In this document: one piece after another, positions 1-47,765 of the stretch | Position numbering within the stretch: position 1 is the stretch's first letter | How the letters are laid out: every line of letters starts with the position of its first letter | Source: a bacterium | GTDB lineage: Bacteria > Bacteroidota > Bacteroidia > B-17B0 > Aurantibacillaceae | Direction of reading: 5' to 3' | DNA length: 47,765 nucleotides | Assembly (NCBI GenBank): GCA_029945625.1 | Contig: JAQSCW010000009.1 | Span: forward strand, 1 to 47,765 | Made by a program: the position numbers and the translations under genes | Notes under the pieces: generated by a model | Database searches by the model: none | What the model was told of the DNA's origin: nothing | Seen by the model: only the letters and a program-made list of their open reading frames with translations

Positions 1-360
1 TGACAGATTCCTCGGCCGCCCCCACAATTTTTCATTAAGCGGCCTCTGAATGACGACGAAAACAAAACGTCATTCAGAGCGCTTTGCACTGTGACTCTGC
101 AGCGCGATGAATCTCTTATAGTGCAGTGCCATTATTGTTTATTTTTAAATCCCAGTGACAGATTCTTCGGCCGCCTCCCTCATTTTTTTTAAGCGGCCTC
201 TGAATGACGGTTTGGGAAAATCGTCATTCAGAGCGCTTTGCACTGTGACTCTCCAGCGCGATGAATCTGTTGTCTAATAAAGCCAAATTGTTTATTTTCA
301 AATCTCGCTGACAGATTCTTCGGCCGCCTCCTTTATTTTTCTTTAAGCGGCCTCTGAATG
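1..360. repeat. Tandem ~154-bp palindrome-rich repeat, about 2.4 copies
   Basis: Three copies begin with TGACAGATTC at 1, 156 and 309. Units 1 and 2 are 155 and 153 bp; unit 3 loses similarity after about 360. Each full unit contains nested inverted repeats: a perfect 12-bp arm CTCTGAATGACG at 44-55 pairs with 68-79 (unit 2: 198-209 with 222-233). GGCCGC 14-19 pairs with GCGGCC 39-44, AGATTC 5-10 with GAATCT 109-114, and GCGCT 79-83 with AGCGC 101-105. The loops and linkers differ between copies while the arms are kept, so folding seems to be what is conserved. The parts CGTCATTCAGAGCG and GATGAATCT resemble, from memory, a dispersed repeat found in many Bacteroidota genomes. The window begins exactly at a unit boundary, so the array probably continues to the left. 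Confidence 0.85.
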
Positions 361-603
361 TCGGTGTAAAAGAAACCGTGGCGCAGAGGTAGGTGGTATA
401 GCACATTCTGTCTTGCATCCTGCCGTCTTGTTGTCTTGAATCCGACGGTAAAAATGCGCAGCACAAGGAATTTATTTACTCAAAATTCGAATTGGAAATG
501 ATAAGAAGGTAATAAAATTGGTGGTGGAGAGGTAGAATATCTTTCGGGTAGGAGCGGCCATTCCCTTGCGGCACTTTGTATTTTCTAAAACGTTTAACTG
601 GCC
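361..603. other. Non-coding stretch after the repeat array
   Basis: About 240 bp between the decayed third repeat unit and the stop codon of the SpoIIE-type phosphatase gene. A short open frame on the minus strand (224-466) runs through the repeat and has no recognisable protein features, so I do not call it a gene. I see no convincing promoter or terminator here; 467-603 holds nothing I can name. Confidence 0.5.
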
Positions 604-1839
604 TTAAAAATTCAAATCCGAGACCCTCAAAGTTAAGAGCGCAATATCATCCGGAAAATCATTATCACCTTTAAATTCTTCCGCGTAAAACAAAAGGGTT
701 TCATTCAAAAATTCGGGACTGGAATGTGGATTTTTAGCAATAATCTCCTGTAAAGACTCCACACTGATGGACTCATTCAAATTATTCGCGGTATCAGTGA
801 GTCCGTCGGTATAACACACCAAGGTGAATTCAGAAGTGTAATTAAAGGTCTCAACGTAGATCTGTGAAAGCGCCTCACTGATCCCCAAAATAGTGCAACC
901 CTTATTTAATTCTCTGAATTTATTTTCGTAAAATAGAATAGGGGGGTTGTGGCCCGCATTGATATATGAAAATTGCTGGCTTTTGGTATTTAATTTGGCA
1001 AGAAAGAGGGAAACAAATTTCTCCAATTTCGTGTTGTCAATAACCCGTTTATTCAGTTCAATGATAATGTCTTTTAGGTTATGCGTATAATTAATGAGAC
1101 TGTGTAAAGTGGCTTGCATATTGCTCATAAGTAAAGCGGCGGCAACACCTTTGCCACTCACATCGGCCATGCAAAAAATAAACTCGTGATTATTGAGTTG
1201 AATAAAATCATAATAATCACCCCCCACCTGTTGATGCGGAAGGTATTTGGCAGCCACCTGCAGTACGTCGGTATTCGGTAATTCCCGCGGAAAAAGCATC
1301 TGCTGCATGCTTTGTGCCAATTCTAGCTCCTTGCTTATTTGCGCCCTCTGAATATGCTCCTTATACAACTTCTTATTTTCAATGGCCACCACAATAATAT
1401 TAGTGAGGGTTTGCACATAAGGTAAATGTTTGATAGCTGCGCTCAGTTCGAGTTTTTCCTGATTCACATCTCCCAATAGCACAAAAGCAAGCGGCGTCTT
1501 TTTATGAAACACCGGAATTACAATTTCAAAACTTTTACTCAGGGTGCCTTTACTAAAGGTGATGGTCTCAATTTCATGTATGGCTAAAAGCTCAGGCTCA
1601 AACACCACATGGTTAAATTCTTCACTGATGCCGTATTTAAGAATACATGTCCATTGCGTGTCAAAATGAAAAAGCACCAACTTACCAACACCAAGACGGT
1701 TTTCAAGTATGTCCTGAAACAAATCAAGCAACTGACCCGTAGAAAAATTATTATTAATGGCTTTGGTAACTTCGAGAAGTGCGTTCAGTTTGAGATCCTG
1801 AACACGTTTTTGTTTCGATATTTTTGTGTTTTGAATCAC
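604..1839 (-). CDS. SpoIIE-family serine/threonine phosphatase with N-terminal GAF-like region
   Basis: A 411-aa cytosolic protein. Residues about 25-165 look like a GAF-type sensor, followed by a short helical linker (about 155-185) and a PP2C/SpoIIE phosphatase domain (about 195-409). Metal-binding motifs are visible: GGDYYD at 206-211, ADVSGKG at 225-231, TDGLTD near 343 and DDIALL near the C-terminus. Family members dephosphorylate anti-anti-sigma (STAS) proteins in partner-switching systems. No STAS protein or RsbW-type kinase gene lies in this window, so the substrate is unknown. The start is GTG at 1839, one base after the stop of the upstream phosphoribosyltransferase. The frame closes at 1855-1857 with no ATG between, so translation is probably coupled. 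It is the last gene of a dapA-phosphoribosyltransferase-phosphatase unit. Confidence 0.88.
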   Translation of the reverse strand: MIQNTKISKQKRVQDLKLNALLEVTKAINNNFSTGQLLDLFQDILENRLGVGKLVLFHFDTQWTCILKYGISEEFNHVVFEPELLAIHEIETITFSKGTLSKSFEIVIPVFHKKTPLAFVLLGDVNQEKLELSAAIKHLPYVQTLTNIIVVAIENKKLYKEHIQRAQISKELELAQSMQQMLFPRELPNTDVLQVAAKYLPHQQVGGDYYDFIQLNNHEFIFCMADVSGKGVAAALLMSNMQATLHSLINYTHNLKDIIIELNKRVIDNTKLEKFVSLFLAKLNTKSQQFSYINAGHNPPILFYENKFRELNKGCTILGISEALSQIYVETFNYTSEFTLVCYTDGLTDTANNLNESISVESLQEIIAKNPHSSPEFLNETLLFYAEEFKGDNDFPDDIALLTLRVSDLNF

Positions 1840-1840
1840 G

Positions 1841-2344
1841 CTAAGTAAGGTAAACTACTTCTTTTCCTTTTTTAGAAAAGTCGGCTTTAATGTGTTCTTG
1901 TAAGGTTGTGCTCAGGGTTAAGCCAACAAAATCAGCCTTTACCGGAAAACGCGCATGGCTTCTATCAACCAGAATTACTGTATTAAGTTTCTTTACCGGC
2001 TTGTCTAAAAATAACTTCACCGCATAAATAAGGGTTTTTCCACTGTTCAATACATCATCCACTAGTACAATGGTTTTATTTACAAAATCTTTTTCTTTAA
2101 AATCCATTACTGCTTCTGTTTTCCAGGGCTCGTCTTTATCAATGGTGATTTTTCCCAATTTGATTTTCAATGGAGAAATTTCCTTCAATTTTTCAAAAAT
2201 TTGGGTGGCGATTGTATACCCGTTACCATCGATACCCACTACCAACAATTCTTTTTCTGAAAAATTATTTTCATATACCTGAAACGCTAGCCGGTTCATG
2301 ATGTGCTGAATCTCAATGGTGGTAAGGATCTTAATAGGGCTCAT
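1841..2344 (-). CDS. PyrR-like phosphoribosyltransferase family protein
   Basis: A 167-aa type I phosphoribosyltransferase. The PRPP-binding loop is clear at residues 92-104 (IVLVDDVLNSGKT, with the two acidic residues D96 and D97), and an N-terminal loop VGIDGNG is at 36-42. The sequence and size resemble PyrR, the uracil phosphoribosyltransferase/pyrimidine attenuator of Gram-positive bacteria. In Bacteroidota such genes are usually annotated only as phosphoribosyltransferases, and whether it binds RNA or uses uracil cannot be told here. Its ATG overlaps the dapA stop by four bases (ATGA), which indicates translational coupling, and one base separates it from the downstream phosphatase. No pyr genes are nearby. 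Confidence 0.85.
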   Translation of the reverse strand: MSPIKILTTIEIQHIMNRLAFQVYENNFSEKELLVVGIDGNGYTIATQIFEKLKEISPLKIKLGKITIDKDEPWKTEAVMDFKEKDFVNKTIVLVDDVLNSGKTLIYAVKLFLDKPVKKLNTVILVDRSHARFPVKADFVGLTLSTTLQEHIKADFSKKGKEVVYLT

Positions 2345-3228
2345 TTTCCGTATAGTTTTATGAGATGGGCCAATGATTGTTTTACTTTATCGTTTGGTTC
2401 GCACAATGGAAGGCGAACATACGGGTCACATTTTTTTAGCAAATGTAGGGCGTATTTAATACCACCCGGATTTCCATCGGCAAACAATTGATCGGTAATG
2501 TCGATCAAAGCATAATGTAACTTTTGTGCCTCTTTCATTTTGTATTGTCTGGCCAGTCGCACCATTTCACTGTAATCGTGAGGGAAAGCCTGTGCTACTA
2601 CTGAAATCACACCATCTCCACCCGCAGCTATAATGGGCAAAGTAAGATTATCATCCCCACTAATCACCATAAAATCTTTAGGTTTATTTTTGATCACTTT
2701 CATGATCTGCTCCATATTGCCACTTGCTTCCTTTGTGGCCACAATGTTTTTAAAGTCCTTCGCTATGCGCACTTGTGTTTCAGCAGTCACATTGCTTCCT
2801 GTACGTCCGGGCACATTGTATAAAATAATGTCCTTCTTGGTAGATTTTGATACGGCCTTATAATGTTGATAATACCCTTCTTGATTTGGTTTATTATAAT
2901 AGGGAGCCACCGATAAAATGGCTTCAAATGGTTTTAAGTCCGTTTTTGAAATGGTGTCAGTTACTTCTTGCGTATTGTTTCCGCCTATGCCAAGCACCAG
3001 AGGCAATTTATTAGCATTGGTCTTAATGATGGTTTCAATCACTACTTTCTTTTCGTCCTTAGTTAGCGTCACGCTCTCGCCGGTAGTTCCCAGCACCACA
3101 ATGTATTCTACTTTTCCATTGTGGAGATGTTTTACAATGGTTTTGAGGGAATCTGTATCCACTCTTCCTTTTTTGTCGAAGGGTGTAACAATGGCCACAC
3201 CGGTTCCTATTAAGTTCTTATTGCTCAT
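2341..3228 (-). CDS. dapA: 4-hydroxy-tetrahydrodipicolinate synthase
   Basis: A 295-aa TIM-barrel lyase that condenses pyruvate with L-aspartate semialdehyde, the first committed step of the diaminopimelate/lysine pathway. It therefore supports peptidoglycan synthesis. Diagnostic features are GTTGES at 47-52 (the Thr pair of the proton relay), YYNKPNQEGYYQHY at 110-123, the catalytic Tyr137 in LYNVPGRTG, and the Schiff-base Lys166 in ATKEASGN. The length is typical of the family. It is the first gene of a tightly packed minus-strand unit with the phosphoribosyltransferase and the SpoIIE-type phosphatase. A 129-bp gap containing an inverted repeat separates it from lhgO upstream. I see no strong promoter in that gap; TATATTTA near 3241-3248 on the minus strand is only a weak -7 candidate. 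Confidence 0.97.
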   Translation of the reverse strand: MSNKNLIGTGVAIVTPFDKKGRVDTDSLKTIVKHLHNGKVEYIVVLGTTGESVTLTKDEKKVVIETIIKTNANKLPLVLGIGGNNTQEVTDTISKTDLKPFEAILSVAPYYNKPNQEGYYQHYKAVSKSTKKDIILYNVPGRTGSNVTAETQVRIAKDFKNIVATKEASGNMEQIMKVIKNKPKDFMVISGDDNLTLPIIAAGGDGVISVVAQAFPHDYSEMVRLARQYKMKEAQKLHYALIDITDQLFADGNPGGIKYALHLLKKCDPYVRLPLCEPNDKVKQSLAHLIKLYGK

Positions 3229-3275
3229 AAAATGTGATTATAAATATAGAAAATTCCTGTCTATTCTCATTTTTT

Positions 3276-3357
3276 AGCCGCAGATTTCGCAGATTACACA
3301 GAATAGTTTATAGAGGCCCACCACAAAAAATCTGCGCAATCAGCGTAATCTGTGGCT
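3276..3357. repeat. Imperfect inverted repeat (intergenic palindrome) between lhgO and dapA
   Basis: Arms of about 27 bp at 3276-3302 and 3329-3357 are imperfect inverted copies of each other: AGCCGCAGATTTCGCAGATT against the complement of AATCAGCGTAATCTGTGGCT. The second arm touches the lhgO stop codon (3358-3360). The wording (CGCAGATTACACAGA) matches, from memory, a dispersed intergenic palindrome very common in Bacteroidota. On either strand it would form a long hairpin without a T tract, so it is more likely a REP-type element or mRNA stabiliser than an intrinsic terminator. Confidence 0.75.
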
Positions 3358-4575
3358 TTACTTTAGGCTGAAATACTCAGTAGCCATCAAGGCGATCTCA
3401 TTCCCGTAAGCCAGACTTGCAGTAGCGGCAGGACTAGGGCTATTGATTACATGCATGGCATTACCATGTTTTTCAATCTTAAAATCGTCCAGCATCTCTC
3501 CTTCGGGTCCTAAGGCCATCGCCCTGATTCCGCAACGTGACGAAACAATATCATCCATTTGTAAATCGGGAATGAGTTTTCGTAAACGGTTCAAAAAATA
3601 CGTTTTACTAAAGGCGCCACGGTATTCGTCGAGCCCAAATTTCCAGTGTTTGCCAAAGAATTTCCAGGTGCCCATATACGTAAAAGCAGCCGCCGTATCT
3701 TTCAAATTAAAAGCGGTTCTGCTATAGCCTTCACGGTCAAACACAAAAACGGCATTAGGTCCACATTCTGTGCCACCCTTAATCATACGAGTGAAATGTA
3801 CTCCTAAAAATGGAAATTTAGGATTTGGAACAGGGTAGATCAGATTTTTTACCTTGGATAATCCTTTTTCGGTAAGGTCGTAGTAGTCACCTCTAAAGCC
3901 CACAATGGCAGAATCTGTAGAGGCTCCTTCTTGTTTGGTCACACGATCGGCCTGCAATCCCGCCGTGCTAATGATGTATTTTCCTGTGAATTTTGATGAT
4001 TCGGTAATTACCGTTGTGAAGTCACTGCTTTTTTCAAACCCAATCACTTTTTGAGAAGTAAGTACTTTACTGCCATTGTTTTTTGCATGAATTAGTTCTA
4101 CGTATTTTTTTGCCACATCCACATAATCAATAATGCCGGTACAACCCACCCATAAGCCTGAAATGCCTTCGCAGTGCGGCTCAATCTCTTTTATGCGTTT
4201 AGTATCAATTATCTCAATATCTTCCACGCCATTCGCTATACCGTTCTGATACACTTTATTCATATGTGCTAACTCCGACTCATGAGTGGCCACAATCACT
4301 TTGCCGCAGATGTCGTGCTGAATGTGATGATCTTTTGCAAACTGCACCAATTCGCGCCGTCCCAACACACAATTTTTTGCTTTGTACGAACCGGGTTTAT
4401 AATAAATTCCGCTATGGATTACCCCGCTATTGTGCCCCGTTTGATGTGCAGCCACTTCTTTTTCCTTTTCCAACACCAACACTTTTATATTGGGAAGATG
4501 CGTAGTGAGTTTGAGCGCCGTAGCGAGTCCCACAATGCCGCCACCTACTATAATGATATCGAAATTTGTCTCCAT
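3358..4575 (-). CDS. lhgO: L-2-hydroxyglutarate oxidase/dehydrogenase
   Basis: A 405-aa FAD enzyme of the DAO family that oxidises L-2-hydroxyglutarate to 2-oxoglutarate, usually passing electrons to the membrane quinone pool. The N-terminal Rossmann dinucleotide motif is VGGGIVGLA at about 10-18. The stretch QTGHNSGVIHSGIYY (about 45-60) is typical of LhgO/L2HGDH, as is the C-terminal region with SSRCGIRAM. Its length fits the E. coli enzyme. L-2-hydroxyglutarate arises as a side product of malate and lactate dehydrogenases, so this is a metabolite-repair enzyme. It is divergent from the FAH-family gene across 114 bp. A TAGATTTG -7 element on the minus strand lies 11 nt upstream of the ATG, without a matching -33 TTTG. 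Confidence 0.93.
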   Translation of the reverse strand: METNFDIIIVGGGIVGLATALKLTTHLPNIKVLVLEKEKEVAAHQTGHNSGVIHSGIYYKPGSYKAKNCVLGRRELVQFAKDHHIQHDICGKVIVATHESELAHMNKVYQNGIANGVEDIEIIDTKRIKEIEPHCEGISGLWVGCTGIIDYVDVAKKYVELIHAKNNGSKVLTSQKVIGFEKSSDFTTVITESSKFTGKYIISTAGLQADRVTKQEGASTDSAIVGFRGDYYDLTEKGLSKVKNLIYPVPNPKFPFLGVHFTRMIKGGTECGPNAVFVFDREGYSRTAFNLKDTAAAFTYMGTWKFFGKHWKFGLDEYRGAFSKTYFLNRLRKLIPDLQMDDIVSSRCGIRAMALGPEGEMLDDFKIEKHGNAMHVINSPSPAATASLAYGNEIALMATEYFSLK

Positions 4576-4585
4576 AAATGAGGTA

Positions 4586-4593
4586 CAAATCTA
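4586..4593 (-). promoter_or_regulatory. Candidate -7 promoter element for lhgO
   Basis: The minus strand reads TAGATTTG, matching the Bacteroidota -7 consensus TAnnTTTG, only 11 nt before the lhgO ATG. No TTTG is found 17-23 nt further upstream. If used, the mRNA would have almost no 5' leader. Confidence 0.35.
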
Positions 4594-4689
4594 CTAATTA
4601 AAGCTTGATTTTTTGTTTTATATTTAGGGCAAATCATCGGTTGTTTTCTCCTTTGCGGGGTAGCAACGGGTATACATAAAAAATTAAAC

Positions 4690-5295
4690 ATGAAAATAAT
4701 TTGTATAGGCAGGAATTATAGTGAACATGCAAAAGAAATGAAATCGGAGGTGCCCACGGAACCTGTTTTTTTTATGAAACCCGACACGGCTTTATTAAAA
4801 GAAGACGTTTTTTATTATCCCGAGTTCACAAAAGATCTTCATCACGAAATTGAGTTGGTGTTAAAGATCAGCAAAGCGGGCAAACATATTGAAGAACAAT
4901 TCGCACATAAATATTATCAGGAAATAAGTCTTGGCATAGACTTCACCGCCAGAGACCTCCAAACACAATGCAAAGAAAAAGGATTGCCCTGGGAAAAAGC
5001 TAAAGCCTTTGATAACAGTGCACCCATTGGCACTTTTGTGAAAAAAGAGGCGCTTGATCTGAGTACTATCAATTTTGAATTAAAAATTAACGGGGTGTCG
5101 CGTCAAATAGGCAACTCTCAAGACCTGATTTTTTCTTTTGATAAAGTGATTAGTTACGTTTCAAAGTTTGTGACGTTAAAAGTGGGTGACCTCATTTATA
5201 CAGGAACTCCACAGGGCGTTGGTCCGGTGAAAATAGGGGATTCTCTTGAAGGTTTTCTGAATGGAAAAAGTAATTTTACCTTGCTCGTAAAATAG
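4690..5295 (+). CDS. Fumarylacetoacetate hydrolase (FAH) family protein, YcgM/FAHD1-like
   Basis: A 201-aa single-domain FAH-fold enzyme. The metal-binding ExE motif is HHEIELVL at 51-58 (E53, E55), with the third acidic ligand D84 in LGIDFTARD. The N-terminal MKIICIGRNYSEHAKE and the C-terminal YTGTPQGVGP are typical of the small YcgM/FAHD1 branch. Members act on acylpyruvates or oxaloacetate: decarboxylation, and removal of the enol tautomer that inhibits succinate dehydrogenase. The exact substrate cannot be decided from sequence. It is transcribed divergently from lhgO, another TCA-linked repair enzyme, which suggests a shared role. It ends at a bidirectional terminator 1 base after its stop. 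Confidence 0.88.
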   Translation: MKIICIGRNYSEHAKEMKSEVPTEPVFFMKPDTALLKEDVFYYPEFTKDLHHEIELVLKISKAGKHIEEQFAHKYYQEISLGIDFTARDLQTQCKEKGLPWEKAKAFDNSAPIGTFVKKEALDLSTINFELKINGVSRQIGNSQDLIFSFDKVISYVSKFVTLKVGDLIYTGTPQGVGPVKIGDSLEGFLNGKSNFTLLVK

Positions 5296-5296
5296 A

Positions 5297-5327
5297 AGAG
5301 GCCTCCCGTAGGAAGCCTCTTTCTTTA
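5297..5327. terminator. Bidirectional intrinsic terminator between the FAH-family gene and the lipoprotein gene
   Basis: Ten-base arms at 5297-5306 and 5311-5320 enclose a 4-nt loop. On the plus strand there is one C-A mismatch, and a T-rich tail (TTCTTTATTCTTT) follows. On the minus strand the mismatch becomes a G-U wobble, the loop becomes UACG closed by C-G (a stable UNCG tetraloop), and the tail is TCTATTTT. It therefore fits ends of both convergent genes. Confidence 0.75.
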
Positions 5328-5342
5328 TTCTTTAATCACCTT

Positions 5343-6281
5343 TTAATTAGGAATAAAACTGCTGTAAAGTAAGTTATTGGCATTTCTGATATTCGTATTA
5401 AACACGCCATTTTGATTTATAGTTTGACCCTGATAAACACCAGGTCTCCCTGTAATGATCTGGTTATTTAAATTTACAGTATCCCGAGAATGTTCGTAGT
5501 CAGCTACCCAAATATTGGCATTTTGAGAGAATCCCGGCGTGCCCGCAGCCACAGTTGATATCGTAAACATATAGGCGCCGGTGGCGTCGGTTTGGGTTTC
5601 ATAAGTTCTTGTGGTGAGCGTTCCCGGATCGTTGCTAAAATTGAGATATACTTTACGACCACCCACGGGTACATTAGTAGTGGTTATTGACACAATAGTG
5701 CCTGTCATTACTTTCTTAAGATAATTGATTGCGAGGGATCCTGAAATGGTGGCTGTTCCCAATTTTAAGGCGGTACTGGTATTTGATGAAACGGCTGTAC
5801 CTACAAATCCATAATCCAATTGAGAATTCTGACCCATAAATAATGTTCTGTTCAGAGAGGTTCCCGCATAAGTAGAATATAGTCCGGTCTTCTTTGAACC
5901 GAGTACAATGGTGTCAAGCGTACCCATGAATCCGTCGATAGTTATTTGAGCGGCCACGCCACTCGCATTACTGCGAATGTTGAGACTGTAGTTTCCAAGA
6001 GAGTCAGTCTTGGTTGAATACACGTCAGCTCCCTGAGCATTTGAATTTGGATAAAGGGAACTCTTGTTGACCTTTACCGAAACATTAACATTAGAGGCGG
6101 CAATTCTCGAGGTACTGGTCCATCCGCCTGACCCGTTGGGCGTCACAATATTCTTGTTTACATTCCCTTTTAAAAGTGTGCTGCCACTCACGTCGGTGGC
6201 AGTAAAAGTAGAACCGGTATCATCCTTTTTGCAGGTGGTGAGTGTAATTAGTGTTGCTATTGCTAGTATTGCTTTTTTCAT
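5343..6281 (-). CDS. Putative surface lipoprotein with repeated beta-sandwich (carboxypeptidase-regulatory-like) domains
   Basis: A 312-aa protein with a lipoprotein signal peptide: a short basic N-terminus, a hydrophobic core, and Cys17 in LTLTTC. The mature end reads CKKDDT. Lys followed by two acidic residues at +3 to +5 resembles the lipoprotein export signal described in Capnocytophaga and Flavobacterium, so it may be displayed on the cell surface. The body is rich in Ser, Thr and Asn. Two segments look like carboxypeptidase-regulatory/Cna-B folds, each containing a DSLGNYSL or DATGAYMF turn (about residues 93-100 and 233-240). I do not recognise a specific function. It follows the outer-membrane protein gene by 41 bp and is probably co-transcribed with it. 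Confidence 0.75.
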   Translation of the reverse strand: MKKAILAIATLITLTTCKKDDTGSTFTATDVSGSTLLKGNVNKNIVTPNGSGGWTSTSRIAASNVNVSVKVNKSSLYPNSNAQGADVYSTKTDSLGNYSLNIRSNASGVAAQITIDGFMGTLDTIVLGSKKTGLYSTYAGTSLNRTLFMGQNSQLDYGFVGTAVSSNTSTALKLGTATISGSLAINYLKKVMTGTIVSITTTNVPVGGRKVYLNFSNDPGTLTTRTYETQTDATGAYMFTISTVAAGTPGFSQNANIWVADYEHSRDTVNLNNQIITGRPGVYQGQTINQNGVFNTNIRNANNLLYSSFIPN

Positions 6282-6322
6282 GTGTGTGAATTTTATCTTA
6301 TTAGTAATTAGTTTTTTTGAAA

Positions 6323-7318
6323 TCAGAAATGAAATAAAATAGTGAGTGCTCCGGCTCCCCCGCTCAGGGAGGTGTTTCCGCCGAGAGTATTGTTCATCGA
6401 AAACACAGTGCCGTTGTTGTTATCAACCGAAAAACCTCTCTGACCTTCTCTCGCGTCTATATCTACCTCTTCTTTAAAAACTGCCGGCCCATTTTGACCG
6501 TTATTGTATACTTCCCGAGTGGAAGTAGCCGCCCGCGATCGGGTAATCGCATAACCCCAGCCGTATTCCGCCGCGATAGAAATTTTGGCAAAAATAAAAT
6601 ACTCTATTCCAATAAATCCTCTGATGCCGTAGCGCATGCCCCCGCCGTTCTTTGCTTCAAGTTCCCGTGTCACCCTGCCTGCTGATGTTGGCGTTTGAAC
6701 TGCCACCGTGAGCGCGTTAAAATTGTCGGTATATTGAACCGGGTATAGGTCAGAGAAGGCATTCCCGTATTTGAAAGACTGAACTGAACCTGTTCGGCCA
6801 ATTCCAAATTCGGCGCCATAATAGCCCTGAAGCCGGCGGTATCCTCGTCGTTTTTCATACCCCACCGAAAGTAACCAGTTATTTTTGGCAAAGGTGGCAA
6901 TATCGTCAACCCTCAGCAAAGATGCCGCATTTCTGTCATCTTGGGTACCAAAGGACGCGGTGTACATGGCTTTGGCATCCTGCACCTGGTTGGTCATAGA
7001 TCCGGACAACGTGTTAATGCCAAACCTCACTCTAATAGCAGCTTTGTCTTTCAAATAGTACTTACCAACGATTTGATTGTTTGAGTTCGCAGTGTATTGA
7101 ACCATATTGCTCGACCCGGGATAGGGCGTGGCAAAATTGATGGTTCCAAACAAAACGTCGATAATGGGAAGACAATTAAAGCCCAATCCAATATCGCCTT
7201 TTCGGGGTAGGATCTCATTGCCCTTTTTATTCTTGGGGTAGAGATCTCGAAGCGAATCCTGTGCACTTGCCAGCATTACAGCCAGCAGGGCAGCAGTAAT
7301 CATTATTTTTTTCTTCAT
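6323..7318 (-). CDS. Putative outer-membrane beta-barrel protein
   Basis: A 331-aa protein with a Sec signal peptide (MKKKIMITAALLAVMLASA, cleavage likely before QDS). The rest alternates short hydrophobic strands with polar loops, and the C-terminus ends in LTILFHF. A terminal Phe is typical of BAM-inserted outer-membrane barrels. Aromatic strands such as WLLSVGYEKRRGY and EYFIFAKISIAAEYGWGY support a barrel. No specific family is recognised. The lipoprotein gene immediately downstream (41-bp gap) may encode a partner. A promoter candidate lies at 7340-7376. Confidence 0.75.
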   Translation of the reverse strand: MKKKIMITAALLAVMLASAQDSLRDLYPKNKKGNEILPRKGDIGLGFNCLPIIDVLFGTINFATPYPGSSNMVQYTANSNNQIVGKYYLKDKAAIRVRFGINTLSGSMTNQVQDAKAMYTASFGTQDDRNAASLLRVDDIATFAKNNWLLSVGYEKRRGYRRLQGYYGAEFGIGRTGSVQSFKYGNAFSDLYPVQYTDNFNALTVAVQTPTSAGRVTRELEAKNGGGMRYGIRGFIGIEYFIFAKISIAAEYGWGYAITRSRAATSTREVYNNGQNGPAVFKEEVDIDAREGQRGFSVDNNNGTVFSMNNTLGGNTSLSGGAGALTILFHF

Positions 7319-7339
7319 GTGTTTGTGTTTAGTTGATCA

Positions 7340-7376
7340 CAAATTTAATCCCTTAAGTGAATGATGGAGCATCAAA
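7340..7376 (-). promoter_or_regulatory. Candidate promoter for the outer-membrane protein gene
   Basis: The minus strand has TAAATTTG (7340-7347), a match to TAnnTTTG, and TTTG at 7373-7376. The 25-nt spacing is slightly longer than the usual 17-23, so the -33 assignment is doubtful. The predicted leader is about 15-20 nt. Confidence 0.4.
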
Positions 7377-7464
7377 AAATCAACATAGCATTGTGTATAT
7401 CAATCTCTTACCTTATGTCGGGGACGATAATGAGGAAAAATATTTTTGGTAAGTCGGTAGTTTG

Positions 7465-7515
7465 CAGGTTATTAGATCCTGTCAGTAAAACCTGGAATAA
7501 CCCAGCTACTGGGTT
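7465..7515. other. Two small hairpins in the gap between the outer-membrane protein gene and rpoC
   Basis: CAGGTT at 7465-7470 pairs with AACCTG at 7489-7494. A perfect 7-bp stem, AACCCAG with CTGGGTT (7499-7515), has a 3-nt loop. Neither is followed by a clear T tract. The 282-bp gap otherwise holds only the rpoC terminator and the promoter candidate at 7340-7376. Confidence 0.4.
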
Positions 7516-7542
7516 GTAACCGTTAGTATCCGGAATCGTAAT

Positions 7543-7577
7543 AAAAAAGAAACGGCCTGCTTTTTGTGCAGACCGTT
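7543..7577 (-). terminator. Intrinsic terminator of the rpoBC operon
   Basis: On the minus strand, 23 nt after the rpoC stop, AACGGTCTGC pairs with GCAGGCCGTT (one G-U wobble, 10 bp, 7-nt loop), followed by TCTTTTTTTA. This is a textbook intrinsic terminator and marks the end of the large ribosomal/RNA polymerase transcription unit. Confidence 0.88.
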
Positions 7578-7600
7578 CTAATGAAATTAACTATTTGTGA

Positions 7601-11896
<4,296 letters not shown>

Positions 11897-11954
11897 GTTA
11901 ATTTTATAATTTTCCGTTTGTGAATTTTTCTTTTTTTTGAAGCTCTTTTTTGCG

Positions 11955-12024
11955 CCCTGAGCTTGTAGAAGGGTGTGCGTGTTGTAGTATTTTGCCTTTC
12001 CGCACCCTGCTCCATAGGAGAGGG
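11955..12024. repeat. REP-like palindromes in the rpoB-rpoC spacer
   Basis: Two small palindromes lie in the 143-bp spacer. At 11955-11973, CCCTGAGCTTGTAGAAGGG closely resembles the widely dispersed bacterial repeat CCCTGAGC-TGTCGAAGGG. At 12005-12024, CCCT-G-CTCC-ATA-GGAG-AGGG forms an 8-bp stem with one bulge, like the CCCCTCTCC/GGAGAGGGG element common in Bacteroidota. AGGGTGTGCG near 11970-11979 can also pair with CGCACCCT at 12001-12008, giving a larger fold. They fall in transcribed sequence inside the operon. The resemblance to known repeats is from memory. Confidence 0.65.
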
Positions 12025-12039
12025 GCGGGGATTGGCAAA

Positions 12040-15000
12040 TTAGTCCATCGTGATATCCAATGCCAGACCTCTGAGTTCGTGTAACAATACGTTAAACGAT
12101 TCAGGTATGCCCGGTGTAGGGATGTTCTCGCCTTTTACAATTGCTTCATAAGCTTTTGCACGACCAGTTACATCATCCGATTTTACTGTCAATAATTCTT
12201 GCAACACGTTTGCAGCACCGTATGCTTCGAGTGCCCATACTTCCATCTCACCAAAACGCTGACCTCCAAACTGAGCTTTACCGCCCAATGGTTGTTGCGT
12301 GATTAATGAATATGGACCAATTGAACGGGCATGCATCTTATCATCCACCATGTGACCTAATTTCAACATGTAAATTATACCTACAGTTGCAGGCTGGTCA
12401 AAGCGTTCTCCGGTTCCACCGTCGTACAAGTAAGTACGACCAAATTGAGGTAAACCTGCTTTCTTCGTGTATTCATCAATCTGGTCAACTGTAGCACCGT
12501 CGAAAATAGGGGTTGAGAATTTTAATCCCAATTTATCACCGGCCCAAGCCAACACAGTTTCATAAATTTGTCCCAGATTCATACGTGAAGGCACACCCAG
12601 TGGGTTCAACACGATATCAACAGGAGTTCCATCTTCTAAGAAAGGCATGTCTTCTTCTTTCACAATACGGGCTACAATACCCTTATTACCGTGACGTCCG
12701 GCCATTTTATCGCCTACTTTCAATTTACGTTTTTGCGCAATATACACTTTCGCTAATTGAACAATTCCATTTGGTAATTCATCTCCTACGGTGATCTGGA
12801 ATTTCTCGCGTTTGTATTTTCCTAAATAATCGTTAAACTGGATTAGGAAGTTATGCAACAAACGTTCAATCTGTTCGTTCTTGTCTTTGTCAGTAGTCCA
12901 GTTGCTGGGATTTACTTCGCTGTAGTCAACGCGCTCCAATAATTTTTGAGTAAACTTAGTACCGCGTGGCACTACTTCTTCTCCTAAAATATTAGTTACA
13001 CCTTGCGACGTACGACCATTCACCAATACAAATAATTTGTCAACCAATTTCAATTTGAGGTTGTAATTATTTTTCTCGTGATCTGAATCCAACTTCTCCA
13101 CCAGTGGTTTTTCTTCCGCTTTTGCTTTTTTATCTTTTATAACACGGGAGAATAACTTTTTGTCAACGATCACCCCTTTAATGGATGGGGAAACGCGTAA
13201 TGATGCATCTTTAACATCACCGGCTTTGTCTCCAAAAATAGCGCGTAATAATTTTTCTTCCGGTGATGGATCAGTTTCTCCCTTAGGAGTGATCTTTCCG
13301 ATCAAAATATCACCTTCTTTTACTTCCGCACCAATACGAATAATTCCTTTCTCGTCAAGATCTTTAGTAGCATCTTCACTTACGTTTGGAATATCCGGAG
13401 TTAATTCTTCCATACCACGTTTAGTATCGCGCACCTCAAGGGTGTACTCATCAATGTGAATGGAGGTAAAAATGTCTTCGCGAACAATCTTTTCGTTAAT
13501 CACGATCGCATCCTCAAAGTTATACCCTTTCCAAGGCATGAAGGCTACCTTCAGGTTTCTACCCAAAGCTAGTTCTCCATCTTGTGTGGCATATCCTTCG
13601 CAAAGAACCTGACCTCTTTGTACCTTATCGCCTTTTTTAACGATTGGTTTTAAGTTGATACAAGTGCTTTGATTGGTTTTTTGGAACTTGGTTAATTTGT
13701 ATGATTTAACGTCGCCTTCAAAGCTGATTAATTTTTCTTCGTCGTTGCGGTTGTAACGAATAGTAATGGATTGTGCATCCACGTATTCTACTACTCCTTC
13801 GCCTTCAGCGTTGATGAGCACGCGTGAATCTTCGGCCACACGGGCTTCAATACCGGTACCAACAATTGGCGCTTGCGGGCGCAACAGTGGAACAGCTTGA
13901 CGTTGCATGTTTGAGCCCATCAAGGCACGGTTGGCATCATCATGCTCAAGGAACGGAATCAAGGACGCAGCAATTGAAGCGATTTGATTTGGAGCAATGT
14001 CCATCAAATGCACCTTCTCAGGCGTTAAAATAGGGAAGTCACCTTCGTAACGTGCAGTTACTTTTTTGGTGGTGATGTTTCCTTTATCATCCAGTTTTAC
14101 GTTGGCTTGTGCAATGTTCTTTTGATCTTCCTCTTCAGCTGTTAAATAGATAATAGGCTTGTTAGAGTCTAGTTTACCATTGGTAACAGTACGATAAGGC
14201 GTTTCAATAAATCCAAGTTTGTTCACTTTTGCGTATACACACAAAGAAGAGATCAAACCAATATTCGGACCCTCCGGTGTTTCAATGGTACACAAACGAC
14301 CGTAGTGCGTATAGTGAACGTCACGAACCTCAAAACCTGCACGCTCACGGCTCAAACCTCCCGGCCCGAGTGCCGATAAACGACGCTTATGAGTAATCTC
14401 GGATAAGGGATTTGTTTGATCCATGAACTGCGATAACTGATTGGTTCCAAAGAAAGAATTAATCACGGAACTCAATGTTTTTGCATTGATCAGGTCGGTT
14501 GGTGTAAACACCTCGTTGTCACGCACGTTCATACGCTCACGAATAGTACGCGCCATACGCGCCAAACCTACTCCGAACTGAGAGAACAATTGCTCACCTA
14601 CAGTACGTACACGACGATTGGAAAGGTGGTCGATATCATCCACATCTGTTTTTGAGTTTATTAACTCAATCAGATATTTAATGATGAGGATCATGTCTTC
14701 CTTCGTTAATACACGAATCTCGGGCGGGATATTTAATCCTAATTTTTTGTTGATCCGGTAACGGCCAACTTCACCCAAATCGTAACGTTTGTCGGAAAAG
14801 AATAATTTATCAATCACTCCGCGAGCAGTTTCTTCATCAGGTGGTTCAGCATTACGCAATAAACGGTAGATGAATTCAATCGCTTCTTTTTCGGAGTTAG
14901 TTGAATCTTTTTGTAAGGTATTGTAAATGATTGCAAAATCGGCAGTATTCACTTCCTGCTTATGCAGAATGATCGATTTTACACCGGCATCAACAATCAC

Positions 15001-15852
15001 ATCAATTTGGTCATCTTCAAGGATGGTTTCGCGATCGAGAATAACTTCGTTCCGCTCAATGGAAACAACCTCTCCGGTATCTTCGTCCACGAAATCTTCT
15101 AACCAGGTTTTAAGCACGCGGGCAGCCAATTTACGACCTACTTCACGTTTTAAACCGGCTTTACTTACTTTCACTTCGTCAGCTAAACCAAAAATTTCTA
15201 AAATTTGTTTATCGCTTTCAAAACCGATGGCACGCAATAAGGTAGTTACCGGTAATTTTTTCTTACGATCGATATATGCATACATCACGTTGTTGATGTC
15301 TGTAGCAAATTCGATCCAGCTTCCTTTGAAAGGAATTACGCGGGCGCTGTATAATTTGGTGCCATTTGCGTGGCGACTTTGTCCAAAGAATACACCCGGC
15401 GAACGGTGCAGTTGTGATACAATCACACGCTCAGCACCATTTATAATAAATGAACCTTTTGGAGTCATGTAGGGAATTGTACCTAGGTACACATCCTGCA
15501 TGATGGGTTCAAAATCTTCGTGTTCAGGGTCGGTACAATAAAGGTATAATTTTGCCTTTAATGGCACGGAGTAGGTGAGACCACGCTCAATACACTCATC
15601 AAGAGCGTAACGGGGAGGATCAATGTAATAGTCCTTAAATTCGAGCACGAAGTTGTTGCGTGCATCGGAGATAGGAAAGTTTTCGGCGAACACACGAAAT
15701 AACCCTTCTTTTTTACGGTTTTCCGGCGTCGTTTCTAACTGAAAAAAATCCTGGAAGGATTTTACCTGAATATCTAAGAAATCCGGATATTCGATCGGGA
15801 ATTTATTTGACGAGAAATTAACTCGTTTTTGAATTTTTGTACTTGCAGCCAA
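12040..15852 (-). CDS. rpoB: DNA-directed RNA polymerase subunit beta
   Basis: A 1270-aa second-largest RNA polymerase subunit. It carries the rifampicin-binding region ([14 protein letters not shown], then [13 protein letters not shown]) around residues 468-495, with the residues of a sensitive enzyme, and the C-terminal [12 protein letters not shown] and [15 protein letters not shown] motifs that contact RpoC. Start choice: the only initiator-type codon at the N-terminus is TTG at 15850-15852, two codons after an in-frame TAA (15859-15861). Translation [15 protein letters not shown] fits the family N-terminus, so TTG is the probable start and could limit expression. It lies 118 bp after rplL, across a strong terminator-like hairpin, and upstream of rpoC. 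Confidence 0.98.
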
Positions 15853-15910
15853 TGTGATTTAAATATTAAAGATGAATACAATGATGACCCTTAAAGCTCA
15901 AGTTTTTCGT

Positions 15911-15955
15911 CGGAAAAACAGGAAATTGGTCCCGCCCATTGACGGGACCAATTTC
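15911..15955 (-). terminator. Terminator-like attenuator hairpin between rplL and rpoB
   Basis: On the minus strand, a perfect 13-bp stem (GAAATTGGTCCCG with CGGGACCAATTTC, plus-strand arms 15922-15934 and 15943-15955) with an 8-nt loop is followed after CTG by TTTTT. It sits 15 bases after the rplL stop. In E. coli an attenuator at the same place lets only part of the transcripts reach rpoBC; the position and structure here suggest the same role. Read-through efficiency cannot be judged from sequence. Confidence 0.8.
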
Positions 15956-15970
15956 TAGTAATAATCAGAA

Positions 15971-16342
15971 TTACTTAATTTCTGCTTTAGCGCCGGCATC
16001 TTCCAAAGCTTTTTTAATAGCTTCAGCTTCTTCTTTGCCAACACCTTCTTTAACAGCTTTTGGAGCGCCGTCAACCAGATCTTTTGCTTCTTTCAAGCCA
16101 AGTCCTGTTAGGTCTTTTACAACCTTTACTACGCCTAATTTAGCGCCACCTGCTTCTAGCAACATTACGTCAAAAGATGTTTTTACAGCAGCAGCTTCGC
16201 CAGCTCCTGCGCCACCACCGGCTACTACAGTTGCAGCAGCTGGTTCGATGCCATGCTCATCTTTTAATACTTTTGCTAATTCTTGAACTTCTTTTACTGT
16301 TAAGCCAACTAATGTGTCGGCGAGTGATTTAATATCAGCCAT
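15971..16342 (-). CDS. rplL: 50S ribosomal protein L7/L12
   Basis: A 123-aa stalk protein that recruits translational GTPases. It has the N-terminal dimerisation helices ([15 protein letters not shown]), an Ala/Gly-rich hinge (about 37-50, [18 protein letters not shown]) and the conserved C-terminal domain with [12 protein letters not shown] and [18 protein letters not shown]. The length is standard. It follows rplJ after 94 bp, and a terminator-like hairpin follows its stop. Confidence 0.98.
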
Positions 16343-16392
16343 TTTTATGGTTTTTTTACTTTGTTAATTATTTATTTTATTGTTTTTCTTTT

Positions 16393-16417
16393 GGTGAATG
16401 ATGTTACATCTTTCACC
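16393..16417 (-). other. Hairpin in the rplJ-rplL spacer
   Basis: GGTGAA (16393-16398) pairs with TTCACC (16412-16417), and inside it GATG pairs with CATC around a 3-nt loop. It has no T tract on the minus strand, so it is not a terminator. It may be a processing or regulatory site in the rplJL mRNA. Confidence 0.45.
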
Positions 16418-16436
16418 GGATTGTTTTTCTAACAGT

Positions 16437-16934
16437 TTATGCAGCTTCTTCCTGGCCGCCTTTGTTTTCTAAAGCACCTAATACGCGACGAATTGGAGAT
16501 TGTAATAAACCTATTACGTCACCAATTAATTCGTTCTTAGATTTTAATCCTACCAGTGCATCCAATTGGCTATCGCCGATGAAGATCATATCTTCAACAT
16601 AAGCAGCTTTTAAAGCCGGCTTATCTTTGCCTTTACGGAAGTCCTTGATGATCTTTGCCGGTGTATTGGAAGTATCGGTGAACATCAAAGCGGTTTCGCC
16701 TTTTAGAGCGGGGATCAATTCAGCTAACTTGCTGTCATTTGCCCTTTCAATCGCTTTCTTAAGTAAGGTATTCTTAACCACTGTTACCGACACTTTTTTA
16801 TCGAAACATTGTTTACGGAATGCATTTACTTTTTCTACGGTGAGGGACGAACAATCTGCTAAATAGATCTTGTTGTTGGCGTTTAATTTCTCAACCAACT
16901 GATCTATTACCTGTGTTTTTTCGGTTTTATTCAT
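16437..16934 (-). CDS. rplJ: 50S ribosomal protein L10
   Basis: A 165-aa protein that anchors L7/L12 dimers to the 23S rRNA. The N-terminal domain (KTQVIDQLVEKLNANNKIYLADCSSLTV, shown here only in part: KTQVIDQLVEKL) and the C-terminal helix that binds L12 are both present. The length is usual. It starts only 17 bp after the rplA stop, so there is no room for the long L10-binding leader known upstream of rplJ in E. coli and Bacillus. Any feedback by L10 must act elsewhere. It is part of the rplKAJL-rpoBC run. Confidence 0.98.
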   Translation of the reverse strand: MNKTEKTQVIDQLVEKLNANNKIYLADCSSLTVEKVNAFRKQCFDKKVSVTVVKNTLLKKAIERANDSKLAELIPALKGETALMFTDTSNTPAKIIKDFRKGKDKPALKAAYVEDMIFIGDSQLDALVGLKSKNELIGDVIGLLQSPIRRVLGALENKGGQEEAA

Positions 16935-16951
16935 TTACTAGCAGTTTTTGA

Positions 16952-17644
16952 TTAGGTGAATAATTTGGTGTCGATGGCCACGCCGGGACTCATTGTGCTG
17001 CTCAGGGTCACTGATTTCACATAGGTTCCTTTTGCGCTGGAAGGCTTCAGTTTCATAATAGTTTGAAGCAATTCATTGGCATTCTCAGATAATTTGGCAG
17101 CATCAAAAGATACTTTACCAACACCTGCATGAATGATTCCTGCTTTGTCTACTTTAAAATCAATTTTACCACCCTTTGATTCTGTAACCGCCTTGCCAAT
17201 ATCCATTGTAACAGTGCCGGTTTTAGGGTTTGGCATTAAACCGCGAGGGCCTAATACACGTCCTAAAGCACCAACTTTACCCATTACGGAAGGCATGGTG
17301 ATGATCACATCCACATCGGTCCATCCACCTTTAATTTTTTCAATGTATTCGTCTAATCCAACGTAATCAGCACCTGCTGCTCTGGCTTCTGCTTCCTTAT
17401 CAGGAGTAACAATGGCCAGAACGCGCATGGTTTTACCAGTACCGTGAGGTAAAGTAACAGTGCCGCGTACCATTTGATTAGCTTTGCGAGGGTCAACTCC
17501 TAAACGGATCGCAAGATCCACAGAGGCATCAAATTTAGTGGTTGTGATTTCTTTCACAATCTTTGATGCTTCAGCTACGGAGTAAGATTTGCCGGAATCG
17601 AATTTTCCAACAGCGATCTTTCTTTTTTTAGTCAACGTTGCCAT
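16952..17644 (-). CDS. rplA: 50S ribosomal protein L1
   Basis: A 230-aa ribosomal protein of the L1 stalk, involved in release of deacylated tRNA. Family motifs include [11 protein letters not shown], the glycine/proline-rich [18 protein letters not shown] and the C-terminal [17 protein letters not shown]. In many bacteria L1 is the autogenous translational repressor of rplK-rplA. Here it sits 64 bp after rplK and 17 bp before rplJ, so it could be translated as part of one long message. Confidence 0.98.
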
Positions 17645-17708
17645 TCTTAAGCTTTGTTTTTTTAATTGATGAAGCGATGTCCTATCTGCTTCTTCGGTTA
17701 ATAATTAA

Positions 17709-18152
17709 TTAATTTGCTGCAGGACGCTCACCGGTTACGGTTACTCCCATGCTGCGCGCTGTTCCAACAACCATGTTCATTGCCGACTCGATGGTAAAAC
17801 AGTTCATGTCTACGATCTTGTCTTCTGCAATTTTGCGAACTTGTTCCCAGTTCAGAGAGCCTACTTTTTTTCGGTTACTTGTTGCTGAACCCGATTTGAT
17901 TTTTGCAACCTCCAAAATTTGAATTGCAACAGGGGGACGTTTAATTACGAAATCAAACGACTTGTCGGTATACACATTGATAATAACAGGTAAAATCTTA
18001 CCTGCGTTCTCCTGAGTTCTTGCATTAAATTGTTTGCAAAACTCCATGATGTTTACACCTTTGGCGCCCAGTGCAGGACCAATAGGAGGCGAGGGGTTAG
18101 CAGCTCCACCTTTAATTTGCAATTTTACAATTGCCGATAACTCTTTTGCCAT
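17709..18152 (-). CDS. rplK: 50S ribosomal protein L11
   Basis: A 147-aa protein of the GTPase-associated centre, which contacts 23S rRNA and elongation factors. The N-terminal proline-rich [15 protein letters not shown] and the C-terminal RNA-binding domain with [10 protein letters not shown] are clear. The length is normal. A 154-bp spacer with hairpins separates it from nusG upstream; this is the place where an L1-binding leader would be expected. Confidence 0.98.
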
Positions 18153-18177
18153 TTTTTTATTTGTTTTATTTGTTTTT

Positions 18178-18207
18178 CATAAAGCAATGGTTCTCATTGA
18201 CTTTATG
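18178..18207 (-). other. Hairpin in the rplK leader
   Basis: On the minus strand, CATAAAG-T-CAATG pairs with CATTG-CTTTATG, a 12-bp stem with one bulge and a 5-nt loop. It ends about 25 nt before the rplK ATG. No T tract follows. The location suggests a translational control site such as an L1 target, but I cannot match it to a known L1-binding motif. Confidence 0.45.
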
Positions 18208-18306
18208 TATTTATTGAGGCTTCTGGTTCAGAAATCAGTTACTTTGAGTTGGAAGCAGCAAAGCGCTCATTTCATTCTAAACTTTTCGGCCATCAATTCG
18301 TTTATA

Positions 18307-18873
18307 TTATTCCAATTCTACTTCACCGAAATTAAGTTCTACCGGCGTTTTCCGTCCGAAGATCTTCACGGTTACTTTAATTTTCTTTTTGTCCTCCATT
18401 ACTTCTTCAATTACCCCGTTAAAGCCATTGAATGGACCATTTATCACTTTCACAGATTCACCCACAGTGTATTTTGTAGACATAGTACCTTCACTTTCAA
18501 CAAGTTCATCTACTTTCCCTAGAATACGGTTCACCTCGCTCAAGCGCATGGGAACAGGATTACCACCCTTGGTTTCTCCTAAAAATCCAATCACACCGGT
18601 AATGTTCTTAATTACGTGTGGCACTTCTCCCGCTAAAACAGCTTCAATGAGCACATATCCGGGATAAAAAGAACGCTCCTTGGTGGATTTTTTACCATTA
18701 CGGATCTGGATCACTTTTTCAGTAGGGATCAATACCTGAGAAACATAATCGTTTAGTTTTAAACGCGTAATTTCCACTTCAATATATTGTTTTACCTTTT
18801 TCTCTTGTCCACTAATAGCACGCACCACGTACCATTTTTTCTGAGAGAGATCGGTTTTTACTACTTCAGCCAT
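18307..18873 (-). CDS. nusG: Transcription termination/antitermination factor NusG
   Basis: A 188-aa elongation factor that binds the RNA polymerase clamp and links it to Rho or the ribosome. The NGN domain (KKWYVVRAISGQEKKV, then GYVLIEAVL) is followed by a KOW domain (GESVKVINGPFNGFNG). Its length is typical. It lies 25 bp after secE, the usual secE-nusG pair, and 154 bp before rplK. Confidence 0.98.
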   Translation of the reverse strand: MAEVVKTDLSQKKWYVVRAISGQEKKVKQYIEVEITRLKLNDYVSQVLIPTEKVIQIRNGKKSTKERSFYPGYVLIEAVLAGEVPHVIKNITGVIGFLGETKGGNPVPMRLSEVNRILGKVDELVESEGTMSTKYTVGESVKVINGPFNGFNGVIEEVMEDKKKIKVTVKIFGRKTPVELNFGEVELE

Positions 18874-18898
18874 TTGTAATTTTTTTAGTACTTAAGGA

Positions 18899-19093
18899 TT
18901 ATTTAAGAATTTCGTATGCCTGTTTCATTAACAATTCGAAAACAAAATCCATCCCAAACACAACCAGTGCAATAATCACAGAGGAGATCATCACCACTAT
19001 TGCGCTGCTTTGAAGCTCGGGCCATGTTGGCCAGCTTACTTTGTTCACCAATTCATTCCTAGTTTCCGAAAAATAAGTTCCTATTTTGCTCAT
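18899..19093 (-). CDS. secE: Preprotein translocase subunit SecE
   Basis: A 64-aa short form of the SecYEG subunit with one membrane segment (about residues 30-52, AIVVMISSVIIALVVFGM). It is preceded by the conserved amphipathic stretch ending in VSWPTWPEL that packs against SecY. One-helix SecE of this size is the common bacterial form outside gamma-proteobacteria. It lies between tRNA-Trp and nusG, a widely conserved arrangement. Confidence 0.95.
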   Translation of the reverse strand: MSKIGTYFSETRNELVNKVSWPTWPELQSSAIVVMISSVIIALVVFGMDFVFELLMKQAYEILK

Positions 19094-19177
19094 TCTTTTT
19101 TAATTTTAGATTTAAGATCTAAGATTTAAGAAGTAAAAAATTCTAACTTCTGAAATCTACTTTCCAACTTCCTTCTG

Positions 19178-19248
19178 CACGGGTGGAGAGATTCGAACTC
19201 CCATCAACGGTTTTGGAGACCGGTATGCTACCATTGCACCACACCCGT
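19178..19248 (-). tRNA. tRNA-Trp (anticodon CCA)
   Basis: The minus strand folds as a cloverleaf: acceptor ACGGGTG with CACCCGT, anticodon loop CTCCAAA (anticodon CCA), T loop TTCGAAT. The discriminator base is G and CCA is not fully encoded. It lies between the tuf terminator and secE. I see no clear promoter for it, so it may depend on read-through from tuf. Confidence 0.95.
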
Positions 19249-19284
19249 TTTTTGTGGTATTTTAACAATTTTTTAGGCCCGGAT

Positions 19285-19327
19285 AAAAATGGCAAAATGG
19301 CTTCCCATTGCTGGGAGCCATTTTGCC
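19285..19327 (-). terminator. Intrinsic terminator after tuf
   Basis: On the minus strand GGCAAAATGGCT-CCC pairs with GGG-AAGCCATTTTGCC, a 15-bp stem with one bulge and a 6-nt loop, followed by ATTTTTA. It lies 18 nt after the tuf stop and upstream of tRNA-Trp-secE-nusG, so it should reduce transcription of those genes from the tRNA-tuf promoter. Confidence 0.85.
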
Positions 19328-19345
19328 TATATTTATGACTATGGC

Positions 19346-20533
19346 TTAGTCTAAAATTTCAGTTACCTGACCAGCTCCCACAGTACGGCCACCTTCGCGA
19401 ATCGCAAAACGTAAACCTTTATCCATGGCAATTGGGTTAATCAAATTAACAGTGATGGTTACATTGTCTCCCGGAAGAACCATTTCGCGACCTGCTTCCA
19501 ATTCAATTTCTCCGGTAACATCTGTTGTACGGAAATAGAACTGAGGGCGGTATTTGTTTTGGAATGGCGTATGACGGCCACCTTCTTCTTTTTTCAGGAT
19601 ATACACCTCTGCTTTAAATTTAGTATGCGGTTTAACTGAACCTGGTTTACAGATTACCATTCCACGTTTGATATCTTTTTTTTCGATACCACGCAGTAAT
19701 AATCCCACGTTATCTCCAGCCTCACCGTAATCTAGGATCTTACGAAACATTTCAACACCTGTTACGGTAGAAGTTAATTTTTCGGCACCCATACCAATAA
19801 TTTCAACGTTATCGGCAGAGTTGATCACACCTGTTTCGATACGTCCTGTAGCCACTGTACCACGACCAGTAATCGTGAACACGTCTTCAACCGGCATCAA
19901 AAACGGCTTATCTTTATCACGTGGAGGAATTGGAATAAAGGTATCCACTGCATCCATCAATTCAAGAATCTTCGGAACCCATTTTGGATCGCTATTTAAA
20001 CCACCCAATGCTGAACCACGAATAATTGGCGTGTTATCACCGTCAAATTTATAGAACGTTAATAACTCACGAATTTCCATTTCTACTAAGTCTAATAACT
20101 CAGCATCTTCTACCATGTCCACTTTGTTCATGAACACAACAATTTTAGGTACACCAACCTGGCGAGCTAAAAGGATATGCTCACGGGTTTGTGGCATTGG
20201 TCCATCGGTGGCAGCAACTACTAAAATTGCGCCATCCATTTGAGCAGCACCTGTAACCATGTTTTTTACATAGTCGGCGTGACCCGGACAGTCAACGTGC
20301 GCGTAGTGACGAATTGCGGTCGAATACTCAACGTGTGAAGTATTGATAGTAATACCACGCTCTTTTTCTTCAGGAGCATTATCAATTGAGGAGAAGTCAC
20401 GAACTTCAGCCCAACCTTTTGCCGCCAATACAGTTGTAATCGCTGCGGTTAAAGTAGTTTTACCGTGATCTACGTGACCTATGGTTCCAATGTTTACGTG
20501 TGGTTTGGAACGGTCGAATTTTTCTTTTGCCAT
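19346..20533 (-). CDS. tuf: Elongation factor Tu
   Basis: A 395-aa GTPase that delivers aminoacyl-tRNA to the ribosome. G1 GHVDHGKT is at 19-26, switch [10 protein letters not shown] near 59-67, G3 DCPGH near 81, G4 NKVD near 136 and G5 SAL near 174. Domains 2 and 3 follow, including [10 protein letters not shown]. The frame is intact and the length usual. It is transcribed behind four tRNA genes, matching the thrU-tyrU-glyT-thrT-tufB order of E. coli. An intrinsic terminator follows. Confidence 0.99.
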
Positions 20534-20593
20534 AGTTGTTATTTTTTACGTGTTGTTGTTTATATTTTTTATACTATTAATCTCATCTTATTG

Positions 20594-20665
20594 AGCTGTT
20601 GAGCAGGATTGAACTGCCGACCTCCTCCTTACCAAGGAGGTGCTCTACCACTGAGCTACAACAGC
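20594..20665 (-). tRNA. tRNA-Thr (anticodon GGT)
   Basis: Cloverleaf on the minus strand: acceptor GCTGTTG with CAACAGC, D arm GCTCAGTGGTAGAGC, anticodon loop TTGGTAA (GGT), T loop TTCAATC. Discriminator T, CCA not encoded. It is the last tRNA before tuf, 60 bp upstream of the tuf start. Confidence 0.95.
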
Positions 20666-20902
20666 TTATTACGTAGCCTCCAAAGAGTCAAGCCGCGTTA
20701 ATTTTCCAGCTTTTTAAAGAACAATCCACTTCACATGCCAAAAGTCCCTCTTTTTGGGACTTTCAAAAACACGCGAGCCGATTAGTCAAGCCCTTTGTGT
20801 TTTTGTCGCCTCTAAAGCCTAGGCGTATTTTAACTCATATCCTCTCTCACACTCAGAATGCCAAAGCACTCATCTTCTTTCCGGGTTATTAGCCCTTTTT
20901 GG
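20666..20902. other. Unusually long spacer inside the tRNA cluster, with a hairpin
   Basis: 237 bp separate tRNA-Thr(GGT) from tRNA-Gly, while the other tRNAs are 14-27 bp apart. It contains a perfect 8-bp stem, AAAGTCCC (20741-20748) with GGGACTTT (20756-20763). On the minus strand the hairpin is not followed by a good T tract. I see no open frame or further tRNA. It may be a processing spacer or a decayed insertion. Confidence 0.5.
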
Positions 20903-20975
20903 AGCGAAAGACGGGTCTCGAACCCGCAACCTCCAGCTTGGAAGGCTGGAGCTCTACCAATTGAGCTACTTTCGC
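20903..20975 (-). tRNA. tRNA-Gly (anticodon TCC)
   Basis: Minus-strand cloverleaf: acceptor GCGAAAG with CTTTCGC, D arm GCTCAATTGGTAGAGC, anticodon loop CTTCCAA (TCC), T arm GCGGGTTCGAGACCCGT. Discriminator T. The next three bases on the minus strand (20902-20900) read CCA, so the 3' end may be encoded here. Confidence 0.95.
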
Positions 20976-21002
20976 TTTTATTCTGATCTGCCACTTAACC
21001 AG

Positions 21003-21083
21003 TGGGGACAGGAGGATTCGAACCTCCGAAGTCGAAACAACAGATTTACAGTCTGTCCCATTTGGCCACTCTGGTATATCCCC
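21003..21083 (-). tRNA. tRNA-Tyr (anticodon GTA)
   Basis: An 81-nt class II tRNA on the minus strand with a long variable arm. Acceptor GGGGATA pairs with TGTCCCC (one wobble). The anticodon loop is CTGTAAA (GTA) and the T arm GGAGGTTCGAATCCTCC. Discriminator A, CCA not encoded. Confidence 0.95.
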
Positions 21084-21097
21084 TTTTTAACAATCAG

Positions 21098-21170
21098 AGC
21101 CGAAGAAGGGACTCGAACCCCCGACCTACTGATTACAAATCAGTGGCTCTACCAGCTGAGCTACTTCGGC
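21098..21170 (-). tRNA. tRNA-Thr (anticodon TGT)
   Basis: First gene of the tRNA-tuf unit. Minus-strand acceptor GCCGAAG pairs with CTTCGGC. D arm GCTCAGCTGGTAGAGC, anticodon loop TTTGTAA (TGT), T arm CGGGGGTTCGAGTCCCT. Discriminator T, CCA not encoded. The promoter -7 element lies about 43 nt upstream. Confidence 0.95.
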
Positions 21171-21212
21171 TTTTTTCCATAATTTAAAGAACTACCCCTC
21201 AAAAAGGGATTG

Positions 21213-21243
21213 CAAATGTACACAAACTTTTTAACCATACAAA
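21213..21243 (-). promoter_or_regulatory. Promoter of the tRNA-tuf operon
   Basis: The minus strand has TTTG (21240-21243), 19 nt, then TACATTTG (21213-21220). This is an exact match to the Bacteroidota sigma-70 promoter pattern TTTG-N17-23-TAnnTTTG. Transcription should begin near 21206-21208, about 36 nt before the first tRNA. Confidence 0.78.
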
Positions 21244-21274
21244 CTAATAATGAAATAATTTATGAGTTTTTTGG

Positions 21275-21298
21275 AAAAAAAATGAGCCGGGCTCACTT
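21275..21298 (-). terminator. Intrinsic terminator overlapping the stop codon of the RsmF-like gene
   Basis: On the minus strand AAGTGAGC-CCG-GCTCATTT forms an 8-bp stem (one G-U wobble) with a 3-nt loop and runs into TTTTTTTT. The TGA stop of the methyltransferase gene (21293-21295) lies in the 5' arm. It insulates the tRNA promoter 30 bp downstream. Confidence 0.75.
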
Positions 21299-22630
21299 CA
21301 AAATTCGAAGTTCATTTGGAAGGTAATTATTGACCCGATTGGGTAGTATTTTCGCCCAACCCAAACCCTGATGTTTGTATCTCATTAAGGAAAATCCTTT
21401 TTGATTTTCGCCGACAGAAAAGGTTTCTTTTCTTAAAAATTTTAACGCATTTTCTTTGTCTAATTCCACGTAATTTATTTCGGGACTTATCTCCAAAGCC
21501 ATTGCTAACTCATGGTTTGGGACCACATCATTGCCTTTAATTTCACCAATTGCAATGCCTGCCTTCTTGAAATAAAACTGCTTGGCGAAGGAATAAATGA
21601 ACTCCGCTGCCGCTACACTCATGGCATGATACCGTTCATTTATTTTGATGGTAAATTCTGCATGGAGCGGAATGAAGGGACGAAGAATTGCCTTTTCATT
21701 CCCGGTAACTTCTAGCCCTGTTTTTTTTCTTGTGCGAATCGCGTGCGTTTTATCGGCCTGCTTTCTCAACAGAGCACAAAAAAATCCTTCACTTTTGGTG
21801 AGATGAGGGTAAAATCTGTATCCATAGGGCGTTTCCACAATTCCCCAATCCGCATCTATGGGCAAACTGAGATACTCCATGCAGTGCTCTTCTACTAGGC
21901 AGCGAACAATATCCTCATTTTCTTGGTGAGAGTACGAGCAGGTGCTGTAAAATAGGATGCCACCTTCTTTGAGCGAAGGCAAAACATCTTCAATAATTTT
22001 TCGCTGCCTGATACTGCACACCTCAACATTACTTTCACTCCATTGGTCGATGGCCTCAGGTTGTTTTCGGAAGAGTCCGCTACCACTGCAGGGCGCATCC
22101 AGCACGAGGACATCAAAAAAGGAGCTCAACTCACTGAAACGCGAAGGCTCGCTGTTGGTAACCATCGTATTGCAGGTGCCCCATTTACTGAGGTTCTGAG
22201 CCAATATTTCTGCCCTGGTTTTCACAATTTCGTTCGCTACCAAAAGGCTTCCGGCACTCATAAGGGAATTAATTAAGGTGCTTTTCCCGCCCGGAGCAGC
22301 GCTGATATCCAGTATGCGCAGGTCTTCTTCAAAATTTACATACTGCTTGAGTGCAAATTCCAAAAACATACTCCCTGCCTCTTGTACATAATAGCATCCC
22401 GCATGAAATAACGGATCGAGGGTAAAAGACGGACGGGTGTCAAGATAATATCCCAGAGAATTCCATGGAACAGGCTCGCCGAGCGCGAGGTCGAGGTCCA
22501 CTTTTTTAAAAGGATTTAAACGCAGCGAGGTTATTTTATGTTCATCGCTGTGTACCGCCACAAAAGCAACCTCGTTGAAATGATCAAATGAATTAAGGCT
22601 GTTTAAAAGTTGTGGCGGGAGACTTGGCAT
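21293..22630 (-). CDS. NOL1/NOP2/Sun-family rRNA (cytosine-C5) methyltransferase, RsmF-like
   Basis: A 445-aa SAM-dependent RNA m5C methyltransferase. The SAM motif is ILDISAAPGGKS at 106-117. The two catalytic cysteines are visible: C181 in DAPCSGSG (motif IV) and C231 in YSTCSYSHQENE (motif VI, the nucleophile). After about residue 300 a C-terminal region resembling the RsmF (YebU) RNA-binding part follows, ending in GFSLMRYKHQGLGWAK. This suggests 16S rRNA modification as by RsmF, though the exact cytosine is not certain. It is monocistronic and ends in an intrinsic terminator that includes the stop codon. It is divergent from recX. Confidence 0.9.
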   Translation of the reverse strand: MPSLPPQLLNSLNSFDHFNEVAFVAVHSDEHKITSLRLNPFKKVDLDLALGEPVPWNSLGYYLDTRPSFTLDPLFHAGCYYVQEAGSMFLEFALKQYVNFEEDLRILDISAAPGGKSTLINSLMSAGSLLVANEIVKTRAEILAQNLSKWGTCNTMVTNSEPSRFSELSSFFDVLVLDAPCSGSGLFRKQPEAIDQWSESNVEVCSIRQRKIIEDVLPSLKEGGILFYSTCSYSHQENEDIVRCLVEEHCMEYLSLPIDADWGIVETPYGYRFYPHLTKSEGFFCALLRKQADKTHAIRTRKKTGLEVTGNEKAILRPFIPLHAEFTIKINERYHAMSVAAAEFIYSFAKQFYFKKAGIAIGEIKGNDVVPNHELAMALEISPEINYVELDKENALKFLRKETFSVGENQKGFSLMRYKHQGLGWAKILPNRVNNYLPNELRILK

Positions 22631-22761
22631 TTTAAGAGAATAAACAGTTTCTTTGCTTGCTTTAATTTAGGGGCACAAAGTACGCAATTGGGAGTAGATT
22701 AGGTTAAGAATGTCACAAATTTGCGAATTTCCTAAACCGAATAAAGGTGTTGAACGATTAC

Positions 22762-23238
22762 ATGAAAACTAAATTTTCAGCAGAAGTAGCCCTTCTAAAA
22801 GCTCAAAACTGGTGCGCCTATCAGGAGCGCTCGCAGGATGAAACCCGAAGGAAGTTACGGAGCCTGGGATTGCCTGCCTCAGAGGCCGACGAAGTGATTG
22901 CAACACTTATTGAGGAGAACTATATAAATGAGGAGCGTTTTGCCATTGCTTTCGCCGGTGGGAAGTTTAGGATTAAATCATGGGGGAGGAACAAAATCAA
23001 GGCAGAACTCCGCACGCACAAGGTATCGGAATACTGCATAAACAAGGCGCTTAAGAGTATAGATGAAAATGATTACCGAATTACGCTGAGGAGATTGATT
23101 GAAAAAAAAAGGGATACTCTTGCCACGGCAGATAAGCGAAAAGTACATTATTCAGTACTGAACTACCTTGTGGCCCGAGGGTTTGAAAGCGATTTGGTGA
23201 GTGAACAACTATTAAGATTAACGAATGATAATGATTAA
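22762..23238 (+). CDS. recX: Regulatory protein RecX
   Basis: A 158-aa helical protein that binds RecA and modulates filament growth. The family pattern of three-helix repeats is visible: ALLKAQNWCAYQERSQDETRRKL, given in part as CAYQERSQDETRRKL, then NYINEERFAIAFAGGKFRIKS shortened to YINEERFAIAF, and WGRNKIKAELR. An upstream in-frame GTG (22747) would add five residues (VLNDY). I prefer ATG 22762, whose product starts MKTKFSAEVAL. recA is not in the window. The SDR gene begins three bases after its stop, so the two are probably one operon. Confidence 0.88.
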   Translation: MKTKFSAEVALLKAQNWCAYQERSQDETRRKLRSLGLPASEADEVIATLIEENYINEERFAIAFAGGKFRIKSWGRNKIKAELRTHKVSEYCINKALKSIDENDYRITLRRLIEKKRDTLATADKRKVHYSVLNYLVARGFESDLVSEQLLRLTNDND

Positions 23239-23241
23239 ACC

Positions 23242-24030
23242 ATGAATTTAGATCTGAAGAATAAACGCGCCTTAGTTTGTGGCAGTACGCAAGGGATAGG
23301 AAAGGCCGCTGCAATGGAATTAGCTGCATTGGGCGCCCATGTGACGCTCGTTGCCCGAAATGAACAAAGTCTTAAACAAACCAAAGCAGAGTTAAAAGAC
23401 AATGGTTCGCAACTGCATTCTTATTTGTGCGTTGATTTTAGTAATCCCACAAAGCTGAAAGAATTGGTGGATCAGTTTATTCAGCGAACAGGACCAGTTA
23501 ATATTTTGGTCAACAATACGGGGGGGCCTCCTGCAGGGCCCGTTTCCTCTGCTAAAGTGGAAGATTTTGTAAGCGCCTTCAACAACCACTTAATTTGTAA
23601 TCATATACTGGTTCAAGCCTGCTTGGAGGGTATGAAGAACAGTGGTTATGGCAGGATCATTAATGTGATCTCCACTTCTGTAAAGCAGCCCCTGCCTAAT
23701 TTGGGCGTAAGCAATACGATTCGGGCCGCAGTTGGAAACTGGGCAAAAACATTGGCCAATGAAGTGGGTGAATTTGGAATAACGGTCAATAATATACTTC
23801 CGGGAGCCACAGCAACTCAACGTTTGGAGGGAATAATCCAAAACAAAGCATTAAAATCGAACGTGCATAGCGAGGACGTGAAGCGTGAAATGCTTCATGA
23901 GATCCCTATGCGACGATTTGCCGAGGCTTCTGAAATCGCCAACGCGATTGCTTTTCTGGCATCGCCCGCTGCTTCCTATGTAAATGGAATAAATCTCCCG
24001 GTTGATGGAGGACGCACATCTTCTCTCTAG
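23242..24030 (+). CDS. Short-chain dehydrogenase/reductase-like protein lacking the YxxxK motif
   Basis: A 262-aa Rossmann protein with the SDR nucleotide motif GSTQGIG at 14-20, NNTGG at 91-95 and the C-terminal ASYVNGINLPVDGG. The expected catalytic Tyr and Lys (13 and 17 residues after Ser144) are Ser157 and Arg161 in the stretch GVSNTIR. The classical proton-transfer pair is therefore absent. A subgroup of beta-ketoacyl-reductase-like SDRs with the same replacement exists, so this is probably a real family trait and not damage. The substrate and even the activity are unknown. It follows recX by three bases. Confidence 0.85.
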   Translation: MNLDLKNKRALVCGSTQGIGKAAAMELAALGAHVTLVARNEQSLKQTKAELKDNGSQLHSYLCVDFSNPTKLKELVDQFIQRTGPVNILVNNTGGPPAGPVSSAKVEDFVSAFNNHLICNHILVQACLEGMKNSGYGRIINVISTSVKQPLPNLGVSNTIRAAVGNWAKTLANEVGEFGITVNNILPGATATQRLEGIIQNKALKSNVHSEDVKREMLHEIPMRRFAEASEIANAIAFLASPAASYVNGINLPVDGGRTSSL

Positions 24031-24105
24031 AAGTTAACATTATAGTGTTACTAAAACTATGTTTCAATAAAGATTCGTTGCGCTTTATTGGCCTATTTTA
24101 GACGC

Positions 24106-25440
24106 ATGATTAAATACTTATTTATTGTAATTAATTCTATTGTACTTTTTTTTTACGGCCTCTTTAGTGGTGATAACGGAATAAGTGTTACGGGTAAAAT
24201 CCCGGCTAGCATGATCGCAGGGGAGCCGGTAGCGATTGAGATTGTGGTGAATAAAGGCGCGATGAATGGATTTGGAAAACTTCAACTTGATTTGCCGGAA
24301 GGATTTGAGGTGAAGGAGGCCGATGAAAAAGGTGCTACGTATTCGTATTCAAATGGCATTGCAAAATGGTTGTGGGCTGTTTTACCTATGGAAAGTGAAA
24401 TTAGCATACACTTAACAATTGTGCCCTCGGCTGAAAATTTGGGAAACAAAACAATAGGCGCCAAATATTCCTATGTTGAAAATAATGTGAAGCAAGTAGT
24501 TGAAATGAATTCGGCAGAAGTAACGGTATTGGCCCCCGGTTCACAATTATTAAGTTCGGTAACTCCCACCGAAGCAGGAACGCCCGTAACAGCCACCAAA
24601 GACAGTTTGCTGGCTCAAACCACCGTGTCGGTAGAGAGTAATAATGAACCCCCGGGTGATATTACAGCAACCAGAAAAATAGAAACAGGAAATTCTTCCG
24701 CTGAACAAGTAGTGACCGTGAACATTAGAAAAGGCATAACCCGAGGGTTTGCAAGATACAGCGACGACTTGCCTGCCGGCGTGATTGTAAAAGGAGCCAA
24801 AACGGATGGCGCTTCATTTTCAGTGGCGGATGGTAAAATAAAATTTGTGTGGGTGAGTGTTCCGGAAAAGGAGAACCTCGAAATATCCTACTCGATTAGT
24901 AGCTCAACCAATCAAACAATTACCCTTCAGGGAGAGTATTCTTATTTGGAAGACAACCAAAGCAAAAAATATAAGCTAGTGGCGGAGACGCTCGGATTTG
25001 AAACACCGATTGATCTTGTTGAAAAAACTCAGGAACCTAAAGAGCCCGCAAAACCTCAGGGGCAACCTGTTGTGGCGAAAGTGGAAACTGTATCTACAGG
25101 TGTCGCCAATTCAAAAAAGAGACCCGCTACAGTGATTGAAAAGAAAGAAGGTAATCTTGAGTTTCTGGTACAGGTCGGCGCTTTTTCCCGAATAAAAGTA
25201 ACTACGAAGCGGCTCGAAAAAAAATTCAAGATCAGCGAGACTATAAAGAGCGAGATGATGGGTGGGTACACGAAATTTATGGTGGGGTCACATAATGACT
25301 ATAAAACTGCAAGAGAGCATAGAACAAGCATGGTAGATGAGAACGGAGTAAAGACTGCATTTGTAGTGGCTTACAACCAAGGAAAAAGAGTTACCGTACA
25401 GGAAGCATTAATGATTACGAATCAAAAGTGGTTCAGATAA
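24106..25440 (+). CDS. Envelope protein with two copies of a beta-rich domain and a C-terminal SPOR domain
   Basis: A 444-aa protein. I chose ATG 24106 over an upstream TTG (24088) because it places a hydrophobic signal/anchor segment at residues 3-21. Residues about 29-140 and 186-295 are two copies of one domain. Compare KGAMNGFGKLQLDLPEGF with KGITRGFARYSDDLPAGV, and the motif A-x-YSY in the first with E-YSYLED in the second. A Lys/Pro-rich linker (about 300-348) leads to a SPOR-like domain (351-430: FLVQVGAFSR to AFVVAYNQGKR). SPOR domains bind denuded peptidoglycan. It is probably periplasmic and anchored to the inner membrane. I do not recognise the duplicated domain. The next gene, 32 bp downstream, also ends in SPOR-like units. 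Confidence 0.8.
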   Translation: MIKYLFIVINSIVLFFYGLFSGDNGISVTGKIPASMIAGEPVAIEIVVNKGAMNGFGKLQLDLPEGFEVKEADEKGATYSYSNGIAKWLWAVLPMESEISIHLTIVPSAENLGNKTIGAKYSYVENNVKQVVEMNSAEVTVLAPGSQLLSSVTPTEAGTPVTATKDSLLAQTTVSVESNNEPPGDITATRKIETGNSSAEQVVTVNIRKGITRGFARYSDDLPAGVIVKGAKTDGASFSVADGKIKFVWVSVPEKENLEISYSISSSTNQTITLQGEYSYLEDNQSKKYKLVAETLGFETPIDLVEKTQEPKEPAKPQGQPVVAKVETVSTGVANSKKRPATVIEKKEGNLEFLVQVGAFSRIKVTTKRLEKKFKISETIKSEMMGGYTKFMVGSHNDYKTAREHRTSMVDENGVKTAFVVAYNQGKRVTVQEALMITNQKWFR

Positions 25441-25472
25441 AAAAAAAAGCTATTTTTACAGATAATTAATTT

Positions 25473-28247
25473 ATGAAGAGCCTTCTTCTGTTTCTTTTAT
25501 GCAGTATTTCCCTGTCTGTTTGCGCACAGACGGATACTACCAAACAACTCACGGCGATTGATTCGCTGATGATGTCCAACCTGGACTCACTTGCCCATAC
25601 GCCTATTATCCAGGACACCACCAAAGCTAAAGTGGCAAAAAAAGATTCTGTGAAACAAGCGGTGATCGTAGCCGATACCTCTAAGAAGTTCACTGCAACA
25701 AAAGACTCCATTAAACCGGCGGTTGTACTAAAGGATTCGATCCAGCCCCCTGCTGCGGTAAAGGATTCAATAAAACCAGTGGTTCTTTCTCCGGATTCTA
25801 TTAAACCCCCATTGGCAGTGAAAGACTCTATTAGTCCGGTAAAACCGCTGCAGGACAGTATTAAACCTATAGTGGCCCGAATGGATTCCGTTGCGGCGCC
25901 CCCTCTGGAAAAGGACACGGTGAAGCCCATGTATATTCTGGTAGATGACAGCCTCCGATATCAATCGATTCGATTAAGTAAAGATTCTATCAAATATGCG
26001 CGACTCGACAGTTTGACCGAAGAACAACTATTGGCCTATTATCTCACCGAACCCGAACCGGCGGTGTCTTCAAAAGGCAGTATTAAGGGGGACTCGCTGT
26101 ATTTTGTTTTAAATCCCCTTACTATTCCTACCACTACCGTTAACGGGAGCACTATGTTCCGGGAAATTTCGGAGGAGCAGCAGGTGCTTCCTGATACGTC
26201 CAAGGCTGCAATGGAGCAGCAAATGAGACCCAAAATTTCCATAGGTATCGGCAGACTAGGTTTTCACGGAGATTTGAATAACAAACAGTATCAGCCCACA
26301 CTGGGAGGAAGACCAGCCTTTGATCTTGCTATTTCACAGCGACTAACTCCTTTTTTACAACTTGATTTCAATATGTTATTTGGGAGGATAGCTGTTAATG
26401 AAAACACTGCCGCAAGACAAGCCAATATTAGAACTGATATTAGGGCAGGAGGCGTAAATCTTCTTTACGACTTTGGCAACTTTATTCCTGATAACTACCG
26501 AATTCGTCCGTTTGTAAGTTTTGGGGTATACGGCTTTGAGTTTTTGAGTAAAACAGACCTGAAAGACAAGAACGGAAACACGTATTTCTATTGGAGCGAT
26601 GGCTCAGTAAAGGATAAAGCAGAAGGTACTGCCGATGCGCAATACGCCAATACCCTGACGCGCGACTACATCTACGAAAGTGACGTGAGGGAGCAGAACC
26701 TCGACGGATTTGGAAAATACCGCGAATCAGCCTGGTCTTTTCCTATTGGAGCAGGGGTGGTCATGAAAATTCACGACAGAATAGACATGAAAATTAATTA
26801 CCAATATTATCTGTCGACTACTGACTATATTGACGGTATTACAGAGAATAGTGTTGGCGCTAGAAAAGGGAACAAACGAAATGATAATTTTTCGTATGCT
26901 TCCATTTCACTTCAATACGATCTGATTGCGAAGAAACCGCAACGTGAGCGCAAATTAAATGATACTGTTGATTTCAACGATGCTTATTTGATGGCGTTAT
27001 TTAATAAAGATTCTGATAATGACAGTATCATCGATGTGAACGACGCTTGTCAGGGTACACCGGAAGGCGTTATAGTAGACCTTAAAGGGTGCCCGCTTGA
27101 TGGGGACAATGACGGGGTGCCCGATTTTAAAGACGATGAATTACAATCGCCGCAAGGAATTGGCGTTAATCTGAAAGGTGTGGCACGTACCGATGAATAC
27201 TGGCAAAACTGGTACGATCAATACATGAATGACTCGCTAGGTGGAGACAGGATCACCGAATACACCGGAAACATTTATGCGATCGCAAAAAAGAAGGAAC
27301 TAAAGAAAGATCCATTCACAGTTGAGTTGATGAGATACAACGGAGCGATTCCTTCCGATGAATTGGCATTCTTATTGAGCATTGGTGACATTAACTCAAC
27401 CACTCTTGAAGATGGCACTACAGTGGTGTATACGAGCGGTAACTACGACAAACTTGGTAAGGCCATTAAACGACGTGATGAATTCAGAGAAGAAGGGAAT
27501 AAGAAGGCAGGCGTTTCTATGTTTAAAGACAAGGATGTGGTGCAGCTTCCTGAAGATGAATTGGAAAGTTTGTTGAAGAATGAAATTGAAGACTTGTTAA
27601 AATTAAGCATTGGTGATAGTAATACTGCGGTAGCAACCAATCCGGACGAAGCATTTAACAAAAATGAGATTGTTTACAGGGTGCAATTGGGCGCATTTAG
27701 CAGAAAAATATCTACCAGTTTATTTGGAACTACTACCGGTGTATTAGAATTAAAAACAGGCGATAAGATTTACAAATACGTGACAAAGGGTTACCCAACT
27801 ATTGAGGAAGCAGCGGCGGTGAGAGCTGATTTGGTTTTGCAGGGCTTCAATGACGCATTTGTAACCGCTTATCGCGGAGGAAGAAGAATTCCAATGAGTG
27901 AAACCAAAGCTACCGTTGACAAGAACTACAAGGAAGATCTCAGTGAGGATAAGACCTTTAACTCAATTGATAAGTCTTTACTTGTTTTCAAAGTCCAGCT
28001 AGGTCAATTGAAGAAAAAAGTACAGGAGGCATCCATGGACGAACGTGTGAAGGACCTGAAAGATTCGGAAAAGAAAATCACCAATTCTGGTTCTATCAGA
28101 TATACCAGCGGAAACTTCCCGGGACTGGAATTAGCGGAAGAGTACCGGAAAGCGCTTGAAGAAAAAGGATGGTCGGATGCGTTTGTGATCGCCACATTTA
28201 AGGATGAGCTCATCTCCATGCAGGAAGCCATGGAGCTCTTGAAATAG
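25473..28247 (+). CDS. Outer-membrane barrel protein with decapeptide-repeat linker, TSP3-type repeats and three SPOR-like units
   Basis: A 924-aa secreted protein with a signal peptide (cleavage likely after SVCA, residue 18). Residues 57-156 are ten decapeptide repeats of the type KDSIKPxxxx. About 254-486 looks like an outer-membrane beta-barrel (GIGRLGFHGDLNN to SYASISLQYDL). Residues 512-556 carry calcium-type aspartate-rich repeats (DSDNDSIIDVNDACQGTPEG, then DGDNDGVPDFKDD), as in OmpA-like proteins. Instead of an OmpA peptidoglycan domain there are three SPOR-like units: 615-690, 734-806 (VYRVQLGAFSR) and 837-921 (VFKVQLGQL). It probably links the outer membrane to peptidoglycan. It lies 32 bp after a SPOR-domain gene and is convergent with the next gene, with 5 bp between stops. 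Confidence 0.82.
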   Translation: MKSLLLFLLCSISLSVCAQTDTTKQLTAIDSLMMSNLDSLAHTPIIQDTTKAKVAKKDSVKQAVIVADTSKKFTATKDSIKPAVVLKDSIQPPAAVKDSIKPVVLSPDSIKPPLAVKDSISPVKPLQDSIKPIVARMDSVAAPPLEKDTVKPMYILVDDSLRYQSIRLSKDSIKYARLDSLTEEQLLAYYLTEPEPAVSSKGSIKGDSLYFVLNPLTIPTTTVNGSTMFREISEEQQVLPDTSKAAMEQQMRPKISIGIGRLGFHGDLNNKQYQPTLGGRPAFDLAISQRLTPFLQLDFNMLFGRIAVNENTAARQANIRTDIRAGGVNLLYDFGNFIPDNYRIRPFVSFGVYGFEFLSKTDLKDKNGNTYFYWSDGSVKDKAEGTADAQYANTLTRDYIYESDVREQNLDGFGKYRESAWSFPIGAGVVMKIHDRIDMKINYQYYLSTTDYIDGITENSVGARKGNKRNDNFSYASISLQYDLIAKKPQRERKLNDTVDFNDAYLMALFNKDSDNDSIIDVNDACQGTPEGVIVDLKGCPLDGDNDGVPDFKDDELQSPQGIGVNLKGVARTDEYWQNWYDQYMNDSLGGDRITEYTGNIYAIAKKKELKKDPFTVELMRYNGAIPSDELAFLLSIGDINSTTLEDGTTVVYTSGNYDKLGKAIKRRDEFREEGNKKAGVSMFKDKDVVQLPEDELESLLKNEIEDLLKLSIGDSNTAVATNPDEAFNKNEIVYRVQLGAFSRKISTSLFGTTTGVLELKTGDKIYKYVTKGYPTIEEAAAVRADLVLQGFNDAFVTAYRGGRRIPMSETKATVDKNYKEDLSEDKTFNSIDKSLLVFKVQLGQLKKKVQEASMDERVKDLKDSEKKITNSGSIRYTSGNFPGLELAEEYRKALEEKGWSDAFVIATFKDELISMQEAMELLK
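25641..25940 (+). repeat. In-frame 30-bp repeat coding ten decapeptides
   Basis: Residues 57-156 of the 924-aa protein divide without gaps into ten 10-residue units: KDSVKQAVIV, ADTSKKFTAT, KDSIKPAVVL, KDSIQPPAAV, KDSIKPVVLS, PDSIKPPLAV, KDSISPVKPL, QDSIKPIVAR, MDSVAAPPLE, KDTVKPMYIL. The DNA copies differ at many synonymous sites (AAAGACTCC, AAGGATTCG, AAGGATTCA), so the peptide is conserved while the DNA has diverged. Confidence 0.85.
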
Positions 28248-28252
28248 CGAAA

Positions 28253-28717
28253 CTATTCTTCGTAATAGTCAATTACAAGTCCGTCTAGGGGACTAATAGA
28301 AACGATTCGTTTTTCTTTGTCAAATTCAAGTAGGAGGGAACCCGCTTTGTGGTACTCTCCTTCTTTTACAATCTTTACTTGTTGCAAAGTTTGTCCAATT
28401 ACCTCAGTCCACATTTCGGTTTCAGAGGCGTTAATAGCATATAGCCTGATTTTTCCTTCAAATTCTTTTTCCAGCTCCTTCGCCGCTTTTGGGTAATCGA
28501 ATACAATTGCGTCGAGCGCTTCACCTGTGGTATTGCACGAAATTGTCAGTTTCTGCTTATCAGCAAAATACAGTTCAACATTATCTATGAGCTCAACTGT
28601 AGCGCCCTTAGCAATGGTATTTTGCCAGAGGTGACACACCACTTTTTCAACAGTTCTTCCCTGCGCTTGCACAAACCGTGCAAGAGCTTCGTCACTGAAA
28701 TACGTATTTAGATCCAT
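28253..28717 (-). CDS. Conserved hypothetical protein, last gene of the parAB unit
   Basis: A 154-aa soluble protein that I do not recognise. It begins MDLNTYFSDEALARFV and has a mixed alpha/beta composition without membrane segments or a signal peptide. I chose ATG 28717 because it follows the upstream phosphoesterase stop by one base (TAATATG). A longer reading from 28753 would overlap that gene by 35 bases. It contains acidic stretches and two cysteines but no known motif. It is convergent with the SPOR protein gene, with 5 bp between the stops and no terminator visible. Confidence 0.7.
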   Translation of the reverse strand: MDLNTYFSDEALARFVQAQGRTVEKVVCHLWQNTIAKGATVELIDNVELYFADKQKLTISCNTTGEALDAIVFDYPKAAKELEKEFEGKIRLYAINASETEMWTEVIGQTLQQVKIVKEGEYHKAGSLLLEFDKEKRIVSISPLDGLVIDYYEE

Positions 28718-28718
28718 A

Positions 28719-29237
28719 TTACGAAGGTAAGGATGTTCTATTGCCCAATTCAATAATTGACAGATTTTTTATTTCGCGGCCCTCGATTTCAAACGTAAGC
28801 GCTGTTCGTACTGTATGAAAGCCTTGCAAACCAATGGCTCCGGGGTTCATGTGTAAGAGATGATGTTCCTTATCGTTCATCACTTTTAAAATGTGGGAAT
28901 GGCCGCAAATAAAAAGGTCGGGTTGGTGTTCACGCAGGAGGTCCTTGATTTTTGAGGGATATTTTCCCGGGTATCCACCAATGTGAGTCATTACTACTTT
29001 CACTTCCTCACAAAAAAAAATCTGATCTTCGGGGAAGGAGGCTCTGATGTCGGCACCATCAATGTTCCCATAAACGGCTTTTAAGGGCTTTAATTTGCTA
29101 ATCCCAGTGCAAACCTGCAGCGCGCCAATATCGCCCCCATGCCAAACTTCATCTACAGCGTTGATGTATTTGAATAGTTTAGGATCGAGATAACCATGCG
29201 TATCGGATAGGACAAGTATTTTCCTCACACGGGCCAA
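28719..29237 (-). CDS. YfcE/MJ0936-family metallophosphoesterase
   Basis: A 172-aa calcineurin-like phosphodiesterase. All metal-binding motifs are seen: SDTHG at 11-15, GGD near 34, GNID near 57, THIGG near 85 and CGHSH near 111. Family members hydrolyse phosphodiesters such as bis-pNPP in vitro, and physiological substrates are mostly unknown. No ATG is available: after an in-frame TAA the frame opens with TTG (29237, MARVRKILVL) and GTG three codons later (29228). I give the longer form, and the true start may be either. It lies 31 bp after parB. Confidence 0.85.
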   Translation of the reverse strand: MARVRKILVLSDTHGYLDPKLFKYINAVDEVWHGGDIGALQVCTGISKLKPLKAVYGNIDGADIRASFPEDQIFFCEEVKVVMTHIGGYPGKYPSKIKDLLREHQPDLFICGHSHILKVMNDKEHHLLHMNPGAIGLQGFHTVRTALTFEIEGREIKNLSIIELGNRTSLPS

Positions 29238-29268
29238 TTATTTAAAAGTAGAACCGATCTCCGCCGGC

Positions 29269-30156
29269 TTAAAGTCCAAAAAAGGAGATAATGTGCTGCA
29301 GCTCCTCGTCGTTACTAAACCCAAGAGAAATACTACCGCCCCCTTTCGAATTTCGTTTAAATGAGTAGGATTTATTAAAAATCTTATCCAATTCTTTAGT
29401 AATTACTTTGTCTTCAATCGACAATGGTTTTTCGATACGAATCACTTTTGGGGTCACCTTTACCTTTTCGCCGCGCGCTAAGTCTTCAATCTGCCTTACT
29501 GAAAAGTCTTGCTCCAGTGCAAGGGCAAAAATGGCTAATTGTCGGTCTTCGTTGTCGATATTAATTAGCGCCTTGGCATGGCCCATGGTGATGTCACCAT
29601 CTCTGAGCGCTTTTTGAATGGCGGCAGGAAGTTTCAACAAACGCAGGAAATTAGTAACTGTGCTGCGCTGTTTCCCCACTTTATCGCTCAGTTGCTCCTG
29701 TGTTAAATTGCATTCATCTATTAAGCGCTTGTAGGAAAGAGAAACTTCAATGGGATCGAGGTCTTCACGTTGAATGTTTTCAACGAGTGCCATCTCAAGC
29801 ATCTCTTGATCATCGGCAATACGAATGTACGCAGGCACATCGGTGAGACCTGCCATTTGGGAGGCTCTGAAACGCCGTTCGCCTGAAATGAGCTGATACC
29901 TCTCATAACCCAGTTTCCTAACGGTAATGGGTTGAATAATGCCATGCTGTTTGATACTATCACTTAGCTCCTGCAAGGCGTTTTCTTCAAAATTGGTGCG
30001 GGGCTGAAACGGGTTGGTTTCAATAGACTTAATTCTAATAACGGAAACAGAATTTACAACCGGCGCATTCTCGCCAATTCCTTTTGTGGTGATGTCTGTT
30101 CTCGCATTTTCTAACAGCGCGCTCAATCCTCTTCCTAGTGCGGGTTTTTTACTCAT
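29269..30156 (-). CDS. parB: Chromosome partitioning protein ParB
   Basis: A 295-aa CTP-dependent DNA clamp that loads at parS and works with ParA in origin segregation. The N-terminal KKPALGRGLSALL is typical. GERRFRAS (92-99) is the CTP-binding/arginine box, ENIQRED near 126-132 follows, and a helix-turn-helix (about 151-173, LTQEQLSDKVGKQRSTVTNF) recognises DNA. A short C-terminal dimerisation domain ends the protein. It starts with ATG, 82 bp after parA. No parS-like sequence (TGTTTCACGTGAAACA) is seen in the window. Confidence 0.97.
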   Translation of the reverse strand: MSKKPALGRGLSALLENARTDITTKGIGENAPVVNSVSVIRIKSIETNPFQPRTNFEENALQELSDSIKQHGIIQPITVRKLGYERYQLISGERRFRASQMAGLTDVPAYIRIADDQEMLEMALVENIQREDLDPIEVSLSYKRLIDECNLTQEQLSDKVGKQRSTVTNFLRLLKLPAAIQKALRDGDITMGHAKALINIDNEDRQLAIFALALEQDFSVRQIEDLARGEKVKVTPKVIRIEKPLSIEDKVITKELDKIFNKSYSFKRNSKGGGSISLGFSNDEELQHIISFFGL

Positions 30157-30238
30157 TGTCTTTTTTTTGTCTTTGCTAATGTAATAGGGTTCCTGGTTCG
30201 TTTCGTTTGTTCATTCTTACTCATGAGAAAAAAATTAT

Positions 30239-31075
30239 CTAAACGTCCTCGCTTAATTCTTGTTCTGATTCCTGAATATTGATCACCCGGTTACTGTCAC
30301 TGATCTTGGTTAAACCATTGCGTTGAAGTAATTCACGGGCCAGGTTCAAATAACTGGTGGAAGCTTTGCCAATAGCGTCGTGCATAATAATTGTTTTTCC
30401 AAAACTAGGTGCTTCTGCCAACTTGGTATTTCGCTGAATAAGCGTATCAAATACCATGTCCTGGAAATGAGTTTTAACTTCTTCCACCACCTGGTTTGCC
30501 AGTCTTAATCTTCCATCATACATGGTTAATAATACGCCTTCAATGTCCAGATTCGTGTTTAAGTGCGCCTGTACGATCTTAATGGTTTGCAATAGTTTTC
30601 CCATTCCCTCAAGCGCAAAATATTCACATTGAACAGGAATGATAACGCTGTCGGCCGCTGACAGTGCGTTAATAACAGTAAGTCCTAACGAAGGACAACA
30701 ATCTAAAATAATAAAATCGTATTTATCTTTTATTTTGTCGAGCGCTTTTTTCATCATGTACTCACGATTGGTGAGATTCACGAGTTCGAGTTCAACACCA
30801 ACCAAATCGGCATTTGTAGGTAAAAGCCAGAGGTTTGGTGTTTCTGTTTTGAGAATCACATCTTTTGGATGCACGCTGTCGATAATGCACTCATAAAGGC
30901 CTGCTTTTACGTTTGAGGGATCGATGCCCACGCCCGACGTTGCGTTAGATTGGGGATCGGCATCTACCAGCAAGGTTTTATATTCAAGTACCGCCAAACT
31001 TGCTGCCAAGTTGATGGCTGTTGTAGTTTTACCAACTCCGCCTTTTTGATTTGCTATGGCTATTATTTTTCCCAT
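30239..31075 (-). CDS. parA: Chromosome partitioning ATPase ParA (Soj)
   Basis: A 278-aa deviant Walker ATPase. The P-loop KGGVGKTT is at 11-18 with the signature lysine K11, followed by [14 protein letters not shown] (Walker A') and the Walker B region [11 protein letters not shown]. It is the chromosomal Soj type without an N-terminal DNA-binding extension. Its ATG overlaps the end of the upstream metallo-hydrolase gene by 13 bp, and parB follows after 82 bp. Confidence 0.97.
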
Positions 31076-31779
31076 TCTTTTGCTTTTTTTAGTGTAAGAT
31101 CGAGGTGCTTCGTTTCACCAATTTCCATTAAGGTGAGCTTTTTTCCGGCACGTTCAAATTTATGTTTCGCTTCTTCTTTGTCAATTTTTATGGCATCAAA
31201 CGTATCGTAATGCATCCCGATCACCTCCCAGCACCGAATAAAATCACATGCAATGAGGGCATTATCAACCCCCATGGTAAACACATCTCCTATCGGCAAA
31301 AATGCAAAATCAATGGTTCTGTAGTCGCCAATCAATTTCATGTCATACGTCAGGGCCGTATCTCCTGCATAATAAAAACTTCCTTTGTCACTCTCCACCA
31401 CAAACCCCATCGGGTTTCCACCATACGAGCCATCCGGTAAACTGCTGCTGTGTTGAGCTGCCACACATTTAACATTACAAAAATCCAACTTCACTTTCCC
31501 TCCAACATTCATTGCAATCATGTTTTTAATCCCTTTTTTCGACAACCACTCCTGAATCTCAAAATTACAAATTACCCTTGCATTTGTTTGTTTGGCAAGC
31601 ATTTCGGCGTCGGCTAGATGATCTTTGTGACCATGTGAAATCAAAATATAGTCTGCACGCAGTGTTTTCAAATCAATGTTTTTTGCTAACTTATTGGGGC
31701 TAATAAATGGATCAAAAAGTATTTTCTTTCCATTTATTTCTACGCCAAAACAGGAGTGCCCATAATAAGTTATGTTCAT
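31063..31779 (-). CDS. UPF0173-family metal-dependent hydrolase (metallo-beta-lactamase fold)
   Basis: A 238-aa small beta-lactamase-fold hydrolase. The zinc motif HGHKDH is at 49-54. The N-terminal [11 protein letters not shown], the AGDTALT motif and the C-terminal MHYDTF region are typical of the UPF0173/UlaG-like group. The substrate is unknown. I chose ATG 31779 over TTG 31788, which would add only MFF. It is the first gene of the unit that contains parA, overlapping it by 13 bp. No clear TAnnTTTG promoter is seen in the 118 bp upstream. Confidence 0.88.
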
Positions 31780-31897
31780 AAAAAACAAACAATTGAACGA
31801 AATTGCTGTTTGTAAAATTAAATTAATTACGGACTTTTCAGGCCCTTAGTTTTTAACAAAAGCGAGAAAGAATAACACATTGTGTTGATAAATTTAT

Positions 31898-32425
31898 ATG
31901 AACGAAATAGTTGTTGTAAGCTGCACCAATCGCCCAAATAGTAACACCTTAAAGGTGAGTAGAATATACCAAAACATCCTGATCAGCAAAAAAATCAGCA
32001 GTAAACTTTTAGATTTTCGTGAACTCCCCGAGAACTTAGCGTTTGGGGAAACTTTTGGAAAAAAAAGCGAAAAATACACGAAATTGATAGCCGATTATGT
32101 GACCGCCCATAATAAGTTCATCTTCATTGTTCCCGAATACAATGGGAGTTTCCCGGGAATTCTGAAATCCTTTCTCGACAGCATGCATCCCCGTGAATGG
32201 GCCGATAAAGACGTGTGTTTAGTGGGGCTGTCCGACGGGAGGGCAGGTAACTTACGTGGAATGGAACACTTAACAGGCATTTTCCAATATTTGAAAATGC
32301 ATGTGTACCATAATAAACTGCCTATTTCGATTGTGAACCAACTGCTTGATGAAGAAGGAAATTTTAACAGCGAAAGTCAGTATAAGGCCTCGGAAGCCCA
32401 AATAGAAGGGTTTGCAGCGTTCTAG
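31898..32425 (+). CDS. NADPH-dependent FMN reductase family protein
   Basis: A 175-aa flavodoxin-like protein. The N-terminal phosphate loop TNRPNSNTLK (about 10-19) binds FMN, and PEYNGSFPGILKSFLD (about 79-94) is the diagnostic family motif. GLSDGRAGNLRG lies near 110-121. Members reduce FMN, quinones, azo dyes or chromate, and which one applies here is open. It starts at ATG 31898. Its TAG overlaps the stop of the convergent gene in the palindrome CTAG. Confidence 0.85.
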   Translation: MNEIVVVSCTNRPNSNTLKVSRIYQNILISKKISSKLLDFRELPENLAFGETFGKKSEKYTKLIADYVTAHNKFIFIVPEYNGSFPGILKSFLDSMHPREWADKDVCLVGLSDGRAGNLRGMEHLTGIFQYLKMHVYHNKLPISIVNQLLDEEGNFNSESQYKASEAQIEGFAAF

Positions 32426-32880
32426 ACTTTTACGAGGTGTTTTTTGAGCCAGGTTGATTTGAGAGGTTGTTCCCATGATTCCAGTTCTTCTCCGGTATAC
32501 ACCGCGGTATCAAATACCATCGTATTCTCTGAGATCTTGTTTTCAAGTAGAAGTTGCGGAATTTTTGAGGAATGTACTACTTGCACTTGGCCCTCTCCGC
32601 GATAGGCTACCAGGAGACGATTCAGCAATTCTAGGCCGAATTTTTTTTCAGTTTCTTTCATAAAATGCTGAAGTTTGTCAATGCTGCAGCCACTGGCCGA
32701 TGCAACTTCTTCGTTCACGCGAATAACAATAATCCGTTTCTCGAAGATGTCGAAACTTGCCTCCAATCTGTTTTCATGAGCGGTCCAGCCCGATACAAAT
32801 GCCGTTCCAAGATCTCTCAATACGCGAAGTTCCGGTTCTTGAAGTTCTTTGCTGATGATATAGGTCCATACCTTTTTCAT
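32422..32880 (-). CDS. Conserved small protein of unknown function (Bacteroidota)
   Basis: A 152-aa protein beginning MKKVWTYIISKELQEPE, with the conserved-looking stretch WTAHENRLEASFDIFE and the later LLNRLLVAYRGEG. From memory, similar short proteins in Bacteroidota have been labelled ABC transporter ATPase, but no Walker motif is present, so that name is not supported. It has no signal peptide or membrane segment. Its ATG overlaps the purB stop by four bases (ATGA), so its translation is coupled to purB. Its stop overlaps the stop of the convergent FMN reductase gene. Confidence 0.75.
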   Translation of the reverse strand: MKKVWTYIISKELQEPELRVLRDLGTAFVSGWTAHENRLEASFDIFEKRIIVIRVNEEVASASGCSIDKLQHFMKETEKKFGLELLNRLLVAYRGEGQVQVVHSSKIPQLLLENKISENTMVFDTAVYTGEELESWEQPLKSTWLKKHLVKV

Positions 32881-34238
32881 AATTTTAATTCGGGATTAGT
32901 GCCGGTGTAATTATGGGGACTTATTTTTTTTAGTTCCGCTTTCAAGCCCTCCGTAATGGCCAATTCATCAATAAAACTAAGAATTGACTGTTCGGTAATG
33001 CTTGTATTGGTACGGGTCAAATTTTTAAGTGCCTCGTAAGGTTTTGGAAAACCTTCCCTTCGAAGAATGGTTTGAATAGCTTCTGCTACCACCGCCCAAT
33101 TATCTTCCAGGTCATTGTGCAACACGTGTTCGTTAAGAATGAGTTTATGTAGACCCCTCATGATACTGGTGTAAGAAATGAGTGAGTGCGCAAGGGGTAC
33201 GCCAAGATTTCGCAACACCGTGCTATCGGTGAGATCACGTTGTAAACGCGAAATGGGGAGTTTTGACGAAAGGTGTTCCAGTTGAGCATTGGCAATACCT
33301 AAATTACCTTCGGCGTTCTCAAAATCAATGGGATTGACTTTGTGAGGCATTGCCGACGAGCCCACTTCCCCCGCTTTTAGTTTCTGCTTAAAATAATCCA
33401 TACTCACATACGTCCAAATGTCGCGCGAAAGATCCACTAAAATGGTGTTAATTCGTTTGAGCGCATCGCAATACGCGGCAAGATTATCGTAGTGTTCAAT
33501 CTGAGTGGTGAATTGTGAGCGGTTTAGTCCTAATTTTCCATTTACGAAATCATTGCCAAACGAAATCCAGTTCTTTTCAGGATAGGCAACATAATGGGCA
33601 TTGAAGTTACCGGTAGCCCCGCCAAACTTGGCAGAAAAGGGAACGCTGTTCAGTTGATTAAGTTGTGCCGAAAGTCGCTCTACATAAACAAAAAACTCCT
33701 TGCCTAACCGTGTTGGCGAAGCAGGTTGACCATGTGTTCTGGCCAAAAGGGCCACATTTTTCCAGTCATGACTCAGCGCAGTTAATTTGATCACAATTTC
33801 TTTGATGGCCGGAACAAGTGTATGGATGCTGGCATCTTTTAATGATAGCGGAATGCTTGTATTATTAATATCCTGTGAGGTGAGACCGAAGTGAACGAAT
33901 TCAGAGTACTTAGAAAGTCCTAGTTTTGCGAGTTTATCTTTCACAAAATACTCCACCGCCTTCACATCATGGTTAGTAGTTTTTTCAGTTTCTTTAATTT
34001 CGAGCGCATCGTTGAGCGAAAAGTTGCTGTAAACCAAACGAAGCGCCTCTATTTGAGAGGAGTTTACTTTTGGCAATTGTGGCAATCCGAATTCCGATAA
34101 CGAAATAAAGTACTCTATTTCTACCTGAACACGGTAGCGCATAAGGCCAAACTCCGAAAAATAATTTGCCAGCGTTTCCGTTGTTTTACGGTAGCGACCA
34201 TCAATTGGTGATATGGCAGTTAAAGCACTTAGTTCCAT
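32877..34238 (-). CDS. purB: Adenylosuccinate lyase
   Basis: A 453-aa fumarase/aspartase-superfamily enzyme that acts twice in purine synthesis: SAICAR to AICAR plus fumarate, and adenylosuccinate to AMP plus fumarate. The signature loop GSSAMPHKVNP lies around residue 291-301 with the catalytic Ser. The N-terminal LTAISPIDGRY and the middle LARTHGQPASPTRLGKE place it in the longer, E. coli-like branch. It is intact and starts at ATG 34238 behind a canonical promoter. The downstream small gene overlaps by ATGA. Confidence 0.97.
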   Translation of the reverse strand: MELSALTAISPIDGRYRKTTETLANYFSEFGLMRYRVQVEIEYFISLSEFGLPQLPKVNSSQIEALRLVYSNFSLNDALEIKETEKTTNHDVKAVEYFVKDKLAKLGLSKYSEFVHFGLTSQDINNTSIPLSLKDASIHTLVPAIKEIVIKLTALSHDWKNVALLARTHGQPASPTRLGKEFFVYVERLSAQLNQLNSVPFSAKFGGATGNFNAHYVAYPEKNWISFGNDFVNGKLGLNRSQFTTQIEHYDNLAAYCDALKRINTILVDLSRDIWTYVSMDYFKQKLKAGEVGSSAMPHKVNPIDFENAEGNLGIANAQLEHLSSKLPISRLQRDLTDSTVLRNLGVPLAHSLISYTSIMRGLHKLILNEHVLHNDLEDNWAVVAEAIQTILRREGFPKPYEALKNLTRTNTSITEQSILSFIDELAITEGLKAELKKISPHNYTGTNPELKL

Positions 34239-34253
34239 AATTTTGGTAAGCTA

Positions 34254-34284
34254 CAAATGTACTACAAAAACAAGGCATTGCAAA
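34254..34284 (-). promoter_or_regulatory. Promoter of purB
   Basis: The minus strand has TTTG (34281-34284), 19 nt, TACATTTG (34254-34261). It is the same -7 sequence and spacing as the tRNA-tuf promoter and exactly the Bacteroidota consensus. The transcript should start near 34247-34249, about 10 nt before the ATG. Confidence 0.75.
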
Positions 34285-34385
34285 ACCTGATAATTCGGTG
34301 ACTCATCATGCATTGAAAGGGTAGGGGATGTGCTGAAGAGAACAATACATAAGCTGTTTTCTTTCCAAAAAAGGCAATAAATGAT

Positions 34386-34393
34386 TACCTTTG
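34386..34393 (+). promoter_or_regulatory. Candidate -7 promoter element for mtaB
   Basis: TACCTTTG matches TAnnTTTG and lies 12 nt before the mtaB ATG. Twenty nt upstream is TTTC, a near match to the -33 TTTG. The leader would be only a few bases long. Confidence 0.45.
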
Positions 34394-34404
34394 CCGCCAC
34401 ATAA

Positions 34405-35742
34405 ATGGCAAAAACCGTCGCATTTCATACCTTGGGTTGCAAACTCAATTTTTCCGAAACTTCTACTATTGCAAGAATGTTTCAGGAAAAGGGATATCAG
34501 AAAAAGAACTTTTCTGAAGCAGCTGACGTGTATGTGATTAATACCTGTTCGGTAACAGAAAATGCCGATCGCGAATGTAAATCCATTGTGAAATCGGCTC
34601 TGGCCGCCAATCCTGATGCTTTTATAGCGGTGGTAGGCTGTTATGCCCAATTGAAGCCTAATGCAATTTCCGAGATTGAAGGAGTGGACGTGGTATTAGG
34701 TGCTACCGAAAAATTCAAATTACTCAACTACATCAATTTATCGGGTAAACATACCCATGCTCAGATTCACAATTGCGAAATTTCGGAAGCCGATTTTTTT
34801 GTGGGCGCTTACAGTGTGGGTGACCGCACCCGTTCTTTCTTGAAAGTTCAGGATGGGTGTGATTATTCCTGCACGTTTTGCACCATTCCCTTGGCAAGAG
34901 GGAAAAGCAGAAGTGATACAGTGGCCAATGTGATCGCCAATGCAAATAAGATTGCCGAGAGTGGGGTGAAAGAAATTGTGCTTACGGGGGTGAATATCGG
35001 TGATTTTGGGTACGGTGAACGTATCGATGGGGATTCTAAAAAGAACAAGTCTTTTGATTTTCTTGATTTGCTGAATGAACTCGACCTAATTGAAGGAATA
35101 GAACGATTCCGCATTTCGTCCATCGAACCCAATTTATTAAAGGACGAGATTATTGATTTTGTTTCACAATCCAACAGGTTTGTGCCGCACTTCCACATTC
35201 CACTGCAGAGTGGAAGCAATGCCATTCTTAAGCTCATGAAACGCCGTTACAATCGCGAATTGTATAAAGAGCGGGTGCTGAGTATAAAAAACAACATGCC
35301 CGATTGCTGTATTGGCGTGGATGTGATTGTTGGGTTTCCGGGTGAAACCGAAGAGCATTTTAAAGAGACGTATGATTTTTTAAATCAACTTGATATTTCG
35401 TACCTCCATGTTTTTACATACAGCGAACGCGATAACACGGAGGCTATTTTGATGGAAGGCGTGGTTCCCATCGCGGAACGCAAACGGAGAAATAAAATGT
35501 TACGCATCTTGTCGGCCAAAAAACTGAGGGCGTTTTATGACAAACAACGCGGTAGTTCAAGAACGGCCATTTTTGAATATGAAAATAAGAATGGCTTCAT
35601 GTACGGATTCACCGAAAACTATATTAAGGTAAAATCTGTTTTTAATTCTGAACTCTGCAACCGTCCTCTGGGTGTGATCATTGATGATTTTGATGAGGAA
35701 GGAAATATGAATTGCAATATCAGGCAATTCGAATTAGCCTAA
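34405..35742 (+). CDS. mtaB: tRNA (N6-threonylcarbamoyladenosine(37)-C2)-methylthiotransferase MtaB
   Basis: A 445-aa radical-SAM enzyme that adds a methylthio group to t6A37 of ANN-decoding tRNAs. The N-terminal UPF0004 domain has the first Fe-S cluster cysteines, beginning with C12 in HTLGCKLNFSE and continuing with NTCSV and GCYAQ. The radical-SAM CxxxCxxC is C152, C156, C159 (GCDYSCTFC). The central HFHIPLQSGS and a C-terminal TRAM-like region follow. LGCKLN and its length are typical of the MtaB branch and not MiaB or RimO. It shares a bidirectional hairpin terminator with the convergent M48 gene. Confidence 0.92.
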   Translation: MAKTVAFHTLGCKLNFSETSTIARMFQEKGYQKKNFSEAADVYVINTCSVTENADRECKSIVKSALAANPDAFIAVVGCYAQLKPNAISEIEGVDVVLGATEKFKLLNYINLSGKHTHAQIHNCEISEADFFVGAYSVGDRTRSFLKVQDGCDYSCTFCTIPLARGKSRSDTVANVIANANKIAESGVKEIVLTGVNIGDFGYGERIDGDSKKNKSFDFLDLLNELDLIEGIERFRISSIEPNLLKDEIIDFVSQSNRFVPHFHIPLQSGSNAILKLMKRRYNRELYKERVLSIKNNMPDCCIGVDVIVGFPGETEEHFKETYDFLNQLDISYLHVFTYSERDNTEAILMEGVVPIAERKRRNKMLRILSAKKLRAFYDKQRGSSRTAIFEYENKNGFMYGFTENYIKVKSVFNSELCNRPLGVIIDDFDEEGNMNCNIRQFELA

Positions 35743-35744
35743 AA

Positions 35745-35768
35745 AAAGTTCCTGTTCGGGAACCTTTT
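35745..35768. terminator. Bidirectional terminator between mtaB and the M48 peptidase gene
   Basis: AAAGTTCC (35745-35752) pairs with GGAACCTT (35759-35766) around a 6-nt loop. On the minus strand the single mismatch becomes a G-U wobble and the tail is TTTTTTTA. On the plus strand the tail is TTTTGA. It fits the minus-strand peptidase gene best and may also serve mtaB. Confidence 0.6.
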
Positions 35769-35777
35769 GATACTGAT

Positions 35778-36575
35778 TTATGAAGGTTTATAGTATTTTT
35801 TCGCTTCAGGCATAAAGGCCTCAAGGTCTTTAATACGTGTGGCATCGCTTGGATGTGTGCTGAGCAGTTGAGGCGGTTTTTCTCCCCCCATAGAAGCCAT
35901 ACGCTGCCAAAAACCAATGGCCACTTCAGGGTCATAGCCGGCCATCGCCGCAAAGATGAGCCCCATTTTATCAGCTTCTGTTTCATGATTACGGCTGTAT
36001 TTCAGCGTGCCCAAAGTAGTACCAATGCCGTATGATTGTTCAAATATATTTCGCACCATGGCGGGTTGCGTTTGTATGGCCACTGATAAGGCCGTGCCTC
36101 CAAATTGTAACACAAGGGCCTGACTCATGCGCTGGTTTCCGTGCCTGGCAACAGCATGTGCAATTTCGTGTCCCAATACCACTGCCAAACTCTGCTCATC
36201 TTTTGTGATTGGTAACAAGCCTGTATACACCACCACTTTTCCACCTGGCATACACCAGGCGTTTATGGTATTTTCATCCACCACATTAAATGCCCAATTA
36301 AATCCATCCAGATCTCGGGTGGCTTTTTTATCTGCGTAAAACTGTTCTACTGCTTTTTGGATCTTGGTGCCGCATCGTTTAACCAATTGCACGCGCTCGT
36401 CGGAAGCCGGCAGGGGAGGGTGTTCGGAAAGAAATTTATCGTATTCTGTAAAACTCATGGCCATCATTTCACTTTCGGGCAACATGGTAAAGGCCCGCTT
36501 GCCCGTTACCACATTTTTATGACAGGAAAGTAAAAAAATAGAAAAAAGGAGAGCGGTATAAACTGTTTTTTTCAT
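35778..36575 (-). CDS. M48-family metalloprotease lipoprotein
   Basis: A 265-aa zinc protease with a lipoprotein signal (FLLSC, Cys18), so it is membrane-anchored in the envelope. The zinc motif HEIAH is at 136-140, and the third ligand Glu lies in NHETEADKMG near 190-200. The overall pattern VTGKRAF near the N-terminus and the STHPSDATRI motif near the end matches the YcaL/LoiP/BepA-like branch involved in outer-membrane protein quality control. Residues after Cys18 (HKN) do not form a surface-export signal. I prefer ATG 36575 over 36584, which would add MHL before the basic signal start MKK. Confidence 0.9.
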   Translation of the reverse strand: MKKTVYTALLFSIFLLSCHKNVVTGKRAFTMLPESEMMAMSFTEYDKFLSEHPPLPASDERVQLVKRCGTKIQKAVEQFYADKKATRDLDGFNWAFNVVDENTINAWCMPGGKVVVYTGLLPITKDEQSLAVVLGHEIAHAVARHGNQRMSQALVLQFGGTALSVAIQTQPAMVRNIFEQSYGIGTTLGTLKYSRNHETEADKMGLIFAAMAGYDPEVAIGFWQRMASMGGEKPPQLLSTHPSDATRIKDLEAFMPEAKKYYKPS

Positions 36576-36646
36576 AAGGTGCATTAAATTAAATAGTGAG
36601 CTAAAATTAAAAAATAAAACGGATCATTTGGAAGTAAACTGGAAAC

Positions 36647-36937
36647 TTAATTTTCGATTTTGGCCGAAAGGCCCCGCTCCAATAAGGCCTCGCACTGTGG
36701 TTTTAGCTGCACGAAGGTACCGTTCTTTACCACGCATTTACCGGTGTAGTGAATGAGGTAGGTGCATTGTTCGGCCTGAATTGAATCGTGCCCACATATT
36801 TTAATGAGGCATTCCGTTACAAAATCGAAGGTATTCACATCGTCATTATACAAAAGCAAGGCCTTTGTATTCTCCGTCTTCAAGCGAACATCAACGAGTT
36901 CTTGCTCCAGAATATCGGGATTTTTAAAAGTAATCAT
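36647..36937 (-). CDS. clpS: ATP-dependent Clp protease adaptor ClpS
   Basis: A 96-aa N-degron adaptor that delivers proteins with bulky N-terminal residues to the Clp unfoldase. The binding-pocket motif is YNDDVNTFDFV (N31, D32, D33) and the conserved His63 lies in LIHYTGK. By alignment with E. coli ClpS without gaps, the gate residue Met40 is Phe37 here and Met62 is Thr59, so the pocket may differ. It lies directly downstream of clpC (48-bp gap) but behind its terminator, with its own -7 candidate at 36946-36953. Confidence 0.93.
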   Translation of the reverse strand: MITFKNPDILEQELVDVRLKTENTKALLLYNDDVNTFDFVTECLIKICGHDSIQAEQCTYLIHYTGKCVVKNGTFVQLKPQCEALLERGLSAKIEN

Positions 36938-36945
36938 CTGTGATA

Positions 36946-36953
36946 CAAAGGTA
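36946..36953 (-). promoter_or_regulatory. Candidate -7 promoter element for clpS
   Basis: The minus strand reads TACCTTTG, a TAnnTTTG match, 8 nt upstream of the clpS ATG. It directly abuts the T tract of the clpC terminator. No -33 TTTG is seen at the right distance because that position falls in the terminator stem. Confidence 0.35.
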
Positions 36954-36979
36954 AAAAAACCCCGGAAAAGATCCGGGGT
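36953..36979 (-). terminator. Intrinsic terminator of clpC
   Basis: On the minus strand, 7 nt after the clpC stop, ACCCCGG pairs perfectly with CCGGGGT around a 7-nt loop and is followed by TTTTTT. It separates clpC from clpS. Confidence 0.88.
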
Positions 36980-36985
36980 CTTGAT

Positions 36986-39538
36986 TTAGGCTTTATCTTC
37001 TTTTTTACTTCGTTTACTTTTTGGCTTGTGGGCACTTACCACAATTTCATCTTTCTCTTTATTGTAGTCCACTTCTATTTCATCTCCTTCCGTAAGGCTG
37101 TTTTTGATGATCTCTTCGGCCATTGGGTCTTCCAAATACTTCTGTATGGCGCGTTTTAATGGACGGGCACCGTAATTGGCATCGTAGCCCTTCTCAACGA
37201 TATAATCTTTCGCTGCATCCGTAATTTTGATAATGAATCCCAAACCGTTTACACGTCCAAATAAATTTGCTAACTCAATGTCAATAATCTTGTGAATATC
37301 ATCTTTCTGTAAAGCATTAAAGATGATTACGTCGTCGATCCTGTTCAGGAACTCAGGCGCAAAGGCTTTTTTCAAAGCGCTTTCAATGATTCCCTTTGAG
37401 GCTTCATCCACACCTTCTTTGCGGGTTGCAGTGCCAAAACCAACTCCTACTCCAAAGTCCTTTAGTTGACGCGCTCCAATATTGCTGGTCATGATGATGA
37501 TGGTATTTTTGAAGTCGATCTTTCTCCCCAAACTATCTGTTAACTGCCCATCATCGAGTACTTGCAGTAACATGTTAAACACATCGGGATGCGCTTTTTC
37601 AATTTCATCTAATAAAATAACGGAATAGGGGTGACGGCGTACTTTTTCGGTTAACTGTCCACCTTCTTCATAACCCACATATCCGGGAGGCGCCCCAATT
37701 AAACGAGTTGTAGCGAATTTCTCCATGTACTCACTCATATCGATCCTAATTAAGGCATCGTCGTTATCAAAGAGATGACGCGCCAATACTTTGGCCAATT
37801 GTGTTTTTCCAACTCCTGTGGGACCTAAAAAGATGAAGGAACCAATGGGTTTGTTAGGATCCTTTAAACCGGCACGGTTCCGTTGAATGGCTTTCACCAC
37901 TTTTGCCAGAGCAGCATCTTGTCCAATGACTTTGCCTCTCAGCAATTCGTTCATCTTCACCAGTTTTTCACCTTCATTTTGATTCACACGCTGCACAGGA
38001 ACGCCACTCATCATGCTCACGACTTCGGCCACATTTTCGTCCGATACCGTCACCCGATTTTGTTTGGTTTCTTCTTCCCATGATTTTTTTGCAGCTTCTA
38101 ATTGTGCGTGAAGTTGTTTTTCTGTGTCTCTGAGCCGGGCAGCTTCTTCGTATTTCTGACTGCGCACCACCTGGTTCTTTAATTCTTTAATTTCTTCAAT
38201 TTTTCCTTCAATATCAACAATGTTTTGAGGCACATTGATGTTGGTGATATGTACGCGACTTCCAGCTTCATCCAGGGCATCAATAGCTTTGTCGGGAAGA
38301 TGGCGGTCGGTGATATACCTTGATGTAAGCGTTACGCAAGCTTTAATGGCTTCGTCTGTATACGTCACATTATGATGGTCTTCGTATTTGCTTTTAATAT
38401 TATTCAGGATCTGAAGAGTTTCTTCAGGAGTGGCCGGTTCAATAATTACTTTTTGGAACCGACGCTCTAAAGCACCGTCTTTTTCAATGTACTGACGGTA
38501 CTCGTCGAGAGTAGTAGCTCCGATACATTGGATCTCTCCACGTGCCAATGCCGGTTTAAACATATTACTGGCATCGAGGCTTCCACTGGCACCACCGGCA
38601 CCAATGATGGTGTGAATTTCATCGATAAAGAGAATCACATCGGGACTTTTCTCCAGTTCGTTCATCACCGCTTTCATGCGTTCTTCAAATTGACCGCGGT
38701 ATTTAGTACCTGCAACCAAGGACGCCAAATCAAGCGTCACCACACGTTTTCCAAACAGCACGCGACTCACTTTACGCTGTACAATGCGAAGAGCAAGTCC
38801 TTCAGCGATACTGGATTTACCCACACCGGGTTCACCAATAAGAATGGGATTATTTTTTTTGCGACGTGATAAGATTTGCGAAACACGTTCTATCTCTTTT
38901 TCTCTTCCAACTACAGGATCTAACTTCCCATCTTCGGCCATTTTGGTGAGATCTCTTCCGAAATTATCAAGCACCGGGGTTTTTGATTTGCTTTCTCCTT
39001 GTTTTTTCTGACCGGCTGCACCGCTGCTTCCGCCACCAAACGCGCTTTCTTCGGGATCATCTTCATCTCCCCCGGCTGCTGAATTCTCGATCTTTCCCGG
39101 ATTCTCCATGAATCCCTCTAGTTCAGCTCTGGTAGCATCGTAATCTACTCCGTATTTAAGAAGCGTCTTAGTAACAACATTATCGTGTTCTTTCAATATA
39201 CAAAGCAAAAGATGTTCGGTGCCAATTTGCACCGACTTAAAAGTTTTTGCTTCGAGGTAAGTGAGTTTTAAAGTTTTTTCGGCCTGTTTCACCAATGGAA
39301 TATTGGCCAGGTTATTTGATTTACGTAAGCCCGGTGTGAGACTTTGTTCGATGCTTCGCCGGAGCTCAGCAGAATCAATGCCAAGATTCTTCAGTAATCG
39401 CATGCCGACACCGTCCCCATCTCTGATCATTCCCAACATCAAGTGTTCAATTCCGATATAGTCGTGCCCCAAACGTAAAGCCTCTTCTCGGCTATAAGTG
39501 ATTACGTCTTTTACACGGGGCGAAAATTTTGCTTCCAT
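36986..39538 (-). CDS. clpC: ATP-dependent Clp protease ATP-binding subunit ClpC
   Basis: An 850-aa double-ring AAA+ unfoldase that feeds substrates to ClpP. The N domain (1-145) has two Clp repeats, starting FSPRVKDVITYSREEALRL in part: FSPRVKDVI. A Gly/Ser/acidic linker (about 150-187) precedes AAA1 (Walker A GEPGVGKS at 235-242). A middle coiled segment with a UVR-like motif (QKYEEAARLRDTEKQ) distinguishes ClpC from ClpB. AAA2 has Walker A GPTGVGKT near 572-579. A basic tail ends the protein. It is divergent from gyrA across 273 bp. TATTTTTG (39589-39596, minus) is a -7 candidate, but the nearest TTTG is only 12 nt further upstream. Confidence 0.96.
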   Translation of the reverse strand: MEAKFSPRVKDVITYSREEALRLGHDYIGIEHLMLGMIRDGDGVGMRLLKNLGIDSAELRRSIEQSLTPGLRKSNNLANIPLVKQAEKTLKLTYLEAKTFKSVQIGTEHLLLCILKEHDNVVTKTLLKYGVDYDATRAELEGFMENPGKIENSAAGGDEDDPEESAFGGGSSGAAGQKKQGESKSKTPVLDNFGRDLTKMAEDGKLDPVVGREKEIERVSQILSRRKKNNPILIGEPGVGKSSIAEGLALRIVQRKVSRVLFGKRVVTLDLASLVAGTKYRGQFEERMKAVMNELEKSPDVILFIDEIHTIIGAGGASGSLDASNMFKPALARGEIQCIGATTLDEYRQYIEKDGALERRFQKVIIEPATPEETLQILNNIKSKYEDHHNVTYTDEAIKACVTLTSRYITDRHLPDKAIDALDEAGSRVHITNINVPQNIVDIEGKIEEIKELKNQVVRSQKYEEAARLRDTEKQLHAQLEAAKKSWEEETKQNRVTVSDENVAEVVSMMSGVPVQRVNQNEGEKLVKMNELLRGKVIGQDAALAKVVKAIQRNRAGLKDPNKPIGSFIFLGPTGVGKTQLAKVLARHLFDNDDALIRIDMSEYMEKFATTRLIGAPPGYVGYEEGGQLTEKVRRHPYSVILLDEIEKAHPDVFNMLLQVLDDGQLTDSLGRKIDFKNTIIIMTSNIGARQLKDFGVGVGFGTATRKEGVDEASKGIIESALKKAFAPEFLNRIDDVIIFNALQKDDIHKIIDIELANLFGRVNGLGFIIKITDAAKDYIVEKGYDANYGARPLKRAIQKYLEDPMAEEIIKNSLTEGDEIEVDYNKEKDEIVVSAHKPKSKRSKKEDKA

Positions 39539-39811
39539 ATAGATAAGGTTCTTTCTTTTTAGGTTAATTACACATTTGGTGCCAAAACCAAAAATACTCC
39601 ATATAATTCAAAAGATAAGCCACAGAGGTGGAATTTTTAACAAATATTTTGTTCATAAGTTTTAGGTGTATATGCTGATTTTTCGGTACTTTCATCGGTT
39701 CATACGAAAAAAAATGTTTGCGTTTTTGAAGCAGATTTTTCGAAGACAGAGAACTGACAAAAGAGCATAAAACACACAAAAAACAAAAAAATATCAAATT
39801 AATAAAACAAC
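39539..39811. other. Divergent promoter region between clpC and gyrA
   Basis: 273 bp, AT-rich, with no open frame of note. It holds a minus-strand -7 candidate (TATTTTTG, 39589-39596) for clpC. On the plus side I find only near matches (TAAGTTTT), so the gyrA promoter is not identified. A short near-palindrome AACAAATATTTTGTT lies near 39640-39654, the size of a regulator site, but I cannot assign a protein. Confidence 0.4.
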
Positions 39812-42370
39812 ATGGCAGACGGAGAAAGAATAATTCCTATTAACATTGAAGATGAAATGAAAACGGCCTATATCGATTATTCGATGTCGGTAATTGTATC
39901 ACGTGCTTTGCCTGATGTAAGGGATGGGTTAAAACCGGTGCACCGCAGGGTGTTGTACGGTATGTTGGATTTAGGTGTCCTTCACAACCGTCCGTATAAA
40001 AAATCGGCGCGTATTGTAGGAGAGGTTTTAGGAAAGTATCACCCACATGGTGATGCGTCGGTATATGACACCATGGTTAGAATGGCGCAGGATTGGAGCC
40101 TGCGGTACATGTTGGTGGACGGGCAGGGGAACTTTGGTTCAGTTGACGGTGATCCACCTGCAGCGATGCGTTATACGGAGGTTCGTTTCCGGAAGATCGC
40201 AGAAGAAATGATTGCCGATATTGAAAAAGATACGGTTGACTTCCGTCCTAATTTTGACGATTCATTGACCGAACCCACCGTTTTACCTTCACGGATCCCA
40301 AACCTATTGATGAATGGAGCTTCGGGAATAGCGGTAGGAATGGCCACTAACATGGCACCCCATAACCTTTCAGAAGCCATAAATGCCATTTTAGCATACA
40401 TTGACAACAAGGAGATAGATATTGATGGTTTGATGAAACACATAAAAGCTCCTGATTTTCCTACAGGTGGTACTATTTATGGTTTTGAAGGCGTGCGCGA
40501 TGCGTTTCATACAGGGCGCGGTCGTGTGGTATTGCGTGCAAGAGCGAGCGTAGAGCCCATTCATGATCGCGAACGCATCATTGTTACAGAAATTCCCTAT
40601 CAGATCAATAAAGCAGAAATGATTAAGCGGCAATGGGAGCTTTGTAATGAAAAGAAAATTGAAGGGATCTCAGAGATCCGCGATGAGAGCAGCAGAGAAG
40701 GGATGCGCATTGTTTACGAATTACGCCGTGATGCCATTTCCAATGTAGTGCTTAACAATCTTTATAAATATTCCGCGCTGCAAACCTCTTTTTCGATCAA
40801 TAATGTGGTGCTGGTGAAAGGCCGTCCGCAAACGTTGAACCTCAAAGACATGATTCACTATTTTGTGGAGCACCGTCACGATGTAGTTGTTCGCCGTACA
40901 AAATACGAATTAGCTCAAGCCGAAAAACGCGCACATATTTTACAGGGTTTGCTCATTGCAATCGATCACCTCGATGAAGTCATTAAGATTATTCGCGAAA
41001 GTGAGAGTCCCGATGTTGCTCGCGACGAATTGATAACCAAGTTCACGCTTTCTGAAATTCAGGCCCGTGCTATTTTGGACATGCGTTTAAGAACCTTAAC
41101 CGGACTGGAGCGCGATAAGATTAAGGCCGAGTATGAAGAGTTGATGAAGACCATTGCACATTTGACCGATATCTTAAATAACGAACCATTACGTTTTAAA
41201 ATCATTCGCGAAGAATTAGCGGAGATCAAAGAAAAGTATGGTGATGAGAGAAGAACTGATATTGTGTATGCCGGAGATGATCTGAGAATTGAAGACATTA
41301 TTGCCGATGAAAATGTGGTGATTACAATCTCGCACATGGGGTATATGAAACGCACCAATCTGGCGGAGTACCGCGCTCAGAACAGAGGAGGACGAGGCAG
41401 CAAAGGTACGGCTACACGTGAAGAAGATTTTGTTGAGCATATGTTTATTGCGTCCACCCATAATTATATTTTGTTGTTCACCGAAAAGGGTCAGGTATAT
41501 TGGATCAGGGCCTATGAGGTACCGGAAGGAAATAAACAAAGTAAAGGAAGAGCCATTCAAAATTTGATCAGCATTGCCCCTGATGACAAAGTGAAAGCTT
41601 TTATTAATATTAAAGATCTTAATGATGAAGAATACATTCAGAACAATTTTATCATTCTCTGCACTAAGGATGGTATTATTAAGAAAACATCTGTAGAAGC
41701 TTATTCGCGTCCGCGTGCCAATGGCATCAATGCCATCACGATTCGTGAAGGAGACGTGTTGTTGGAAGCCGCATTAACAAACGGCACAAATGAGATCATG
41801 CTGGCGACTAAGCTGGGAAAAGTTTGTCGTTTTAACGAATCAAAAGTGAGACCGATGGGACGGAATGCCAGTGGGGTGATTGGAATTGACTTAAACGACG
41901 ACGAAGGTGGAAATAATGAAGTAATTGGAATGATCTGTATTGCCGATATGAAAGCCAATGTATTGGTGGCCTCAGAAAAAGGATACGGCAAACGATCAGA
42001 TATTGATGAATACCGTGTTACCAATCGTGGTGGAAAAGGTGTAAAGACCATTAATATTACCGAAAAAACCGGAAATTTGGTGGCCATCAAATCTGTGACC
42101 GATGCCAATGACTTGATGATTATAACCAAGAACGGTATTACTATTCGGATGAATGTGTCGGATCTACGTGTGATGGGCCGAGCCACTCAAGGGGTGAGGT
42201 TGATTAACATTCAGGAAAACGACAGCATTGCTGCGGTTACAAAAGTGGATCATGAGGAGGATATTGAAGTTGCCGCTGAGAACTTAACAACTGAAACAAA
42301 CGAACCAACCGGTGATGGTTCTGAACCTACCCTTGATGGAGGAACTACACCAACGGACGATAACGCTTAG
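39812..42370 (+). CDS. gyrA: DNA gyrase subunit A
   Basis: An 852-aa breakage-reunion subunit. The catalytic tyrosine is Tyr121 (AAMRYTE). The quinolone region reads [10 protein letters not shown] at 77-86: Asp86 equals E. coli Asp87, but the residue equal to Ser83 is Ala82. The C-terminal DNA-wrapping domain carries a GyrA box [10 protein letters not shown] (523-532), and a later NRGGKG repeat, which marks it as gyrase and not ParC. The last ~40 residues are an acidic, Thr-rich tail. gyrB is not nearby. The M16 peptidase gene starts 50 bp downstream without a clear terminator between. Confidence 0.97.
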
Positions 42371-42420
42371 AGAAGGAGTACTTGAAATAGTTTATAAGTT
42401 TAACTTTATAAAAAAATTGT

Positions 42421-45282
42421 ATGACTAAGAAAACGATTGTTACAGGTATGTTGAGTCTTTTCGGCTTAACAACATTGGTGGCACAACCCACTTTGATTGA
42501 AAAGGTGGAAGCGCAAGCAGGTAAAATGGTAATTCCTTACGAACGTTGGAAGTTACCTAACGGACTTACAGTTCTGCTGCACGAAGACCATTCCGATCCG
42601 GTTGTGAATGTTATGGTGACCTACAAAGTAGGTTCCGATCGCGAGAGCCTTGGAAAGTCAGGCTTTGCGCACTTTTTCGAACACATGATGTTTCAAGGTT
42701 CTAAGCACGTGGCCGATGAAGAACATTTTAAGATGGTATCAACTGCGGGGGGTGAAATGAATGGATTCACCGAGCGCGACAAAACCGTGTATTACGAAAC
42801 ATTGCCTTCTAATTATTTAGAATTGGCACTTTGGTTAGAGTCCGATAGAATGGGGTTTTTACTGGATTCTCTCACCCCAAAAAAATTCGAGAATCAGCGT
42901 GATGCCGTAAAGAATGAAAAGTCGCAAAACGTGGAAAATCAACCTTATGCCATGGCGTTTGTAGAGGAGATTAACAAGACGTTATATCCTCCGGGACATC
43001 CTTATAGCTGGCCGGTGATTGGGTATGTGGACGACCTAAATAGAGCAAATCTGGACGATGTGAAGAATTTCTTTTTGCGTTGGTACGGCCCCAATAATGC
43101 CATTGTAAGTATTGCCGGCGACATTAATCCAACGGAAGCACTTGCCATGGTGGACAAGTATTTTGGTAATCTCAAACCTTGTCCTGAAGTTAAAAAATTA
43201 AGAACCGCTCCGGTGACTATCGCCACCGATGTGTACACTGCTTATAAGGACAATATTATCATGCCCCTTAACTTGAGGGTGTTTCCCACTGTAGCGCAAT
43301 ATAACAGAGATGAGCCGGCTTTAGATCTTCTGGCATCGATGATGGGCAATGGAAATAATTCGGTGTTTTACAAAAACTTTGTAAAATCTAAATTAGCGGT
43401 TGCAGCTCAGGTTGATCATGCGTCGAATGAACTTTCCGGAGAATTTTCCATCGCTATTTTCGCCTATCCGCCTGAAGATTTTAACCTGGAGAAATTATTC
43501 ACAGATTTGGATGCGAAAGTAAAAAGCACCATTGAGGAGTTTGGAACGTCCGGGATCACCGATGAAGCTTTGGCAAGAGCAAAAGGGCAAATTGAATCAA
43601 GCGCCTACGGCCAAATTAACTCGGTGTGGGGTAAAAATGCGACCATTTCAGAATGGGAGCGCTTATTAGGTAAGTCAACCACCATTACAGAAGAATTAGA
43701 TCGCTATACTAAAGTCACAAAAGAAGATATTAGCAGAGTGTATAATAAGTACTTAAAAGGATCGGGGGCTGCGGTGCTAAACACGTACCCGATAATGAAT
43801 CAAACCGACTCTGTAAAAAGTGTAAATCCGTATGCAGGACGGACCTTTCCTGCAAATCCCGAGTACAGTGGATTAACGTATTCGCCAATAGCCGATAAAT
43901 TTAACAGGGCAAACCAACCGCTTGCTGGACCCGATAAAACTGCAAAAGTTCCTGAGTATTTTACTACAAAATTAAACAACGGCCTCACGATTGCGGGAAC
44001 GCGCAATTCGGAGACTCCCGAAATTACCATGGTTATGACAATGGAGGGTGGTAGTTTGGTATTACCTCCTGAAAAATTCAAGAAATTAGGTGTGGCCGAG
44101 CTCACCGCAAATATGCTCAATGAAGGGACCAAGAACTTCAGTACCGAACAAATAAGTTCGCAGTTAGATTTATTGGGAAGCAGCATTGGATTTTTTGCAG
44201 GAAAATCAGCTACTACGATACGAGTTAATTGCCTCAAGAAAAATTTGGATGCTACGCTAAAAATATTGGAAGAAAAACTATTGAATCCCGGCTTTAAGGA
44301 GGAAGATTTTAAGTTAGCCAAGAAACAATACAAGGCCAATGTAAGAAACGAAGAAACTAGCCCGGAAACGATGGCCGGCAAGATGTTCAGTTATTCCATT
44401 TACGGCAATACCATTATGGGGATTGCTCCATCGCTTAAGAGTATCGACAATGTTGAGTTAGCTGACACAAAAGAGTATTACGCAAATTATTATTCACCCT
44501 CAGTAACCAACTTGGTAATAGTGGGTGACTTCGACGAAAAGGATATCATTACTAAACTTGATTTCTTAAACAAATGGCAAGCCAAGCCGGTTACCATTCA
44601 ACCAATTCCTGAACCCATTCCGACCACGGAACCGCGTTTTTTTATCTATAACAAATCGCTCGCTCCTTCTTCGGTTATCACCATGGGCTACCCTTCGGTT
44701 AAATTCGACGCTACCGGCGATTATTACAAGAACAGGATCGCTAATTTTGTATTTGGAGGCGCTTTTAACAGCCGACTAAATCTTAATTTGAGAGAAGAAA
44801 AAGGGTACACCTACGGCATCTACTCAAATTTTGCAGGTGGAAAATATGCCGGAAATTTCTCTATTTTTAGTTCTGTAAAACGCAGTTCAACGGCACTTTC
44901 GTTAGCTGAGATCATTCGCGAATTTAAGAAATATGAGACGCAGGGCATCACAGATGCGGAATTGGCCTATACCAAGAGCGCTTTGTTAAACACAGAAGCT
45001 ATTAGTTATGAAGACCCTTACCAGAAGGCCGACTTTTTGAACACCATCACAAGGTATAATCTCGATAAGGATTATACCACTAAACAGAACCAAATCCTGA
45101 AGAGCATGACAAAAGAAGATGTGAATCAACAAATTAAGAAATATTTTGACTCGAATAAGCTTACCACGGTAGTTGTAGGCGATAAATGGATCATTGAATC
45201 GCAACTTGATAAGGCTTCCAAGGAGTCAAAAAACAAAGAAGTGTTAGATAAGGTTAAATTAAAGAAAATTTCGATCGATTAA
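42421..45282 (+). CDS. M16-family zinc metallopeptidase, secreted
   Basis: A 953-aa pitrilysin-type peptidase with a signal peptide (cleavage probably after VAQ, near residue 22). The active half has the inverted zinc motif HFFEH (H84, E87, H88) with a downstream Glu in KNEKSQN (about E166). The second half (from about 510, TTKLNNGLTIAGTRN) is a second M16 domain without HxxEH, as usual for the two-domain form. It is expected in the periplasm, degrading peptides. It lies 50 bp after gyrA, and a terminator follows at 45341-45372. Confidence 0.92.
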   Translation: MTKKTIVTGMLSLFGLTTLVAQPTLIEKVEAQAGKMVIPYERWKLPNGLTVLLHEDHSDPVVNVMVTYKVGSDRESLGKSGFAHFFEHMMFQGSKHVADEEHFKMVSTAGGEMNGFTERDKTVYYETLPSNYLELALWLESDRMGFLLDSLTPKKFENQRDAVKNEKSQNVENQPYAMAFVEEINKTLYPPGHPYSWPVIGYVDDLNRANLDDVKNFFLRWYGPNNAIVSIAGDINPTEALAMVDKYFGNLKPCPEVKKLRTAPVTIATDVYTAYKDNIIMPLNLRVFPTVAQYNRDEPALDLLASMMGNGNNSVFYKNFVKSKLAVAAQVDHASNELSGEFSIAIFAYPPEDFNLEKLFTDLDAKVKSTIEEFGTSGITDEALARAKGQIESSAYGQINSVWGKNATISEWERLLGKSTTITEELDRYTKVTKEDISRVYNKYLKGSGAAVLNTYPIMNQTDSVKSVNPYAGRTFPANPEYSGLTYSPIADKFNRANQPLAGPDKTAKVPEYFTTKLNNGLTIAGTRNSETPEITMVMTMEGGSLVLPPEKFKKLGVAELTANMLNEGTKNFSTEQISSQLDLLGSSIGFFAGKSATTIRVNCLKKNLDATLKILEEKLLNPGFKEEDFKLAKKQYKANVRNEETSPETMAGKMFSYSIYGNTIMGIAPSLKSIDNVELADTKEYYANYYSPSVTNLVIVGDFDEKDIITKLDFLNKWQAKPVTIQPIPEPIPTTEPRFFIYNKSLAPSSVITMGYPSVKFDATGDYYKNRIANFVFGGAFNSRLNLNLREEKGYTYGIYSNFAGGKYAGNFSIFSSVKRSSTALSLAEIIREFKKYETQGITDAELAYTKSALLNTEAISYEDPYQKADFLNTITRYNLDKDYTTKQNQILKSMTKEDVNQQIKKYFDSNKLTTVVVGDKWIIESQLDKASKESKNKEVLDKVKLKKISID

Positions 45283-45340
45283 TTATGTAAAAGTTTGATA
45301 TTTGCGTCTGTATTAAAAGATGCAGATCCTATAGGAAATA

Positions 45341-45372
45341 AACCACTAAGTCATACCTTACTGGTTTTTTTT
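45341..45372 (+). terminator. Intrinsic terminator after the M16 peptidase gene
   Basis: ACCA-C-TAAG (45342-45350) pairs with CTTA-C-TGGT (45357-45365) with one central C-C mismatch, a 6-nt loop, and a run of eight T. It lies 59 nt after the peptidase stop and 25 nt before the TPR gene. Confidence 0.7.
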
Positions 45373-45396
45373 CTGTTATAACAAGAACTAAAACCT

Positions 45397-46536
45397 ATGA
45401 AAAACCTAATTGCAGTGCTGTTTATCTCCTGTTCCACGTTAATGTTTGGGCAAAATATTCAGGTTCAGAACATGATCAATTACCTACGGAACAAAGATTA
45501 TGTAAAGGCTAAAGCGGCAGCTGATGCGGCCGCGGAGCATGAAACTACCAAAACCAGTTCAAAAATGTGGATGAACCGGGGTCATGTTTACCGAGCCATC
45601 TACAGTGATACTTCAAAGGCGGTGCGCGACATTGATTTGGAATCTGAAGAAAAAGCGCTGGATGCGTATATAAAGTGTTTGAAATTTGATCAAAATACAG
45701 TGTACAAAGATGATGTTAAGGGACCAATCGTTATGGCCAGTTCGGCCACCAACCGCAAGGCAAATTTTTACGTGGCCAATAAAGAATACGATAAAGCCTT
45801 AGCTTGTTACGACTTGCTTGAGGCAGCATTACCCTATGATTACGATCAAGGAATGAAGCGTCAGAATATCACCAAAGAAAAGATTATGTTTAACAAGTTC
45901 GACATGTATAAATATGCCGGCAACAAGGTTAAAACAAAAGAATTGGCTGACAAATTGATCGAGATCAAATACAAGGATCCTAAGATTTATACCGATATGG
46001 TGAAAATCTCCTTGTTGGACAAGGATACCGCGGCCGCTCTTGCCTACATCGACAAAGGTAAATTGTTATTTGAAGACAACATGGATTTGATCACTACTGA
46101 GCTTAATATTTATATTGCCCGAAAGCAAACCGATATATTAAAAGACAAACTGAAGGCCGCCATTGAGGTGTCGCCCGATAACGAGGTGCTCCATTTTGTT
46201 CTCGCTAATCTCTATAAAGGCACTAATCAGTTTAAGGAAGCCGAAGCCGAGTACCTCAAGGTGTTGGAACTAAAGCCCGACTATGAACCCGGGAATTATA
46301 ACCTTGCGGTGCTCTATTACTCAGCAGGAAAGGAATGGAATGATAAGTTAAGCGAGCTCCCATACAAAGACCCAAAGACGAAAGAATATGAAGCAAAATC
46401 AAATGAGTACTTTAAAAAATCGATCGGATATTTTGAAACATCGTACGAACTCACGAAGGACAAAAAGACAAAACAGATCCTCCGTCAAATCTGCCTAAGG
46501 GTCGGTGAAACTGAAAAAGCAGAAAAATACAAATAA
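45397..46536 (+). CDS. Secreted tetratricopeptide-repeat protein
   Basis: A 379-aa protein with a signal peptide (MKNLIAVLFISCSTLMFG, cleavage before QNI). The rest is helical with TPR-like pairs. The clearest lie at about residues 250-300, where EVLHFVLANLYKGTNQFKEA is followed by LELKPDYEPGNYNLAVLYY. Such proteins are scaffolds in the periplasm. No catalytic motif is seen and the partner is unknown. It starts at ATG 45397 after a terminator, with no consensus promoter visible. The next gene, 17 bp downstream, encodes a similar protein, so the two are likely co-transcribed. Confidence 0.85.
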   Translation: MKNLIAVLFISCSTLMFGQNIQVQNMINYLRNKDYVKAKAAADAAAEHETTKTSSKMWMNRGHVYRAIYSDTSKAVRDIDLESEEKALDAYIKCLKFDQNTVYKDDVKGPIVMASSATNRKANFYVANKEYDKALACYDLLEAALPYDYDQGMKRQNITKEKIMFNKFDMYKYAGNKVKTKELADKLIEIKYKDPKIYTDMVKISLLDKDTAAALAYIDKGKLLFEDNMDLITTELNIYIARKQTDILKDKLKAAIEVSPDNEVLHFVLANLYKGTNQFKEAEAEYLKVLELKPDYEPGNYNLAVLYYSAGKEWNDKLSELPYKDPKTKEYEAKSNEYFKKSIGYFETSYELTKDKKTKQILRQICLRVGETEKAEKYK

Positions 46537-46553
46537 CATTAAAACCGAAAACA

Positions 46554-47765
46554 ATGGTAAACAAGGTAATTTGGAGTTTGATTCTCATTTCGTTTTGGTC
46601 TGTAACGCAAGCCCAAAAAGCAAAAGTGCAAACTGCATGGAGGTCGCTAAGTGATTATGAAGAGACCCTAAAAGACGGCAAACCAACTATTGCTTACCTC
46701 GTCAAGGCAAAAGAAGCTATTGATCTTGCTTTAGCTAACGAAGACACAAAAAAACAAGGAAAGACCCACGCCTATAAATTGCGAATCAGTTATGCCTTCT
46801 TTCAATATAATTTAAACGCAGAGATCAGCAAACTTGAGGCCTCTATTCCCGATAGAAACGAACGAATTTTAAAAGCTTATGGCAACACAAGTTTAGAGGA
46901 TTTCGAGTCGGCAGTTGATGAACTCAACCAGATTAAGGAACTTGACCCCAAATTTTTAGAGACCATTCAGCAAGGTTTGGTAAACTCATCCAAACCCATG
47001 GATGATGATGAAATGAAATTTGCACTCGTTGTGCAGCAGATGAAAATTGAGGCTGCCAATATTGCTTCCGGAAAATATCAGGTAAAAAAATACAATGAGG
47101 CCGCTGATTACTTCTATAAAACGGCGATCATGAATACCATCCTTTACAAAACCACCGATACCGTTAATTTTTACAACGCCTGTATCTCCTCTGCCAAGGC
47201 CGAAAACACCGACAAGATTATTGAATACAATAAAAAAATGATCGATGCAAAGATATCCTCTCCACTCAATTATGAAGAGCTCTATGCCGCTTTATTGAGT
47301 AAGGGAGACTCTGCTGCAGCCTATGAAATGCTGAGAAAAGGGAGACAGGCATTTCCAAATGATGGAGGTTTGTTAACGCAGGAAACCAATCTGTTTCTGG
47401 CACAAGGCAAACAGGAAGATGCACTTAGGAATTTGAAAATTTCTATAGAGAAAGACCCCACAAATGCTTTGTATTATTTTATTATTGGTAATATTTACGA
47501 CAACATGGCCAATCCCAAAGACAAGGTTACGGGAAAAGAACTGGAACGGCCTGCCAATTTTAAAGAGCTATTTAAAAATGCGGAAGATAATTACCAAAAG
47601 GCCATCGACCTAAACCCGAAGAATCAGGAATATCTTTACAACTCCTTATATAACCTGGGCGCCATGTATAATAACTACGGGGGTAGCATTGCTAATTCGA
47701 CATCCGAAAAAGGCGGATATGCAGCAAAGGCACAAAAAGAAAACGAAGCAAAAGCGCAGGAATAT
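46554..47765 (+). CDS. Secreted TPR-like protein, truncated by the window end
   Basis: The frame is open from ATG 46554 to the last base (404 codons) without a stop, so the 3' end is outside the window. A signal peptide is visible (MVNKVIWSLILISFWSVTQA, cleavage before QKA). The body is helical, with TPR-like segments such as QEDALRNLKISIEKDPTNAL and NYQKAIDLNPKNQEYLYNSL. The organisation resembles the 379-aa protein just upstream (signal peptide, TPR solenoid), which suggests an old duplication or joint function. No enzymatic motif is seen. Confidence 0.85.
   Translation, partial: MVNKVIWSLILISFWSVTQAQKAKVQTAWRSLSDYEETLKDGKPTIAYLVKAKEAIDLALANEDTKKQGKTHAYKLRISYAFFQYNLNAEISKLEASIPDRNERILKAYGNTSLEDFESAVDELNQIKELDPKFLETIQQGLVNSSKPMDDDEMKFALVVQQMKIEAANIASGKYQVKKYNEAADYFYKTAIMNTILYKTTDTVNFYNACISSAKAENTDKIIEYNKKMIDAKISSPLNYEELYAALLSKGDSAAAYEMLRKGRQAFPNDGGLLTQETNLFLAQGKQEDALRNLKISIEKDPTNALYYFIIGNIYDNMANPKDKVTGKELERPANFKELFKNAEDNYQKAIDLNPKNQEYLYNSLYNLGAMYNNYGGSIANSTSEKGGYAAKAQKENEAKAQEY

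Follow-up and report, generated by a model that had tools for sequence, protein, structure and literature searches.

A predicted OmpA-type barrel protein bearing three SPOR-like units, and its conserved gene partner in Bacteroidota

Organization of the P2 and P1 genes

The window, which is the whole 47,765-nucleotide contig JAQSCW010000009.1 (contig C9) of an Aurantibacillaceae assembly (GCA_029945625.1; 4.12 Mb, rated 100% complete), carries two adjacent forward-strand genes that we refer to as P2 and P1. P2 (24088–25440) codes for 450 aa if read from a TTG codon, the ATG at 24106 being the likelier start, and its product contains two segments followed by a SPOR-like unit (25141–25437), which has no Pfam match of its own. 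The label Ig-like for segment 2 (24655–25002) comes from one sub-threshold Pfam match, to Ig_NUP210_2nd (E 0.0087), and is extended by analogy to segment 1 (24175–24531); both are best read as putative.

P1 (25473–28247) starts 32 nt beyond the P2 stop codon and encodes a protein of 924 aa. A signal peptide, MKSLLLFLLCSISLSVCAQ, can be read from the sequence at about residues 1–19 (25473–25529), and is followed by a poorly conserved linker, rich in DS and containing a 10-residue repeat (residues 20–244; 25530–26204), a predicted eight-stranded OmpA/OprF-type barrel (about residues 245–490; 26205–26942), TSP3-type repeats (about residues 505–570; 26985–27182) and three SPOR-like units. This order of parts had been proposed in the original prediction, and is borne out by the sequence, Pfam and AlphaFold together. 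Of 13 relatives compared, 12 have a hydrophobic N-terminus that ends similarly, the one exception (L028) being called from a later start. In the linker the DS pairs are found at residues 78, 88, 98, 108, 118, 128 and 138, a regular 10-residue spacing, and no tandem repeat was found there at the DNA level by TRF. A reverse-strand open reading frame (25466–25930, 154 aa) overlies the linker and is probably a shadow of the repeat.

The barrel and its stalk

The Pfam model OMP_b-brl matches P1 at E 2e-4 and 22 bits, under its cut-off of 28.7. An AlphaFold model of residues 240–600, made with 16 related sequences and of middling confidence (mean pLDDT 67.1, pTM 0.48), contains eight long strands and resembles E. 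coli OmpA with Z scores of 16.3–17.8 (9a2m, 1bxw, 9fzc and 9fzd), including Z 17.8 for 9a2m and Z 16.5 for 1bxw (rmsd 2.9 over 167 residues); some OmpA NMR entries give lower Z scores. The OprF barrel (4rlc) follows at Z 15.2, and Foldseek places an OmpA barrel in first rank (E 3e-8). P1 is thus predicted to contain an OmpA/OprF-fold barrel of eight strands. The TSP3 match of the stalk is weak (11.8 bits against a Pfam cut-off of 25), and TSP3 is over the cut-off in two relatives (L065:8384-10630 and L063:6102-7595). A sequence search of the PDB gives an OmpA-family match to the stalk at E 0.12, and a TSP3-type stalk is shared by P1 and the genome's own OmpA-domain protein on contig C2.

It had been suggested that the three SPOR-like units replace an OmpA domain. 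This holds for P1 itself, in which Pfam gives no OmpA-domain (PF00691) match at E values up to 1, but not for the genome as a whole, which has 29 OmpA-domain matches, 27 of them over the Pfam cut-off and none on contig C9. P1 is therefore like OmpA and OprF in its predicted barrel fold (Z 15–18) and in the order of its parts, but has SPOR-like units where those proteins have the C-terminal wall-binding OmpA domain. Fjoh OmpA is described in PMC12611786 as an eight-strand protein by which the outer membrane is anchored to the wall of the cell. The Flavobacterium BAM complex includes BamP, which we considered as a possible relative and dropped, since the same paper describes this subunit as periplasmic and as binding BamA and BamD.

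The barrel also raises a possible link to the T9SS, in which P1 would be an accessory barrel related to PorG and would tie the secretion machine to the wall, its SPOR-like units taking the role of the OmpA domain of PorE. The NCBIfam PorG model (NF052316) gives a partial match to the P1 barrel at E 1e-11, relatives match DUF6089 over the cut-off, and a true PorG is present in the genome. However, P1 scores only 44.8 bits against the NF052316 cut-off of 130, the true PorG is encoded elsewhere (contig C50, 179 bits), and a Pfam scan of ten other proteins encoded in the window recognised no T9SS part among them. We therefore reject the identification of P1 as PorG, and an accessory role in the T9SS seems very unlikely. 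According to PMC7463736, PorE is a T9SS lipoprotein with TPR, propeller, CRD and OmpA domain; P1 is comparable to it as a likely Bacteroidota wall anchor on the outer-membrane side, but differs in being a predicted barrel and in having no TPR, propeller or CRD match.

Three SPOR-like units

SPOR domains have been described in division proteins of the inner membrane, in lipoproteins and in amidases, and in other bacteria they bind wall strands that have been stripped for division. The C-terminal part of P1 contains three candidate units of this kind, at residues 615–691 (unit 1; 27315–27545), 733–806 (unit 2; 27669–27890) and 837–924 (unit 3; 27981–28244). Pfam SPOR (PF05036) matches the whole protein with 29.8 bits, over the cut-off of 21; searched alone, unit 2 scores 25.1 bits, unit 3 scores 17.1 (under the cut-off), and unit 1 has no SPOR match, nor does unit 1 of the relatives L065 and L007.

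Structure prediction of this region had been put forward as a check on the SPOR assignment, and it came out in favor. In an AlphaFold model of residues 566–924, made with 15 related sequences and likewise of middling confidence (mean pLDDT 67.6, pTM 0.47), the order beta-alpha-beta-beta-alpha-beta occurs three times over, and both unit 2 and unit 3 resemble SPOR domains of known structure. Unit 2 aligns with the CwlC SPOR domain (Z 8.0, rmsd 1.9 over 71 residues) and with the RlpA SPOR domain bound to denuded glycan (6i09; Z 7.5, rmsd 1.9 over 68 residues), and unit 3 with that of DamX (Z 6.0, rmsd 3.3 over 77 residues). Unit 3 is also matched at Z 7.5 by 6ozd, an exported protein of burkholderial origin; that entry aside, structures without a SPOR name start at Z 4.9, so that DedD (Z 4.7) and FtsN (Z 4.3) are within the range of unrelated entries. 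The top Foldseek rows are RNA-binding RRM domains, which have the same general fold, with CwlC at rank 15 (E 0.036, probability 1.00), and a PDB sequence search gives a weak CwlC match (E 0.25). Structural matches barely cover unit 1.

Profile comparisons with hhalign link the units to one another (units 1 and 2, E 1e-19; units 1 and 3, 3e-16; units 2 and 3, 9e-28), with control values of 0.58 for unit 1 against the barrel and 0.22 against the first Ig-like segment; with narrower profiles the links of unit 1 are far weaker (0.001 and 6.5e-5). These alignments indicate that the three units are mutually homologous, and the models that units 2 and 3 have the SPOR fold; unit 1 is SPOR-like by virtue of its predicted topology in the three-unit model and its hhalign matches to units 2 and 3. 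The original prediction also described each unit as ending in DAFV.A or a close variant, which is true of units 2 and 3 (45 and 38 of 48 homologues, respectively) but not of unit 1 (none of 48).

The number of units differs among relatives, with two in L070 and about six in L073, and the valency is therefore not fixed. The L073 protein (5164–8754, reverse strand; 1196 aa) has one strong Pfam SPOR match, of 65.6 bits.

FtsN, DamX and DedD of E. coli sit in the inner membrane. They share the SPOR fold with P1 but differ from it in location, P1 being predicted in the outer membrane. In RlpA, as predicted for P1, SPOR is tied to the outer membrane. PMC6895207 describes RlpA as a lytic transglycosylase that is anchored by lipid and has a single SPOR domain, unlike P1, which is a predicted integral barrel with three units and no recognised enzyme domain.

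Conservation of glycan-contact residues

The same paper reports that in RlpA the residues whose side chains hold denuded glycan are Q270, R302 and R309, that R311 belongs to a basic patch with them, and that the Q270-type Gln is highly conserved, its DamX equivalent being Q351 (PMC6895207). With the structurally aligned ranges read as gapless, RlpA Q270 is matched by P1 residue 738, the Gln of unit 2, and DamX Q351 by P1 residue 842, the Gln of unit 3. The equivalent of R309 is our own assignment from hhalign and strand position, and is less certain than that of Q270.

Contact positions were compared in 48 of 52 homologues, L013, L070, L072 and L074 being dropped because three units in order were not found in them. 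Unit 2 has the Gln in 48/48 and a basic residue (Arg, Lys or His) in 48/48, and unit 3 has the Gln in 48/48 and Arg or Lys in 47/48. By contrast, unit 1 has Glu in 43, Leu in two, Lys in two and Gln in one at the Q270 position, and its basic position is never basic. The picture is similar before dropping, with Gln in 51 of 52 for unit 2 (Glu in the other) and 51 of 51 for unit 3, and in unit 1 Glu in 44, Leu in four, Lys in two, Gln in one and a gap in one. The position of RlpA F274 is Phe or Tyr in all 52 in unit 2; unit 3 does not keep it, most homologues having Ala, Pro or Ser there, which is a point against the tether proposed below. Judged by these residues, units 2 and 3 keep the Gln and basic patch of SPOR domains and unit 1 has lost both, so P1 probably works as a bivalent SPOR anchor, with two working units instead of three and the remaining one degenerate. 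This reading carries a prediction at the level of residues, that units 2 and 3 bind and unit 1 does not.

The loss in unit 1 could also be taken to mean that SPOR-like units are protein–protein contact domains that bind no glycan, with P1 and P2 forming a periplasmic scaffold, and the frequent pairing of the two genes and the putative Ig-like segments of P2 would suit such an arrangement. It is argued against by the Gln and basic residue, which are kept almost without exception in units 2 and 3 and also in the P2 unit (Gln in 45/45 homologues and Lys in 45/45), and we consider it improbable.

Linkage and distribution of P1 and P2

The upstream SPOR protein had been named as a possible companion of P1, and genome comparisons support a conserved partnership. 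Among 44 loci (29 from the genus of the window and 15 from wider genome contigs, L003/L050 and L004/L045 being duplicates) a P2 match lies beside P1 in 41; it is absent at L012 and L048, and L049 starts inside P1. All 35 measured pairs are on one strand, with gaps of -13 to 189 nt, of which 29 are 24–36 nt. P2 relatives are present in ten of 12 regions from other families, and a barrel with SPOR-like units in 11. The 15 named P1 relatives are from metagenome-assembled genomes that carry the labels Bacteroidetes, Bacteroidota, Bacteroidia, Sphingobacteriaceae and, in one case, Chitinophaga pinensis.

In a survey of 149 genomes of the class, P1 is matched in 70 at E 1e-40, a number that includes same-family barrel proteins without SPOR units, and P2 in 60 at E 1e-15, including partial matches. 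Both are matched in 54 genomes, P1 only in 16 and P2 only in six (odds ratio 41, uncorrected for kinship). A match reaching at least P1 residue 800, nearly through unit 2 or beyond, is seen in 37 of the 70 genomes, among the matches listed. In 49 of the 54 genomes P2 has a same-strand barrel match no more than 1.5 kb away, downstream of P2 as in the window in 43 and only upstream in six, and the two are apart in the remaining five. These comparisons indicate that P2 is a conserved partner of P1. With the pair as common as this, a cultivable relative that carries it should exist. No P1-type protein was found in three of 37 genus genomes (G004, G005 and G024), two of which are rated 93% and 99% complete, and P1 is thus not indispensable.

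A further barrel gene adjoins P2 in seven of the 12 other-family regions. This third gene, adjoining P2 or P1, encodes the same barrel and TSP3 repeats with an EF-hand-like tail, often ending FFEQ. Examples are L065 5540–6883, L067 8586–9923 and L012 8884–10200, with arrays in L063 and L064; at L012 the gene is upstream of P1 in place of P2. In five of the seven regions the tail is recognised, by Pfam in L067, L063 and L064 and by eye in L065 and L071. In the genome of the window the query meets only P1 and the OmpA-domain protein on C2, and no EF-hand barrel was found.

Other SPOR-like proteins of the genome

A unit of the P1 kind also ends an Amidase_3 protein of 535 aa (L078 1483–3090, reverse strand; contig C10), where it is not recognised by Pfam but has, by eye, Gln and Lys at the contact positions. 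Of 60 genomes, 55 have a relative of this amidase at E 1e-30, and among the matches listed the alignment runs through the C-terminal unit (to at least residue 528 of 534) in 24 of 37 genus genomes. Amidase_3-class enzymes make denuded glycan, and such strands, from which amidases have removed the peptides, are concentrated at the division septum.

Two PD40 proteins encoded on contig C23 have SPOR-like units as well. One ends in such a unit; the other, of 2112 aa (L059 5221–11559, reverse strand), has TPR, PD40 and CRD-like parts, a long coiled-looking stretch and, at its end, three SPOR-like units, and SPOR matches occur in similarly long frames across relatives. Its TPR, PD40 and CRD-like front is like that of PorE, but SPOR-like units stand where PorE has its OmpA domain (PMC7463736).

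The presence of SPOR-like units on two PD40 proteins suggests that here they may anchor proteins to the wall in general instead of marking the septum, and that P1 could be a general OmpA-like outer-membrane-to-wall anchor whose units bind the wall all round the cell. The barrel and stalk, as in OmpA-like proteins, and the dispensability of P1 in some relatives are in line with this. Against it, units 2 and 3 strictly conserve the contact residues linked with denuded glycan, and with 27 OmpA domains already in the genome a second general anchor would seem redundant. We regard a purely general anchor as rather unlikely.

A candidate tether between outer membrane and septal wall

To our knowledge the constriction of the outer membrane at division has been little studied in Bacteroidota. 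A SPOR domain of Cytophaga hutchinsonii reportedly goes to the E. coli septum. In the open-licence literature, at the level of titles and abstract starts, we found no report of a barrel-SPOR protein, nor of glycan binding or localisation of P1-type members, and PMC5053529 contains no word beginning with SPOR.

The explanation that we favor, with somewhat more confidence than doubt, is that P1 is an OmpA-like tether from outer membrane to wall, aimed at denuded glycan and division sites, and acts with P2. The tether itself is likely, and the septal aim is plausible; that TolB_N has no match in the genome, with positive controls, also speaks for this explanation. The barrel would seat P1 in the outer membrane; from there the stalk of TSP3 repeats and the linkers would cross the periplasm to the wall, where units 2 and 3 together would grip amidase-denuded strands in a firm two-point hold; this reading with two anchors follows from the contact residues being kept in units 2 and 3 and lost in unit 1. 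Unit 1 is probably a spacer, a docking face or a protein-binding surface. Amidases, one of them with a P1-type unit, would make the ligand at the septum, and since denuded strands are made and concentrated there, P1 and P2 should gather there too. P1 could then pull the outer membrane inward as it follows the wall in its constriction, and P2, through its own SPOR-like unit, would probably bind the same patch of wall or P1 itself. An integral barrel with a SPOR wall-binding part would directly link the outer membrane to the wall at the division site. The original prediction is thus upheld as to an OmpA-type barrel with a SPOR-like C-terminus and a conserved partner, but the number of working SPOR units is probably two and not three.

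A more far-reaching version is that P1 and P2 form the core of a TolB-independent constriction system, in which P2 would be held in the inner membrane by an uncleaved hydrophobic N-terminus, both proteins would grip denuded glycan, and the amidase would be recruited by the same kind of unit; both membranes would then be coupled to the septal wall. TolB_N has no match in the genome of the window, and the control searches are positive in three of 14 genomes, one of them a Bacteroides. We think this version unlikely.

Among the other SPOR-like proteins of the genome, we note a P2 paralogue on contig C2 (L061 3925–5217, reverse strand), which combines a single Ig-like segment with a SPOR domain recognised by Pfam and adjoins a gene read by eye as groEL. 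An HU-CCDC81-SPOR protein is also encoded on C2, apart from this P2-like gene.
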